Shown in pieces: positions 1 to 64,000 of a DNA stretch of 64,000 nt. The position numbers were made by a program, and so were the translations under genes. Positions within the stretch are counted from its first letter, which is position 1, and every line of letters begins with the position of its first letter. The notes beneath the pieces were generated by a model. It searched no databases, had not been told where the DNA came from, and was given only the letters and a program-made list of their open reading frames with translations. This DNA is from Xanthomonas sp. Leaf148 (GTDB lineage Bacteria; Pseudomonadota; Gammaproteobacteria; Xanthomonadales; Xanthomonadaceae), in NCBI RefSeq assembly GCF_001423585.1, contig NZ_LMOP01000009.1, forward strand, positions 297,496 through 361,495. Direction: 5' to 3'.

Positions 1-1
1 G

Positions 2-1267
2 CGCGATGCGCGCGGCGCCATCGTGGAGAGCGTGGATCTGGTGCGTCCGGCACAACCGGGCAAGGATCTGACGCTGAGCATCGACCGCCGCATCCAGTTC
101 CTGGCCTACAAGGAGCTGCGTAACGCGTTGGTCGAAAACAATGCCGCTGGCGGGTCGATGGTGGTGATGGATGTGGCCACCGGCGAAGTGTTGGCGATGG
201 TCAACCTGCCGACCTACAACCCCAACTCGGTGACCGGCATCAATCCGTCGGCACGACGCAATCGCGCCGTCACCGATCTGGTCGAGCCGGGCTCGACGAT
301 GAAGCCGTTGACCGTGGCCACCGCGCTGACCGCCGGCGTGGTGACCAAGGACACCGTCATCGATACCAACCCCGGTTATATGTCGGTGGGGCGCTTCACC
401 ATTCGCGATGTGCCGCGCAACAACGGCGTACTCAACGTCACCGGCGTGATCACCCGCAGCTCCAATATCGGTGCGGCCAAGATCGCGGCCAAGGTGCCGG
501 ACCAGACGTTCTATCAGTCGATCCGCAACTTCGGTTACGGCAGCGCGCCGCATAGCGGTTTTCCGGGCGAATCTGCCGGCGTGGTGCTGCAGCCGGCGCG
601 CTGGAGCGGCCCGTCCAAGACCACGATGTCGTACGGCTACGGCTTGTCGGTGACGCCGCTGCAGATTGCGCAGGCGTACGCCACGCTGGGCAACGGCGGC
701 AAGCTGACGCCGCCGACTTTCGTGCGTGGCCAGCACAACGAGACCCGTCAGGTGATCACCCCCGAGGTGGCGCGACAGGTCATCGACATGATGGAGACGG
801 TGGTGACTCAGGGCGGCGCCAAGGGCGCGGCGATCCTGGGCTATCACGTGGCTGGCAAGACCGGTACCGCGCGCAAGAACGGCGCCAATGGTTACGAGCG
901 CGGGCATTACAACGCGCTGTTTGCCGGTCTGGTGCCGGCCACGCGCCCGCGCTTTGCCACCGTCATCGTCATCAACGATCCGCAGGGCAAGGTGTATTAC
1001 GGCGGCCTGGTGTCGGCACCGGTGTTCCATAAGGTGATGGAAGGTGCGCTGCGGTTGATGGACGTGCCGCCGGATGACATCCAGTCGTGGCTGGCCGCGC
1101 AGGCCGCCGGCAAGACCGGCCAACCGATCGTCAAGCCGCAACCCGCCGATCTGGATCCGGCGCTGGTGCCGGACCCGGTGGATGAAGTGTCGGCCGGCAT
1201 TCCGACCGCGATCGCACCGCCGCCTGCGCCTGCGCAGCCTGCGCCGTTGCAGGAGAGCCGTCAGTGA
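2..1267 (+). CDS. ftsI: Peptidoglycan D,D-transpeptidase FtsI (PBP3), 3' part
   Basis: This is the C-terminal part of the septal transpeptidase that cross-links peptidoglycan at the division site. The 5' end lies outside the window; the frame is open from base 2. Numbering from the Met at base 23, the three penicillin-binding signatures are visible: S-T-M-K at residues 91-94 (acylated Ser), S-S-N at 146-148 and K-T-G at 279-281. The N-terminal anchor and most of the pedestal domain are missing. The last 50 or so residues are a Pro/Ala-rich tail, longer than in E. coli. The stop overlaps the murE start, so this is the first visible gene of the dcw cluster. Identity is firm from the motifs and the murE-murF-mraY context. 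Confidence 0.96.
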
Positions 1268-2751
1268 GCCGCGCCATGCCGCTGTCGCAGCTGCTGCCGG
1301 ACCTGACGCTTGCGCGCGATGTGCAGGTGTCCGGCCTGGTGATGGATAGCCGTGCAGTGCGCGCAGGCGATGCGTTCGTGGCGATCGCCGGCTTCGGCGC
1401 GCATGGGCTGGGATTTGCCGAGCAGGCGCGCGCCAATGGTGCGGTAGCGGTGTTGTTCGAGCCGCCCGCGCCTGCCGATCTGCCGGCGCCTGCCGATGCG
1501 ATCGCCGTGCCCGGCTTGCGTGCGCGGCTTGGCAGCATGGCCGACCAGTTTCATGGTCATCCGTCGCGCACGCTGCGGATGGTGGGCGTCACCGGCACCA
1601 ACGGCAAGACCTCCACCGTGCAGCTGCTGGCGCAGGCGCTGACCTTGCTCGGCACGCCCACTGGCACGCTCGGGACGCTGGGCGTCGGCCTGTATGGCAG
1701 CGCCGTTCCGACCGGTTTCACCACGCCGCTGGTGCTGCCCACGCATGCGTTGCTGGCACAGCTGCGCGATGAAGGCGCGCAGGCCGCAGCGATGGAAGTG
1801 AGCTCGCACGCGCTCGATCAGGGCCGCGTGGATGCGGTGCATTTCGACGTGGCGGTGTTCACCAATCTCACTCGCGATCATCTCGATTATCACGGCGATA
1901 TGGCGCAGTACGGCGCGGCCAAGGCCAAGCTGTTCACGCGCGCCGGCTTGCAGGCTGCGGTGGTGAATCTGGACGACGCGTTCGGCCGCACGCTGTTCGC
2001 CTCGCTCGATCCTGCGCTGCGCGCGATCGGTGTGAGTTCGCGCGGACAGGCTGGCGCCGCGCTGCGCGCCGACGCACTGCAGCTGGATCACAACGGCATC
2101 AGCTTCGCGCTGCGGATCGATGCCAGCGTCCACGCCGTGCATTCGCCATTGCTGGGTCGCTTCAACGTGGACAACCTGCTGGCGGTCGCGGGTGCCTTGC
2201 ACGCGCTGGACCATGCGCCGGCGCAGATCGCCCAGGTGCTGGGCCAGTTGCAGCCGATCCACGGCCGCATGAATCGTCTCGGCGGCGCGCATGGCGCACC
2301 GCTGGTGGTGGTCGATTACGCACACACGCCCGACGCGCTGGAACAGGCACTGGCCAGCCTGCGCTCGCATGCGCAGGACCGGCTGATCTGCGTGTTCGGC
2401 TGCGGTGGCGAACGCGACACCGGCAAGCGTCCGCAAATGGCCGCCATTGCCGAACTCAATGCCGATGTGGCGATCGTCACCGACGACAACCCGCGCGGCG
2501 AAGACGGCGATGTCATCGTTGCCGATATCGTGCGCGGCTTTGCGCGCCCGGATGCAGCCATCGTGCAGCGCGACCGCGCCGTTGCGATCCATCAGGCCAT
2601 CAGCATGGCCAGCGCGTCGGACATCGTGCTGATCGCCGGCAAGGGCCACGAGCCGTACCAGGAAGTGGCTGGCGTGCAGCATGCCTTCGACGATGCAGTT
2701 GTGGCGGCGCAGGCCTTGCTGCCGCGCACCGTGCTGGGAGTGCGCGCATGA
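1264..2751 (+). CDS. murE: UDP-MurNAc-tripeptide synthetase MurE
   Basis: Cytoplasmic Mur ligase adding the third stem-peptide residue to UDP-MurNAc-L-Ala-D-Glu with ATP. The 495-residue protein has the family P-loop T-G-T-N-G-K-T-S near residue 113 and the D-N-P-R motif near residue 409. D-N-P-R is the known determinant for meso-diaminopimelate, as expected in a Gram-negative. The GTG start at 1264 is preferred over the in-frame ATG at 1276, because the AGGAGAG at 1251-1257 sits 6 nt before the GTG and 18 nt before the ATG. The start overlaps the ftsI stop and the 3' end overlaps murF by 4 bp (ATGA), so translation is probably coupled. Family and position are unambiguous. Confidence 0.97.
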
Positions 2752-4230
2752 AGCTCACCCCGCTGTCGTTGATTGCGCATTGGGCCGGCGGCGAGCTGCA
2801 CGGCGACGATGCCATGATCGATGCGGTCGGCAACGACACGCGCACGCTGTCCAACGGCAGCCTGTATGTGGCGCTGCGCGGCGAGCGGTTCGATGGGCAC
2901 GATTTCGCTGCCGATGCGCTCGCGCAGGGCGCCAGTGGGTTGCTGGTGGATCGTTTGTTGCCCACGCTGAGCGTGCCGCAGGTGCTGGTGCAAAACACCG
3001 AACTGGCGCTGGCGCGGATTGCTGCCGGCATGCAGCGCGATCGCGCCACCCGCGTGATCGCGTTGACCGGGTCCAACGGCAAGACCAGCGTCAAGGCGCT
3101 GCTGCTGTCGATCCTGACCGAAGCAGGGCGTGTCGATGGCACCACGGTCTATGCCACGCCGGGCAATCGCAATAACGAAATCGGCTTGCCGCTGGCAGTG
3201 ATCGCCGCGCCGGACGATGCAGATGTTGCCATCTATGAAATGGGTGCCGGCAAGCCGGGCGATATCGCCTACCTCACCGACATCGCGCGGCCGCATGTTG
3301 CGCTGGTCAACAACATCGCGCCGGCGCACCTGGAGCGCCTGGGCAGCCTGCTCGGCGTCGCACAGACCAAGGGCGCGATCTATGCCGCGCTGCCGTCCGA
3401 TGGCGTGGCAGTGATCAATGCCGACGATGCCTTCGGCGCCTGGTTCGAGCAGCAACTGCACGCGCAGCCCGTGCAAGGCCGTCGCGTGTTGCGTTATGGC
3501 CTGCAGGCCAGCACCGATATCACCGCACGTCAACTGCGACTGCAGGCCGACGGCGCGCAGTTCACGCTGGTAACCCCTCAGGGCGAGGCGCAGATTGCGC
3601 TGCCATTACCGGGCCGCCACAACGTGCTCAATGCATTGGCTGCGACCGGCTTGGCACTGGGCGCCGGTATCGCGCTGCCGATCATCGCCGCTGGCCTGGC
3701 GCAGGCGCGCCCGGTGGCTGGCCGGCAGATTGCCCATCGTTTGCCCGGTGGCGCGGTGCTGATCGACGACAGTTACAACGCCAACCCTGGCTCGTTGGAT
3801 GCCGCCATCGATGCACTGGCTGCCGCGCCGGGCGATGGCTGGCTGGTGCTGGGCGACATGCGCGAACTCGGCGCCGACGCCGCGGCACTGCATGCCGCTG
3901 CCGGACGTCGCGCACGCGCGGCCAAGTTGCAGCGTCTGTACGCGCTGGGCGAGCTCAGCGCCGCTGCCGCGCAGGCATTCGGCGAGGGTGGTCGCGTGTT
4001 TGCCACACATGCCGCCTTGGCGACGGCATTGCAGGCGGATCTGGCGCAGGTCGCCGGTTCGCAGACTCAAACGCAGGAATCTTCTTTGATGCACGAACAC
4101 ACCGGTGCGGCGGCGCAGGCTGTCGCCACCACCGCGCAACTTCCGCCCACGCTGCTGGTAAAAGGCTCCCGCGGCAGCGCCATGGACCGCATCGTCGCCG
4201 CGCTGCTCGCACCGTCGGAGGATGCCTCCC

Positions 4231-4241
<11 letters not shown>
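2748..4241 (+). CDS. murF: UDP-MurNAc-tripeptide:D-Ala-D-Ala ligase MurF
   Basis: Adds D-Ala-D-Ala to the UDP-MurNAc tripeptide, the last cytoplasmic step of pentapeptide assembly. The 497-residue protein carries the Mur-ligase P-loop G-S-N-G-K-T-S near residue 108, the central-domain N-N-E-I-G-L-P-L segment, and a C-terminal domain with the D-D-S-Y-N-A-N-P motif. Near the C-terminus (about residues 432-470, bases 4040-4155) there is a low-complexity Gln/Thr/Ala/His-rich insert that ordinary MurF proteins lack. The conserved L-L-V-K-G-S-R segment follows it. The gene starts with ATGA on the murE stop and overlaps the first codons around the mraY start. Confidence 0.96.
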
Positions 4242-5315
<1,074 letters not shown>

Positions 5316-5316
<1 letters not shown>

Positions 5317-6695
5317 TGAACGACATGTCCCGCCAGGCCACACGACTGGACGCCATCGGCGGCCGCTACGACCCGTGGCTGCTCGGCGCGGCAGCCACGC
5401 TCGCCTCGCTGGGCGTGGTGATGGTGGCGTCCAGTTCGATCGAGTTGTCCGACAACCCGTTTTATTACCTGACCCGCCATCTGCTGTTTCTGGGCATTGG
5501 CGTGGGCCTGGCGTTCTGGGCGATGCGCACCGAGCTCAAGACCATCGAGCAATACAACCAGGTATTGCTGCTGGCCTGCTTCGGTCTGTTGATGGTGGTG
5601 TTCGTGCCCGGCCTGGGCAGCAGCGTCAACGGTGCCAAGCGCTGGATCAACCTGGGCGTGTCGAAATTCCAGACCGTGGAAGCGGTCAAGGTGCTCTACA
5701 TCGTGTGGCTGTCCAGCTACCTGGTGCGCTTTCGCGATGAGGTCAACGCGACCTGGCCCGCGATGCTCAAGCCGCTGGGCGTGGCGATCGCATTGGTCGG
5801 TCTGCTGCTGATGCAGCCGGACTTCGGCTCGTCCACGCTGCTGCTGGCGATCACCGCCGGCATGCTGGTGCTGGGCGGGGTGAATCTGCCGCGCATGTCG
5901 ATGCCCATCGTGTTCGGCCTGCCGGTGTTCGCCTTCATCGCGATCCTGGAGCCGTACCGCTTGCGTCGCATCACCTCGTTCCTGGATCCGTGGGCCGATC
6001 AGCTGGGCTCCGGCTATCAGTTGTCGAACGCGTTGATGGCGGTCGGCCGCGGCCAGTGGACCGGCGCAGGCCTGGGTGCCTCGGTGCAGAAGCTCAACTA
6101 TCTGCCCGAAGCGCATACCGACTTCATCTTTTCGGTGATTGCCGAAGAGCTGGGTTTTGTCGGCGTCTGCGGTGTGATCTCGCTATATGCACTGTTGGTC
6201 GGCCGCGCGTTCTGGCTGGGCATGCGCTGCGTGGAAATGAAGCGCCATTTCTCCGGCTACATCGCCTTCGGCATCGGTCTGTGGATCAGCCTGCAGAGCT
6301 TCGTGTCGGTAGGTGTGAATCTGGGCATTTTGCCAACCAAGGGCCTGACCCTCCCGTTGATTTCCTCCGGCGGTTCGTCGGTGCTGATGACCTGCGTGGC
6401 GATGGGCCTGCTGCTGCGCGTGTCCTATGAAATGGATCGCGCCGAGCGCCTGCGCAGCAAGTTGTCGCCGCAGGGTACGGGTGCGCCATCGGCCGAGTCG
6501 GCCGAGCCGGTGGTCGAGTCGGTGCCGCCTGCCTATGCAGCGGGACGCAAGCCGCAGCGCGAGGCCGCTGCAGCGCCTGCACCCGTTGCAGCGGCGTCAG
6601 CTGCAGCACCCTCGGTGGCGCCGGCATCGGCCATCCTGCGTGGCACCAGCCGCATGCAGCCGCGTGTGGAACCGACCTTTGGGAGGATTGCATGA
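5316..6695 (+). CDS. ftsW: Peptidoglycan glycosyltransferase / SEDS protein FtsW
   Basis: SEDS-family membrane glycosyltransferase that polymerises lipid II at the septum together with FtsI. The protein of about 459 residues has ten hydrophobic helices and the family signature of the last loops (P-E-A-H-T-D-F-I-F, then [18 protein letters not shown]). The start ATG at 5316 overlaps the mraY stop (TGATG); an ATG at 5325 is also possible. The C-terminal 80 or so residues form an Ala/Pro-rich cytoplasmic tail that is longer than in E. coli and probably disordered. The 3' end overlaps murG by 4 bp (ATGA). Confidence 0.95.
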
Positions 6696-7972
6696 GTGTT
6701 TATGCGAATCCCTCGCAACAGCCCGCACAACCATCTGCGGGCGGTCGACCTGTCATGATTTTGGCTGGCGGCACCGGCGGGCATATTTTCCCGGGTCTGG
6801 CAGTGGCCAAGGTGCTGCGTGCGCGTGGCGTGCCGGTGACCTGGCTGGGCGCCGACGGCGCAATGGAAACGCGGCTGGTGCCGCAGCACGATATCCAGAT
6901 CGACACGCTGGCCATCAGTGGCCTGCGCGGCAAGGGCGTGATCAAGTTGCTTGGCGCACCGGTGCGGGTGATGCGTGCAGTACGCGCTGCCGGCTTTGTG
7001 TTGCGCAAGCGACAGCCGCGCGCGGTGGTCAGCTTCGGCGGCTTTGCGGCCGGTCCCGGTGGCTTGGCTGCACGTCTGCTCGGCGTGCCATTGCTCGTGC
7101 ACGAACAAAATCGCGCGCCCGGCATGACCAATAAGGTGTTGTCGCGTTTTGCGCGCCGCGTACTGACCGGTTTCCCCGGCAGCTTTGCTGGCGAAGAAGC
7201 AGTGGGCAACCCGGTGCGCGCAGAAATCGCCGCGCTTCCTGCACCGTCCACGCGCCTGGTCGGGCGGGGTGGTCCCGTACGCGTGTTGGTGCTCGGCGGC
7301 AGCCAGGGCGCACGCGCATTGAATCAAGCCGTGCCGTCGGCACTGGCCGCGCTCGGGCATCCGGATGTCGAAGTGCGGCATCAGTGTGGCGAAAAGCTGC
7401 GCGCCGAAGCCGAGGCTTCCTACGCGCAGGCTGCGGTACAGGCGAGCGTTGAACCGTTCATTGCCGACATGGCCGCCGCCTACGCCTGGGCCGATCTGGT
7501 GGTGTGCCGCGCCGGCGCCTCTACCCTGGCCGAGCTGTGCGCCGCCGGTGTCGGCAGCGTGCTAGTGCCCTTTGCCGCCGCTGTCGACGATCACCAGACC
7601 CGCAATGCCGAATACCTGGTCGGCGCCGACGCCGCCGTGCTGCTCAAGCAGGACGACACCTTGCCCGTGCGCCTGCAGCAGGTCTTGCAGACCCTGCTCA
7701 CCGACCCCGCGCGCCGCCTGTCGATGGCGCAAGCCGCCCGCACCCTGGCCAAACCGGACGCTGCCGAGCGCATTGCCGACATCATTCTGCAAGAGGCCGG
7801 GAGTGGTGAGTCGGGATTGGGGGATAGGAAGAGCTCAGATCAACCGCAGGAATACACCTCAATGCACGCAGACAAGCGCACCGACCAGGCGTCCGTCGCC
7901 GTTGGTGCTTCGCTTCACACGATTCCCGATTCCCGATTCCCGATTCGCATTTCCTCAGGAGGTGCCCAGTGA
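6692..7972 (+). CDS. murG: Lipid II synthase MurG (GlcNAc transferase)
   Basis: GT28-family enzyme on the inner face of the membrane that adds GlcNAc to lipid I to give lipid II. The glycine-rich [10 protein letters not shown] motif lies near residue 26, and the sugar-nucleotide-binding G-G-S-Q-G-A and [10 protein letters not shown] segments follow. GGGAGGA lies just upstream of the ATG. The 426-residue product is about 60 residues longer than the usual 355-365. The normal end falls near residue 370 (bases about 7800), and the rest is translated from an intergenic-type inverted repeat, giving a Ser/Arg/Pro-rich tail. The stop overlaps the murC GTG. The extension is probably a repeat read-through rather than a domain. 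Confidence 0.95.
7811..7948. repeat. G-tract/C-tract inverted repeat, murG-murC junction
   Basis: A G-rich arm (7811-7828, GGGATT/GGGGGA units) is followed about 90 bp later by a complementary pyrimidine arm at 7920-7948, made of direct GATTCCC units (four GATTC cores). The arms could pair as a long-range hairpin. The second arm ends just before the AGGAGGT ribosome binding site of murC at 7957-7963. The repeat lies inside the extended murG reading frame. Three similar arm pairs occupy other junctions of this cluster. Confidence 0.75.
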
Positions 7973-9402
7973 TCCGCCGTCTGCAGGACAGTGGCGATCT
8001 GGTCCGCGCATTTCCGCGCGTGCACTTCGTCGGCATCGGCGGCACCGGCATGAGCGGCATTGCCGAGGTCATGCTGACGCTGGGCTATGAAGTCTCCGGC
8101 TCGGACAACGCCGACAATGCGGCCACCCGCCGCCTGGCCAAGCTCGGTGCGCGCGTGATGCGCGGCCACTCGGCCGCCAACGTGCTCGGTACCGATTGCG
8201 TGGTGGTGTCCAGCGCCATCCGCGAAGACAATCCCGAGCTGATGGAAGCGCGCAGCCAGCGCATTCCGATCATGCCGCGCGCGGCGATGCTGGCCGAATT
8301 GATGCGCTTCCGTCGCGGCATCGCAGTCGCCGGCACGCACGGCAAGACCACCACCACCAGCCTGGCCGCGGCCGTGCTGAGCGAAGGTGGCCTGGACCCG
8401 ACCTTCGTCATCGGCGGGCAACTGTTGGCGGCCGGCGCCAATGCCAAGCTCGGTGGCGGCCAGTGGCTGGTGGCCGAAGCCGATGAGAGCGATGGCAGCT
8501 TCCTGCGTCTGAATCCGTTGATGGCGGTGATCACCAACATCGACTCGGATCACCTGGAAAACTACGGCAACGATTTCTCGCGCATCCAGGCGGCATTCGC
8601 AGAATTCCTGCAGCGCCTGCCGTTCTACGGCCTGGCCCTGCTGTGCATCGACGACCCGGAAGTGGCCGCACTGGCCGGCAAAACGCCGCGCCACGTGATG
8701 AGCTACGGCATGAGCGAAAACGCCGACGTACGCGCCGAAGATGTGGTGCAGGACGGCCCGCGCATGCGCTTCACCCTGCGTCTGCCCGAAGGCACCACCA
8801 CGCCGGTGACGCTGGCCTTGCCGGGCCGTCACAACGTGCTCAATGCACTGGCCGCTGCCGCGATCGGTTGGCAGTTGGGCGTGGAGCCGCAGACCATTGC
8901 GCGTGCGCTGGAAAATTTTGCGGGCATCGGCCGGCGTTTCAACGATCTGGGCGAAGTCACCACCAGCACCGGTGCGCGCGTGCGGGTGGTCGACGATTAC
9001 GGCCACCACCCGCGCGAGCTGGAAGCGGTGTTCGCCGCCGCCCGCGGTGGCTGGCCGGACAAGCGCCTGGTCGTCGCATTCCAGCCGCACCGTTACAGCC
9101 GTACCCGCGATCAGTTCGACGCATTCGCCGCCGTGCTTAGCACCGTCGATGCCTTGGTGTTGAGCGAAGTCTATCCGGCTGGCGAAGCGCCGATTCCCGG
9201 TGCCGACTCGCGTGCCCTGGCGCGTGCCATCCGTGCGCGCGGCCGTAGCGAGCCGGTCGTGGTCGGGCAGATTGCCGGCCTGGCCGAAGTGTTGCCGGAC
9301 GTGCTGCAGGACGGCGATCTGCTGTTGATGATGGGTGCCGGCGACATCGGTTATGTGGCGCAACACATCATCAATCACGGTTTTGTCGGAGAGCAGGCAT
9401 GA
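7969..9402 (+). CDS. murC: UDP-MurNAc:L-alanine ligase MurC
   Basis: First Mur ligase of stem-peptide assembly, joining L-Ala to UDP-MurNAc in the cytoplasm. The 477-residue protein has the N-terminal nucleotide-sugar motif [11 protein letters not shown], the P-loop G-T-H-G-K-T-T-T-T near residue 123, and the C-terminal D-D-Y-G-H-H-P segment. The GTG start at 7969 has an excellent AGGAGGT ribosome binding site 5 nt upstream and overlaps the murG stop (GTGA). The 3' end overlaps the ddlB ATG by 4 bp. Confidence 0.96.
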
Positions 9403-10454
9403 GCGCGTCCTCTATCGGGACCCGGGACCCGGGAACCGGGACCGGTGAAGAGCAGATCGTGCAGCCGGCGTCTTCTGCTGTTACGGGTCCCGGGTCCCCG
9501 GTCCCCGGTCCCGCACCGTCGCGAACCAGCGACCCCACCGCGTTCGGGCGCGTCGCCGTGCTGCTTGGCGGTACCTCGTCCGAGCGCGAAGTGTCGTTGA
9601 ATTCCGGCAGCAACGTGCTGGACGCGCTGCGCGCGCGCGGTGTCGATGCGCAGCCGGTCGACGGCATTCCTGCACTGGCGCAAGCACTGGTCGCGCAGCG
9701 CTTCGACCGCGTGTTCAACGTATTGCACGGCCACAATGGAGGCGGCGAAGACGGCATCGTGCAGGGTTTGATGGAAGCCTTCGACATCCCGTACACCGGC
9801 TCCAACGTGCTCGGCTCGGCGTTGAGCATGGACAAGATCCGCACCAAGCAGGTGTGGTTGTCGCTGGATCTGCCGACGCCGCGTTACGCGCGTCTGGCCG
9901 CCGGCGCCAGCGCAGACCAGATCCACGCCGCTGCACGACAGATCGGCTTGCCGGTGATCGTCAAGCCGGCAAACGAAGGCTCCAGCGTCGGTATCAGCCG
10001 CGTGTTCGATCAGGCCCAGCTCGAAGAAGCGGTGCTGCTCGCTGCACGCTACGACGGCGCGCTGTTGATGGAGCAACTGATCGAAGGCGACGAGCTCACC
10101 GTGGCCGTGCTCGGCGAGACCGCGCTGCCGTCGATCCGCATCGTGCCCAAGGGCCAGTGGTACGACTACAACGCCAAGTACGTGGCCGACGACACCCAGT
10201 ACCTGTGCCCGGGTCTGGAAGGCGATGCCGAAGCGCAGATCGGTCAGCTGGCACTGAACGCGTTCCGCGCTGCCGGCGCACGCGGCTGGGGCCGCGTTGA
10301 TGTCATGCGTGATCGCAGCAGCGGCCAGCTGTATCTGCTCGAAGTGAACACCGCTCCGGGCATGACCAGCCACTCGCTGGTCCCCAAGGCCGCGCGTCAG
10401 CTCGGCATCGATTTCGAAGAGCTGGTCTGGCGCGTGCTGGAGCAGACGCTATGA
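9399..10454 (+). CDS. ddlB: D-alanine:D-alanine ligase
   Basis: ATP-grasp enzyme that makes D-Ala-D-Ala for MurF. The conserved core begins near residue 48 with [15 protein letters not shown] and contains the ATP-grasp segments [11 protein letters not shown] and E-V-N-T-A-P-G-M-T. The usual length is 305-320; here it is 351, because the first 45 or so residues (Gly/Pro/Ser-rich) are encoded by a G-tract/C-tract inverted repeat. The ATG at 9399 has GGAGAG 7 nt upstream and overlaps the murC stop, and no good internal start is present. The extension is therefore probably translated, and would be a natural tail made from repeat DNA. Confidence 0.94.
9417..9513. repeat. G-tract/C-tract inverted repeat inside ddlB 5' end
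   Basis: Left arm 9417-9440 contains four GGG tracts separated by 4-nt spacers (ACCC, ACCC, AACC), a textbook G-quadruplex pattern on the coding strand. Right arm 9484-9513 is its C-rich counterpart with repeated CCCGG units. The two arms are about 43 nt apart and can pair as a hairpin. Both lie within the N-terminal extension of ddlB. Confidence 0.8.
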
Positions 10455-10456
10455 CG

Positions 10457-10542
10457 CCGGGAATGGGGAATCGGAAATCGGGAATCGGTAACAGCGGCCG
10501 CGTTGTTGCCGTTGCGATTCCCTATTCCCGATTCCCCATTCC
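10457..10542. repeat. G-tract/C-tract inverted repeat, ddlB-ftsQ junction
   Basis: The left arm (10457-10488, GGGAAT/GGAATC units) begins 3 nt after the ddlB stop. The complementary right arm (10515-10542, CGATTCCC/CCCCATTCC) ends 7 nt before the ftsQ ribosome binding site. Arm spacing is about 26 nt, so a stable stem is likely in both DNA and mRNA. The element accounts for nearly the whole intergenic space. Confidence 0.8.
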
Positions 10543-10560
10543 TGCACGCGGAGCGTGCCA

Positions 10561-11418
10561 ATGAACGCCACCCTGCGCATCCTGGCCTGGTTGATCGCGG
10601 TGGCGCTGGTCGCGTTGCCAGTGGTGGCCGTGCTCAATGGATGGGTGGGTGCCGAGCGCTGGCCGTTGGCGAAGTTGCGGGTGTCCGGCGATTTCAAGCG
10701 GGTGCCGGCCGAAGAATTGCGCGCGGTGGTATTGCCGTATGCGCGCTCGGGCTTTTTTGCGGTGAAGCTGCAACAGGCGCAAGACGCCATCGCGCGCTTG
10801 CCGTGGGTGGAAAGCGCGCAGGTGCGCAAGCGTTGGCCGGACGTGCTGGAAGTGCATGTGACCGAACACAAGCCGTTCGCGCGCTGGGGTACCGACCGCA
10901 TGCTGTCCGAACAGGGCCGGTTATTCCGCACCCCGCCGTTGTTGAAGGATTTCAAGTTGCCGCAACTCGGCGGCCCGGACAGCAAGACCCAGGATGTGGT
11001 GGCGCTGTACAACGAGTCGCGCGCCTTGTTCGCGCCGACCGGGCTGGACGTGGAGCGCCTGGAGATGGACGCACGCGGCAGCTGGTCGCTGGGTCTGAGT
11101 AATGGTCTGCAGATCGTGATCGGCCGCGACGACGCGCGAGCGCGCCTGCAGCGATTCGCCCGCGTGCTACCGCAGCTGGCCGACCCGCAGCGCCCGATCG
11201 CGCGCGCCGACCTGCGCTACACCAACGGATTTACGGTCGAACGTGCGCCGGGCGAGACCCCGCACGACGCCAAAAAGCCCAAGACCACTGCGCCGGCGAC
11301 ACCCGGCGCGCCGCCGGCCGAGGTACATCCCATCGCCGCGCGCTTTCCGCATCGCCTGATCGATCGTCTGGCCTCTGCGCTTCCGTCATTCACTCTTCAA
11401 CGCAGTCTGCATACATGA
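10561..11418 (+). CDS. ftsQ: Cell division protein FtsQ
   Basis: Bitopic divisome protein linking early and late division proteins. It has a short cytoplasmic N-terminus, one membrane helix at about residues 5-25, then a periplasmic POTRA domain (R-V-S-G-D-F-K-R-V-P) and the beta domain (L-P-W-V-E-S-A-Q-V-R-K-R-W-P). Length is 285 residues. The ATG at 10561 is chosen over the GTG at 10555, because GGAG at 10550-10553 is 7 nt from the ATG and only 1 nt from the GTG. The C-terminal 65 residues are Pro/Ala/Lys-rich and not typical of the E. coli protein. The 3' end overlaps ftsA by 4 bp. Confidence 0.94.
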   Translation: MNATLRILAWLIAVALVALPVVAVLNGWVGAERWPLAKLRVSGDFKRVPAEELRAVVLPYARSGFFAVKLQQAQDAIARLPWVESAQVRKRWPDVLEVHVTEHKPFARWGTDRMLSEQGRLFRTPPLLKDFKLPQLGGPDSKTQDVVALYNESRALFAPTGLDVERLEMDARGSWSLGLSNGLQIVIGRDDARARLQRFARVLPQLADPQRPIARADLRYTNGFTVERAPGETPHDAKKPKTTAPATPGAPPAEVHPIAARFPHRLIDRLASALPSFTLQRSLHT

Positions 11419-12650
11419 ATCGCAAAGGCGACAAATCCCTCATCGTTGGACTGGACATCGGCACCTCCAAGGTCGTCGCGCTGGTCGGCGAGTACTCGCC
11501 CGGCAATCCGATCGAAGTGATCGGCATCGGTTCGCATGAGTCGCGCGGTCTCAAGCGCGGCGTGGTGGTGGATATCGAATCCACCGTGCAGTCGATCCAG
11601 CGCGCGGTCGAAGAAGCCGAGCTGATGGCCGGCTGCGAAATCCGCTCGGTGTACGCATCGATCTCCGGCAACCACGTGCAGTGCAAGAACTCGCCGGGCA
11701 TCGTGCCGATCCGCGACGGCGAAGTGACCTGGAGCGACCTGGAACGCGTGCTCGACGCCGCCAAGGCCGTGGCCATTCCTGCCGACCAACGCATCCTGCA
11801 TGCGATCCCGCGCGAATACGTGCTGGATGATTCGCAGGAAGGTATCCGCAACCCGGTCGGCATGACCGGCGTGCGCCTGGAGGTGCATGCGCATCTGGTT
11901 GTCTGCGCGCAGTCGGCCGCCGCAAACATCACCAAGTGCGTGCAGAAATGCGGCCTGCAGGTGGACGATCTGGTGCTGTCCTCGCTGGCCTCGTCGGTTG
12001 CCGTGCTGACCGCCGACGAGCGCGAGCTGGGCGTGGTGCTGGTGGATATCGGCGCCGGCACCACCGATCTGGCGGTGTACGTGCAGGGCGCGATCTGCCA
12101 CACCGCGTCGTTGCCGATCGCCGGCGACCACGTCACCAACGACATCGCGCACATGCTGCGCACGCCTACGCCGGAAGCCGAGCAGATCAAGGTGCGCTAC
12201 GCCTGCGCACTGGCGCAGCTGGCCACTGCCGAAGAAAGCATCCAGGTGCCGTCGGTGGGCGACCGCCCGCCGCGTCGCATGCCGCGACATGCGCTCGCGC
12301 AGGCTGTGCAGGGCCGTTACGAAGAAATTTTTGAAATGGTGCAGGCCGAACTGCGCCGCTCCGGCTTCGAAGAAATGGTGCGCGCCGGCATGGTGCTCAC
12401 CGGTGGCGCGTCGAAGATGGAAGGCGTGGTCGAACTGGCCGAAGAGATGTTGCAGATGCCGGTGCGCGTTGGCATTCCGCAGCACGTGACCGGCCTGGGC
12501 GAAGTTGTCGGCAACCCGGTGCACGCCTCCGGCGTGGGCCTGTTGTTGATGGGCAGCCAGATCGAACACCCGCGCCGCCCGTCGATCCCGACCGGCCGCG
12601 CGGGAAGCTTGTTCAAGAAATTGAAGAACTGGTATCGCGGCGAATTCTGA
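11415..12650 (+). CDS. ftsA: Cell division protein FtsA
   Basis: Actin-like ATPase that tethers FtsZ to the membrane. The 411-residue protein shows the actin-fold phosphate-1 loop (G-L-D-I-G-T-S-K near residue 13), the phosphate-2 loop (V-D-I-G-A-G-T-T-D-L), and the adenosine motif L-T-G-G-A-S near residue 331. The C-terminus ends in an amphipathic segment (L-F-K-K-L-K-N-W-Y), the known membrane-targeting sequence. The gene starts with ATGA on the ftsQ stop. A 315-bp gap separates it from ftsZ. Confidence 0.97.
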   Translation: MNRKGDKSLIVGLDIGTSKVVALVGEYSPGNPIEVIGIGSHESRGLKRGVVVDIESTVQSIQRAVEEAELMAGCEIRSVYASISGNHVQCKNSPGIVPIRDGEVTWSDLERVLDAAKAVAIPADQRILHAIPREYVLDDSQEGIRNPVGMTGVRLEVHAHLVVCAQSAAANITKCVQKCGLQVDDLVLSSLASSVAVLTADERELGVVLVDIGAGTTDLAVYVQGAICHTASLPIAGDHVTNDIAHMLRTPTPEAEQIKVRYACALAQLATAEESIQVPSVGDRPPRRMPRHALAQAVQGRYEEIFEMVQAELRRSGFEEMVRAGMVLTGGASKMEGVVELAEEMLQMPVRVGIPQHVTGLGEVVGNPVHASGVGLLLMGSQIEHPRRPSIPTGRAGSLFKKLKNWYRGEF

Positions 12651-12651
12651 C

Positions 12652-12950
12652 GGGCTGGGATTGGGAATTCGGGATTTGGGATTGGCAAGAGCGAAAAGCA
12701 AAAAGCAAAGCGGCGGCAGTTGCGATGGCGAAGATAACGATTAAGTAGAGAGCGGCGAGCGGGTAGGCAGTAAACTTTTTTGCAGGCATTGCGTCGAGGA
12801 GTAGGTGAGGTGAGTCATAGAGCGCAACAGCGCATCTACGATCCACACACACGAATCCCGACTTTCAAACAACAACACTCGCCGAGATGCGGAGGCAGGT
12901 GGGAAACGGAACTCTTCCGAATCCCGACTCCCCACTCCCCAATCCCGGCT
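12652..12950. repeat. ftsA-ftsZ intergenic G-tract/C-tract arms
   Basis: The gap of about 315 bp between ftsA and ftsZ begins with a G-rich arm right after the ftsA stop. At 12657-12680 four GGG tracts are separated by ATT, AATTC and ATTT spacers, a canonical G-quadruplex pattern. It ends with the complementary pyrimidine arm at 12917-12950 (CCCGA, CCCCA and CCCGG units), immediately before the ftsZ ribosome binding site. About 235 bp between the arms hold no supported gene. The arms can pair with each other or the G arm can fold alone, so the leader of ftsZ may adopt competing structures. Confidence 0.75.
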
Positions 12951-12965
12951 CAAGAGGACACTGAC

Positions 12966-14201
12966 ATGGCACATTTTGAACTGATCGAAAAGATGGCTCC
13001 CAACGCGGTAATCAAGGTCGTTGGCGTGGGCGGCGGCGGCGGTAATGCCGTTGCGCACATGGTCAACACCAATGTCGATGGCGTGGAATTCATCACCGCC
13101 AACACCGACTCGCAGGCGATCAAGAACTGCGGCGCCAAGTTGCAGCTGCAGCTCGGCACCAACGTGACCAAGGGCCTGGGCGCAGGCGCCAATCCGGAAG
13201 TCGGCCGTCAGGCGGCGCTGGAAGATCGCGAACGCATCATGGACGCGCTGCAGGGTGCGGACATGGTATTCATCACCGCCGGCATGGGCGGCGGCACCGG
13301 TACCGGCGCGGCCCCCGTGGTTGCGCAGCTGGCCAAGGAAATGGGCATCCTGACCGTGGCCGTGGTTACCAAGCCGTTCCCGTTCGAAGGCCGTCGCCGC
13401 ATGCAGGTGGCGTTGAAGGGCATCGAGGAACTGAGCCAGCATTGCGACTCGCTGATCACCATTCCCAATGAAAAGCTGATCACCGTGCTTGGCCGCAACG
13501 CCACCATGATCCAGGCCTTCCGCGCTGCCAACGACGTGCTGCAGGGCGCCGTGCAGGGCATCGCCGATCTGATCGTGCGTCCGGGTCTGATCAACGTCGA
13601 CTTTGCCGACGTGCGCACCGTGATGTCGGAAATGGGTCTGGCCATGATGGGCACCGGTTCGGCACGCGGCGACGATCGCGCGCAGGCCGCTGCCGAAGCC
13701 GCCATCCAGAACCCGCTGCTGGACGATGTGAACCTGGCGGGTGCCAACGGCATCCTGGTCAACATCACCGCCGGCCCGGACTTCACCATGGCCGAGTTCG
13801 ACGAGATCGGCCGCACCATCGAAGCGTTCGCTTCGGAAGATGCGACCGTGGTCGTTGGCACCGTGCTTGACCCGGACATGCAGGACGAAGTGCGCGTCAC
13901 CGTGGTCGCCACTGGCCTGAACCGTGCGGTTTCCCGCCAGACCCAGCGTCCGGATCAGCGCGCGCCGATCAAGCTGGTGCGCAATGCCACCACCGGCCAG
14001 CCGGAATTCGGCGACTTCGACACCACCAGCGGCGACGCAGTGTCCAAGGCCGTCGGCGGCAGCATGGGCCTGGGCCTGCGTCGTCCGAGCAGCGACTCGG
14101 TCGGCAGCAGCCACAGCGCCGGCAATGCTGCGCCGCCGGCGGCAGACCTGCCCAACGATTACCTGGATATCCCGGCGTTCCTGCGCCGCCAGGCCGACTG
14201 A
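12966..14201 (+). CDS. ftsZ: Cell division GTPase FtsZ
   Basis: Tubulin-like GTPase forming the Z ring. The 411-residue protein has the glycine-rich [10 protein letters not shown] near residue 20, the tubulin signature [10 protein letters not shown] near residue 106, the T7-loop segment N-V-D-F-A-D-V, and the C-terminal tail [10 protein letters not shown] that binds FtsA and ZipA. The ATG at 12966 has AAGAGGA 7 nt upstream. An upstream in-frame open stretch to 12780 is part of the repeat-bearing leader and is not needed. A strong terminator follows at 14283. Confidence 0.98.
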
Positions 14202-14282
14202 TGGGCGTCGGCTGCGTCGCTACGGCGGCGTAGCCCGTCCCACCCGACGCTGTTGTCGGGGCTGTAATGCCATGTCCTTTTC

Positions 14283-14312
14283 TGCCGGATCGGTCACGAT
14301 CCGGCAGCTTTT
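14283..14312 (+). terminator. Rho-independent terminator after ftsZ
   Basis: A perfect 10-bp stem (TGCCGGATCG / CGATCCGGCA, loop GTCA, 14283-14306) is followed by GCTTTT. It ends the dcw transcript 80 bp after ftsZ. A GATAAT -10-like hexamer at 14369-14374 downstream may belong to a separate lpxC promoter, but no good -35 box is visible. Confidence 0.8.
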
Positions 14313-14434
14313 ACAATGGCAAGACCGGGGCATGACACCTTTCGTCACGCGCAACTTGTTAAAATTCGGATAATGTTCATCAGATAAGACGGTCAGTTCA
14401 GCGTCTGTCTGCATCGTTCCCCCAGACTTCGCAT

Positions 14435-15346
14435 ATGACCCAGCAACGCACTCTCAAAAACACCATTCGCGCCACCGGCGTCGGCTTGCATAGCGGCGAC
14501 AAGGTGTACATGACGCTGCGGCCGGCCCCGGTCGATCACGGCGTGGTGTTCCGGCGTGTGGACCTGGAGCCGGTCGTCGAAGTCCCCGCCGATGCGGAGT
14601 TGGTCACCGAGACCACGCTGTGCACCGGTCTGACCTGCAATGGCGCCAAGATCCAGACCGTCGAACACCTGATGTCGGCACTGGCCGGCCTGGGTGTGGA
14701 CAACGTCATCGTCGAGCTGTCCTCGGCCGAGTTGCCGATCATGGACGGTTCGTCCGGCCCGTTCGTGTTCCTGCTGCAGTCGGCAGGCATCGTCGAGCAG
14801 AACAAGGCCAAGCGCTTCATCCGCATCAAACAGCCGGTGGAAGTGCGCGAGGGCGACAAGGTCGCGCGCTTCGAGCCGTATGACGGCTACAAGCTGGGCT
14901 TCACCATCGAATTCAATCACCCGATGATCCCGGCCAAGCAGTCGCGCCAGGAAATCGAGTTTTCCACCTCGGCATACGTCAAGGAGATCTCGCGCGCCCG
15001 CACCTTCGGCTTCATGCGCGATCTCGAGTACATGCGCGAGCGCAATCTGGGCCTGGGCGGTTCGATGGACAACGCCATCGTGCTGGACGAGTTCCGCGTG
15101 CTCAACGAGGACGGCCTGCGTTACACCAACGAATTTGTGCGCCACAAGATCCTGGATGCCATCGGCGACCTCTATCTGGCCGGCGGCGCCATCCTGGGCG
15201 CCTACGAAGGCTTCAAATCCGGTCACGCGCTCAACAACAAGCTGGTACGCGCGCTGCTGGCGGATCAGGCCGCCTGGGAATGGGTCAGCTTCCCCGAAGG
15301 AACCGAGCAGCCGCCGGTGACCTACGCCAGCCCCGTCTACGCCTGA
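14435..15346 (+). CDS. lpxC: UDP-3-O-acyl-N-acetylglucosamine deacetylase LpxC
   Basis: Zinc deacetylase of the committed step of lipid A synthesis. The 303-residue protein matches the family length. Zinc-ligand segments are T-V-E-H-L-M-S-A-L near residue 78 and [10 protein letters not shown] near residue 237. The hydrophobic acyl-passage region and the C-terminal G-H-A-L-N-N-K motif with the catalytic His are present. It has its own short upstream region after the ftsZ terminator, so it is probably transcribed independently. Position between ftsZ and secA is the standard gammaproteobacterial arrangement. Confidence 0.97.
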
Positions 15347-15670
15347 GGCAGGCAAGACCCGCCGCGCAGCCTTCAGGTTCGCGCGGCCTCTGCCTGATGG
15401 CGATGGGCCGCTGCATGAGGTCGGCTAAACGCCGCCACACCCTGCCGACGACCGTTCGCCGACTGTGTCTACCCCGTGGCTATGTGTCAGGGAATGCCGC
15501 AATCGGCACCGAAAGCGTGAACCGGGTCGGATTTAGGTTCCGTTCTTAACTCTTTTTTAAGACTTCTCTAACTCCTGCGGGCGCCATGACCGCTAGGATG
15601 CGTCGGGTCGTGCGTGATCTTCGCAATCTTTTCACGCACTGCTGGCCGCCCCGAAACGGCGGCAGGGACG
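15347..15670. other. Intergenic lpxC-dciA, no gene seen
   Basis: This 324-bp convergent gap contains imperfect inverted repeats at 15346-15397 (GAGGCAG paired with CTGCCT around a GCCGCGC/GCGCGGC core) and at 15610-15639 (GTGCGTGA/TCACGCAC). Neither has a run of T. A T-rich patch lies around 15540-15565. No convincing coding sequence was found. Confidence 0.5.
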
Positions 15671-16117
15671 TCACCGCTTGGTCGGCACGACGTCCTGCAA
15701 GGATGCCAGTGCCTCGCGCAGACCCTTGTGCGTGGCTTCGGACACCGGCCGTGGACGGTCGCGGTTCTGCTGTGTTGGGGAATGCAGCGGAGTGCTTGCC
15801 GTCTTGACGGTCACTGCGGTGGCCTTCAACCCGATGGATCGGGCGGCATCAAGGAGTTGGGTCTCGGCAAGCCGCACCTTGGCATGCCAGATCGGCGAAT
15901 CAACCAGAAAAACGAGCTGTTCGCCTCGGACATTGGCCAACCGGCAACGGGTGGCCAGATGGGGCGGTAACAGGGGGCGCAACTGCCGGTCCAGCGCATC
16001 GAGCCACAAGGCTCGGCGCAAGGGGTCGCCAGCCTTTTCACCCAGCGCGGCCTCGATGGCCTGCTGCGGAGCGGAAGGGTTACGTGCGTTGGACTTGGGC
16101 TTGGACATGACACTCAT
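15671..16117 (-). CDS. dciA: DciA-like DUF721 protein (replicative helicase loader family)
   Basis: A 148-residue DUF721 protein. The family member DciA interacts with the replicative helicase DnaB in bacteria that lack DnaC, and the gene lies between lpxC and secA in many gammaproteobacteria, as here. The DUF721 (KH-like) core is at about residues 30-100, with the characteristic L-V-F-L-V-D-S-P-I-W-H-A-K-V-R segment. The basic Pro/Thr-rich tail varies in the family. The start at 16117 makes its ATG directly abut the divergent peptidase ATG (CATATG). An internal Met at 16108 is an equally good start. Function is inferred from family and synteny. Confidence 0.85.
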   Translation of the reverse strand: MSVMSKPKSNARNPSAPQQAIEAALGEKAGDPLRRALWLDALDRQLRPLLPPHLATRCRLANVRGEQLVFLVDSPIWHAKVRLAETQLLDAARSIGLKATAVTVKTASTPLHSPTQQNRDRPRPVSEATHKGLREALASLQDVVPTKR

Positions 16118-17062
16118 ATGGCGTTAAAAAAAGTTGTAATCAAATCTCGCGAAACCCGGGCCCAGCGTGTGGCTCGACAGTTCCAGGGCTTTGCGTCGGA
16201 TCGACCGATGGTGGTGCTCGGTGCCGTACTTGGCCTGGGCATGCTGATCGGCGTCGGTGCAAGCACCGCTACCGGCATGGTGACCAATTCCGCGCTGCAG
16301 GCCAAGGTCGCGCAGCAGCAGGCCGAGCTGGCCCAGGCGCAGCGCGCCTCGCAGGCACAGGTCAATGCACTGGCCGCACGCATGGGCGAGCTGCAAGCGC
16401 AGGCCACCCGCCTCAACGCATTGGGCGAGCGGCTGACCGAAATGGGCAAGTTGAAGGACGGCGAGTTCGACTTCGACGAACCGGTCGGCGTCGGTGGCGG
16501 CGATGAGCCGGTCAGCGACATGCCGGTCGAATCGCTCAAGGAGACGCTAGGGCAAGTCGAACAGCAGTTCTCCGCCTCCGGCCAACAACTGAACGTACTG
16601 GCGTCGCTGATGTTCGATCATCAGCTCGAGCAGAATTCGGTGCCCTCGCGGATGCCGATCCGCAACACCTATATCACCTCGGGCTTTGGCGGCCGCGCCG
16701 ATCCGTTTGACGGCGGTTCGGCCTTCCACAAGGGTGTGGACTTCCACGCCAACGTGGGCGACCCGGTGATGTCGGTCGCCGACGGCGTGGTCAGCTACGC
16801 CGGTGTGCGGGGCGGTTACGGCAACGTGGTCGAAGTGGATCACGGCAATGGCTACGTCACCCGCTATGCGCACAACTCGCGGCTGGTGGTGAAGGTGGGC
16901 GACCTGGTCCGCGCTGGCCAGCAGGTAGCCAGGGCCGGCTCCAGCGGTCGTTCGACCGGCGCGCACGTGCATTTCGAGGTGTGGGCCGATGGTCGTGTGG
17001 TCAATCCGCGCAAGTTCCTGGGCGACACCAATACACCAGTAGGGCGCCGAGGGCGCGGTTGA
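16118..17062 (+). CDS. M23 family (LytM-domain) metallopeptidase
   Basis: Envelope peptidase or division-associated LytM protein of 314 residues. A membrane helix at about residues 30-55 is followed by an Ala/Gln-rich coiled coil (about 60-115) and a C-terminal M23 domain (about 190-305). Active-site elements are complete: H-K-G-V-D-F near residue 205 and H-V-H-F-E near residue 285 match the zinc HxxxD and HxH motifs, so it may be catalytically competent rather than a NlpD/EnvC-type activator. It is divergent from dciA with no spacer and precedes secA, a placement common in Xanthomonas and Pseudomonas relatives. Confidence 0.9.
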   Translation: MALKKVVIKSRETRAQRVARQFQGFASDRPMVVLGAVLGLGMLIGVGASTATGMVTNSALQAKVAQQQAELAQAQRASQAQVNALAARMGELQAQATRLNALGERLTEMGKLKDGEFDFDEPVGVGGGDEPVSDMPVESLKETLGQVEQQFSASGQQLNVLASLMFDHQLEQNSVPSRMPIRNTYITSGFGGRADPFDGGSAFHKGVDFHANVGDPVMSVADGVVSYAGVRGGYGNVVEVDHGNGYVTRYAHNSRLVVKVGDLVRAGQQVARAGSSGRSTGAHVHFEVWADGRVVNPRKFLGDTNTPVGRRGRG

Positions 17063-17138
17063 CGAAGGCATGGCACGCTCCGATGGAGGTGCTTGATTCG
17101 TGAAGGCTCGCCCCAAGCTACAATAGGGTGTTGCCATG

Positions 17139-17167
17139 ACAGGGCGCAGTGCGCCCTGTTTCGTTTA
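17139..17167 (+). terminator. Hairpin with T-rich tail upstream of secA
   Basis: A 9-bp perfect stem (ACAGGGCGC / GCGCCCTGT, 3-nt loop, 17139-17159) is followed by TTCGTTT. It lies between the M23 gene and secA and could terminate the former. A TACAAT -10-like hexamer at 17119-17124 lies upstream of the hairpin. If that is the secA promoter, the stem would sit in the secA leader and act as an attenuator. Confidence 0.55.
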
Positions 17168-17228
17168 CGGCGGTCGGGTCTTGGGGACCGGCGTCGGTCA
17201 AACCGTTCCTTTTCAACCGGTTTCTTCA

Positions 17229-19947
<2,719 letters not shown>

Positions 19948-19967
<20 letters not shown>

Positions 19968-20036
19968 TGCTGAGCTGACCGTGGCGCAGCCCGCGAAGCG
20001 GGCTGCGCACCCGCTATCCGCAACGCGGATAGTGGG
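19948..20036. repeat. Triple stem-loop array across the secA stop codon
   Basis: Three hairpins stand in a row. The first, 19948-19985, is a perfect 17-bp stem whose 4-nt loop TGAT holds the secA stop TGA (19965-19967). The second, 19984-20008, is a perfect 11-bp stem with a GAA loop. The third, 20010-20036, is a 12-bp stem with one G-T wobble and an AAC loop. None is followed by a T run, so they look more like 3'-end protection or a REP-type cluster than a rho-independent terminator. Confidence 0.8.
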
Positions 20037-20040
20037 CTCA

Positions 20041-20320
20041 CGGTATTGCTTCCGATCCCCGCGCCTTCGGCGCGCCCCCTTACCAAGGGGGCTCTACCTA
20101 CGAAGGGATTCTTGGGGGGTCTCCAAAGTCCGGGTACGGAATGGCGTACGCGCAGGGGATACGTCTTCGCGTTTGATGCTTGCGCCTTCGGCATGCACCC
20201 TCTACCAAGCGAGCTCTGCTGACGACGCGTATTCGTGGGTTTCCTGGGAAGCCGGATACGTGAAGCCGGATGCGGGTGCATGGCCTGGTTTCCGATCCCC
20301 GCGCCTTTGGCGCTTCCTGC
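20041..20320. repeat. Non-coding region with dispersed direct repeats after secA
   Basis: The 570-bp space between secA and the next gene holds two 24-bp direct repeats differing at one base (20050-20073 and 20290-20313, core GATCCCCGCGCCTT). A related segment at 20182-20219 shares GCGCCTTCGGC and the following CTACCAAG-GAGCTCT block with the first copy. Composition and repeats look like accumulated intergenic elements. No supported gene is seen up to 20539. Confidence 0.6.
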
Positions 20321-20539
20321 CGGGCGTTGCTCGCGGAACGTCGACGGCGTTTTCGAGAAACCAGAGTGTGGACGGAAGGCGCGCTTGGCGAGCGCTCTCC
20401 AGATGAGTGCCAGCACGGCGAGGTCCGATCCACGCGCCCGCATCTCTTGCGGTGCTCATTGTTCCTGCCGTAGACATGCTTTTCCGCCTGCGCGACTGCG
20501 GGCGTATGCTCAGGCCCACGTCCTGCGTGGAGTGCGGTC

Positions 20540-20905
20540 ATGTCGTTGTCCAGCCAGCAACTGAAGGTGTTCGTGCCTGCGCGCGACTACGCGTTGTCGC
20601 AGCGCTTTTATCGCGCACTGGGCTTCGTCCAGGAGGATGAGGTGGGCAACGTGACCTGTTTCCGGCATGGCACCCATTGCGCGTTTTTGCTGCAGGATTT
20701 TTATCTGCGTGAGCTGGCCGAGAATCTGATGCTGCACCTGTGGGTGGACGACGCGGATGGCTGGTGGCAGCACGTGCACGACACCGGTCTGGACGAGCAG
20801 TTCGGGGTGAGCTGCAGTGCGCCGGAAGACCGGCCATGGGGCGCGCGCGACTTCACCTTGCACGATCCCAGCGGGGTGCTCTGGCGCATCGGGCATCCGT
20901 TGTAG
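20540..20905 (+). CDS. VOC superfamily (glyoxalase/bleomycin-resistance fold) protein
   Basis: A 121-residue single-domain protein. It shows the paired beta-alpha-beta-beta-beta modules of the vicinal-oxygen-chelate fold: L-K-V-F-V-P-A-R-D-Y at the start, a mid L-H-L-W-V-D-D segment, and R-D-F-T-L-H-D-P-S-G-V-L-W-R at the end, the latter typical of glyoxalase/bleomycin-binding proteins. Substrate cannot be deduced. It stands alone, with repeats upstream. Confidence 0.85.
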   Translation: MSLSSQQLKVFVPARDYALSQRFYRALGFVQEDEVGNVTCFRHGTHCAFLLQDFYLRELAENLMLHLWVDDADGWWQHVHDTGLDEQFGVSCSAPEDRPWGARDFTLHDPSGVLWRIGHPL

Positions 20906-21045
20906 GGTCGGGGATTTGTGATTTGAGATTCGGAGTGGTCGAAGCGTGCGCCAGGTTTGCCTTGGCGTATCTCTAGCCTCGCATTCCCATTCGGCTGCGG
21001 TCCGAGTGATTGCGTTGAACCGCTCACTCGCGGCACTCTTATTGC

Positions 21046-21993
21046 ATGCCCGATTCCCTAAGATCCATTCACGTCGTCGCTGGCGTGATCACCGACCCGC
21101 GCGGCCGCATCCTGCTGACGCGGCGTACCGAAACCCGCGACATGCCCGGCCTGTGGGAATTCCCCGGCGGCAAGCGCGAGCCCGGCGAAACCTCCGAGCA
21201 GGCGCTGGTGCGCGAGCTCAATGAAGAACTCGGCATCGAGGCCCAGGTCGGCGAGTGGGTCATGGATGTGCCGCAGCTGTATCCGGACAAGCGCCTGCGC
21301 CTGGAAGTGCGCCACATCGCTTCCTGGAAAGGCAGCCCGCGCGGCCGCGAAGGCCAGGCCATGACCTGGGTGGCGGCCGACAAGCTGGCTCGCTATTCGA
21401 TGCCGCCGGCCGACGTGCCGGTAGTGGGCGTACTGCGTCAGCCCGACCGCTATTTGATCACGCCCGAGCCCGAGGACGACGCGCGGTGGCTGGAAGGCCT
21501 GGAACGCGCGCTGCAGGACGGCGTGACCCGCATCCAGCTGCGTGGGCGGCAGGTTGCGCCTGCGCGTTGGCAGGCGTTGTTGCAGCAGGTGATGCGCCTG
21601 CGTGGTCGTGTGCGCGCGCAGCTGCTGCTCAATCGCGATATCGCGCTTGCTGCGGAACTTGGTATCGGCGTGCATCTGGGATCGGAGCAGTTGGCCGGTT
21701 TGCAGGAGCGCCCGCTGCCCGCAGAACAGATGGTGGCCGCCTCGTGCCATGGGCTGGAAGATTTGCGTCATGCGCAGCGGCTGGGCTGCGATTTTGCGGT
21801 GCTGGGGCCGGTGCAGACCACCGCATCGCACCCGGGGGCGACACCGCTGGGATGGGACGGATTCGAAACCCTGCGCGAGCAGGTGTCGCTGCCGATCTAC
21901 GCGCTCGGTGGCATGCAGGCGGCCGACCTGCGCGAAGCACGCTCGCATGGCGCGCAAGGCATTGCGGCCATTCGCTCGCTGTGGCCGCAGTAA
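21046..21993 (+). CDS. Nudix hydrolase fused to a ThiE-like domain (MutT family)
   Basis: The 315-residue protein has two domains. Residues 1-130 form a MutT-type Nudix hydrolase with a complete Nudix box (G-G-K-R-E-P-G-E-T through R-E-L-N-E-E-L-G near residues 39-62), expected to remove oxidised dGTP. Residues about 140-315 resemble thiamine-phosphate synthase (TIM barrel), with V-T-R-I-Q-L-R-G-R, G-V-H-L-G-S-E-Q and V-L-G-P-V-Q-T-T-A-S-H. The fusion is known in gammaproteobacteria, but its C-terminal activity is unclear. The next gene overlaps its end by 13 bp in another frame. Confidence 0.85.
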   Translation: MPDSLRSIHVVAGVITDPRGRILLTRRTETRDMPGLWEFPGGKREPGETSEQALVRELNEELGIEAQVGEWVMDVPQLYPDKRLRLEVRHIASWKGSPRGREGQAMTWVAADKLARYSMPPADVPVVGVLRQPDRYLITPEPEDDARWLEGLERALQDGVTRIQLRGRQVAPARWQALLQQVMRLRGRVRAQLLLNRDIALAAELGIGVHLGSEQLAGLQERPLPAEQMVAASCHGLEDLRHAQRLGCDFAVLGPVQTTASHPGATPLGWDGFETLREQVSLPIYALGGMQAADLREARSHGAQGIAAIRSLWPQ

Positions 21994-22508
21994 GCGAACG
22001 GCGACCGACGCTGGTGGTGTTCGGTGGATTGCCGGGCGTGGGCAAGAGCGCTATTGCACAGGCGTTGCTGACGCAATGCCCCGCGTTTTATCTGCGCATC
22101 GATACGATCGAGCAGGCACTGCGCGAGAGTGGTGAACTCGCCACCGAGGTCGGGCCGGCCGGCTACCTGATCGCTTACGCACTTGCGCAGGCCAATCTAC
22201 GCCAAGGCCATGTGGTGGTCGCCGACTGCGTGAATCCGTTGCCGGTCACCCGTGCATCCTGGCGCGCTGTGGCGCAGCGCACGCAGAGCCACTTGCTGGA
22301 GATCGAAGTGGTCTGCAGCGATCGCGCGGTGCACCGGCAGCGCGTCGAATCGCGGCGTAGCGAAATCCCCGGACTGCGCGTGCCGGAGTGGTCTTCTGTC
22401 CTGGCGCACGACTATGTGGCATGGACCGAGCCGCATTGGGTGATCGACAGTGCCGTGCTGAGCCCGCAGCAGGCGGTCGCAGAGGTCATGCACCGGCTTG
22501 CCGCTTAG
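21981..22508 (+). CDS. AAA/P-loop kinase-like ATP-binding protein
   Basis: A P-loop NTPase of 175 residues, starting at the GTG at 21981 and overlapping the Nudix gene. The Walker A motif G-G-L-P-G-V-G-K-S lies near residue 15, followed by Y-L-R-I-D-T-I-E and a V-V-A-D-C-V-N segment like small kinase or zeta-toxin-type nucleotide-binding folds. Length and architecture fit a sugar or nucleoside kinase-like AAA family; the substrate is unknown. No better start is available after the Nudix stop without losing the P-loop context. Confidence 0.75.
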   Translation: MAAVSERRPTLVVFGGLPGVGKSAIAQALLTQCPAFYLRIDTIEQALRESGELATEVGPAGYLIAYALAQANLRQGHVVVADCVNPLPVTRASWRAVAQRTQSHLLEIEVVCSDRAVHRQRVESRRSEIPGLRVPEWSSVLAHDYVAWTEPHWVIDSAVLSPQQAVAEVMHRLAA

Positions 22509-22531
22509 CCTTCAGGCGCATCGTGACCTTG

Positions 22532-22663
22532 GCGCGGCTACCAAAACGACTGTGCAGCTGCCAGGCGCGCGCGGCCGCCGCTCGGTGCGGCCTCTCCACA
22601 TTCGTACACTCCGGTTCCTCAGCACCCACCTAACGACTGCTCGCTACGTTGTGTTAGCCGCGC
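22532..22663. repeat. Palindromic intergenic element, copy 1 (132 bp)
   Basis: Terminal inverted repeats of 17 bp (22532-22548 and 22647-22663) match at 15 positions. Inside are the shared blocks CCAAAACGACTGTGCAGC, CTCGGTGCGG and ACGACTGCTCGCTACGTT. Two other copies lie at 30491 and 61330. It sits in the 403-bp gap between the P-loop kinase gene and a minus-strand gene; the rest of that gap (to 22911) shows no gene. Confidence 0.75.
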
Positions 22664-22911
22664 TTAGTCCCTGCGTGCCGGTTGCCGTTAGGTCAGCGGG
22701 TTGCTCGGAACAGCGGTGGTCATCGCGGCCATCGCCCAAGAATCTGTTAAACCGATGCAATCTCGCTGCCATCGTGAGGTCGGCTGACAAGACGGAACGA
22801 GTCTTCGTCGCGCGGCTCAGACGGCGTGCTCATAAACCGCGGTGTTACATGCAGATTCCTAGCATCGGCGGCGACCGCGCTGCGCTGCATGCAGTCTTTT
22901 TGCAAGCGGAC

Positions 22912-23499
22912 TTAAAACGTCACCCAGAAGCAGTTGTACTGCCGTCGCAAGCGCAACACGCTGCGCGCAGGCGTACCGCTGGCGAGGTTCTGTTCCAAGC
23001 GCAGGCCCCAGGGGCGCGGGCGTGTGGGCGTGGGCAATGGCGCGTCGATCGCGCTGCCATCCAGCGACGGGGCTGTTGCGGCGGTGTCTGCGTCCCAGGT
23101 CGGTGTATCGGTTTGTGGATACATCGGTGCGATGTCCAGCAGCGGGCGTTGCACGATGGCTTCCAGTCGGCTCAGCACCTGGTTGGCCGCCGCGTCGGAT
23201 TGCCCGCTCCACAGGTAAAGGCTGGACAGTCGATTGACGTCGCGGCTGTCTACGGCGCTTTGCAGGAGCGACACCAGCTCGCTCAACCGGCGTGGGCAGC
23301 CATAGCGGTGCAGCCCGGTATTGCCCTGTGTGCGCGGGGCCGGCGGCGCACGCATTGCCGCGCCCACGTCTTCGCAACGGCGGTCGGTGAACATGGTTTG
23401 CCCGTCGGGCGTGACGCAGCGACGGATCTCCTGTGCCTGTACGCGATTGGCGGCAGGCAGGCAAAGCAGCAGCAACATCACTGGCAGGAGGCGAGACAT
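22912..23499 (-). CDS. Exported protein with DUF4124-like segment
   Basis: A 195-residue protein starting M-S-R-L-L-P-V-M. A signal peptide (about residues 1-23, hydrophobic Leu run, A-N-R-V-Q-A-Q cleavage region) indicates export to the periplasm. Residues 25-45 (R-R-C-V-T-P-D-G-Q-T-M-F-T-D-R-R-C) match the DUF4124 pattern of a Cys pair around a Y/F-T-D core. The rest is not recognised. It is convergent with the upstream kinase gene and not clearly in an operon. Function is unknown. Confidence 0.75.
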   Translation of the reverse strand: MSRLLPVMLLLLCLPAANRVQAQEIRRCVTPDGQTMFTDRRCEDVGAAMRAPPAPRTQGNTGLHRYGCPRRLSELVSLLQSAVDSRDVNRLSSLYLWSGQSDAAANQVLSRLEAIVQRPLLDIAPMYPQTDTPTWDADTAATAPSLDGSAIDAPLPTPTRPRPWGLRLEQNLASGTPARSVLRLRRQYNCFWVTF

Positions 23500-23645
23500 C
23501 CGCGCAGCGTAGCCGGGCGCGCGTGAGCTGGCGAGAAACGCGAAAGAACGCGCGCCTGCACGCGTGACGTAGCTGGCCGCGCCTGCCGGAGTTGAATCGT
23601 TTGTACCGGTGAATTGCCGCACATGGGCCGAGCGCGTAGCTGCGC

Positions 23646-24473
23646 TCAGCGCCCCAGCAGTTGCAGTACCTGCGTGGTGGGCTTGGCCAGGTTGAGCGTG
23701 TAGAAGTGCAGCGCCGGTGCGCCGCCGGCGATCAGGCGTTCGCACAAACTGGCCACCACTTCCGCGCCGAAGGCGCGCACCGCATCGGCGTCGTCGCCAT
23801 ACGACTGCATCTTCTTGCCGATCCAGCGCGGGATCTCGGCCCCGCATTGCTCGGAAAAACGCCGCAGCTGCGAAAAATTAGAGATCGGCATGATGCCGGG
23901 AACGATCGGCACCTCCACGCCCATACGCTGCACCGCGTCGCGAAAATGGAAGTAGGCATCGGCGTTGTAGAAATACTGGGTGATCGCCGCATCGGCGCCG
24001 GCATCGACCTTGGCCTTGAAGTAGCGCAGATCGCTCAACGCATCGACCGCTTGCGGATGGGTTTCCGGATACGCGCCGACTTCGATCCGGAAGGCGTCGC
24101 CGTGCTCGGCGCGGATAAAGGCGATCAGGTCCGAGGCGTAGCGCAGGTCGCCCGGATGTCCCATGCCCGAGGGCAGGTCGCCGCGCAGCGCGACGATGCG
24201 GGTACAGCCGATGGCGCGATACAGCTTGAGCAGTTCGCGAATCTCCTGGCGGTTGCCGCCCACGCAGGACAGATGCGGTGCCGATTCGAAGCCGTGTTTC
24301 TGCTTGAGGTGGCGCACCGTCTCGGAGGTGTAGCTGAGCGTGGAGCCGCCGGCGCCGAAGGTGCACGACACATATTCGGGCGCATAGCCCTTCAACTTGG
24401 TCGCGGTGCGGTCCAGCTGCGCGCGCTGGTCGTCGGTCTTGGGCGGGTAAAATTCGAAACTGAGATGCGTCAT
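23646..24473 (-). CDS. metF: 5,10-methylenetetrahydrofolate reductase MetF
   Basis: FAD enzyme reducing methylene-THF to methyl-THF for methionine synthesis. The 275-residue TIM-barrel protein opens with S-F-E-F-Y-P-P-K and contains the family segments L-R-G-D-L-P and A-A-I-T-Q-Y-F-Y. The Met at 24473 is taken as start because the conserved N-terminus begins there; the frame extends ten codons upstream to 24503. The gene stands alone and is not next to ahcY as in some relatives. A perfect 14-bp palindrome lies 40 bp upstream. Confidence 0.96.
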   Translation of the reverse strand: MTHLSFEFYPPKTDDQRAQLDRTATKLKGYAPEYVSCTFGAGGSTLSYTSETVRHLKQKHGFESAPHLSCVGGNRQEIRELLKLYRAIGCTRIVALRGDLPSGMGHPGDLRYASDLIAFIRAEHGDAFRIEVGAYPETHPQAVDALSDLRYFKAKVDAGADAAITQYFYNADAYFHFRDAVQRMGVEVPIVPGIMPISNFSQLRRFSEQCGAEIPRWIGKKMQSYGDDADAVRAFGAEVVASLCERLIAGGAPALHFYTLNLAKPTTQVLQLLGR

Positions 24474-24511
24474 CGCGGCGGGTCCGGCGGATCGTGCTTG
24501 CATAATATCGC

Positions 24512-24525
24512 TTCATCGCGATGAA
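24512..24525. promoter_or_regulatory. Candidate operator upstream of metF
   Basis: TTCATCGCGATGAA is a perfect 14-bp palindrome centred about 45 bp upstream of the metF start. It lies in an otherwise AT-rich stretch with ATAATAT, the only AT-rich patch nearby, so it probably overlaps the promoter. A transcription factor dimer, for example a methionine-cycle regulator such as MetR or an ArsR-type SahR, is possible. This is inference; the specific factor cannot be named from sequence. Confidence 0.5.
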
Positions 24526-24687
24526 TGCATATTTGGTTGCGAGTGTCTCGATTGGTTGGTGGCGATGCCAGTGTGAAGGTGTGCAATGCAGCGATGGAAT
24601 GGTCGGGTCTGCTTGCGTGCGCTTGTCGCGCGGCGCGGCGCGCGGGGTAAAGCTCGGGTACCCCACGCCACTTGATCGGAGCGCGAC

Positions 24688-25193
24688 ATGCAAGAGCAGG
24701 AAATGGACGTTATCGCCGAATCGCTGGGCCGCATCTGGGTGGCGTTGGCGCGCAGCGTCGGCGATCTGGCGCTCGCCTTGGCCTAGAGCGTGTTATGTAC
24801 TTTGAGGTGAGTGCGAAGCGTCCTGTGGCGCGTCGAGACAAGGCGTGCGCTGCGGCCCAGGCTTGGCCGCCTGGGCAAGGCGCGCAATGCGGTATCGGCG
24901 CGCCACAGGGCGCTTCCCGGAGGGTTGGCCGTCAGCGGCACGGAGCGGGCGCCGCGCGGCTTGCCTTGGCGCCAGCCAAGCCGGCGCCACGCAGCACCCG
25001 CTCCGCACCGCTGACAGCCAACGCATCTCATCTCAAAGTGCATAACACGCTCTAACAACCCGGTGTGGATGGCAGCAAGTTGCTGAGCGACTTTGCGGCG
25101 CGTCTGCCGTCGGGCGAGGACGACGGCACGTCCAAGGTGTTCGAAGCGATCCGCCAGTACATCGACCAGGGCGTCGCTCCCGACCAGGAGTGA
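24688..25193 (+). pseudogene. Small conserved-looking gene split by a palindromic element
   Basis: An ATG at 24688 opens 32 codons (M-Q-E-Q-E-M-D-V-I-A start, Ala/Leu-rich end) that run into the element at 24784. After the element, 45 codons in the frame that would continue the first half run from 25056 to the stop at 25191-25193 (V-D-G-S-K-L-L-S-D-F... ending A-P-D-Q-E). Removing 269 bp restores one frame of about 78 codons, except for a TAA at the junction that a single base change would explain. The product is unrecognised, acidic and soluble-looking. Confidence 0.55.
24784..25054. mobile_element. MITE-like palindromic element (about 270 bp) with TA flanks
   Basis: The terminal inverted repeats, 24784-24811 and 25027-25054, are 28 bp with 26 matches, beginning TAGAGCGTGTTATG. 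Nested inside are a second inverted pair (AGCGTCCTGTGGCGCG with CGCGCCACAGGGCGCT) and a third (GTTGGCCGTCAGCGGC with CGCTGACAGCCAAC). No transposase is encoded; the open frames on both strands are byproducts of GC-rich palindromes. A TA lies at both ends, consistent with target duplication by an IS630/Tc1- or IS5-like transposase acting in trans. Confidence 0.65.
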
Positions 25194-25323
25194 GCATCAC
25201 CACGCGCGTCCGCTGCACGCAGGCGCGCGCGATGCAGGCCTGGTGTGCAGCGGCGTCGCACGCTCTACGCCATGCATTGACATCTGCCTGCCTACACTGG
25301 GCCCCCTTTAACGGAGCGCCTTC

Positions 25324-26301
25324 ATGTCCGACACCACGATGACCGCCATCGCCATCCGCGATGGCAAGGGCGACGCCGACGCGCTGTATGCCATCGAGCA
25401 GGCGCGCCCGCGTCCAGCGCCGGGGCAGGTGTTGATCCGCGTGCATGCGGCGGGCATCAATCGCCCCGATCTGCTGCAGCGTGCCGGGCACTATCCGCCG
25501 CCGCCGGGCGCGCCGGAGACGCTGGGTCTGGAAGTGGCCGGCGAGATCGTGGAGCCGGCCGGTCGCTGGAAGGTGGGCGACCGTGTGTGTGCGCTGCTGG
25601 GCGGCGGTGGCTATGCCCAATATGTGGCGGTCGATGCGCGGCATGTGCTGCCGATTCCTGCCGGCATGGATCTGGTGCAGGCGGCCGCGTTGCCGGAAAC
25701 CATCTTCACTGCCTATACCAACCTGTTCGAGCATGGCCGCTTGGCGGCCGGCGAATGGCTGTTGCTGCATGGTGCGACTTCAGGGATTGGCGTCACCGCC
25801 ATCCAGATGGCCAAGGCCACCGGTGCGCACGTGTTGGCCACTGCGCGCTCGGCCGGCAAGGCGGCGCAGGCGCGCGAGCTGGGCGCCGATGTGGCGATCG
25901 ATTCCACCAGTGAGTCGTTTGTGGCCGTGGCCAAGGAGCATGGCGGTGTGGACGTGGCGCTCGACATGGTGGGCGCTGCGGTCTTTGCCGATACGCTGGA
26001 AGCGCTCAACCCGCGCGGGCGCATCGTCTACATCGCTTCGCAGGCCGGTTCGACCATCGAGGTGCCGATTCCGCAGCTGATGCGCAAGCAGGCCATCCTC
26101 ACCGGCTCGACCCTGCGTCCGCGCACTGCCGACGAAAAGGCGCGCCTTGCCGCGGAGGTCGAGCGCGTGGTGTGGCCGTGGATCGAACAAGGCAAGATCC
26201 GCGTGCTGATCGACAAGCGCTTCCCGCTCGGTGAGGCGGCTGCGGCGCATCGCTATCTGGAGCAGGGCAGCCATCTGGGCAAAGTGGTGCTGGAGATGTA
26301 G
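25324..26301 (+). CDS. NAD(P)H:quinone oxidoreductase (zinc-free MDR, PIG3-like)
   Basis: A 325-residue medium-chain dehydrogenase/reductase. It has the N-terminal GroES-like fold (A-G-I-N-R-P-D-L-L-Q-R-A-G, typical of PIG3/quinone reductases), no zinc-ligand Cys cluster, and a Rossmann NADP site G-A-T-S-G-I-G-V-T-A near residue 148. It probably reduces quinones or enones with NADPH. ACGGAG lies 8-9 nt before the ATG. It is monocistronic, after the disrupted small gene. Confidence 0.88.
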   Translation: MSDTTMTAIAIRDGKGDADALYAIEQARPRPAPGQVLIRVHAAGINRPDLLQRAGHYPPPPGAPETLGLEVAGEIVEPAGRWKVGDRVCALLGGGGYAQYVAVDARHVLPIPAGMDLVQAAALPETIFTAYTNLFEHGRLAAGEWLLLHGATSGIGVTAIQMAKATGAHVLATARSAGKAAQARELGADVAIDSTSESFVAVAKEHGGVDVALDMVGAAVFADTLEALNPRGRIVYIASQAGSTIEVPIPQLMRKQAILTGSTLRPRTADEKARLAAEVERVVWPWIEQGKIRVLIDKRFPLGEAAAAHRYLEQGSHLGKVVLEM

Positions 26302-26392
26302 GCCGCACGCGGTCGTCGCTGCGACTTCCGCAGACAACGGATGACCGAAACTCAGCAGTATGAGGACGCGAGCCGATACCGCTGGCAGGCGC

Positions 26393-26791
26393 TTATGCGC
26401 TGCGGTTGACCGCCGCTTCGATGTGGTGCCCATCGGGGTCGATGGCGAACGCGGCGTAGTACGCATCGCCGTAGTCGGGTCGCAAACCGGGCACGCCGTT
26501 GCTGCGACCGCCGTGCTCAAGTGCGGCCAGATGAAAAGCGTCTACCGCAGCGGCGGTGCTGGCTGCGAATGCAAGATGGAATCCGCTGCCCGGCGCGCAG
26601 TGCGTTGCCTGTTGCTGTTTCAACGCCAGACAATCCTCGCCGCCGGGGCGGCCATAGCCGACCGCCTGATCGAGCGTGCCTGGTTCCAGATCCGACCACA
26701 CCCGCACATAGCCCAGTGCGCCGAGCACGGCGTCGTAAAACGCGGCTGAGGTTTCGATGTTGCCAACGCCAATGGATACGTGATGCAGCAT
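26393..26791 (-). CDS. VOC family protein (glyoxalase-like)
   Basis: A 132-residue VOC protein beginning M-L-H-H-V-S-I-G-V and ending with A-F-A-I-D-P-D-G-H-H-I-E-A, the typical metal-ligand end of extradiol-dioxygenase/glyoxalase folds. Both halves of the fold are present. Substrate is unknown. It is convergent with the quinone oxidoreductase gene. Confidence 0.85.
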   Translation of the reverse strand: MLHHVSIGVGNIETSAAFYDAVLGALGYVRVWSDLEPGTLDQAVGYGRPGGEDCLALKQQQATHCAPGSGFHLAFAASTAAAVDAFHLAALEHGGRSNGVPGLRPDYGDAYYAAFAIDPDGHHIEAAVNRSA

Positions 26792-27162
26792 CGATGCAGT
26801 CCTGTGATGAGTGGCGCGCGTGTGCCGGCTGGCGATCCTGGTGTGTGCGGATGCCGTGGGTCAATCGCCTGCAGTGATTGCAGCCCGTCAAGGCGCTTGC
26901 AGGAACCGACGCAGTGGCCTGCATCGCATCTGTCAGCCAGGCGCCGCGCCGCGGAATGCTGACGGAGCCGCTGCATGGCGCCCATGCAGGTATAGCAAAA
27001 CAAGCAGGAGCGATGTCTCGCAGCGGGCCATGGCCTGACCGTACACTGCGCCGTCGCACACGTGTGGCCGGAGGTCGCACCACAGGTTGCGTCGGCCCGA
27101 TGCCGTCGCAGCAGGCAGTGCAAAGCAACCAGCACGACTCCCCTATCAGCACGAAGGTTTCG
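26792..27162. other. Divergent intergenic region
   Basis: This 371-bp space between the divergent VOC and sugar-dehydrogenase genes must hold promoters for both. I could not identify convincing -35/-10 pairs or palindromic operators. An open frame continuing upstream of the dehydrogenase start (to 26878) lacks family homology and is not counted as coding. Confidence 0.4.
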
Positions 27163-28098
27163 ATGAAGCATCCAGACGCATTGCGCATTGCCCTTGTCGG
27201 GATCGGCAAGATCGCCCGCGACCAGCACGTGCCGACCATCGCCGCGCGCCCGGACGTGCAGTTGGTGGCCACGGTGAGCCGGCATGGCACGGTCGATGGC
27301 GTCCCGGCGTATCACACCCTGGATGAAGCGTTCGCCGCGCATCCGGAGCTTGAAGCTGTCGCCTTATGCACACCACCGGTCGGGCGGCATGCCTTGGCGC
27401 AGGCGGCGTTGAGCGCTGGCCGGCATGTCTTTCTGGAAAAACCGCCGGCCGCCACGCTTGCCGAGATCGACGACCTGCGCAAGGTGGCGCAGCACGCGCA
27501 GCGCAGCCTGTTCACCAGTTGGCATTCGCGTTGCGCGGCCGGCGTGGAGCCTGCACGCGCGTGGTTGGCCGACAAACAGATCGTGCGCGCGCACATCACC
27601 TGGAAGGAAGACATCCGCCACTGGCATCCCGGGCAGGACTGGATCCTCGAACCCGGCGGCATGGGCGTGTTCGATCCCGGCATTAATGCGTTGTCCATCG
27701 TCACCCACCTGTTGCCGCGCAGCTTCGCATTGCGCGAGGCCGAGCTGCACACACCGCAAAACCGTCAGGCACCGCTGTACGCCAGACTTGCGTTTGTCGA
27801 TACCGCCGGCGTGCCGGTGACGGCGGAGTTCGACTTCCTGCAGACCGGCCACCAGCGCTGGGATATCGAAGTGGAAACTACCCAGGGCGTGCTGATGCTC
27901 AGCGAAGGCGGTGCCAAACTGCACATCGACGGGCAAGCGCAGACCGTGCCCGCATCCAGCGAATACGACGGCCTGTATCGACGGTTTGTGCAGTTGGTGC
28001 GTGCCGGCGAATCGGAGGTGGATGTCGCTCCGTTCGTGCATGTGGCCGATGCGTTTTTGCTCGGGGCACGCACGGTCACCGCGCCGTTTGCCTGGTAA
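27163..28098 (+). CDS. Gfo/Idh/MocA oxidoreductase, D-galactose 1-dehydrogenase-like
   Basis: A 311-residue NAD(P)-dependent dehydrogenase. The N-terminal Rossmann motif I-A-L-V-G-I-G-K-I-A-R-D-Q-H at residues 9-22 closely matches the galactose/arabinose 1-dehydrogenase group. It is followed by the conserved E-K-P-P-A motif near residue 95 and a C-terminal alpha/beta substrate domain with the D-P-G-I-N-A-L-S segment. It probably oxidises an aldose at C1; the precise sugar is an inference from the family. The ATG at 27163 gives the conserved N-terminus. A strong terminator follows. Confidence 0.82.
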   Translation: MKHPDALRIALVGIGKIARDQHVPTIAARPDVQLVATVSRHGTVDGVPAYHTLDEAFAAHPELEAVALCTPPVGRHALAQAALSAGRHVFLEKPPAATLAEIDDLRKVAQHAQRSLFTSWHSRCAAGVEPARAWLADKQIVRAHITWKEDIRHWHPGQDWILEPGGMGVFDPGINALSIVTHLLPRSFALREAELHTPQNRQAPLYARLAFVDTAGVPVTAEFDFLQTGHQRWDIEVETTQGVLMLSEGGAKLHIDGQAQTVPASSEYDGLYRRFVQLVRAGESEVDVAPFVHVADAFLLGARTVTAPFAW

Positions 28099-28131
28099 GT
28101 CGGTCGCGCTATCGCGGTGACCTTGCTGAAG

Positions 28132-28163
28132 AACAACACCGACTCTTGGTCGGTGTTGTTTCG
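28132..28163 (+). terminator. Rho-independent terminator (bidirectional)
   Basis: A perfect 12-bp stem (AACAACACCGAC / GTCGGTGTTGTT, loop TCTTG) is flanked by T on the right and A-rich sequence on the left. It can end both the sugar dehydrogenase (+) and the convergent phosphatase-membrane fusion gene (-). Confidence 0.85.
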
Positions 28164-28243
28164 CCTTGATCGCGCATTTGCATGATGACTGCAATGCCAT
28201 CGCGCCACATGCGCAGGGGCAGCGCCGCTGCTGCTGGTGCCGA

Positions 28244-29914
28244 TCAACGGCTTTCCAGTGCCACGTCGTCTTGCCCGACGTTTTCGGTATTGCGGACATC
28301 TGCCACCGAGAGGGGTGTACTCGCCGGCTTGCGCAGCGCTGGGGTGATCTGCGCGCGGAAGCGCCTGACCACCCACGTCTCATCGAGCAACGCAAACGCG
28401 AAGAAACCCAGCAAGGTGCCCGCGACCAGCGTGGGCGCATGCGTAAACGTGCCAGGCAACAAGAGACTGAGCCACAGGAAGATATTAGGCGAGGTCTGCA
28501 GCAGGTGAATATCCGCCGCAATGCCGGCATCGATCCGCTTGCCGGTCACGCGCTGGTGCGCGCGTAAGTACAACGCACTGCCCACGCGGCACGCCAGCAA
28601 TAGTGTAAACGGCAGCAGCAATGCGCCCCAGGCGTGCCAACCGCCATCCATCAATGCGTGTACGAGTGCGGTTCCTTCGGTGCGTAGCCCGACCAGCAAG
28701 GCCATCGGCACCATCGTCAATGCGCCCACCCAGCCCCAGTTGGTCGCGAGCTTGCCGGCTGCGATCGGCCGCGCCCGCCGCCATCCCTGTGCGGCCAGCG
28801 AGGGCAGTGCCAAGGCAAGCAGCAGCACCACGAAGAACCGCTCCAGCGCATGTGCGTTGCCCAGCAGCTCACGGTGATCCACAACCAGCACCAGCAAGAG
28901 CAGCGGCAGCAGCACCGACAACACCAACGTATAGCGCGCTGCAAAAAAGTAATCGCCGCCGCGTGCCAGCGAGAAGGTCGGCACCGATAACGCCGGCGGC
29001 ACGATCAACAACAAACCAATCACATGGATCCATTCGTTCTGGAAATGTGTGAGCAACAGCATGGCGCAGAGCGCGCGTGCCACGCTGATCACGCACAGCG
29101 CAATGTTTTCCGGCCCTTGCGTCAGCCGTAAGGCACCGGCCTCGATGCGTACCGACAGGAAGAACGCATTGACTGCCAGCAAGGCGACGATGGCTGTGGT
29201 GCTGGCAATATGCGGCACATGCACGCCCACGCACGACAGCGCGAAGCCGCCTAGCGCGGCGAGTAACATCCATTGCAGGAGATGGATTTCGGTTTGCTCG
29301 CCCAGATAGTTCATGCGCGAGGAGCTGCGCGCAGTCATCTGTTTGAGCTCGTCCCACGACAGCGGCCGGGAGTTGGGCAGCCGGAAATCGATGTAGTCGG
29401 CAGGTGGCAGGCCGGAGGCGATCAGCGCAAACACCTCGACGATGTATTTGTGCGCCACCACCAGCACCTGCTTGCCTTGCCGGTCCAATGGCGCAAGCAC
29501 GGTGTCGTAGTAATGCTTGCAGCGGGCATACATGTCCATCCAGTGTTCGCCATCGGGCGGCGCGCCGTCGGCATCGTGGAAGCAGGCGTCGTAGAGGCGG
29601 TGGCCGATCGACTTCTTGATCAGCGTCTTGTTCTTGCCGGCGAAGATGCCGAAATCGCGCTCCACCAATGCAGCGCTGGAGATCACCTGCGGGGTCCCGG
29701 TGACGCCTTCCAGGATGATGGCCGCGGTTACCTGCGCGCGTTCGAGCGTGGACACGTGGACCTGATCGAAGTGCAGCCCGCGTTGACGAACGTAATCGGC
29801 TGCCTGGCGCGCCTGGCGACGGCCCAGCGGGGTGAGTGGCGAGTTCTGCGCGCCTGCAAAATAGTTCTGTTCGTTTGCGAGCGACTCGCCATGACGGACG
29901 AAGTACAAAGGCAT
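28244..29914 (-). CDS. Histidine phosphatase domain fused to polytopic membrane domain
   Basis: A 556-residue protein with a cytosolic-type histidine phosphatase domain (residues 1-205). Catalytic R-H-G is at residues 7-9, Arg59 in S-T-L-E-R, acid Glu85 in L-V-E-R-D-F-G, and the second His in V-V-A-H-K at 155, so the active site looks complete. About ten hydrophobic helices follow (about 212-530), with a G-A-L-T-M-V-P segment reminiscent of cation antiporters. No assignable transporter signature is complete. Start M-P-L-Y-F-V-R-H-G is taken at 29914; the frame reaches 30025 but homology begins here. Function is unknown. Confidence 0.8.
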   Translation of the reverse strand: MPLYFVRHGESLANEQNYFAGAQNSPLTPLGRRQARQAADYVRQRGLHFDQVHVSTLERAQVTAAIILEGVTGTPQVISSAALVERDFGIFAGKNKTLIKKSIGHRLYDACFHDADGAPPDGEHWMDMYARCKHYYDTVLAPLDRQGKQVLVVAHKYIVEVFALIASGLPPADYIDFRLPNSRPLSWDELKQMTARSSSRMNYLGEQTEIHLLQWMLLAALGGFALSCVGVHVPHIASTTAIVALLAVNAFFLSVRIEAGALRLTQGPENIALCVISVARALCAMLLLTHFQNEWIHVIGLLLIVPPALSVPTFSLARGGDYFFAARYTLVLSVLLPLLLLVLVVDHRELLGNAHALERFFVVLLLALALPSLAAQGWRRARPIAAGKLATNWGWVGALTMVPMALLVGLRTEGTALVHALMDGGWHAWGALLLPFTLLLACRVGSALYLRAHQRVTGKRIDAGIAADIHLLQTSPNIFLWLSLLLPGTFTHAPTLVAGTLLGFFAFALLDETWVVRRFRAQITPALRKPASTPLSVADVRNTENVGQDDVALESR

Positions 29915-30686
29915 GGACTGGGCTCCGGTAATGCACCACTGATCGGTGAGTCCGGTAGCGTTGCAACACGAGTTGCCGACATGGCGCCTGCACAGCTGCC
30001 AGGCGACCGCTGATGGATGCGGCATAGGCCGCGTATCCGTCGGTGCCTCGCGCCGTCAGCCCATGTGACGGTTGCTTGCGACGTTGTGTCGATCATTGCT
30101 CATGCGGCAAAGCCATCGGCTCGCGGTCAACCGGTTGCATGCCATGTGGGCAGGTGGGGCGGCATGCATCCGATTGCCAGTAGGTCCGGCGAGCCGAGCG
30201 TTTCGTTGCGACGCGAACGCTGTTTTTATCGATCGATTCATCTGCTGACCAAGAATGTGTCGATCACACCCGTTTGCTTGGTGTGCGCGTGTCATCGAGT
30301 GCGACGGCATGCGCGCAGTGTCGTTGCGCGATACGAAGCGATCATGTTGCCCGCAGACGCACAACGCCTGTGTACGCGAAATGCGGCACAGGCGTTGGCT
30401 GATGCGGTCAACAGGTTGACGATCACGCAGTTGTCTTCTCGGTAGCCTGCTTGCGAGATCTGGTTACTGCCAGGTGTGCAGGTGCGATTTCGAGCAGCCA
30501 ACAAAACGACTGTGCTCACCGCCAGGCGGGCGCGGACGTTGCTCGGTGCGGCATGTACCACGCGTACATGCCGGTTCGTCCGCGCCATCCACACCCACCT
30601 GACGACTGCTCGCTACGTTCTGTTGGCCGCTCTTACATCACCTGCACATGCAGGCAACGCCGGTGGGCACATGGCTGCGGTCGGGA
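29915..30686. other. Large intergenic region with a palindromic element
   Basis: These 772 bp between two minus-strand genes hold the second copy of the palindromic repeat at 30491-30633 and otherwise show no convincing coding sequence or RNA gene. Composition is lower in GC around 30100-30450 than in flanking genes. The promoter of the phosphatase-membrane fusion must lie just above 29914. Confidence 0.5.
30491..30633. repeat. Palindromic intergenic element, copy 2 (143 bp)
   Basis: 17-bp terminal inverted repeats, 30491-30507 and 30617-30633, have two mismatches. A central perfect hairpin of CGGCATGTAC / GTACATGCCG with a short loop lies inside, and GGCGCGGAC pairs with GTCCGCGCC outside it. 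The whole unit is therefore an almost continuous imperfect palindrome able to fold into one long cruciform. It shares the blocks CAAAACGACTGTGC and ACGACTGCTCGCTACGTT with copy 1. Confidence 0.8.
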
Positions 30687-32114
30687 TCAGCGCCGCCACA
30701 TCCGTGTGCCACGCGCCGGCAGGGTAAATGTGTAGGAGCCGCTGGTAATACGCACCACGTTGCCCGAGCCCAGCGCGTCCACGTAGTCTGCATTCCAGTA
30801 CAACACGCTGTTATTCATGCCGACGGTGGTGGTGACCGGGTTGCCGCATTTGTTGATGCCGACGATGCCCATGCTGCCGCGACGGAACAGGATGTGGCAG
30901 GAACTGGACGACAACACCTGCATGTCTGTGCCCTGCACGCCATTGTGGAAGCCGATCATGCGGCGCAGGTCGTCGCGCTGGTAGGCGTTGGCCCAACGGT
31001 TGTCGCCGCTCTCGTTGTTGTCGGTGTAGACCATCGGCATGCCGCCGTTTCGGCCAATCAGATACGCATAGGCCAGGGTTTCGTCGACCGGGTCGAGAAT
31101 GGCGTAACGGAAGCCGGCGTTGTTGGGGATGTCGTGAGTGATGGCGAAAGTCACTGCGCGATTGCCCGGCAATGCCTGCCCGCCGCTCGCCGGGTCCACC
31201 AGCTGCTGCATGCTGGCACCGACCGCAAACGCATTGCGCACTGCGTTGAACAACGGAAAGTCGTAGGCCGCATGCGGCGTGGATTGCAGATATGGCGCCA
31301 GAAACTGATCGTAATCGCCATTGCCGGTGCCGCCGCCGGTGATCACTTCGCCGAACACATAGACACCGGAGCGGATGCCGGCATCGAATACGCGATTGAG
31401 ATGATCGAAGGTCATGTGCTTGGCCGCATCCACGCGGAAGCCGGTCACGCCCAGGCCCTTGAGTGCCTGCAGATAGGCGCGCTGCTGTTGCACCACCCAG
31501 TCGTTACCGACCAGATCCGGCAAGCCCGGGTCGCTGCCGCCACCGCAGATGCGGTAATTGCGCACCTGGAAGGCGTCGTTGTAATTGGTTATGCACTGCG
31601 CCGGGCCAAAGTCGCTGGCGCTCAGAAAGTTCGACTGCAAGGTGCCGAACAGGCGCAGCGAGTCGTAACGTCCCGGGTTGGCTGCGTATTGCGACAACAC
31701 CGCGCTGCCGGGGTAATTGAGGTCCGAACGCGTCGCCGCTTCGTTGGCCATGTGGTTGAGCACCACGTCGGCATAGGTTTCAACGCCATTGTTGGCCAGC
31801 GCCTGCACCATGCGTGAGAACGCAGCGGTGTCGCCCAGCGGGCCGTCGATCACGCGCAGATCCTGCGGTTGATAACGCGCCCACCATGCACTGCCTTGCG
31901 AACGATAGGCGGGAGCCACCAGCACCTTGCGATAGCCGGCATCGGCGATCTCTTTGGCGCGTGCTTCCACAGTGGCGTAGGGCCAGTTGAAGGCATGCAG
32001 GATGACATCGGCCTGCACATTGGCGGTGGTCAGCAGCAAGACCAGCGCTGTCAGCAGCAGGCGGCCGCAACGCTGCATAAGCGAGGGTGGAGCATGAGCT
32101 AGCGTGTTGCGCAT
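30687..32114 (-). CDS. amy: Secreted alpha-amylase (GH13)
   Basis: Extracellular starch-degrading enzyme of 475 residues. A signal peptide of about 35 residues (basic start, then L-L-L-T-A-L-V-L-L-L) ends at N-V-Q-A. The mature domain contains the four GH13 conserved regions: D-V-V-L-N-H, G-F-R-V-D-A-A-K-H (nucleophile Asp), F-G-E-V-I (acid/base Glu) and I-T-H-D-I-P-N-N (third Asp). A C-terminal beta domain ends the protein. GGAG lies about 9 nt before the ATG at 32114. Length and order match the known Xanthomonas amylase. It is typically catabolite-regulated, but no CRP/Clp site was identified. Confidence 0.95.
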   Translation of the reverse strand: MRNTLAHAPPSLMQRCGRLLLTALVLLLTTANVQADVILHAFNWPYATVEARAKEIADAGYRKVLVAPAYRSQGSAWWARYQPQDLRVIDGPLGDTAAFSRMVQALANNGVETYADVVLNHMANEAATRSDLNYPGSAVLSQYAANPGRYDSLRLFGTLQSNFLSASDFGPAQCITNYNDAFQVRNYRICGGGSDPGLPDLVGNDWVVQQQRAYLQALKGLGVTGFRVDAAKHMTFDHLNRVFDAGIRSGVYVFGEVITGGGTGNGDYDQFLAPYLQSTPHAAYDFPLFNAVRNAFAVGASMQQLVDPASGGQALPGNRAVTFAITHDIPNNAGFRYAILDPVDETLAYAYLIGRNGGMPMVYTDNNESGDNRWANAYQRDDLRRMIGFHNGVQGTDMQVLSSSSCHILFRRGSMGIVGINKCGNPVTTTVGMNNSVLYWNADYVDALGSGNVVRITSGSYTFTLPARGTRMWRR

Positions 32115-32638
32115 CGGATGGTTCTCCAGTCGGTAAGAGCGAGCTCGCGCGCAGTCTGCGATGCCCACATCAAGGCCTCCGGCCCCTGTTCCGGAAAGCG
32201 CGCGCACGGCGTGCAGCGCGCGGTGATGCTAAGCGCGCATCGCGCCGCAACATCGGTGCTGTGCATACGTATTCAATGCCGCCAACCGCGAAACTGCGTG
32301 TGGAGTTCGGTGGCAACAGGGCGGTCGGTCGCACAAATGCGCGCGATCCCGTCCTGCTGGAACACTGGGCATCGGGCCAGTGTGTTTTCAGCGGCTAACG
32401 CGTTTGGTCTGGTGTGCGCCGCTATCGACGACGGCCACTGCAGGCGTGACGCGTAGCAGGCAATGCGCTGTCTATGCGTGTGCTGCTGGACGACGTGAGT
32501 GCGCTCGACGTTGCAACACGGTGGGCGCTGCCTCGAGTGAGCGATACGGAAAAACGGGCGGCAAGACATCGCGGGCAGCATGCGTTGCCGTGCAGTGCAG
32601 CCGGTGCAGCGTAGGCCGCACCGGCTGGCTAGGCGTGC
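32115..32638. other. Intergenic region upstream of amy
   Basis: These 524 bp contain the promoter region of amy. A 7-bp inverted repeat ACACTGG/CCAGTGT with an 8-nt loop lies at 32362-32383, and a 9-bp stem AGCCGGTGC/GCACCGGCT at 32599-32626 lies just past the next gene's stop. No gene was found. The first repeat could be an operator, but its distance (about 250 bp) from the amy start makes this speculative. Confidence 0.4.
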
Positions 32639-33280
32639 TTAACGATAGACGTGGCGGAGCTCATCGCGCGTATGCAATTCCTGCAGCTTGGCCAGCGGTA
32701 GCTCGATGTGTTCGTCGGTGTAATAGGTTGGTTGCTTCGCAGTGCTGCCGCCCGCATCGCGCTCGGCACCTTTCCACTTGTTGAAGCCCTTTTGCGGCAG
32801 TGCCAAGGTGATGGTTTCGCCACTGACGCTTTGCACCCGCACCACACCGTAGGCGTGTCCATCGTAGGCGCCAGGCGCCACCGTCTGCAGGTCCACGGTG
32901 TACAAGTCGCCTGCCGCAGGCTGCGCCAGCAGTGCGTTGTCCTGCTTCGATGTCTGCGAGGCGCTGTAGGCGCCAAACACCACCAGGATCGCAATCAGCC
33001 CGAGCAGGACCAGCCCGCCAAACCGGCGATAGGCAGGAATCGGTGGCTTGCCCTGAGCCGCTTCGAAGGTTTTGGTGTCCAGCGCAGTGCTGTGGTTGCA
33101 GCCGTCGCACACACGCAGGTACTGCTTCTTGGTGACCCAGCTGAAGATGTACCAGAGGTGCGCGTAGCGGTAATGCAGGACATTGCGAAAACTGCGCTGT
33201 TGCGCGCATTGGTCGCAATGCGCGCCGTCGGCGGCTCCGAGTGCGATGGCGTCGCCGCCCGATCCCCAGATGATCATCAT
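32639..33280 (-). CDS. Zinc-ribbon membrane protein, unknown function
   Basis: A 213-residue protein. The N-terminal zinc-ribbon-like pair (C-D-Q-C near residue 20, C-D-G-C near residue 55) is followed by a single membrane helix at about residues 80-105 (L-V-L-L-G-L-I-A-I-L-V-V-F-G) and a soluble domain of about 105 residues. AAGGACG lies just upstream of two adjacent ATG codons (33280/33277), so the start is one of these. The gene shares a short divergent region with the DUF2058 gene. I do not recognise a named family beyond the zinc ribbon. Confidence 0.7.
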   Translation of the reverse strand: MMIIWGSGGDAIALGAADGAHCDQCAQQRSFRNVLHYRYAHLWYIFSWVTKKQYLRVCDGCNHSTALDTKTFEAAQGKPPIPAYRRFGGLVLLGLIAILVVFGAYSASQTSKQDNALLAQPAAGDLYTVDLQTVAPGAYDGHAYGVVRVQSVSGETITLALPQKGFNKWKGAERDAGGSTAKQPTYYTDEHIELPLAKLQELHTRDELRHVYR

Positions 33281-33449
33281 TCGTCCTTGAACTATATGGA
33301 AGTGGCGCATGATAAACGCTGCTCGGCTGGTTGCGCACCTGCCCGGCTGCCTAGCGGCTCCGGGTGGCACACGCTGGCCCGGACCGGCGACGCAGGTGCC
33401 TGGCGCCGGCCGCGTTAAACTAGCGGCCAGTCCACTGCCGATGTCGCCC

Positions 33450-33995
33450 ATGCGTAATCCACTGCAAGAACAGCTGCTCAAGGCTGGCCTGGTCAAAAAA
33501 GCCCAGGTGGACAAGGTTGCGCGCGAGCAGGTCAAGCAACGGCACGCCAAGGGCGGGGCGGTCACGCCTGCCGATGCCGACAAGGTGGATGCGGCGCGGC
33601 TGCAGGCCGAGCGTGCCGAGCGCGATCGTGCGCTGGCAGAAGAACGCAATGCGCAGCTGCGCAAGCAGGAAGTGCTGGCGCAGGTGCGCCAGATCGTGGA
33701 GACCAGCAAGGTCAAGCGCGAAGGTGAGATCGACTATCGCTTCAACGATGGCAGCGTCATCCGCAGCGTGCTGGTCAATCCGGCGTTGCGCAGCCAATTG
33801 GCCAGTGGCGCATTGGTGATCGTGCGACATGGCGATGGTGTCGAGCTGATTCCGCGCGTGGCTGCCGACAAGGTTTACAGCCGCGATCCAGGCACTGTGG
33901 TGCTGGATCACGCGCGCAACCCCGCGCCGCCATCGAGCGATAGCGACGATGATTACTACAGCCAGTTCAAGGTGCCTGACGATCTGATCTGGTAA
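33450..33995 (+). CDS. DUF2058 (YaiL-like) protein
   Basis: A 181-residue protein opening N-P-L-Q-E-Q-L-L-K-A-G-L-V, close to the E. coli YaiL N-terminus. It has a central basic coiled coil (residues 25-80) and a C-terminal domain with Y-R-F-N-D-G-S-V-I and the acidic S-D-D-D-Y-Y-S tail. The family may be ribosome- or nucleoid-associated; function is not established. The start is at 33450, with an alternative Met at 33441; neither has a strong ribosome binding site. Confidence 0.85.
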   Translation: MRNPLQEQLLKAGLVKKAQVDKVAREQVKQRHAKGGAVTPADADKVDAARLQAERAERDRALAEERNAQLRKQEVLAQVRQIVETSKVKREGEIDYRFNDGSVIRSVLVNPALRSQLASGALVIVRHGDGVELIPRVAADKVYSRDPGTVVLDHARNPAPPSSDSDDDYYSQFKVPDDLIW

Positions 33996-34282
33996 GTGGT
34001 CGACGCCGGGTTCCAGCGCTCCTGTTTGTTTGCACCAGTGGATGGAGATACCGCCGCGAAAAGTGGCATGGTGATCGGCTGTGGTTCTCTCCAAAGAGAC
34101 AAGATGCAATGCGTTTTGCTTGATGTCTCATCCGTCGCGAAGCCAAGCACGGAGCCCGAAGGGCTTGCTTAGTGCTGTAATTCGTGGTTGGATTTGACGA
34201 TCATCGCGATCAGGCCCGCTGTTGTGCGATGCGTAACGCGATGTCTCTGTTGATTGCCTGCTGATCGATCAGGAAACTAGCC

Positions 34283-35173
34283 ATGTTGGACGGCGCGCGT
34301 ATCTTGGTTCAAATTCCCGCGTATCGGGATCCGCAACTCGTGCATACCCTGGATAGCGTATTCGAGCAGGCCGCCAATCCTGATCGGCTGCGCGTATCGG
34401 TCTGTTGGCAGTGCGCACCGCGTGATCGACTGCCGCATCGCTATGCCGACATGCCTGGATTGCGAATCGATCGGGTCGATTATCGAGACAGCCGTGGTGC
34501 CAATTGGGCGCGGCGGCGCGCACAACGCCAATGGCGCGATGAACCTTACTCCTTAATCATCGATTCGCATCTGCGCTTCGCACGCCATTGGGATCGCAAG
34601 CTCATCGCGATGTTGGAAGGGTTGAAATCGATGGGTGTGAAGCGGCCCGCATTGACCTGTTACCCGCCGGATTTCGATCCGCAGACCTATCCGGTGGGCA
34701 GATCGCAGGTGCCGATGAAAATCTATAAAGAAGCGTATATCGATGGTGTGCTCGCGCACTTTGCCGGATTCGAGTTGCCGTTGTGGCGGTGGCTTAAAGC
34801 ACCAATCCCTGCACAGTTCATGGCGTTGGGATTTCTGTTTACCGAAGGCCGCTTCAATCGAGACGTCCCGTTCGATCCCAATGTCTATTTTTTCGGTGAC
34901 GAGATCACTACCGGGCTGCGTGCCTATTGCCACGGTTATGACTTGTTCCATCCACATCGCGTGCTTGCCTGGCATGCTTACGATCGCAGCACACGTCGTT
35001 GCCACTGGGAAGATCACGCCACATGGCGTGCACGCGATCTTCGATCGTTCGTGCGTGTTCGACGGATTCTGTCCGGGCATGCCTATCGCGATTATCCGCT
35101 TGGCATGCGCCGCTCGATCGCCGGATACGAGCGCTGGATCGGCATGCCGCTGCTATTGACACAGTCGCGGTGA
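34283..35173 (+). CDS. PF11397-type GlcNAc-transferase-like glycosyltransferase
   Basis: A 296-residue glycosyltransferase of the GlcNAc (Skp1 Gnt1-like, PF11397) family. Diagnostic features are V-Q-I-P-A-Y-R-D near residue 9, the R-G-A-N-W-A-R-R motif near 71, and I-D-S-H-L-R-F with the metal-binding D-S-H at 94-96. A second acidic motif F-F-G-D-E-I lies near residue 212. Eukaryotic members transfer GlcNAc to hydroxyproline of Skp1. The stop overlaps the next gene by 4 bp (GTGA), so translation is coupled to the hydroxylase-like protein. GC content is below the flanks, suggesting transfer. Confidence 0.8.
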   Translation: MLDGARILVQIPAYRDPQLVHTLDSVFEQAANPDRLRVSVCWQCAPRDRLPHRYADMPGLRIDRVDYRDSRGANWARRRAQRQWRDEPYSLIIDSHLRFARHWDRKLIAMLEGLKSMGVKRPALTCYPPDFDPQTYPVGRSQVPMKIYKEAYIDGVLAHFAGFELPLWRWLKAPIPAQFMALGFLFTEGRFNRDVPFDPNVYFFGDEITTGLRAYCHGYDLFHPHRVLAWHAYDRSTRRCHWEDHATWRARDLRSFVRVRRILSGHAYRDYPLGMRRSIAGYERWIGMPLLLTQSR

Positions 35174-35787
35174 GCCGATCCTCGCGCAGTGCCGAATCGG
35201 CAGACATGCTCGCGCATGGCGCAGATGACAGGATCATCGTGGTTAATGACTTTCTGTCGCCGTTGCAGTGCCAACACTTGCTTGGCGAGCAGGATTCTGG
35301 CGAATGGATCGCCAGCACCGTTGCGCGGGGTAATGGTTCGACGGTGACCGGCGGCGGACGCAAGAGCGATTCATTGGTGCTGCCTGGCAATGCAAGGATT
35401 GCCCACCCACTGTTGCGCGATATCGAAGGCAGGCTTCAAGCGATGTTTGGGGTTCGGCCTGCTCATCTTGAACCCTGGCAGATGACCCGCTATCGACGTG
35501 GAGATGCTTATGACTACCACCTCGATTGCGGCGTGCAGCATCCCAGCGGCGAGCGCAAGCGCACACTGCTTATCGTTCTGGAGCAACCTGCCCGTGGTGG
35601 CGCAACCCATTTTCGAGCCTTGAACCGCAGCATCAAGCCGCTCGTCGGACGCTTCGTGCTGTGGCGGAACCTGTTGCCCAACGGCCGTTGTAACCATGCC
35701 ATGATCCACGCGGGTCGCCCTGTCTGGCAGGGGTGCAAGACGATCCTTACCACCTGGGAACACCTGCGGCCTTATCACGCCTCGTAA
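35170..35787 (+). CDS. Prolyl-4-hydroxylase-like 2OG-Fe(II) oxygenase
   Basis: A 205-residue dioxygenase with a GTG start, overlapping the glycosyltransferase stop by 4 bp. The iron ligands H117-x-D119 (Y-D-Y-H-L-D-C) and H180, and the 2-oxoglutarate-binding K190 in H-A-G-R-P-V-W-Q-G-C-K, match P4H domains, so the site is complete. The P4H core spans about residues 25-200 with little extra. P4Hs hydroxylate peptidyl proline in proteins. Position between the GlcNAc-transferase-like gene and a small Pro-rich protein gene strongly suggests a modification role. Confidence 0.83.
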   Translation: MSRSSRSAESADMLAHGADDRIIVVNDFLSPLQCQHLLGEQDSGEWIASTVARGNGSTVTGGGRKSDSLVLPGNARIAHPLLRDIEGRLQAMFGVRPAHLEPWQMTRYRRGDAYDYHLDCGVQHPSGERKRTLLIVLEQPARGGATHFRALNRSIKPLVGRFVLWRNLLPNGRCNHAMIHAGRPVWQGCKTILTTWEHLRPYHAS

Positions 35788-35800
35788 CAGGGAGATCGCC

Positions 35801-36097
35801 ATGGCAACCAGCAAGGACGACAAGATCGTCAAAGACATCATCAAGCGTTACGGCGGCACGCTCGATTTGAAGAGCAGCCCGTATTTGATCGTCGAGATCA
35901 TCCGGCAATTTGGCCCTCAGCTCGCTGGCGGTGTCGCCGCCTCGTGTCAGCCGCCAGGTGGTACCAAGCCGGGCGACCCTTCGGACCTGATCAAAGAATT
36001 GAAGGTGAAGATGCAGGAAGTCGCACGCCTATCTGTCGCTTTGGAGAAATCAATCAAATTGACATCTGCGGTAAAAGCGAGAGCGAGCAAAAATTAA
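35801..36097 (+). CDS. 98-residue protein, candidate substrate of the modification pair
   Basis: A small cytosolic protein with no signal peptide. A helical N-terminal half (residues 1-45, K-D-I-I-K-R-Y and I-V-E-I-I-R-Q-F) joins a helical C-terminal half (62-90) through a linker C49-Q-P-P-G-G-T-K-P-G-D-P60 that contains all four clustered prolines (51, 52, 57, 60). GGGAG lies just before the ATG, and the gene starts 13 bp after the hydroxylase stop. I do not recognise the family. The linker is the natural hydroxylation and glycosylation target if the operon works as a unit; this is inference. Confidence 0.7.
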   Translation: MATSKDDKIVKDIIKRYGGTLDLKSSPYLIVEIIRQFGPQLAGGVAASCQPPGGTKPGDPSDLIKELKVKMQEVARLSVALEKSIKLTSAVKARASKN

Positions 36098-36152
36098 CGG
36101 ATGCACGATGGTTTATCGAGCGTCCGTTGTCTATTTTGTTCTACCTGTCCGG

Positions 36153-36662
36153 TCATGTTGCTGCTGATAACCTTGGCAGCGACTGATGGCCGCCGCGATA
36201 GTCGTGCACGGTGTGCCAAACGCCGTCGGCATCCTGTTCGATCAACGCAATACTGCGCAAGGTCGCGCTGATATCGGCCAAGTCCTGCGCAAGTTCCACC
36301 AGGTCATAGGCAGCGCCGGCGGCATGGCGTGGATGTAGCAGCGTGATGTGCGCGCCATGCGGTTTTGCCTGCGGCCAAAGAACGGAGCGCCTGAGACGGT
36401 CGTGCGCTCTGCGCACTGGATCGGGTGCAACATAAGGCGCCGTCTGCGGGCGCCTGCGGCGCACCGGACCGCAGGCCGAGCGAAACGTAGCAAGTTCACG
36501 CCGGCATGCGTCGATCGTCTGCCATGCCGCCAATTCGTCGTCCGGACAGGGCGCGACATGTGTCGCGATACGCGAATGCTGCCGCGGCTCGAGCCGCAGT
36601 CTGACCTCCTCGATTGGACTGCCGCAGTCCTGGAGTAGAAGAAGCGTGAGTTGTCGCCGCAT
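36153..36662 (-). CDS. 2H phosphoesterase / 2'-5' RNA ligase-like protein
   Basis: A 169-residue protein with the two repeated modules of the 2H superfamily. The second H-x-T motif is clear in P-H-G-A-H-I-T-L-L-H near residue 117. The first is degenerate, A-T-H-V-A-P-C near residue 33, where family members have H-x-[TS]-L. Other shared elements are G-P-V near 65 and the closing I-E-Q-D-A-D-G-V-W-H-T-V. Activity is uncertain because the first catalytic motif may be weakened. The start at 36662 (M-R-R-Q-L) follows the family; an open frame continues to 37001. It is convergent with the substrate-like gene. Confidence 0.55.
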   Translation of the reverse strand: MRRQLTLLLLQDCGSPIEEVRLRLEPRQHSRIATHVAPCPDDELAAWQTIDACRRELATFRSACGPVRRRRPQTAPYVAPDPVRRAHDRLRRSVLWPQAKPHGAHITLLHPRHAAGAAYDLVELAQDLADISATLRSIALIEQDADGVWHTVHDYRGGHQSLPRLSAAT

Positions 36663-36776
36663 CTGCCAGAACGTTGATGATGAGGGGCGTGCCCGGGCTT
36701 CACGTGTGGAGCCGGGCCGCGCTCGCGCAACGTCGGACACGTTACTCTGTCTACGTCCTTGTCTGCCAAACGTTGA

Positions 36777-37334
36777 ATGTCCATCGTCCTGACCCAATTC
36801 GCCCGTACCCGCCTGTTCCCACGCGAGCGTCGTCGCAACGCCATCCAGGACTGCACGCCTGAGCAGTTCATCCAGCGGCTCAACGATGAGACCCCGTTGC
36901 GCGTGATCGAAGGCTATGCCCCGTTCTGCCAGCTGCAGGTGCACCGCAACTGGACCTCTACCCGCTGCCTCACTGTGCCGATCACCGATGACAATCGCCA
37001 CTTGTTGCGTTCCGGCTACGAGGCGCGCAGCACCCAGGAGCTAGCGGTGCTGGTGCGCTGGTTTGAGGGTGTCGAGCCGCCAGTGGCAGCGTATCTACTG
37101 CCTATCCTGTACAGCCGCGACCAGCTGGCGAAGGAAGGCTCGCCGATCGACGCTGACTGGGGGGTTGTCGGTTGCCTCTACACCGCCGAGCCAGAAGAAA
37201 TCCCGATGGCGCCGATCACGATGTTGCGCAACGCATTGGGCGTAGAGGAGGGAGGCTCGGGGGTGTCGCTGGATCGCGAAGCGTATCGACGCAGCGTGGC
37301 GTTCTGGGAGCGCAATGCGAATTGGAGGCCATAG
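36777..37334 (+). CDS. DUF3228 family protein
   Basis: A 185-residue soluble protein matching the DUF3228 pattern. It opens with a basic segment (S-I-V-L-T-Q-F-A-R-T-R-L), has a central V-P-I-T-D-D-N-R-H-L-L-R-S-G-Y-E-A-R block (about 70-90) and ends with W-G-V-V-G-C-L-Y-T. Family function is unknown. It is transcribed away from the 2H-like gene, with a 114-bp shared upstream region. An 8-bp stem with a TTTT loop at 37357-37376 follows the gene without a T tract. Confidence 0.8.
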   Translation: MSIVLTQFARTRLFPRERRRNAIQDCTPEQFIQRLNDETPLRVIEGYAPFCQLQVHRNWTSTRCLTVPITDDNRHLLRSGYEARSTQELAVLVRWFEGVEPPVAAYLLPILYSRDQLAKEGSPIDADWGVVGCLYTAEPEEIPMAPITMLRNALGVEEGGSGVSLDREAYRRSVAFWERNANWRP

Positions 37335-37522
37335 CGAGCACCTACCTTGAGTTGCACCGCGCGGTTTTCCGCGCGGCATGAAAGGTGGGCTGACCGGGAG
37401 TTCAGGCGTGTATCTGCTGGGCGGCACCGCATTTCCGCCTGCGCAGGGCGTATTTAAGGGCGGCGCCGAGCTGTGTGTGTTTGTGTCAGGACGATAGTCG
37501 CTGTTTGTCGTTCCGCGCTTTT

Positions 37523-38116
37523 CTAGAATCGGTACTCTGCATTCACCGAAGCCATGTCGGTGCTCAAGTCCACGTCGAATTTCTTGGCGTTGTAATGGTC
37601 GTAGTTAACGCCAACGCTGAAATGCTCGCCCAGGTTGTAGCCAACGCCGGCACCTGCATACCACGATAGCTTGTCCAGGTCGGAGCGGTCTGACACGGTG
37701 TCATTGCTCAAACCTTGACCCTTCCAGCCATACAGCCCGCCGCGCATGCTGGCATACCACGTGTCGCCCAGTGCGAAGCGCTGATTCACACCGACCGTCC
37801 ACCCTCGCAGTTGGCTCTCGTTTTCCACGACCGCGCCACTGTTGAACAGATTTTTGGCCTGGATATTGCCAAGATCGTTGTAGCCAGCTTCCAGGCCAAT
37901 GGAAAGCCAAGGAAACAGCACGTTCCAGCGATAGCCGGCGGAAACGTTGTAACCGGTATCGCTGCCATCGTACGGCCCGCTCTTGAGCGAGGTGCGGCCA
38001 ACGCCTCCGTTGACGAACCAGCCTGATCCGTCCCTGGGTGCGGTCTGTGCAGAGACGGCGGACACGGCTGTCAACGCCAGGACCGAAAGGACTAACGCGA
38101 CCATGGTGTTTTTCAT
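37523..38116 (-). CDS. Outer-membrane beta-barrel protein
   Basis: A 197-residue exported protein. A signal peptide (about residues 1-23, ending V-S-A-Q) is followed by alternating aromatic/polar strands typical of an 8-strand OmpX/OmpA-barrel: G-Y-N-V-S-A-G-Y-R-W, L-S-I-G-L-E-A-G-Y and V-N-A-E-Y-R-F. The terminal Phe preceded by Y-R fits the BAM insertion signal. AAGAGA lies just before the ATG at 38116. Relation to the Xanthomonas Ax21 group is possible but not shown; no specific function can be given. Confidence 0.83.
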   Translation of the reverse strand: MKNTMVALVLSVLALTAVSAVSAQTAPRDGSGWFVNGGVGRTSLKSGPYDGSDTGYNVSAGYRWNVLFPWLSIGLEAGYNDLGNIQAKNLFNSGAVVENESQLRGWTVGVNQRFALGDTWYASMRGGLYGWKGQGLSNDTVSDRSDLDKLSWYAGAGVGYNLGEHFSVGVNYDHYNAKKFDVDLSTDMASVNAEYRF

Positions 38117-39018
38117 GAAAAGTTCTCTTGATTGAGTCATCACGCTGAGGAAGGCACGGATGCACGCTACGCGAGTCACTAACGTGGCAGCGCGAGACTA
38201 GTGAGCGGAGTTTGGAAAGTTGTTAGCCATCGGCGCACGTGTGCAACCGCGCACCATCAGGCATGACGCAAGGGCGTTCGGCCGTGCATCTCAACCGATC
38301 CATTCAATCGCGCATGACGCGAAACCGTGCTTGTGCAGGCCTATCGAGTGTCTATCAACCTCGCCTGTACACCGCAGTCCTTGAGGTCGCGGCAGAGCAG
38401 CTGGCACGCACGCTGCCGCAATAGCATCGCTGACCAATGGATTGGTGCATGACGTTTTGCGGGCGCTGGACACATGTGCGTTGCTCATGTTCTAGCCAAT
38501 CCCGATTTCCGGTTGGTCCGGCCCACGCCAGATGCTTGTGCATATCGGCCCATGAAGCTGTCCTTCTTCACGTAGATGAGCGAGCACGGCAACCGGCGTC
38601 CAGCCACCGAGCGCGTCGGCGAAAGGCAATTGCGACGATTGAAGATATGTCAGTGCTTCGCACAGTGCGCGCTGCGTGTCGTAGGTGATACAGACGTCTT
38701 GGCCGGTCTGGATTCCTGCAACGAGAAGTTTATTGCGTAGCGGCCCGGCAGACACACAACAGCGGATGCTGTCTTCGAGCATGGCCTCGACGTATTCGGT
38801 GGATGTTTTCAACGACGCAGCTCCATTTCTGCAAGGCGCGATATTGGCTCTGCTGCAGATGGACAGGCTCGGCATGTTCGATGAGCGGCATGCGACAGGC
38901 TGTTTTCGTGCCCAGGCATGGCCTACTGCCGGCGTACGCGCGCTGCGCCCAAGGAATTCGTGCGCCGAGTGTGGCGTGCAATGTAGGTCGTGATCGAACG
39001 CCCGGTTAGGTCATCGCA
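38117..39018. other. Gene-poor region with one doubtful small ORF
   Basis: This stretch between the barrel gene and the ahcY terminator is low in coding signal and has below-average GC. Only one minus-strand frame (38492-38875) looks faintly protein-like. No RNA gene, repeat or operator stood out, apart from the presumed promoter of the barrel gene just above 38116. Confidence 0.45.
38492..38875 (-). CDS. Doubtful hypothetical protein (127 codons)
   Basis: A 127-residue frame with a protein-like C-terminal part (T-G-Q-D-V-C-I-T-Y-D-T-Q-R-A-L, then A-L-G-G-W-T-P-V-A-V-L) but an unconvincing N-terminus and no ribosome binding site. An internal Met near residue 32 may be the real start. I do not recognise it. 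It may be the remnant of a transferred gene in a gene-poor stretch. Confidence 0.3.
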   Translation of the reverse strand: MPSLSICSRANIAPCRNGAASLKTSTEYVEAMLEDSIRCCVSAGPLRNKLLVAGIQTGQDVCITYDTQRALCEALTYLQSSQLPFADALGGWTPVAVLAHLREEGQLHGPICTSIWRGPDQPEIGIG

Positions 39019-39047
39019 AACGAAAACGGGCGCCTCGCGGCGCCCGT
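39019..39047 (-). terminator. Rho-independent terminator of ahcY
   Basis: On the minus strand a 9-bp perfect stem (ACGGGCGCC / GGCGCCCGT, 4-nt loop) is followed by TTTCGTTT, 40 bp after the ahcY stop. This is a strong terminator. Confidence 0.85.
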
Positions 39048-39088
39048 CTGTTTCAAATCGTTGCAAGGGCGATCACTCGCCCCATCAC

Positions 39089-40531
<1,443 letters not shown>

Positions 40532-40568
40532 GCAATTGCTCCGGTAGGCAGACGAATGTCTGCAATTC

Positions 40569-40676
40569 CGGGCGCCGTTGAACGAGAAATCCCTGTCGAG
40601 CCTGGCCGTATGTATCTGCACGGTTGGTGCAGTTGGCAGATCGATCTGCCATAGCGGTCGCAGCGCCCCTCGACGA
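40569..40676 (-). promoter_or_regulatory. ahcY leader: SAH riboswitch upstream of ahcY
   Basis: On the minus strand the leader carries the conserved SAH-aptamer blocks: GTCGAGGGGCGCTGCGACC near the 5' end, CCAGGCTCGAC in the middle, and AACGGCGCCC at the 3' end. GGGCGC pairs with GCGCCC (P1), and TCGAG can pair with CTCGA as the pseudoknot. A hairpin GCAGAC/GTCTGC (40548-40563) between the aptamer and the GGAG site (40541-40544) is a candidate expression platform. SAH is the substrate of the enzyme, so the switch is known to be an ON switch in this family. Confidence 0.92.
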
Positions 40677-40683
40677 GGGTCTG

Positions 40684-40689
40684 ATTATA
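40684..40689 (-). promoter_or_regulatory. -10 box of the ahcY promoter
   Basis: A perfect TATAAT lies on the minus strand 8 nt before the riboswitch aptamer, so transcription would start at or near its 5' end. No good -35 hexamer is visible at 17 bp. Confidence 0.6.
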
Positions 40690-40800
40690 TCGGCAGCACC
40701 CCCGTCCGGCATGAATTGCCGCACACCCCAACCAACGGCAGGGGGAGCGGCCGACGGACGGCTGCTATGGTCCGGGGTCGATCCAGAGCGGGGAACGGAC

Positions 40801-43416
40801 ATGCAGGCCAAACGGAAAGCGCACCACGGGTACCGGCACGGTGATGAAGGGCGCGGCATGCCGGCGCTCGATGCGTCGCCGCTCGCCAGGGCCGGCGGCC
40901 ATCCGCTCGATGGTGTGGTGACCGGCCGGGCGCTGGCGCGTGCGCTGTTGCTGACGGTCCTGGGTGCGCCGCTGCTGGCCTCGGCTGCCGGCGTGCCGGC
41001 ATCACCGCCAGCGGCAGCGGCAAGCAGCGGTTATCGGCTGCCCTCCAAGGCCTTGCAAGCGGTAGTGGATGCGCCGCGCGCGCCGCTTCTGCAGTTGTCG
41101 CCCAAACGCGACCTGGCCGCGATGCTGCAATTGCCGGCATTGCCGGATATCGCCGAGGTGGCGCAGCCCGAGCTCAAGCTGGCCGGCGTGCGCATCCACC
41201 CTAAGACCCATGCGGCCAGCCGCTTCTCCTTCGCCAGCAAGCTGTGGCTGCTGGCGGTGGCGGACGGGAGCGAGCGCCAGATTGCCGGCCTGCCGTCGCC
41301 GTTGTCGCTGGCGGACCAGAGCTGGTCGCCGGATCAGCGCTATCTGGCGTTCCGTCGCGAAGATGCCGCCAGCGGCGCCAACGAGCTGTGGCTGGTGGAC
41401 GTGGCCGCCGGGCAGGCGCGGCGCTTGGTGGCCGGCTTGAACACCAGCGTCAACGACGAGCTGCGCTGGTTGCCCGATGGCAGCGGGTTGCTGCTGCAAC
41501 GGCAAGTGGACGGGCAGGGTGCACCGCCCGCGCGCGATGCGACACCGGACGGCCCGGCGATTCAGCAGACCAGCGCCGCGGCCGGAGTGCGCTCGCTGCC
41601 GACCTATCAGGACCTGCTGCGCAACGAGGCCGATGCGCGCGTGTTCGAGTACTACGCCACCGGCCAGCCGATCATCGTCACGGTGAGCGGGCAGGTGCGC
41701 CCGATTGCCGCGCCCGGCATCTACCTCAACCTCTCGGTATCGCCGGACGGCCGTTACATCCTGAGCGAACGCAGCGAGCGGCCGTTCTCGTACCTGGTGC
41801 CGGTCGACAACTTCGCCCGACGTATCGAGGTGCTGGATCTGCAGGGCAAGCTGGTGCGCCAGATCGCCCAGTTGCCCTTGGTGGAAGGCCTGCCGACCGG
41901 CAACGACGCGGTGCCCACCGGCGTGCGCGATATCGCCTGGCGTGCCGATGCGCCGGCCACGCTGGTGTGGGCCGAAGCACAGGACGGCGGCGACCCGGCA
42001 CGCGAGAGCAAGATCCGCGATGCGGTGCGGATGCAGGCCGCGCCATTCACGCGTGCGCCGTTGACGCTGGCGCAGCTGGGAAGCCGATTCGAAGGCATCC
42101 AGTGGGGCCGTGGCGATCTGGCGATCCTGAGCGAAAGCTGGTGGAAGACCCGCCGCATCAAACAATGGCGCATCGCCCCCGATCAGCCCAAGCAAGCGCC
42201 CGAACTGCTGTGGGACCGCTCCTCGCAGGACCGCTACAACGACCCGGGAACCCCGGCGACAGTGGCCGACGGCAAGGGCCATCCGCTGCTGCAGACCAGC
42301 GCCGATGGCAATAGCCTGTTTCTGCTCGGCAAGGGCGCCTCGCCGGAAGGCGACCGCCCGTTTGTGGATCGCTTCGATCTGCAGAGCAAGCGCGCCACGC
42401 GGTTGTTCCATTCGCAGGCACCCACCTATTCCGCGCCACTGGCACTGCTGGATGCGCAAGGCACGCAGCTGCTGCTCAGCCGCGAATCGCCTGAAGAACC
42501 GGCCAACTACTTCGTGCAGGCACTGGGCGATGCGGCGCCTGCACCGCGTGCGTTGACGCAGTTCGCACATCCATTGCCGCAGTTGCGTGGCGTGCAGAAG
42601 GAGCAGATCCGCTACAAGCGTGCCGATGGCGTGGACCTCACCGCCACACTGTTGCTGCCGCCCGGTTACGACCCCAAACGCGACGGCCCGCGGCCGCTGC
42701 TGATGTGGGCCTACCCGGGCGAGTTCAAAAGCGCCGACACCGCCAGCCAGGTCACCGACTCGCCGTATCGTTTCAATGCGATCAGCTACTGGGGGCCGCA
42801 CGCATTTCTGGCGATCGGCTATGTGGTGCTCAACAATCCGACCATGCCGATCGTCGGCGAAGGCGATGCCGAACCCAACGACACCTACGTGCCGCAGCTG
42901 ATCGCCGATGCGCAGGCGGCGGTGGATGAAGTGGTGCGACGCGGGGTTACCGACCGCGAGCACATCGCCATCGGCGGGCATTCGTATGGCGCCTTCATGA
43001 CCGCGAATCTGCTCGCGCACACGCGCCTGTTCAAGGCCGGTATCGCACGCAGCGGCGCCTACAACCGCACGCTCACCCCGTTCGGTTTTCAGGCCGAAGA
43101 ACGCAACTACTGGCAGGCGCAATCGGTGTATCAGGCGATGTCGCCGTTCAACTACGCCGACAAGATCAAGGACCCACTGCTGCTGATCCACGGCCAGGAC
43201 GACAACAACACCGGCACCTTCCCGATCCAGAGCGAGCGCATGTTCGCCGCGATCAAGGGCCTGGGCGGTACCGCGAAGCTGGTGATGCTGCCCAACGAAT
43301 CGCATGCGTATCGCGCGCGGCAATCGATCCTGCAGATGCTGGCCGAGAGCGAGCAGTGGTTGAACAGCAATCTCGGCGAGCCGGTGAAGGAGAAGGGCGT
43401 TCCGCGCACGCGTTGA
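40801..43416 (+). CDS. S9-family prolyl oligopeptidase-like serine peptidase
   Basis: An exported peptidase of 871 residues. The start at 40801 is chosen because a signal-like hydrophobic segment (L-L-L-T-V-L-G-A-P-L-L-A-S-A-A) follows at about residues 46-60; an alternative Met is at 40858. A beta-propeller-like region precedes the alpha/beta-hydrolase domain, which has the Ser in G-G-H-S-Y-G-A-F, Asp in H-G-Q-D-D-N-N and His in N-E-S-H-A-Y. The overall pattern resembles the glutamyl-endopeptidase/CGEP-like S9 group. It is divergent from ahcY over a shared 270-bp region. Confidence 0.85.
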   Translation: MQAKRKAHHGYRHGDEGRGMPALDASPLARAGGHPLDGVVTGRALARALLLTVLGAPLLASAAGVPASPPAAAASSGYRLPSKALQAVVDAPRAPLLQLSPKRDLAAMLQLPALPDIAEVAQPELKLAGVRIHPKTHAASRFSFASKLWLLAVADGSERQIAGLPSPLSLADQSWSPDQRYLAFRREDAASGANELWLVDVAAGQARRLVAGLNTSVNDELRWLPDGSGLLLQRQVDGQGAPPARDATPDGPAIQQTSAAAGVRSLPTYQDLLRNEADARVFEYYATGQPIIVTVSGQVRPIAAPGIYLNLSVSPDGRYILSERSERPFSYLVPVDNFARRIEVLDLQGKLVRQIAQLPLVEGLPTGNDAVPTGVRDIAWRADAPATLVWAEAQDGGDPARESKIRDAVRMQAAPFTRAPLTLAQLGSRFEGIQWGRGDLAILSESWWKTRRIKQWRIAPDQPKQAPELLWDRSSQDRYNDPGTPATVADGKGHPLLQTSADGNSLFLLGKGASPEGDRPFVDRFDLQSKRATRLFHSQAPTYSAPLALLDAQGTQLLLSRESPEEPANYFVQALGDAAPAPRALTQFAHPLPQLRGVQKEQIRYKRADGVDLTATLLLPPGYDPKRDGPRPLLMWAYPGEFKSADTASQVTDSPYRFNAISYWGPHAFLAIGYVVLNNPTMPIVGEGDAEPNDTYVPQLIADAQAAVDEVVRRGVTDREHIAIGGHSYGAFMTANLLAHTRLFKAGIARSGAYNRTLTPFGFQAEERNYWQAQSVYQAMSPFNYADKIKDPLLLIHGQDDNNTGTFPIQSERMFAAIKGLGGTAKLVMLPNESHAYRARQSILQMLAESEQWLNSNLGEPVKEKGVPRTR

Positions 43417-43451
43417 TCGAGGGTGCGGAGCTGCGCGCGATGAGGTGTTAC

Positions 43452-43890
43452 CGATCAAGCCTCGTCGCGCCCGGGTGCGCTCCTACGAGGGCGTTGCCTA
43501 TGTGGTCGCACGATGCGCGTGGCGCGCAGTGCGGAGGGGCGCTGCACGCGTGCGTTGGCGTGCGCGATCGGAGAGTGCGTCGATCACGCCTCGTCGCGCC
43601 CGGGTGCGCTCCTACGAGGGCGGTGCCTATGTGTTCGCAGGATGCGCGTGGCGCGCATTGCGGAGGGGCGCTGCACGCGTGCGTCGGCGTGCGCGATCGG
43701 AGAGTGCGTCGATCAAGCCTCGTCGCGCCCGGGTGCGCTCCTACGAGGGCGGTTGCCTATGTGTTCGCAGGATGCGGGTGGCGTGTAGTGCGGAGGGGCG
43801 CTGCACGCGTGCGTTGGCGTGCGTGATCGGAGAGTGCGTCGATCACGCCTCGTCGCGCCCTGGTGCGCTGCTACGCAAGTCGTCGTGCTT
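43452..43890. repeat. Tandem array of 129-bp units with REP-like cores
   Basis: Units begin at about 43461, 43590, 43719 and 43849 (periods 129, 129, 130) and the fourth is partial. Each contains CTCGTCGCGCCCGGGTGCGC then TCCTACGAG, i.e. on the minus strand a GTAGGAGCGCACCC core with a closing CGCGACGA, the shape of Pseudomonadota REP sequences. The unit of 129 (43 codons) keeps one frame open through the array, but the peptide is Arg-rich and unlikely to be expressed. The array lies between the S9 peptidase gene and ppc; flanks to 43994 show no gene. Confidence 0.85.
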
Positions 43891-43994
43891 GGGTGCGATG
43901 GTTCGTGCTGAAACCGTCGCGCTTGTCGCAACCCTCTAATCCTTTTGGGTTAGTCTTCGACGACTTTGCGCTTTGATGAGGGTGTGCGTTTCCG

Positions 43995-46709
43995 ATGAAT
44001 GAGTACCGCAGCAGTCTTGTGTTCGCTACCCCCGATCTTCCCTTGCGCGACGATGTGCGTCGCCTGGGTGCACTGGTTGGCGATCTGCTCGCCGAGCAGG
44101 TGTCTGCGGAATTCCTCGATGAAATCGAACGCGTCCGTACCACCGCCATTGCGCGGCGCGAGAGCGATGCGCCGCCCTCAACGCTGAGCGAGCAGCTGAC
44201 CGGCCGTGAGCCGCGCGATGCCGAATCGCTGGTGCGGGCCTTCAGCACGTATTTTCAGGTGGTCAACATCGCCGAGCGCGTGCATCGCATCCGCCGCCGC
44301 CGCGAGTACCAGCGCAGCGGCATCGATACGCCGCAGCCCGATGGCCTGCACGATGCCCTGCGCCGGCTCAAAGCGCAGGGCGTGACGCTGGAAGAACTCA
44401 GCGAATGGCTCCCGCGCATCGACGTGGAGCCGGTCTTCACCGCGCATCCCACCGAAGCGGTACGCCGCGCGCTGCTGGAAAAAGAACAGCTGATGGTCGC
44501 CAGCCTGGTAGACAACCTCGACGGCATGCGCACGCCCAACGAGCGCGCCAGCGATGCGGCGCGTTTCCGTATGGCTCTGACCGCTTCGTGGCAGACCGCC
44601 GACTCCTCGCCGGTGCGTCCCACCGTGGACGACGAACGCGAGCACGTTGGGTTCTATCTCACCCAGGTGCTCTATCGCGTCATCCCGGTGATGTACGAAA
44701 CCCTCGAACACGCCATCGAAGAAACCTACGGCAGCGTGCCGACCCTGCCGCGCCTGCTGCGCTTCGGCACCTGGGTGGGCGGCGATATGGACGGCAATCC
44801 CAATGTGGATGCCACTACCATCGCCGGCACGCTGGATGCGCAGCGCCGCGCGGTGCTGGACCGCTATCAGAAAGAACTCTGGCAACTGGCCAGCCTGCTC
44901 AGCCAGTCGACCACGCTGGTGGCGGTGAGCCCGGCGTTGAACGCGCAACTGGAGCGTTACCGCGCTTTGTTGCCGGACGCTGCCGCGCGCTCGCGCCCGC
45001 GCCACGGCGACATGCCGTACCGGCTGCTCAACGACCTGATGCGCGCACGGCTGCAGGCCACGCTGGACGATGCCGATGGCGCCTACAGCGCACCATCGGA
45101 GCTGGAGCACGATCTGCAACTGATCCTGTACAGCCTGCAGGCCAACAAGGGTCTGCACGCCGGGTGGTTTGCGGTGCGCCGGCTGTTGTGGCGCGTGCGC
45201 AGCTTCGGGTTCCATCTGGCGCGGCTGGATGTGCGTCAGGAATCGAGCGTGCATGCACACGCGGTGGCCGATGCCTTGGGCCAGGACGACTGGGACGCGC
45301 AGGACGCCACACAGCGCGCCGCGCTGCTGGGCCCGTACGCGTCCGGCGAACAGGCATTGCCGCAAGTGGACGATGAAGGCAATGCGCGGCTGGATGCGGT
45401 GTTCGCCGCACTTGCCGATGCACGCACGCGCCACGGCGCCGATGCGCTGGGCAGTTACATCATCTCGATGGCGCATAACCGCGCCGATGTGCTCACCGTG
45501 CTCGCCCTGGCGCGGCGTGGTGGCCTGATCGATGACGCCGGTGCGGTGCCGCTGGATATCGTGCCGCTGTTCGAAACCGTGGACGATCTGCGTGGCGGGA
45601 CCGGCACCGTGCAGGACCTGCTGGCCGATCCGGTATACCGCCAGCACTTGGCCGCGCGTGGCGATACACAGATGGTGATGCTGGGATATTCGGACAGCGG
45701 CAAGGACGGCGGCATCGCGGCCTCGCGCTGGGGCCTGCAGCGCGCGCAGGTCGAGCTGCTGGAAGCAGCCGCCGAGCTCGGCGTGCGGCTCACGTTTTTC
45801 CACGGCCGCGGCGGCTCGATCGCCCGTGGCGGCGGCAAGACCAGCCGCGCGCTGGATGCCGCCCCGCGCGGCAGCGTCGATGGTCGTTTGCGCGTCACCG
45901 AGCAGGGCGAGGTGATCCATCGCAAGTACGGCATTCGCGCGCTGGCATTGCGCTCGCTGGAGCAGATGACCGGCGCGGTGTTGCTGTCCAGCCTGCGTCC
46001 GCGCGCACCCGAGCCGCGCGAAGACAACTGGCGGCCGGTGATGGATCTGGTTGCCGAACGCAGCACTGTGGCCTATCGCGCCTTCGTCGGTGCGCCGGAT
46101 TTCATGCAGTACTTCCGCCTGGCCACGCCGATCGATGTGATCGAGCGTATGACGCTGGGCTCGCGTCCATCGCGGCGCTTGGGCCAGGACGCGGCGCTGT
46201 CGAATCTGCGCGCGATTCCGTGGGTGTTTGCCTGGAGCCAGGCGCGTGCGGTGATTCCGGGGTGGTACGGCGTGGGCAGCGGCTTGCAGGCGGCAGTGGA
46301 TGCCGGGCATGAAGACAGCTTGCGCGAGATGGCGCAGGACTGGCCGTTCTTCCGCACCTTCCTGGACGACATCGCGATGGTGCTGTCCAAGGGCGACCTC
46401 ACTATCGCCGAACTGTTCTCGCGCTTGTCGGGCGACCTGCATACGCGGTTTTTCCCGCAGATTCGCGACGAACTGGCGCTGACCAAGCGCTGGGTCAAGG
46501 CGCTGCTGCAACAGCAATCGTTGCTGCAGCACGACCCGCGGCTGGCGTTGTCGATCCGCCTGCGCAACCCCTATATCGACCCGATCAGCGTGTTGCAGGT
46601 CGACCTGCTGCAACGCTGGCGTGCCACCGATGGCGAAGACGACGACTTGCTGCGCGCGCTGGTCGCCTGCGTCAACGGCGTCTCGCAAGGCGTGCAGAAC
46701 ACCGGCTGA
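43995..46709 (+). CDS. ppc: Phosphoenolpyruvate carboxylase Ppc
   Basis: Anaplerotic enzyme converting PEP and bicarbonate to oxaloacetate. The 904-residue protein has [11 protein letters not shown] near residue 150 with the catalytic His, [10 protein letters not shown], and [13 protein letters not shown] near residue 600. The C-terminal R-N-P-Y-I-D-P and the final Q-N-T-G are intact. Length matches the family. It is monocistronic, with a short hairpin TCCGAC/GTCGGA just after its stop (46710-46726). Confidence 0.97.
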
Positions 46710-46754
46710 TCCGACCGTTGGTCGGAGAAGGGGCGGAATCGTCAAGCGGACTCT

Positions 46755-46786
46755 GGCATTAACGGACAAATCTGTCCGATAATGCC
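46755..46786. promoter_or_regulatory. TetR operator candidate overlapping the tetR start region
   Basis: A 32-bp imperfect palindrome (16-bp arms, two mismatches per arm pair) has the core CGGACAAATCTGTCCG, and ends 3 bp before the tetR ATG. Its form and place fit a TetR-family autoregulatory operator that also controls the operon. Confidence 0.75.
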
Positions 46787-46789
46787 GGG

Positions 46790-47362
46790 ATGACGACTCC
46801 CCGCCCTGATGCCGCGCTTCGCCGCCGGCAGATTCTCGATGCAGCCGACGAAGTGTTCAGCGAACACGGCGTCAATGCCCCGTTGGAACTGGTGGTGGAG
46901 CGTGCCGGCCTTGGCCGCGCCACCCTGTACCGCAATTTCCCGGACCGCGAGGCACTGATGACCGCCTTGATGGCGCGCGGGCTGGATGGCCTGGAGCGGC
47001 TGGCCGCCGATCTGGCCGACCGCCCGGATGGGTTGGCCGTGCTGCTGCACGACGTGGCCGAGCACATCGCCCAGTCTGCGCCGCTGGTGGATTTCTGGCG
47101 CTCGATGGAGCGCGCAAACCCGGCGGTGGAAGCGGCCGACCGGCGCGCGGTGGCGATCTTCCTGCCGTTCGTGCACCGCGCCCGCGACGCCGGCCAGTGC
47201 CGGGCCGATGTCGACGACGAGCAACTGCTGCTGGTGATCGACATGCTGGGCAGCTGCCTGCGCGGTCACGACGAAGCGGAACGCAAACGTCTGGCGCATC
47301 GCTCGGCAGACCTGCTGATGCACGCGCTGGGCATGCACGTGCCGGAAGGCGGTACTCGATGA
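46790..47362 (+). CDS. TetR-family transcriptional regulator
   Basis: A 190-residue repressor with an N-terminal helix-turn-helix (R-R-Q-I-L-D-A-A-D-E-V-F-S-E-H-G-V, then G-L-G-R-A-T-L-Y-R-N-F-P-D-R-E-A-L near 45-60) and a divergent ligand domain. The 32-bp palindrome just upstream is its likely operator, and there is no room for a leader, so the mRNA may be nearly leaderless. The 3' end overlaps the next gene (ATGA), making a three-gene operon. Confidence 0.92.
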   Translation: MTTPRPDAALRRRQILDAADEVFSEHGVNAPLELVVERAGLGRATLYRNFPDREALMTALMARGLDGLERLAADLADRPDGLAVLLHDVAEHIAQSAPLVDFWRSMERANPAVEAADRRAVAIFLPFVHRARDAGQCRADVDDEQLLLVIDMLGSCLRGHDEAERKRLAHRSADLLMHALGMHVPEGGTR

Positions 47363-48396
47363 CACCGGCCACCCGCGCGGTGATCGGCCGCTGGGCGCTG
47401 CGCGCGCTGCTGGTGCTGGCGTCGCTGTGGGGCGGCCTGGCGATTTATTTCGCGCTCACCGGCAACGCCTTGGTGCGTGGCGGCTGGGTGGCATCGTGGT
47501 GCGCGATGGCGTTGGCCGCGTTGTGGGGCCTGCGCCGTGGCCGCGAAAACTGGGCCCTGGTGGGCATCTTCGGTGCCGCGTTCGTGGTGCTGGCGGTGTC
47601 GTGGGGGTTCATGCAGCCCAGCCAGGACCGCGACTGGGCCGACGATGTCGCCCAGCGTCTGCAACCGGAGGTGCACGGCAATATCGTCACCCTGCACAAC
47701 GTGCGTAATTTCGATTGGCATAGCGAAACCAACTACGTCCCGCGTTGGGAAACCCGCCAGTACGATCTGGATCGCCTGGTCAGCGCCGATCTGGCGTTGT
47801 CGTACTGGATGGGCCCGGCGATTGCGCACACGCTGGTGTCGTTCGGCTTCGACGATGGCTCGCACGTGGTGTTTTCGCTGGAAATCCGCAAGGAGCGCGG
47901 CGAGTCGTTTTCTGCGGTGGGCGGCTTCTTTCGCAGCTTCGAAGAAACCCTGGTGGCCGCCGACGAGCGCGACATCCTGCGCGTGCGCACCAATGCGCGT
48001 GGCGAAGACATGTATCTGTATCGCCTGGCCATTCCCAAGGCCGGCCTACGCCGCATGTTCATGGGCTACGTGGGGCTGGCCAACGATTTGAATCGCAAGC
48101 CGGCCTTCTACAACACGCTGACCAGCAATTGCACCACGATCGTTTTCGCCCTGGTGCGCCAGCTGCAGCCCACCTTGCCGCTGGATCACCGCTTGCTGCT
48201 GTCCGGCTACGCCGATGAATATGCGTACGACCATCACGGGCTGATGCCGGGCTATGACTTTGCGACGTTGAAGCAGCGTGGACATTTCACCGCGCGTGCC
48301 ATCGCCGCCGACACCGCGGTGGACTTTTCCAAACGCATCCGCGCCGGCATGCCGCAGGCGCCAGCGCCCGGCGCGTCGACGAGTGCAGCGCGGTGA
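47359..48396 (+). CDS. DUF4105 (Lnb N-terminal-type) membrane protein
   Basis: A 345-residue protein with three membrane helices at about 12-34, 40-58 and 64-84, followed by a periplasmic DUF4105 domain (PF13387). Conserved polar motifs include N-F-D-W-H-S-E-T-N-Y near residue 117 and T-S-N-C-T-T near residue 255, giving a candidate Cys/His pair. The family includes lipoprotein N-acyl transferase Lnb in other phyla, but the role in Xanthomonas is not established. The start overlaps the TetR stop (ATGA). The next gene begins directly at its stop. Confidence 0.8.
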   Translation: MTPATRAVIGRWALRALLVLASLWGGLAIYFALTGNALVRGGWVASWCAMALAALWGLRRGRENWALVGIFGAAFVVLAVSWGFMQPSQDRDWADDVAQRLQPEVHGNIVTLHNVRNFDWHSETNYVPRWETRQYDLDRLVSADLALSYWMGPAIAHTLVSFGFDDGSHVVFSLEIRKERGESFSAVGGFFRSFEETLVAADERDILRVRTNARGEDMYLYRLAIPKAGLRRMFMGYVGLANDLNRKPAFYNTLTSNCTTIVFALVRQLQPTLPLDHRLLLSGYADEYAYDHHGLMPGYDFATLKQRGHFTARAIAADTAVDFSKRIRAGMPQAPAPGASTSAAR

Positions 48397-50426
48397 TGTT
48401 GCACAGGCGTCTGCGTCGCACCGCCATGGGGTTGGCGGCGGTACTGACGTGCATGTGGTTGAGTGGCTGCGCCATGGTCACGGTGCAATCGCGCAACAGT
48501 GGCTACTACATCGCGCAGACGCGCGGCGATGTGCTCAGCACCGGCGCGCTCAGTCAGGCCGGTAGCGAGACCTTGCAGGTGGCCGGGCTGCAACCCAAGT
48601 CGTGCCGCAAGCAACCGCTGCCTTGCGTGCAGCAGCTCACGAATGTGGCGGGTATCGGCGATGAGCGCCGCCTCGCCACGCAAGCCGAATTGTGGACCGC
48701 GCATGCGATCGACCTGAGCGGTCGCCACCCGGCGCAGATGAGCGACGCAGCGGTGCAGGCCTGGCTGGAAGCCGCGCGGCATGCCTATGCCTATCTGTTC
48801 TTTACCGCGCGTGCGCCGAGTGCGCGCGCATTCGAAAACCGCCAGACGCAGGTGCGCGACTACTACAACTACGCCGTGCAACAGGTGGTCGAGCGCTTGT
48901 TTGCGCGCGCCCAGCAGGCCGGCGTCACCGTGCCCACACCGACGCAGGTCGGCCGTTGGCAGGTGGCCGTCGATATGTCCGCGTATCGGCTGCCGGGTGG
49001 CGGCAATACGCCGCGTGCGATCTTTGCCGCTTCGGCGCTGCGCTTCAATGGATTGCGCAGCACTTACCGCCGCGATGGCTTCGGTGCCGAACTGGTGGCC
49101 GAAGTGGACCCCCAGGTGGTGGGCGACCCGGCCGGGCTGGCCTTGCAGCAAGCCGTCTCCGCAAGTACCTCGCCCGAACGCCCGCTGCCGACCTTCAGCG
49201 AGATGCCGTACGCACCGGCAACGCTGCTGTTGCGCTTCGATGGCGACACCTTGGACGCGGTGTTGCGGACCGATGCGGTGACCGTGGTGCCGTACGACCC
49301 GTATCGCCAGAACGAGGTGGTGCTGCATGGTCAGCATGTGCCGCTGGCGGCCAACTTCACCGCTGCCTATGGGCTGTGGCTGGCCAAGTCGGGCTTTGCC
49401 GCGCAATCGCTGCGCTCGATGCTGGGTAGCGCGCGCGGCATCGATCGCCCGCATCTGTATCTGATGCAGCCCTACGACCCCAATCGCCGCGTACTGCTGA
49501 TGTTGCACGGGCTGGCCAGCAGCCCGGAAGCGTGGGTCAACGTCGCCAATGAAGTGATGGGCGATGAAACCCTGCGTCAGCAGTATCAGATCTGGCAGGT
49601 GTATTACCCGACCAACGCGCCGATTGCGGTCAATCGTGCGGAGATCCAGGCATTGGTGGAGCGCAGCCTGCGCCACTTCGATCCGTCCGGCACCGCGATC
49701 GCTTCGCACGACATGGTGTTGATCGGCCACAGCATGGGCGGGGTGATTGGGCGTTTGCTGGTGTCTGCGTCCGGCGAACAGCTGTGGAATTCGCTGCTGC
49801 AGGACTATCGGCTGGAGGGCGAGCGCGGCGCACGGGTGCGCGCGAAATTGTCGCCATTGCTGCATTTTTCGCCAATGCCGCAGATCGACCGCGCCATCTT
49901 CATCGCCGCACCGCACCGCGGCACGCCTTTGGCCGAAGGTGGACTGGGGCGCTTCGTCGGCCGGCTGGTGCGGCTGCCGATTGCCTTGCTGGATCACTTC
50001 GGCGATGTGCTGCAGGACCTGGCCAACAGCGAGCGTGAGGGGCACGGCGGCCAATACCAGCGCAAGGGCCGCCTGCTGCCGCCCACCAGTATCGACAACC
50101 TGCGTGATACCGACCCGTTTGTCCGCGCCACGATGGATCTGCCGATCTCGCCACAGGTGCAGTACCACACCATCATCGGCCGCGAAAAACCGCAGGTGCC
50201 GCTGGCCGAGTCCGACGATGGACTGGTGCCGTATCGCAGCGCGCATCTGGACGGCGCTGCGTCCGAACTGGTGGTGACCTCCTGGCACAGCGTGCAGGAA
50301 ACCCCGCAGGCGATTCTGGAGATTCGCCGCATCCTGTATGCGCAGCTGCAGGCCGAAGCCGGTGAGGCACCTGCGCAGGGTCAGTCGCCCGCACCCGTGC
50401 CCGCCGCGACGCCTGCGATGTTGTAA
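48396..50426 (+). CDS. Lipoprotein with alpha/beta-hydrolase domain
   Basis: A 676-residue lipoprotein. The signal with lipobox L-S-G-C (Cys about residue 25) is followed by a long N-terminal region, then an alpha/beta-hydrolase domain with L-M-L-H-G-L-A-S-S near residue 367 and the nucleophile elbow G-H-S-M-G-G near residue 446. The Asp and His are not marked with certainty. It is probably an envelope lipase or esterase. The ATG at 48396 overlaps the DUF4105 gene's stop by one base (TGATG), and a GTG at 48393 is less likely. Third gene of the TetR operon. Confidence 0.82.
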   Translation: MLHRRLRRTAMGLAAVLTCMWLSGCAMVTVQSRNSGYYIAQTRGDVLSTGALSQAGSETLQVAGLQPKSCRKQPLPCVQQLTNVAGIGDERRLATQAELWTAHAIDLSGRHPAQMSDAAVQAWLEAARHAYAYLFFTARAPSARAFENRQTQVRDYYNYAVQQVVERLFARAQQAGVTVPTPTQVGRWQVAVDMSAYRLPGGGNTPRAIFAASALRFNGLRSTYRRDGFGAELVAEVDPQVVGDPAGLALQQAVSASTSPERPLPTFSEMPYAPATLLLRFDGDTLDAVLRTDAVTVVPYDPYRQNEVVLHGQHVPLAANFTAAYGLWLAKSGFAAQSLRSMLGSARGIDRPHLYLMQPYDPNRRVLLMLHGLASSPEAWVNVANEVMGDETLRQQYQIWQVYYPTNAPIAVNRAEIQALVERSLRHFDPSGTAIASHDMVLIGHSMGGVIGRLLVSASGEQLWNSLLQDYRLEGERGARVRAKLSPLLHFSPMPQIDRAIFIAAPHRGTPLAEGGLGRFVGRLVRLPIALLDHFGDVLQDLANSEREGHGGQYQRKGRLLPPTSIDNLRDTDPFVRATMDLPISPQVQYHTIIGREKPQVPLAESDDGLVPYRSAHLDGAASELVVTSWHSVQETPQAILEIRRILYAQLQAEAGEAPAQGQSPAPVPAATPAML

Positions 50427-50815
50427 GGGGGACGCCACGCGCGATTGGTGGACGCTGCGGGCAGTTGCCGACAAATGCAGTGAAGCAGCAATGCAGCTGC
50501 GCGCGATGTCTGTTGCACCTGGTGACGCGTGCGACATACGCGACGGACGCCTGATGGTCGCGGCCCCCGCCTTTCATCCAGCAGCTACCCCTCTGACGAC
50601 ATCCTTGTGTTGTCGCTTGTCGCTTGTCGCTTGTCGCTTGTCGCGCTGCCGTGCCACTGCCGGGTCGGTCTCCGGTCGCGCAGCAATAGTGCGCAGGCAC
50701 TTACCGATACCGCTGCCAGTGCCCCTCGACACGCATCCGCACTGGCCTTAGCACCTTGTTTACCGCGCTCGTGCTATCAGGCACGTCTCGTACAGACTCG
50801 AACAAGGAAGAGGCG
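50427..50815. other. Intergenic region with 7-bp microsatellite
   Basis: These 389 bp hold five perfect tandem copies of TTGTCGC at 50609-50643 and otherwise no gene. The repeat is about 175 bp upstream of the OmpA-like gene and could alter its promoter spacing by slippage, though no promoter was identified. Confidence 0.6.
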
Positions 50816-52012
50816 ATGCGCAAGCTGTCGGCAGTGCTGTGGGTGCCCCTGTTGCTGGTTGGTTGCGGCCGTGGCGAAGGTCCAAAGGATGCAGCCGGTG
50901 CTGCCGCTGCCGCACCCGCGGCGAGCGAGGCTACGCGCGCTGCGGATGCGCCGGCAGCAGCGGATGACAGCGCGCCGGAATTTCCGGCCATCCCCACCAT
51001 CGTCATCCCCGAGATCGTCGGCGTGACCCCGGCGCAACGCGCGCTGGAGGCCTCGCTACAGGACATCCTCGACCCGATCGAAGGCGTCAGCGTCGCACCT
51101 GCGCGCTGCGGCGATGGCGGCACCTTGATCAACGATGCCGGCATTACCAGCATGGATGCCAACGGCAACCTGCTGCGCAACGGCGACGGTGGCCTGTTCA
51201 ACCTCAAGGCCGACGGCAGCGGTACCGCCAACTTCGATGGCGGCCTGGTCAACGTCAATGCCGATGGCAGCGGCACCATCAACGCGTCCGGGCAGGGTGG
51301 CGACGACGCCCTCATCGACGTGCAGTCCAACGGCGGCGGCACCTACAACGGCCCGGCCGGCCTGATCAGTTTGAATGGCAAGGGCGCAGGCACCTGGAAC
51401 AGCGACAAGAGCGGCCTGATCGACAATCACGGCGATGGCAGCGGCACCTGGAATGGGCCGCGCGGCCTGGTCACCATCAACGCCGATGGCTCCGGCACCT
51501 GGAACGGGCCGGATGGTCTGGTGCAGAACCGCGGCGACGGCACCGGCACGGTCGGCACCCCGCCGCGCGAAGTGCGCATGCCGCCGCTGCCGAAAGTACC
51601 GCCGGCCGGCCGCTTCCCGCCGCTGCAAAAGTTCGCCCCGCCCGGTGCAGCGTGCGGCTATCTGATCACCTTGAACGACCGCATCCTGTTCGACTTCGAC
51701 AAGTCCGACATCCGCCCCGATGCCGCGCGCGTGCTCGACACGCTGGCCGCCGCGCTCGGCAAGGTGGCAACCCAAGAGATGGAAGTGCGCGGGCACACCG
51801 ATGCCAAGGGCGATGACGCCTACAACCAGGCGCTGTCCGAGCGCCGGGCCAATGCGGTACTGGCCGCGTTGCGTACGCGCGGCGCCGCACAGGGCGCCGG
51901 CGCAAAGGGCTATGGCGAATCGCAACCGGTGGCGCCCAACACCGTCAACGGGCAGGACAATCCGGGGGGGCGTCAGCTCAATCGGCGGGTCGAGATCTTC
52001 TTGCGCTCGTGA
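50816..52012 (+). CDS. OmpA-family lipoprotein with Gly-rich repeats
   Basis: A 398-residue lipoprotein. The lipobox L-V-G-C (Cys near residue 17) is followed by an Ala-rich linker and about eight copies of a 17-residue Gly/Asn repeat with the core D-G-S-G-T or N-G-P-x-G-L (residues about 120-255). A C-terminal OmpA peptidoglycan-binding domain begins near L-N-D-R-I-L-F-D-F-D-K-S-D-I-R-P and includes E-V-R-G-H-T-D-A-K-G. The start M-R-K-L-S is taken at 50816. It probably tethers the outer membrane to peptidoglycan. Confidence 0.87.
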   Translation: MRKLSAVLWVPLLLVGCGRGEGPKDAAGAAAAAPAASEATRAADAPAAADDSAPEFPAIPTIVIPEIVGVTPAQRALEASLQDILDPIEGVSVAPARCGDGGTLINDAGITSMDANGNLLRNGDGGLFNLKADGSGTANFDGGLVNVNADGSGTINASGQGGDDALIDVQSNGGGTYNGPAGLISLNGKGAGTWNSDKSGLIDNHGDGSGTWNGPRGLVTINADGSGTWNGPDGLVQNRGDGTGTVGTPPREVRMPPLPKVPPAGRFPPLQKFAPPGAACGYLITLNDRILFDFDKSDIRPDAARVLDTLAAALGKVATQEMEVRGHTDAKGDDAYNQALSERRANAVLAALRTRGAAQGAGAKGYGESQPVAPNTVNGQDNPGGRQLNRRVEIFLRS

Positions 52013-52581
52013 ATGAGGCTTGCAGCATCAGGTAAGCGGTAGCGGGTGGGCGTGCGCGTTGCATCGGCCGGCATCGGCCACTCGATGCTGGTTTCGCGCA
52101 CTGCCGCGCAGGGTGGTCGTAACGTCATCGTCGTGTCGGCCGCGACGCCGCACGTGACGTGATCGTTTTTGCCCTCACACACGCACCTTCAACCGCATTT
52201 AGTGTGCTGTCTGTAAACACGCGAGGCACCTTGCTGCGAGAGGCATCGCTGACAATTCATGACGCCTCGGCAGCATGCGTTGTCATGTCGCGTTTTGCGA
52301 AGATTCCTGTGCGCCCGCGCCAGTAACCGTATGCGCATGCCGGCAGCGATCCACGCTTCCATACGCCAGCGACTATGCCGACTTGCGCGCTTGCTGCGCG
52401 CATTTGTCATGTCTGTAGCGTACGTCATGGTTTTGAAATATGCCGTCACCACCATGCGCGGCGCCTGCTTGCAGGTGTGGCGCAGGTCCGCTGCCAAAGG
52501 CCACGTCGCTCTCTCACACATCGTGGTGGCGCCGCCGTGGCTTGAGTCCATGGCGCGTTGCTGCACCCATCGGATTTGATC
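52013..52581. other. Upstream region of the TonB receptor gene
   Basis: These 569 bp between the OmpA-like lipoprotein gene and the TonB receptor gene show no supported gene. Several palindromic hexamers occur but no clear operator; the region must carry the receptor promoter. Confidence 0.45.
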
Positions 52582-55356
52582 ATGATCGCTCGTTCTTCGT
52601 TGCTGCGTCCTTCGCGCTTGTCGCAGGCCTTATGCGTGTCGTTGTCGATTTTTTGCGGCCATGCTGCCGCGCAATCCGCACAGGCTGCCGCAACCCCTGC
52701 GCAAGGCGAAATGGCCACGTTGGACAAGGTCACCGTCGCCGCCACCCGTTACAACGCGACCGACATGCAGATGGCCGCGACCAACACCGTCAACGTGTTG
52801 TCGGCCGACGATCTCAAGACCACTGCGGTACACAACGTGGCCGAAGCATTGGGCCTGATGCCGGGCGTCAATGTGATCAACACCGGGCAGTCGTATTTCG
52901 GCGGCATCGATGGCGCGGCGCGTGGCGAAGGCATGTTTTCATCGGTGCGCGGTCTCAATGCCGAATACAACGTCAACCTGATCAATGGCATCAACGTGGC
53001 ACAGGGCATGCCGTATAGCCGTGGTGTGCAATTGAGTCTGTTGCCGCCATCGGGGCTGCAGACCATCGTGTTGAACAAGACGTCCACCGCCGACATGGAT
53101 GGCGATGCGATCGGCGGCACCATCGACTACCGCACGCCCAGCGCCTTCGACTCGTCCGATCGCCAGGGCGGCAGCGTGACCTTGAGCGGACGCATGGAAA
53201 GCCGCGCACGCGACTACGGCGATTCCGGACTGGGAAGCGGCGCAGCCGGCGATTGGCATGCACGTTTTGGCGATGCCGGGCAGTTCGGTGTAGCGGTCAG
53301 CGCGTATTACGACGAGCGTCATTTCGTCAACAGCGAAGTGGCCGGCGCGTCGGCGGCGCGTAACGATGGGTCCTGGGAATTCGCGCGTGCCGATGCCAGC
53401 GGCAATCTGGCTGCAGGGAGCGACCCGCAACAGGTGCTGCAGAGCACAGGCATCAACATCGGGTATTCGCAAGGCGACACCCGCCGCTACGGTGGCAATG
53501 CTGCCTTCGATTGGCGTGTGGACCCCAGCCTGCATCTGTATGCGCGCATGACCTACGCGTTTGCCAAGACCGAGCAGAACACCGGTTACACCCAGTTCGT
53601 GCCGGCCAATGTCAGCTTCACCCAGATCGGCACCAGTGGTGTGTATCAGCCGCAGATCAATCGCGTCGCAGTGCGCTACTGGTACGAAACCAACCCGGAA
53701 GAAGCAGACCTTGCCACCGTCCAGCTGGGTGCGGAAAAACAACTGGGGCATTGGACGTTCGCGCCGAACATTTTCTACGGCACCGGCAACAACGATCGCC
53801 CGGATCACGTGGAAATTTCTGCACGCAACGATCAATACACCTCGACCAACTTCGCCTACGGCGCCAACCGCTTCATCAGTTACGACGGCGACGGCTTCCC
53901 GATCCCGTTGCTGACTCCGGCGATGCAGGTGCAGGCGTCCGATGTGGGCAGCCTGTTCGCGCGCCGCACCGGTCAACTTTCCAAACAGTACAGCGGCCAG
54001 GACAAGGGCGGCGGCAAGTTCGATGTGGGCTACGATTTCGATGACGGCCTGCTCAGCCGCATCGCGTTCGGCGTGAAGTATGTCGACAGCTCGCGCAGCT
54101 TCACCGATCGTAACTGGACCAATGCCAAGTACACCGACGGCACCTTGCTGCGCGACACCGGATTGATCGCGCAGCGTTACGATGCGGTGTATCCGGGGCA
54201 ATACGCACTGCCCACGGTGCGCTTGAGCAACGCCGCGCTCAACGACCTGATCGCACGCACGCTGACGCCGGCCAGCTTCGATAGTTGCGGGCAGTTGGCG
54301 GTCAACAACCTCAACTGCAACACCATGCGCGCCACCGAAGCAGTCAGTGCTGCCTATGCGATGGCGACACTGCGTACCGGCGATTGGGAAATCCTGCCGG
54401 GCGTGCGCTTCGAACATACCGCCATCACCAATACGTTCTGGGCGCAGCCGGCAGCCGTCAACGGGGCCGAGCAGGTCGGCGCATTCGCCAACAACCACAC
54501 GCGTTACAACGTGGTCTTGCCGAGCGTGTTCGTGAACTACCGGCCCGCGGGCGACAGCGCGGTGTATCGCGGCTCGGTGTGGACCAGTTACACCCGTCCA
54601 GCGTTCGTGCAGCTGGGCGGTGGCCGCTCCACGGATATTTCCAGCGACGGCCAGACCATCATCACCGAAGGCAACCCGGATCTGAAACCGATCAAGTCGC
54701 TCAATGTGGATCTGTCCGGCGAATGGCAGAACGAGACCGGCGGTCACGCGATGCTGGCCGGCTATTACAAGCGCCTGACCGACTACATCTACGAGAGCGG
54801 TTCCAATGCGGCCAATGCCGGCGAAAGCGGCACTGCGAGTACGCGCTTCGTGCGTCCGCAAAACGGTGGCGACGGCCGCGTGCTGGGCATGGAAGCTGCC
54901 GTGCGGCAGACCTTCCAGGGCCTGCCCGCACCACTGGATGGCTTCGGCATCGGCGCCAATGTCACCCGACAGAGCACGCGCGTGGATCTGGGCGTAGCAG
55001 GCTTTGCGCACGAACGCATCCAGAACGCCCCGAACCTGCTCGCCAACGCAGAGCTGTTCTACGAAAAGGGACCGTGGTCAATCAATCTGAGCTACCACTA
55101 CTCTGGCGAATACGTGTCGGTGTACGACTATCTCAACCAGGGCGCGCGCTGGGACAACCTGTGGATCAAGCCGATCACCCGCGTGGACCTGCACCTGGGC
55201 TATGCGCCGAGCGAGCATCTGCGCGTGGATCTGTCGGTTGCCAACCTCACCAAACAGCACAGCTATTGGGCGCATGTGGGGCACGACACCACGGCGATTT
55301 CCGACATCGTCGATTCGGGCATGACCAGCTTGGTGACCGCCAAATATGTGTTCTGA
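52582..55356 (+). CDS. TonB-dependent outer membrane receptor
   Basis: A 924-residue receptor. A signal peptide (about 1-30) is followed by the plug domain (about 55-180), with V-T-V-A-A-T-R-Y near residue 57 and L-I-N-G-I-N-V-A-Q-G near 142, and a large barrel. The C-terminus V-T-A-K-Y-V-F fits the OMP terminal-aromatic signal. The M-I-A-R-S start at 52582 is chosen over 52558 because the signal begins there. The ligand is unknown. The adjacent histidine acid phosphatase suggests uptake of phosphorylated organic compounds, e.g. inositol phosphates, but this is inference. Confidence 0.9.
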   Translation: MIARSSLLRPSRLSQALCVSLSIFCGHAAAQSAQAAATPAQGEMATLDKVTVAATRYNATDMQMAATNTVNVLSADDLKTTAVHNVAEALGLMPGVNVINTGQSYFGGIDGAARGEGMFSSVRGLNAEYNVNLINGINVAQGMPYSRGVQLSLLPPSGLQTIVLNKTSTADMDGDAIGGTIDYRTPSAFDSSDRQGGSVTLSGRMESRARDYGDSGLGSGAAGDWHARFGDAGQFGVAVSAYYDERHFVNSEVAGASAARNDGSWEFARADASGNLAAGSDPQQVLQSTGINIGYSQGDTRRYGGNAAFDWRVDPSLHLYARMTYAFAKTEQNTGYTQFVPANVSFTQIGTSGVYQPQINRVAVRYWYETNPEEADLATVQLGAEKQLGHWTFAPNIFYGTGNNDRPDHVEISARNDQYTSTNFAYGANRFISYDGDGFPIPLLTPAMQVQASDVGSLFARRTGQLSKQYSGQDKGGGKFDVGYDFDDGLLSRIAFGVKYVDSSRSFTDRNWTNAKYTDGTLLRDTGLIAQRYDAVYPGQYALPTVRLSNAALNDLIARTLTPASFDSCGQLAVNNLNCNTMRATEAVSAAYAMATLRTGDWEILPGVRFEHTAITNTFWAQPAAVNGAEQVGAFANNHTRYNVVLPSVFVNYRPAGDSAVYRGSVWTSYTRPAFVQLGGGRSTDISSDGQTIITEGNPDLKPIKSLNVDLSGEWQNETGGHAMLAGYYKRLTDYIYESGSNAANAGESGTASTRFVRPQNGGDGRVLGMEAAVRQTFQGLPAPLDGFGIGANVTRQSTRVDLGVAGFAHERIQNAPNLLANAELFYEKGPWSINLSYHYSGEYVSVYDYLNQGARWDNLWIKPITRVDLHLGYAPSEHLRVDLSVANLTKQHSYWAHVGHDTTAISDIVDSGMTSLVTAKYVF

Positions 55357-55522
55357 GTCTGATCGTGCAGGGTGGGGCATCTCAGCGCAGGTGCAGCAGC
55401 ACGACAAGGCCGCTGCGGGATGGGTCGACAGCGCGGGGCAGGGCGCATCGCGCTGCGGGACGTTGGCTGGCGATGGGGAGCCGCTGTGGTCCGCGCGATG
55501 CGGCGCGGGCGGGCGTGACGCG

Positions 55523-56884
55523 ATGGGGATCGCGTCACCTTCGCTACGCGCAGCGCGGGGGCGGCGAGGTGGTGGCGCGCTTGCGATCACCGGTGTCTGC
55601 CTGCTGCTGACGCTTGCAGCGGTGTTGGGTGGCTGTGCATCGCCGACGCGCAGCGCATTGGCAGGTCGTGCGAGTGGTCGATTGCCCGCTGACTCCCGCG
55701 GTGCCGCTGCCGTCGCGGATCGGCAGCCGGGGCAGACCGAGCAGTTGGAACGCGTGGTGGTGGTGTTCCGCCACGGTGTGCGTGCGCCGCTGCAGGGTGA
55801 AGCGGCCGCCGCGCAGTACGCCGACCAACCCTGGCCGCAGTGGTCCACCCCGGCCAGCCTGCTCACCCCGCGCGGGCGCAAGGCAGTGCGATTGAGCGGC
55901 GCGTATCTGCGTCAATGGTTGACGCAGCAGACGCTGCTGCCGCACACGGGATGCCCGGCGCCAGGGAGTGTGTCGGTCTGGGCCAACACCGATCAGCGCA
56001 CCATCGACAGCGGTGCCTTGCTGGCCGACGCATTGGCGCCCGGCTGCGGCATCGTCGCCGGGCACCGCGAGGCGGGCAGTAACGACCCGTTGTTCCGGCC
56101 GATCGAGGCGGGCGCGGTGCCGTTCGATGCGTCTGCTGCAGTGGCATCGATCCAGCAGCAGACCGGCGGCCCTGCCGCAGTGCTACACGGCCATGCGGCC
56201 GAGTTGCAGGCGATGCAGCAGATCCTGGGCTGCACACGCACGCCCTGCGACTTTGCGCGCATGCCGTCCACGCTGGCGCCATCGGCCAATGGGCGTGGAC
56301 TGGCCTTGGGTGGGCCGATCGACCTGACCTCCGGCACCGGCGAGGTGCTGTTGCTGCAGTACGCCGACGGTCTGCCGCTGTCGCAGGTCGGCTGGGGCCG
56401 CGCCACCCCCGAACGCCTGGCGCAGGTCTCGCGCCTGCATGCGCTGCTGTTCGATATCTACGCGCGCCCGCACTACATGGCGCAGCGTTCCGGTGCACCG
56501 CTGGCACGCGAGGTGCTACAACGGTTTGGCGACGCGCAGTCGCCCAGGTTGTCGGTGTTCGTCGGCAGCGACACGCATATCGCCGCGCTGAGCAGTTTGC
56601 TCGGTGTGCACTTCCATCTGCCCGGCTACGGCGCCGACGATCCACCACCAGGCGGTGCGTTGCTGCTCGGCCTGTGGCGGCAACCCGACGGAACGCGCGT
56701 GGTGCGTGCCCGCTACCTGGCGCAATCGCTGGATCAACTGCGCACCCTGGCACCGCTGGACCTGGCACACCCGCCGCTGCAACAGGAACTGGCACTGGAT
56801 GTCTGTGCGCCCGAACAGCGCATGGCGTGCCCATTGCCCGCGTTTGCGCAGGCGCTGGAGCAGCAGCTGAAGCTGGATCCGTAG
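55523..56884 (+). CDS. Histidine acid phosphatase/phytase-like lipoprotein
   Basis: A 453-residue lipoprotein starting at the Met at 55523; the lipobox L-G-G-C lies near residue 38, and an upstream frame to 55346 is not supported by homology. The nucleophile motif R-H-G-V-R-A-P near residue 83 is intact. The usual second motif H-D is V-G-S-D-T-H-I-A here, so the His is replaced by Ser while the acid Asp is kept. W-P-Q-W and I-D-S-G-A-L match the AppA-type family. Activity may be altered. The gene follows the TonB receptor after 166 bp. Confidence 0.8.
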   Translation: MGIASPSLRAARGRRGGGALAITGVCLLLTLAAVLGGCASPTRSALAGRASGRLPADSRGAAAVADRQPGQTEQLERVVVVFRHGVRAPLQGEAAAAQYADQPWPQWSTPASLLTPRGRKAVRLSGAYLRQWLTQQTLLPHTGCPAPGSVSVWANTDQRTIDSGALLADALAPGCGIVAGHREAGSNDPLFRPIEAGAVPFDASAAVASIQQQTGGPAAVLHGHAAELQAMQQILGCTRTPCDFARMPSTLAPSANGRGLALGGPIDLTSGTGEVLLLQYADGLPLSQVGWGRATPERLAQVSRLHALLFDIYARPHYMAQRSGAPLAREVLQRFGDAQSPRLSVFVGSDTHIAALSSLLGVHFHLPGYGADDPPPGGALLLGLWRQPDGTRVVRARYLAQSLDQLRTLAPLDLAHPPLQQELALDVCAPEQRMACPLPAFAQALEQQLKLDP

Positions 56885-56939
56885 GTGCGGTAGTGCGATG
56901 TCAGGTTGAAGCGCGCCTTTCTGCCTGAAGCAACCGAAT

Positions 56940-57590
56940 GGACGTGCCGTGTCGTGCAGCGCGGCTCCGCCCCGTACCCTCACCCCAACCCCTCTCCCGC
57001 AGGGAGAAGGTCTTTGATCCCTTCTCCCCTCGGGAGAAGGTGCCCCGCAGGGGCGGATGAGGGTACGCGCGCAGCCTAATGGACCTTCCGTGCAGCGCAG
57101 CTTGGCACCGCACCCTCACCCCAACCCCTCTCCCGCAGGGAGAGGGGCTTTGATCCCTTCTCCCGGCGGGAGAAGGTGCCCCGCAGGGGCGGATGAGGGT
57201 ACGCGCGCAGCCTCATGGACGCGCCGTGCAGCGCGGCTCCGCCCCGCACCCTCACCCCAACCTCTCTCCCGCAGGGAGAGATGCTTTGATCCCTTCTCCC
57301 GGCGGGAGAAGGTGCCCCGCAGGGGCGGATGAGGGTACGCGCGCTGCCTAATGGACGTGCCGTGCAGCGCGGCTCCGCTCCGCACCCTCACCCCAACCAT
57401 CTCCCGCAGGGAGAGGGGGCTTTGATCCCTTCTCCCCCTCGGGAGAAGGTGCCCCGCAGGGGCGGGTGAGGGTACGCGCGCAGCCTAATGGACCTTCCGT
57501 GCAGCGCGGCTCCGCACCCTCACCCTAACCCCGCTCCCGCAGGGAGAGGGGCTTTGATCCCTGAGAAGGCCCCCGCAGGGACGAATGCTG
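56940..57590. repeat. Tandem array of about 136-bp hairpin units
   Basis: Repeats of a block with ACCCTCACCCCAACC start at about 56976, 57112, 57248, 57384 and 57516 (periods 136, 136, 136, 132). Each carries CTCTCCCGCAGGGAGAG and GGTGCCCCGCAGGGGC hairpins and an ATGAGGGTACGCGCGC join, so each unit folds into two or three stems. The block lies between the phosphatase and the metK terminator. No gene was found here. Confidence 0.85.
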
Positions 57591-57602
57591 ACGCTAGGCC
57601 TT

Positions 57603-57636
57603 AAAACGCAATGGGCCGCGTTAGCGGCCCATTGCG
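57603..57636 (-). terminator. Rho-independent terminator of metK
   Basis: On the minus strand a 13-bp perfect stem (CGCAATGGGCCGC / GCGGCCCATTGCG, loop TAAC) is followed by TTTTAA. It ends the metK transcript about 30 bp after the stop. Confidence 0.88.
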
Positions 57637-57667
57637 ACACACACCCACGCTCCGAAGAGCGCGTGGC

Positions 57668-58879
57668 TTACTTCAGCTTTGCATCGGCGCGCAGGGCGTC
57701 GGCGCGGTCGGTCTTTTCCCACGAGAACGCGGTCGCGCTGTGTTGCGCGCCGGTGGCGTCGGTGTAGGTGAAGTCCTTCGGCTTGCGGCCGAAGTGACCG
57801 TAAGACGCGGTCTGCTGATACATCGGGTGGATCAGGTCGAGCATCTGGATGATGCCGAACGGACGCAGGTCGAAATGCTTGCGGATCAGCTTTTCGATCT
57901 GCTCGTCGGCGATCTTGCCGGTGCCGAACGTGGTGACCGAGATCGAGGTCGGCTCGGCCACGCCGATGGCGTAGGAGACCTGCACTTCGCAACGGTCGGC
58001 CAGGCCGGCGGCCACGACGTTCTTGGCCACATAGCGTGCGGCATAGGCGGCCGAGCGGTCGACCTTGGACGGATCCTTGCCCGAGAACGCGCCGCCACCG
58101 TGACGGGCCCAGCCGCCGTAGGTGTCGACGATGATCTTGCGACCGGTCAGGCCGCAATCGCCCACCGGGCCGCCGATCACGAACTTGCCGGTCGGGTTGA
58201 TGTGGAACTTGGTGCCCTTGTGCAGCCACTTGGCCGGCAGCACCGGCTTGAGGATCTCTTCGCGCACCGCTTCGATCAGGTCTTTCTGCTTGATGCCCGG
58301 GTCGTGCTGGGTCGACAGCACCACCGCGTCGATCGCGGTCGCAACGCCGTCTTCATAGCGCAGGGTGACCTGCGACTTGGCATCCGGACGCAGCCAGGAC
58401 AGCGCCGAGTTCTTCTTCTTGCGGATCTTGGCCTGCTGCTCGACCAGGCGGTGCGCCAGGTGGATCGCGGCCGGCATGTAGCTGTCGGTTTCGTTGGTGG
58501 CATAGCCAAACATCAGGCCCTGGTCGCCGGCACCCTGCTGTTCGGGGTTCTTGCGGTCCACGCCCTGGTTGATGTCCGGCGACTGCTTGCCGATCAGGTT
58601 GAGCACGCCACAGGTCTCGCCGTCGAAGCCGACGTCGGAGCTGTTGTAGCCGATGTCCAGGATCACCTTGCGGGTCAGCGCTTCCAGGTCGATCCAGGCG
58701 CTGGTGGTCACTTCGCCGGCAACGATCGCAACGCCGGTCTTGACCATGGTCTCGCAGGCCACGCGGGCACGCTTGTCCTGGGCCAGGATGGCGTCGAGCA
58801 CGGCATCGGAGATCTGGTCGGCGATCTTGTCCGGATGGCCTTCGGAGACCGATTCGGAGGTGAACAGGTAGCTGGACAT
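57668..58879 (-). CDS. metK: S-adenosylmethionine synthetase MetK
   Basis: Makes SAM from methionine and ATP. The 403-residue protein starts [10 protein letters not shown] and shows the family motifs G-H-P-D-K-I-A-D-Q near residue 16 and [12 protein letters not shown] near residue 122. The C-terminal signature [12 protein letters not shown] is intact. The frame upstream to 58993 is ignored because the conserved start is here. The terminator closes it. No SAM riboswitch was recognised in the leader. Confidence 0.97.
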
Positions 58880-59238
58880 CAGGCTTATATCCCTTAATTC
58901 GGATGAAAAGATGGCTGCGGATGATACACGCCCCGTGTGTCCGTTGCATTGTGCGCCTGAACGCGATGCCGTGGGGTTAAGCACAACCGACAAAACGCCC
59001 CGGCAGCGGGCAGTGAGTTGTCTGCATCACGCAAAGGCGGCAATACGCGAGCGAGGCATCATGATCCCCACCGGCCAGTGCCGTCCCTGCGACAGCACGG
59101 CGTGCAATGGGGTCTCGTGTGCCACTGCACGAGCTGCTCGAACATCTGGCCGGCACCGGTGTCGAGCGGTAAACGCTGTGGTCGGCGGTGGGCAGCTACC
59201 CCCGACAGCAACCGCTACAGCCTTGAGCAACCCACCGC
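58880..59238. other. Intergenic region between metK and the OsmC gene
   Basis: These 359 bp include the metK promoter region just above 58879. A stretch with C-x-C-x-x-C coding potential near 59110 is out of frame with anything meaningful and is not called. No RNA or repeat was seen. Confidence 0.4.
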
Positions 59239-59724
59239 TCAGTTCGATTCGGCCAATTGCAGCTGGGGTTCGTGGCTGACCGGGAAATTCATCGAGCGGG
59301 CGATGAAGCATTTTTCATGCGCGGTGTGGTGCAGCGCCCTGGCTTGCGCGAGATCGCTGCCCGGTGCCAGGGTCACCAGCGGGCGCAGCACCACCGAGGT
59401 GAACTGCCCGGCGCCATCGGCTTGCTCCAGCATGGCGCCTTCGGCGTTGTCCTCGTAGGCCTGCACGATGATGCCGGCATCGGCGCACAAACCCAGATAC
59501 CAGAGCTTGTGGCAGGCCGACAGCGAGGCGACCAGCAGGTCTTCGGGGTTCCAGCGTGCCGGGTCGCCGCGGAAGCCCGGATCTGACGAGCCGTCGATCG
59601 CACTGGCCTTGCCCTCGGCCTCGATACGGTGGTCACGGCTGTAGGCGCGATACCCCGAGGTGCCGCTGCCCTGGTTGCCGGTCCAGGTGACCTTCACCCT
59701 GTACTGGTGCTGTTTGTCTGGCAT
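59239..59724 (-). CDS. OsmC family protein
   Basis: A 161-residue OsmC/Ohr-superfamily protein. The two redox Cys are present in S-L-S-A-C-H near residue 76 and H-E-K-C-F near residue 140, and the R-D-H-R-I-E-A-E-G and W-N-P-E-D-L-L-V-A segments match. It probably detoxifies organic peroxides. The M-P-D-K-Q start at 59724 is chosen on homology; the frame runs to 59823. Single gene. Confidence 0.87.
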   Translation of the reverse strand: MPDKQHQYRVKVTWTGNQGSGTSGYRAYSRDHRIEAEGKASAIDGSSDPGFRGDPARWNPEDLLVASLSACHKLWYLGLCADAGIIVQAYEDNAEGAMLEQADGAGQFTSVVLRPLVTLAPGSDLAQARALHHTAHEKCFIARSMNFPVSHEPQLQLAESN

Positions 59725-60226
59725 TGCCGCACTCCTTGTCCGCGGCGCACAGGGTGCGCCCTTCAACCCTGATAGACAGGGTACTCGACCGCCCCGGTCT
59801 CTACCGGGGGCGGAACTTCCCAACGGTGGACCATCCGCGCCAGGTCGTTGTTGCGCAGGCTGCTGTCGCGCTGTCGCTGTCGCTGTCGCTGTCGCGTTGG
59901 CCGTGACGCCGATACATCTCTTTCTCGGTCTGCTCCAGCTAGCAGAGGGTCAATGGCGCGGGGTCGCCATGTAGCAGGTCGAGGGCCTTCCTGCGCATCT
60001 GCCGCGATAGGCCCGTAGCGTTCCCTACGAACGGCTGCCGCTCGTCCAGGCCGCGCTTGCATACGCCTATCCACTGCAGCAGCGCAGCGTGCCTGCTGCT
60101 GCGATGCGATGCTGGTCGCCCCGGCGTGTCTCTTCAAGACACACCTGCGCAGACGCAGGTGTGTGCCGACCGAAAGCGCGTGGGTCGATGCCTATCCGTG
60201 CATGTCGGGCCTGCTAGCATCTGGCG
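59725..60226. other. Intergenic region with hexamer microsatellite and hairpin
   Basis: These 502 bp include four tandem GCTGTC copies at 59870-59893. A perfect 11-bp stem ACACACCTGCG / CGCAGGTGTGT with a 4-nt loop lies at 60139-60164 without a T tract. No gene was found. It separates the divergent OsmC and YdjM-like genes, so promoters for both lie here. Confidence 0.6.
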
Positions 60227-61327
60227 ATGGATTCCCTGACCCAGATCGTTCTTGGTGGCGCAATCGCCGCTGCCATTGCGCCGCCCGGACAGCGGCGTGC
60301 CGCGTTGTTGGCCGGCGCGGCCCTGGGCACTTTGCCCGACCTCGATGCGCTGGCGCTGCTGACGCTGACCGACGACCCGGTCACCCTGATGACCGTGCAT
60401 CGCAGCGTGAGCCATTCGCTGTTCGTGCTGCCGCTGGTCGGCTGGCTGATCTGGTGGCTGTTCCGGCGCTACGGCAACGGGCGCGTGGCCAGCGCACCCA
60501 CGCGCTGGTTCTGGGCGATCCAGCTGGCCTTGATCACCCATCCGCTGCTGGACGCCTTCACCGTGTACGGCACCCAGCTGTGGTGGCCGCTGCAGCCGCA
60601 TCCGACCATGTGGTCGAGCGTCTTCATCATCGACCCGGCGTACACGCTATGGCTGCTGCTGGCTTGCGCGGTTGCCTGGTTCGCCCGCGCGCGCCCGCTG
60701 GCGCAGCACGTGCTGGTGATCGGGCTGGTGGCAAGTTCGGCCTATCTGGGCTGGTCGCTGATCGCCAAGCATTTGGTCGATCAGGAAGCCGACCGCGCGC
60801 TGGCGGCGATGGGGCTGTCCGATGCGCCACGCTTCTCGGTGCCGATGCCGCTCAACACCTTGCTGTGGCGGGTGGTGGCGATGACGCCGAATGGCTATGT
60901 GATCGGCGAGCGTTCGCTGGTGGCCGACACCGGACCGATGCAGTTCCGTGGGTTTTCCAGCAATACCCAGGCACTGGGCGAAGTGGCGGCATTCGATTCG
61001 GTGCGCCGGTTGACCTGGTTCAATCGCGGCTTCATGCGTGCACGCCTGGTCGACGACGATTTGATGCTCAGCGATCTGCGCATGGGCCTGGAGCCGGACT
61101 ACAACTTCAACTTCGTGGTGGCGCATCGCGACGGTGGCCAGTGGCAGCCCATCGTCCCGCGCCAGGTCCAGGCGGCCTATCGCGCGCCGGTGGCACGCGA
61201 TCAGATCGGTGCGGTGCTGGCGCAGATGTGGCACCGCATCTGGCATGCGCCGGCCGGCACGGCGCTGACCGGCGATCTGGAACAGGTCGATACGCCGGTG
61301 GCTACGCCGGCAGCGTCGACGCAATAA
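60227..61327 (+). CDS. YdjM-like metal-dependent membrane hydrolase (DUF457)
   Basis: A 366-residue membrane protein. An N-terminal part with several helices opens D-S-L-T-Q-I-V-L-G-G. H-R-S-V-S-H-S-L near residue 58 is the conserved His motif of DUF457/YdjM. Helices continue to about residue 200; the C-terminal 150 residues look soluble. The family is described as a LexA-regulated inner-membrane hydrolase in E. coli, but no SOS box was seen here. It is divergent from the OsmC gene. Confidence 0.82.
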   Translation: MDSLTQIVLGGAIAAAIAPPGQRRAALLAGAALGTLPDLDALALLTLTDDPVTLMTVHRSVSHSLFVLPLVGWLIWWLFRRYGNGRVASAPTRWFWAIQLALITHPLLDAFTVYGTQLWWPLQPHPTMWSSVFIIDPAYTLWLLLACAVAWFARARPLAQHVLVIGLVASSAYLGWSLIAKHLVDQEADRALAAMGLSDAPRFSVPMPLNTLLWRVVAMTPNGYVIGERSLVADTGPMQFRGFSSNTQALGEVAAFDSVRRLTWFNRGFMRARLVDDDLMLSDLRMGLEPDYNFNFVVAHRDGGQWQPIVPRQVQAAYRAPVARDQIGAVLAQMWHRIWHAPAGTALTGDLEQVDTPVATPAASTQ

Positions 61328-61329
61328 GA

Positions 61330-61462
61330 GTCGCTCACAAAACGACTGCGCAGCCGCCAGGCGGGCGGTGCACACGTGTTCGTTGTGGCATGTAGCGCTC
61401 GCACTCCGCTTGAGCGCGCCGTCTTCACCCAGCTGACGCCTGCGCGCCAGGTTGGTTAGCGA
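61330..61462. repeat. Palindromic intergenic element, copy 3 (133 bp)
   Basis: Begins with a terminal inverted repeat (61330-61344) partly matched by 61447-61462, and shares CAAAACGACTG and CCGCCAGGCGGGCGG with copies 1 and 2. This copy is the most diverged. It begins 3 bp after the YdjM-like stop codon and ends about 80 bp before the end of dusB. Confidence 0.65.
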
Positions 61463-61543
61463 CTTCACGCCATGGCGCGCAGCGGATGGCAGCACGCGGC
61501 GCACGCAGCGTGCAGGCACGCGTGCGAGCACAGCCGGGATAGC

Positions 61544-62542
61544 TCAGGCGGCGTTCGGCAGCGGCGGCGCGACGCCGGCAATCAGGGCGTCGAAGTAATC
61601 GCGGGTCAGCGCCAGCTGCGCTTCGGGCGTTTCGGCGCGATTGACCACCGCGCGGAAGTCGGCGCTTTGCGGGTGATCCTTGGCGTACCAGCCCAGATGC
61701 TTGCGCGCGATGCGCACGCCCTGCGGTTGGCCGTAAAACGCGTGCAGCGCGTGTAGATGGTCGAGCAGGGTGTCGCGGACGAAGGACAACGTCGGCGCCG
61801 GCAGCAGCGTGCCGGTTGCCAGGTAATGCGCCACCTCGCCGAAGATCCACGGCCGCCCCTGCGCGGCACGGCCGATCATCACCGCATCCACGCCGGTCTC
61901 GCGCAGTACCTGCGCCGCCTTCTGCGGCGAATCGATATCGCCGTTGGCGATCACCGGGATCTCCAACGCGGCCTTGATCTGCGCAATCGTCGCGTACTCG
62001 GCGCTGCCGGTGTACTGCTGGTCGCGGGTGCGTCCGTGCACCGCCAGCGCAGCGATGCCGCACTCCTGCGCGATGCGTGCGATGGTCGGGCCGTTGCGAT
62101 GGTCGCAATCCCAGCCGGTGCGGATCTTCAGCGTCACCGGCACATCCACCGCCTGCACCACTGCGCGCAGGATCCGCGCCACCAACGCCTCGTCGCGCAT
62201 CAACGCCGAGCCCGCCCAGGCATTGCAGACCTTCTTGGCCGGGCAGCCCATATTGATGTCGATCAGCTGCGCGCCATGGTCCACGTTGTAGCGCGCCGCC
62301 TCGGCCAGCTGCTGCGGCTCGGTACCGGCGATCTGCACGCTGATCGGGTCCGGCTCACCGGCATGGTCCATGCGATGCAGCGACTTACGCGTGCCCCAGA
62401 AGCGCGGATCGGAAATGGTCATCTCCGACACCGCCAGCCCGGCACCCAGCCGCTTGCACAGCAGCCGGAACGGCTTGTCGGTGACGCCCGCCATGGGCGC
62501 GAGGATCACCTTGGGGGCGATGGAGTAGGGGCCGATCTGCAT
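61544..62542 (-). CDS. dusB: tRNA-dihydrouridine synthase DusB
   Basis: Flavin enzyme reducing uridine in tRNA. The 332-residue protein matches the DusB type in length and start (M-Q-I-G-P-Y), with A-P-M-A-G-V-T-D-K-P-F-R near residue 14 and I-D-I-N-M-G-C-P-A-K-K-V near residue 96 (the C-P-A catalytic-loop Cys). G-R-A-A-Q-G-R-P-W-I-F follows near 225. In gammaproteobacteria dusB often precedes fis, but no fis-like gene follows here; palindromic repeat 3 lies in that place. Confidence 0.93.
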   Translation of the reverse strand: MQIGPYSIAPKVILAPMAGVTDKPFRLLCKRLGAGLAVSEMTISDPRFWGTRKSLHRMDHAGEPDPISVQIAGTEPQQLAEAARYNVDHGAQLIDINMGCPAKKVCNAWAGSALMRDEALVARILRAVVQAVDVPVTLKIRTGWDCDHRNGPTIARIAQECGIAALAVHGRTRDQQYTGSAEYATIAQIKAALEIPVIANGDIDSPQKAAQVLRETGVDAVMIGRAAQGRPWIFGEVAHYLATGTLLPAPTLSFVRDTLLDHLHALHAFYGQPQGVRIARKHLGWYAKDHPQSADFRAVVNRAETPEAQLALTRDYFDALIAGVAPPLPNAA

Positions 62543-62698
62543 GCGGGCATTGTCGCTGCGGTTGCCGCTGCTGCCAACTCGGGCGTCGCCGGAGGGGTGC
62601 GTGCGGTCGCAAGTGCGGACCCAGGCTGCAGCAAGTCAGCGCATGCGCCCGCCGGATCGCGCGGAGGCGACCGAGCCGAACATTCCAGGATCAGCGGA

Positions 62699-63301
62699 TC
62701 AGCGGATCAGCTGATATAGCTCGAAGCCCTTGGCGCCGCCGTCCAGGATCAGCAGTAGTTCGTCCGGTCCCAGTGCGACCAAGCGGCCGACGCTGTTGCC
62801 GTTGGTGCCGTCGGAGATGTTACCGGGCGCGTAGCGGCCTTCCGGTTCGTCGTTGACCGTGCTGGCACCAAGGAATGCGAACTCGCGGCTGTCCTTGGCC
62901 AGCGGATACAGCGTGCCGCTGCGGCGCTGCGAGCCGCTGACCTTGCTGAAACGATAGCCGCAGGCATCGCGGCTGATCTCGGCCTTGAAGTACGGGTAGG
63001 CATAGGCGAACCGCTGGTCGACCTGGATCGAGCGCACCTTCCAGCGGCCGTCCAGCTTGCCCGGCAGCTGCGGCGACTGCGCACGCTGCAGCAGCGTGCG
63101 CGCCAGCGCGGCGCCGTCTTCCTGCTCGGCATCGTCGTAGTGCGGTGCGATCGCCTGTTGCAGGCTGTCTGCAGACACGGTCACCGCCGCGCGGTCGGCA
63201 TCGCTGGCAGTACCGTTCCAGTCGCAGCGCTGCGCAGCGGCCGACAGCGGGACAAGCAGGGCGCACAGCGCAACCAACGGGATCAGGGAACAACGACGCA
63301 T
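62699..63301 (-). CDS. DUF4893 family exported protein
   Basis: A 200-residue exported protein: signal peptide about 1-24 (L-V-A-L-C-A-L-L-V-P-L-S-A-A-A-Q), then a soluble domain with L-D-G-R-W-K-V-R-S-I-Q-V, Y-P-Y-F-K-A-E-I and V-S-G-S-Q-R-R-S-G-T-L-Y, matching the DUF4893 pattern. Function is unknown. The start at 63301 is chosen because the signal begins there; the frame extends to 63325. It may be cotranscribed after the ribokinase gene, with about 100 bp between them. Confidence 0.8.
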   Translation of the reverse strand: MRRCSLIPLVALCALLVPLSAAAQRCDWNGTASDADRAAVTVSADSLQQAIAPHYDDAEQEDGAALARTLLQRAQSPQLPGKLDGRWKVRSIQVDQRFAYAYPYFKAEISRDACGYRFSKVSGSQRRSGTLYPLAKDSREFAFLGASTVNDEPEGRYAPGNISDGTNGNSVGRLVALGPDELLLILDGGAKGFELYQLIR

Positions 63302-63405
63302 CGAACACTCCTTGTCGTAATGCATGCCCGTCGCGGCGACGGGCGGTCAGTTATGGCGTGGCGGGGCGAGTGAACGCAAACCGATGCCGCCACAGGCGCA
63401 GGCAG

Positions 63406-64000
63406 TTAGCCGGCGTCCGGCAGCAGTCGCGGCATCGACGCGGCCGCACCTTCCACTTCGGTGGAGCGCGCTGCGTAGCGGGTGGCAAAGCGCACGTGGG
63501 TGATGAAGCTGGCGCCCGGCGACTGCGCCAGCGAGGCCACCAACGCACCATTGAAGGCGTCGCCGGCACCGGTGGTGTCCACCGTCTGCGCGCTTTCTGC
63601 GCCCACGCGGTAATGCGCGGCGGTGTCGCCGCGCAGCTGTTCTTCGGCGTGCGAGATGAAGGCGCCCACCGCGCCCAACGTCACCACCACGGTGCCGCCC
63701 GGCAACAACTTGCGGCACAGCGAATGCAGCGTGTTGCCGTCCAGCGCCGCGACATCGTCGGCGTTGATGCGCTCGCCGACGTGGCGGCCGAGCAGCGCGG
63801 CGAATTCGGTTTCGTTGGGGGTCAACACATCCGCCAGCTTGAGCAGGCCGATCGAGGTCGGGGCGTTGGCCGGCGCGGCATTGAGCACGGTCAGCACACC
63901 GCATTCGCGCGCCAGCGCCAGCGCCGACTCGATCGTCTCGGCCGGCGATTCCAGCTGCGCCAGCAGCACGCGTGCCGAGGCGACCAGCGCGCGCTGGTTC
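63406..64000 (-). CDS. rbsK: Ribokinase RbsK, C-terminal part
   Basis: The C-terminal two thirds of a pfkB-family sugar kinase; the 5' end is outside the window. The active-site signature D-T-T-G-A-G-D-A-F-N-G-A lies in the last third, with the general base Asp in G-A-G-D. The N-P-N-E-T-E (here T-P-N-E-T-E) segment is the monovalent-cation region. Ribokinase is the likely assignment, since E-T-E and the D-T-T-G-A-G-D pattern are typical, but another pfkB sugar kinase is not excluded without the N-terminus. Confidence 0.85.
   Translation of the reverse strand, partial: NQRALVASARVLLAQLESPAETIESALALARECGVLTVLNAAPANAPTSIGLLKLADVLTPNETEFAALLGRHVGERINADDVAALDGNTLHSLCRKLLPGGTVVVTLGAVGAFISHAEEQLRGDTAAHYRVGAESAQTVDTTGAGDAFNGALVASLAQSPGASFITHVRFATRYAARSTEVEGAAASMPRLLPDAG

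What the first reader, a model, noticed from the sequence alone, without database searches (positions are those of the whole stretch)
34283..36097. Candidate bacterial hydroxylate-then-glycosylate protein modification operon
A PF11397-type GlcNAc-transferase-like gene overlaps, by GTGA, a gene with a complete prolyl-4-hydroxylase active site (H117, D119, H180, K190). A third gene 13 bp later encodes a 98-residue protein with a Pro/Gly-rich linker (P51, P52, P57, P60) between two helical halves. In eukaryotes the Skp1 system uses the same two activities in the same order. Coupled translation plus a small co-encoded Pro-rich protein is the simplest reading of a modification system with a dedicated substrate. 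Lower GC than the flanks suggests transfer.
Basis: partly seen in the sequence, partly recalled or inferred. Interest (0 to 1): 0.8.

Follow-up and report, generated by a model that had tools for sequence, protein, structure and literature searches.

The report
Xanthomonas hydroxylase, sugar-transferase, small-protein cassette
A rare gene cassette in a Xanthomonas bacterium holds a proline-hydroxylating enzyme, a protein-type sugar transferase and a small linker-containing protein; the hydroxylase and the small protein occur together in two bacterial genera, which suggests, but does not prove, a bacterial two-step protein modification like one known from amoebae.

Summary
At 34283-36097 lie a PF11397 glycosyltransferase (GT60-type, DxH motif), a collagen-type prolyl 4-hydroxylase (P4H; H117, D119, H180, K190) overlapping it by GTGA, and a 98-residue orphan protein 13 nt later. 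The cassette sits in a low-GC insert of about 2.8 kb. Of 35 Xanthomonas genomes searched, only this one and X. populi have it; the other 33 have the empty site.

P4H and the small gene are linked in a second genus of the family (G363): P4H 36% identical and reciprocally closest among the P4H frames fetched, small protein 45% over its first 42 residues, same order and strand, 31 nt apart. In X. populi the two are one open frame, by loss of the P4H stop. The glycosyltransferase is not linked: no P4H was found around 20 other GT60 loci, and G363 gave no GT60 match. So the conserved unit is P4H plus small protein; the sugar-transfer step rests on one lineage.

Best reading: P4H hydroxylates its co-encoded protein and the GT60 enzyme probably glycosylates the product (confidence 0.35). 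The P4H is not of the Skp1 (PHD/PhyA) type, so this may work like the Skp1 pathway but is not a member. No target proline is established.

The parts
34283..35173 (+). PF11397 / GT60-type GlcNAc-transferase-like gene, 296 aa, DxH motif D94-S-H96
   Evidence: phrog_24687 glycosyltransferase 8.8e-73
35170..35787 (+). collagen-type prolyl 4-hydroxylase (2OG-Fe(II) oxygenase), 205 aa, GTG start overlapping the GT stop by GTGA; Fe ligands H117, D119, H180 and 2OG-binding K190 (roles recalled from the family)
35801..36097 (+). 98-aa orphan protein: helical N-terminal part, Pro/Gly linker about 43-60, long C-terminal helix; candidate substrate or partner of the P4H
   Evidence: model of low confidence
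34003..36776 (.). approximate insert relative to other Xanthomonas genomes, between the DUF2058 gene (ends 33995) and the DUF3228 gene (starts 36777)
   Evidence: empty site in 33 of 35 genomes of the genus; 8 empty sites read; GC 58.4%

Best explanation
A horizontally acquired protein-modification cassette. The P4H uses 2-oxoglutarate, O2 and Fe(II) to hydroxylate one or more prolines of its co-encoded small helical protein, either in the flexible linker (PPG and KPG) or at P27. The GT60-type enzyme then transfers a sugar, probably alpha-GlcNAc, to the hydroxyproline or to a nearby Thr/Ser. Shown here: the gene anatomy, active-site residues, purifying selection, and linkage of P4H with the small gene in two genera. 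Inferred: that the small protein is the substrate. Inferred more weakly: that the GT acts on the product.
For: P4H and small gene adjacent in the same order in Xanthomonas and in G363, both diverged (P4H 36% identity; small protein 45% over 42 residues). The two P4Hs are reciprocally closest among 49 P4H frames fetched: 118 bits against 78 for the best other, and 115 against 73 the other way (the 49 include duplicate copies; copies from X. populi set aside). The G363 small protein keeps the plan of head, Gly/Pro linker and C-terminal segment. One open frame covers both proteins in X. populi. GTGA overlap of GT and P4H. GT family characters: PF11397 and the DxH motif, the motif given for GT27/GT60 in PMC7185993 (passages). 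The nearest solved P4Hs are collagen-type; the B. anthracis enzyme favours the Y proline of Gly-X-Y, that is a proline before Gly (PMC8968730 passages), and the linker holds P-P-G and K-P-G. dN/dS 0.07-0.32.
Against: GT linkage is seen only in this genome and X. populi. The P4H-small linkage rests on two lineages only. G363 is a draft with 9% contamination, and its small protein was found at E 1.5e-5 per genome in a search of 395 genomes. No linker proline is securely aligned between the two small proteins; the G363 linker is mainly glycine, with prolines at 60, 87, 112 and 113. With so few prolines and so much glycine, X-P-G could occur by chance. Synonymous divergence from X. populi is lower in the cassette (dS 0.23-0.42) than in the two flanking genes (0.49 and 0.87), which could mean later exchange between the two species. 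No biochemistry exists. The structure model is weak.
Confidence: 0.35

Rival explanations
1. P4H and the small protein form a hydroxylation-only enzyme-substrate pair. The GT60 enzyme is a separate, phage- or plasmid-type glycosyltransferase that landed upstream and modifies another target (another protein's Ser/Thr, or a surface structure).
For: The pair without a GT60 match in G363; GT60 genes without P4H at 20 other loci; GT best matched by a phage moron glycosyltransferase family and found in Xanthomonas phage XacN1.
Against: GT and P4H overlap by GTGA in both Xanthomonas genomes, and the GT is the most constrained of the three genes (dN/dS 0.07).
Confidence: 0.25
2. The small protein is not the substrate but an adaptor, scaffold or regulator that brings the P4H (and the GT) to a substrate encoded elsewhere, its C-terminal helix acting as a coiled coil.
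For: The conserved part is the helical head, not the prolines; long C-terminal helix in the weak model; continuity with the P4H in X. populi also fits a subunit. A known bacterial prolyl hydroxylase acts on EF-Tu (PMC7864055 passages), which is not a dedicated partner gene (recalled).
Against: A flexible Pro/Gly linker with X-P-G sites looks more like a substrate than like an adaptor.
Confidence: 0.25
3. A horizontally acquired cassette of no present function that is slowly decaying; co-location is accidental.
For: Present in 2 of 35 Xanthomonas genomes; P4H stop lost in X. populi and P4H dN/dS 0.32; a sub-threshold RNA-ligase-like frame lies in the same insert, with only shorter frames in X. 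populi.
Against: Open frames and dN/dS well below 1 in all three genes; the same P4H-small order in another genus.
Confidence: 0.12

Closest known systems
Skp1 hydroxylation/glycosylation pathway (PhyA + Gnt1) of Dictyostelium and Toxoplasma
   Same: A prolyl 4-hydroxylase and a PF11397/GT60-type GlcNAc-transferase (Gnt1 as a GT60 member is recalled), here in one operon; no signal peptide recognised by eye in the three proteins
   Different: P4H is of collagen type, not PHD/PhyA; the candidate substrate is an unrelated small protein; none of the four insert frames scanned by Pfam is an extension enzyme
Bacillus anthracis prolyl 4-hydroxylase (PDB 3itq, 5hv0; organism recalled)
   Same: Nearest solved relatives of the P4H (E 2.7e-11), same catalytic residues; hydroxylates synthetic collagen-like peptides (PMC8968730 passages). 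The same species makes a glycosylated collagen-like protein, BclA (same passages)
   Different: No co-encoded small partner of this family is known to me (recalled); the BclA sugars are, as I recall, not on hydroxyproline
Bacterial and phage PF11397 glycosyltransferases ('GlcNAc-transferase family protein')
   Same: Same family, 29-37% identity on 7 plasmids, 34% in phage XacN1
   Different: The six annotated ones fetched are longer (348-467 aa against 296), lie by T6SS or contractile-tail genes, mobile elements or phage genes, and have no P4H found beside them
Pseudomonas PPHD acting on EF-Tu
   Same: Bacterial protein prolyl hydroxylation (PMC7864055 passages)
   Different: PHD-type enzyme, target not co-encoded (recalled), no glycosylation known to me

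Membership tests
PF11397 / GT60 glycosyltransferase | match to the PF11397 model above its cut-off | tested here: met
   199 bits against 21
PF11397 / GT60 glycosyltransferase | DxH in place of DxD | tested here: met
   D94-S-H96; rule from PMC7185993 (passages)
PF11397 / GT60 glycosyltransferase | alpha-GlcNAc transfer to hydroxyproline or Ser/Thr of a polypeptide | not testable with these tools
   needs an enzyme assay
Prolyl 4-hydroxylase (collagen type, 2OG-Fe(II) oxygenase) | HxD...H iron triad and 2OG-binding Lys | tested here: met
   H117, D119, H180, K190
Prolyl 4-hydroxylase (collagen type, 2OG-Fe(II) oxygenase) | hydroxylation of a peptidyl proline | not testable with these tools
   needs an enzyme assay; homology alone does not exclude another residue or a small molecule
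Skp1 modification pathway | PHD/PhyA-type hydroxylase | tested here: not met
   by sequence only, no tree: none of the 9 solved sequences at E up to 0.01 nor the 2 more at E up to 10 is named PHD2 or PhyA; the 11 are named prolyl 4-hydroxylase, procollagen-proline dioxygenase, transmembrane P4H, 'predicted protein', PKHD-type hydroxylase and VP4
Skp1 modification pathway | GT60 enzyme acting on the hydroxylated protein | tested here: inconclusive
   a GT60-type gene overlaps the P4H gene but its linkage is not conserved
Skp1 modification pathway | Skp1 as substrate | tested here: not met
   the 98-aa protein matches no Pfam or NCBIfam family at E up to 1; other genes of the genome were not searched for Skp1

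The most novel reading that the evidence does not exclude
A self-contained bacterial hydroxylate-then-glycosylate system with a dedicated co-encoded substrate: a new protein family built as helical head, Pro/Gly linker and coiled-coil tail, modified in O2-dependent fashion by its neighbour P4H and then by a GT60 enzyme. The older unit is P4H plus small protein, the GT is a later addition, and the X. populi fusion would be a self-modifying form.
Probability: 0.25. Interest if true: 0.8.

Novelty: new variant of a known kind. Interest (0 to 1): 0.47.

Why it matters
Protein-bound hydroxyproline that is then glycosylated is described for plants, green algae and protists (PMC8724618 passages). In bacteria I know protein prolyl hydroxylation for EF-Tu and for collagen-like peptides, and no glycosylated hydroxyproline (recalled). 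My ten literature searches (open-licence papers only, listings, with passages of six papers) showed me no report of a bacterial P4H-GT60 pair; a likely place for one, West et al. 2004 (BBA 1673:29), I saw only as a reference in PMC8724618 and did not read. A three-gene cassette with its own candidate substrate would make a bacterial form directly testable in E. coli and bear on where the Skp1 pathway came from.

Tried and rejected
Small protein sought further: genome contigs, 163 pattern matches, 1 relative = X. populi (patterns reach close relatives only); family, 3 of 395 genomes; class, own genome only of 369; order, own plus two weak hits of 200 (E 0.02 and 0.03), both rejected because they lie in frames that overlap an evident subtilase gene (another frame) and an evident histidine kinase gene (antisense); phylum, own only of 150; genus of G363, G363 only of 27; plasmids none (with the N-terminal part alone, one chance match at E 6); phages none; viral contigs none. 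The genome sets overlap.

P4H: 25 of 398 phylum genomes match the two-row profile at E up to 1e-20, own included; the best other scores 98 bits, and none of the 29 fetched loci other than our own has the small protein. Nor had 6 of the 14 plasmid records with a P4H match (loci fetched, scanned) or 1 of the 18 phage records (fetched, scanned). Viral contigs: no P4H relative confirmed. A scan of fetched P4H loci for another Pro/Gly-rich small frame just downstream gave the G363 case and six other frames (from five loci) that I judged by eye to be unrelated or not genes.

GT in viral contigs: one weak match, 40% over about 42 residues (L118), not followed. Of three phage records with a GT match only XacN1 was fetched.

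The contig of G363 was first suspected to be contamination. Its gspE gene has strong matches (E up to 3e-85) in 11 of 25 other genomes of that genus, so it may be native; this stays open.

Promoter/terminator scan: one promoter-like site, behind the operon, no more than in shuffles; no terminator. No solved sequence matches the GT at E up to 0.1; the best PDB profile match of the small protein is 'Alphabody MA12', E 0.0012, which I took as composition. The structure model was too weak for a fold search, which was not run. The second structure job (X. populi fusion) was never accepted. The padloc library was not searched.

Full report
Observation. The first is a PF11397 glycosyltransferase (1.9e-58) with the DxH motif at 94-96. 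The second starts with the GTG of GTGA and is a 2OG-Fe(II) oxygenase (PF13640, 4e-10) whose solved relatives at E up to 0.01 are nine prolyl 4-hydroxylase-type sequences (2.6e-11 to 4e-5). The third, 13 nt on, is 98 residues long and has no Pfam or NCBIfam match at E up to 1. The four named active-site residues check out.

Place in the genome. The genus is Xanthomonas: the same-genus genome G175 has the cassette on a contig of the same number and length (18438) as X. populi CFBP1817 NZ_MDEJ01000080.1. In 33 of the 35 genus genomes the DUF2058 and DUF3228 genes that flank the cassette lie on one contig about 40 to 385 bp apart (coordinates; eight of them read, 41-240 bp). In the window they are 2.8 kb apart, and only X. 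populi shares the cassette. GC is 57.6% for the operon against a mean of 64.7%.

Function kept. Between the window and X. populi dN/dS is 0.066 (GT), 0.315 (P4H) and 0.169 (small), against 0.072 and 0.085 for the two flanking genes. dS is lower in the cassette (0.42, 0.27, 0.23) than in the flanks (0.87, 0.49), which may reflect later exchange. In X. populi a one-base deletion at the P4H stop joins P4H and small protein into one open frame. This may be a real fusion, a decaying copy or an error of a draft sequence.

It asked whether the small gene is absent from, or unlinked to, homologues of the pair. The small protein is very rare: 3 of 395 family genomes and no further case in the class, order and phylum samples. 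The third case, in G363, another genus, lies 31 nt behind a P4H on the same strand. That P4H is 36% identical to the window's. On one scale (phmmer, 49 P4H frames from the fetched loci, duplicates included) the window P4H scores it at 118 bits and the best other at 78, and the G363 P4H scores the window's at 115 and the best other at 73, X. populi set aside, so the two are each other's nearest here. The small protein there is 151 aa, 45% identical over the first 42 residues, with a long Gly-rich linker and a C-terminal segment that aligns weakly. The match was found by sequence before the P4H was looked at, so the P4H beside it is independent support. The GT is different: G363 gave no GT60 match in the family search, where 13 of 395 genomes matched, nor alone (whose answer warns that an empty result without a positive control shows nothing; the same query did match 13 genomes), nor on its 11-kb contig. 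Around 12 family, 7 plasmid and 1 phage GT60 loci no P4H was found in the DNA fetched, 3.4-6.8 kb on each side, except that one locus is cut 80 bases from its frame by a contig end.

Mechanism. The likeliest reading is an enzyme with its dedicated substrate or partner, P4H and small protein, with a GT60 enzyme that in this lineage may cap the product. For the target proline there are two candidates: the linker, with PPG and KPG, since the B. anthracis P4H favours a proline before Gly (PMC8968730 passages), and P27, the only proline aligned outside the linker, which may simply cap a helix. The model (mean pLDDT 62) has the linker disordered and helices on both sides, but is too weak to say more.

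Comparison. In Dictyostelium hydroxylated Skp1 is the substrate of Gnt1 (PMC3515798 passages), and GT60 is said to occur in prokaryotes and protists only (PMC7185993 passages). The present cassette has the two activities by family, but the P4H is of another branch by sequence search and the candidate substrate is unrelated, so it works like that pathway at most and is not a member of it. I file it as a new variant of a known kind.

Noticed in passing
36153-37001 (-): An RNA-ligase-like frame (2_5_RNA_ligase2, 21.8 bits, below the cut-off of 27) lies in the same insert and overlaps the DUF3228 gene; X. populi has only shorter frames there.
   Followed up: partly
L075 5968-7371; L076 5989-7341; L074 5995-7218: GT60-type genes on Paraburkholderia, Burkholderia and Azospirillum plasmids sit among T6SS or contractile-tail genes, the first two right behind a 'fimbrial protein' gene.
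   Followed up: no
L077 4693-5811: The gene before the Klebsiella plasmid GT60 encodes a protein with a long Pro-Thr repeat linker, the kind of stretch a Ser/Thr or hydroxyproline glycosyltransferase might use.
   Followed up: no
L119 3989-7706: Xanthomonas jumbo phage XacN1 carries a GT60-type gene next to a carbamoyl transferase gene.
   Followed up: no
L024 5298-6566 and 7499-8455: In G363 a frame with a weak trypsin-like match (16.7 bits, cut-off 27.6) follows the small gene, and a class 3 lipase gene lies a little further on.
   Followed up: partly
L037 5902-7100: A Sphingosinicella plasmid P4H overlaps a downstream gene of about 184 aa with an HEAAH motif, another P4H with a possibly coupled partner of unknown kind.
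   Followed up: no
33996-36776: The DUF2058-DUF3228 spacer varies from about 40 to 385 bp among the 33 Xanthomonas genomes without the cassette, so the site may be variable in general.
   Followed up: partly
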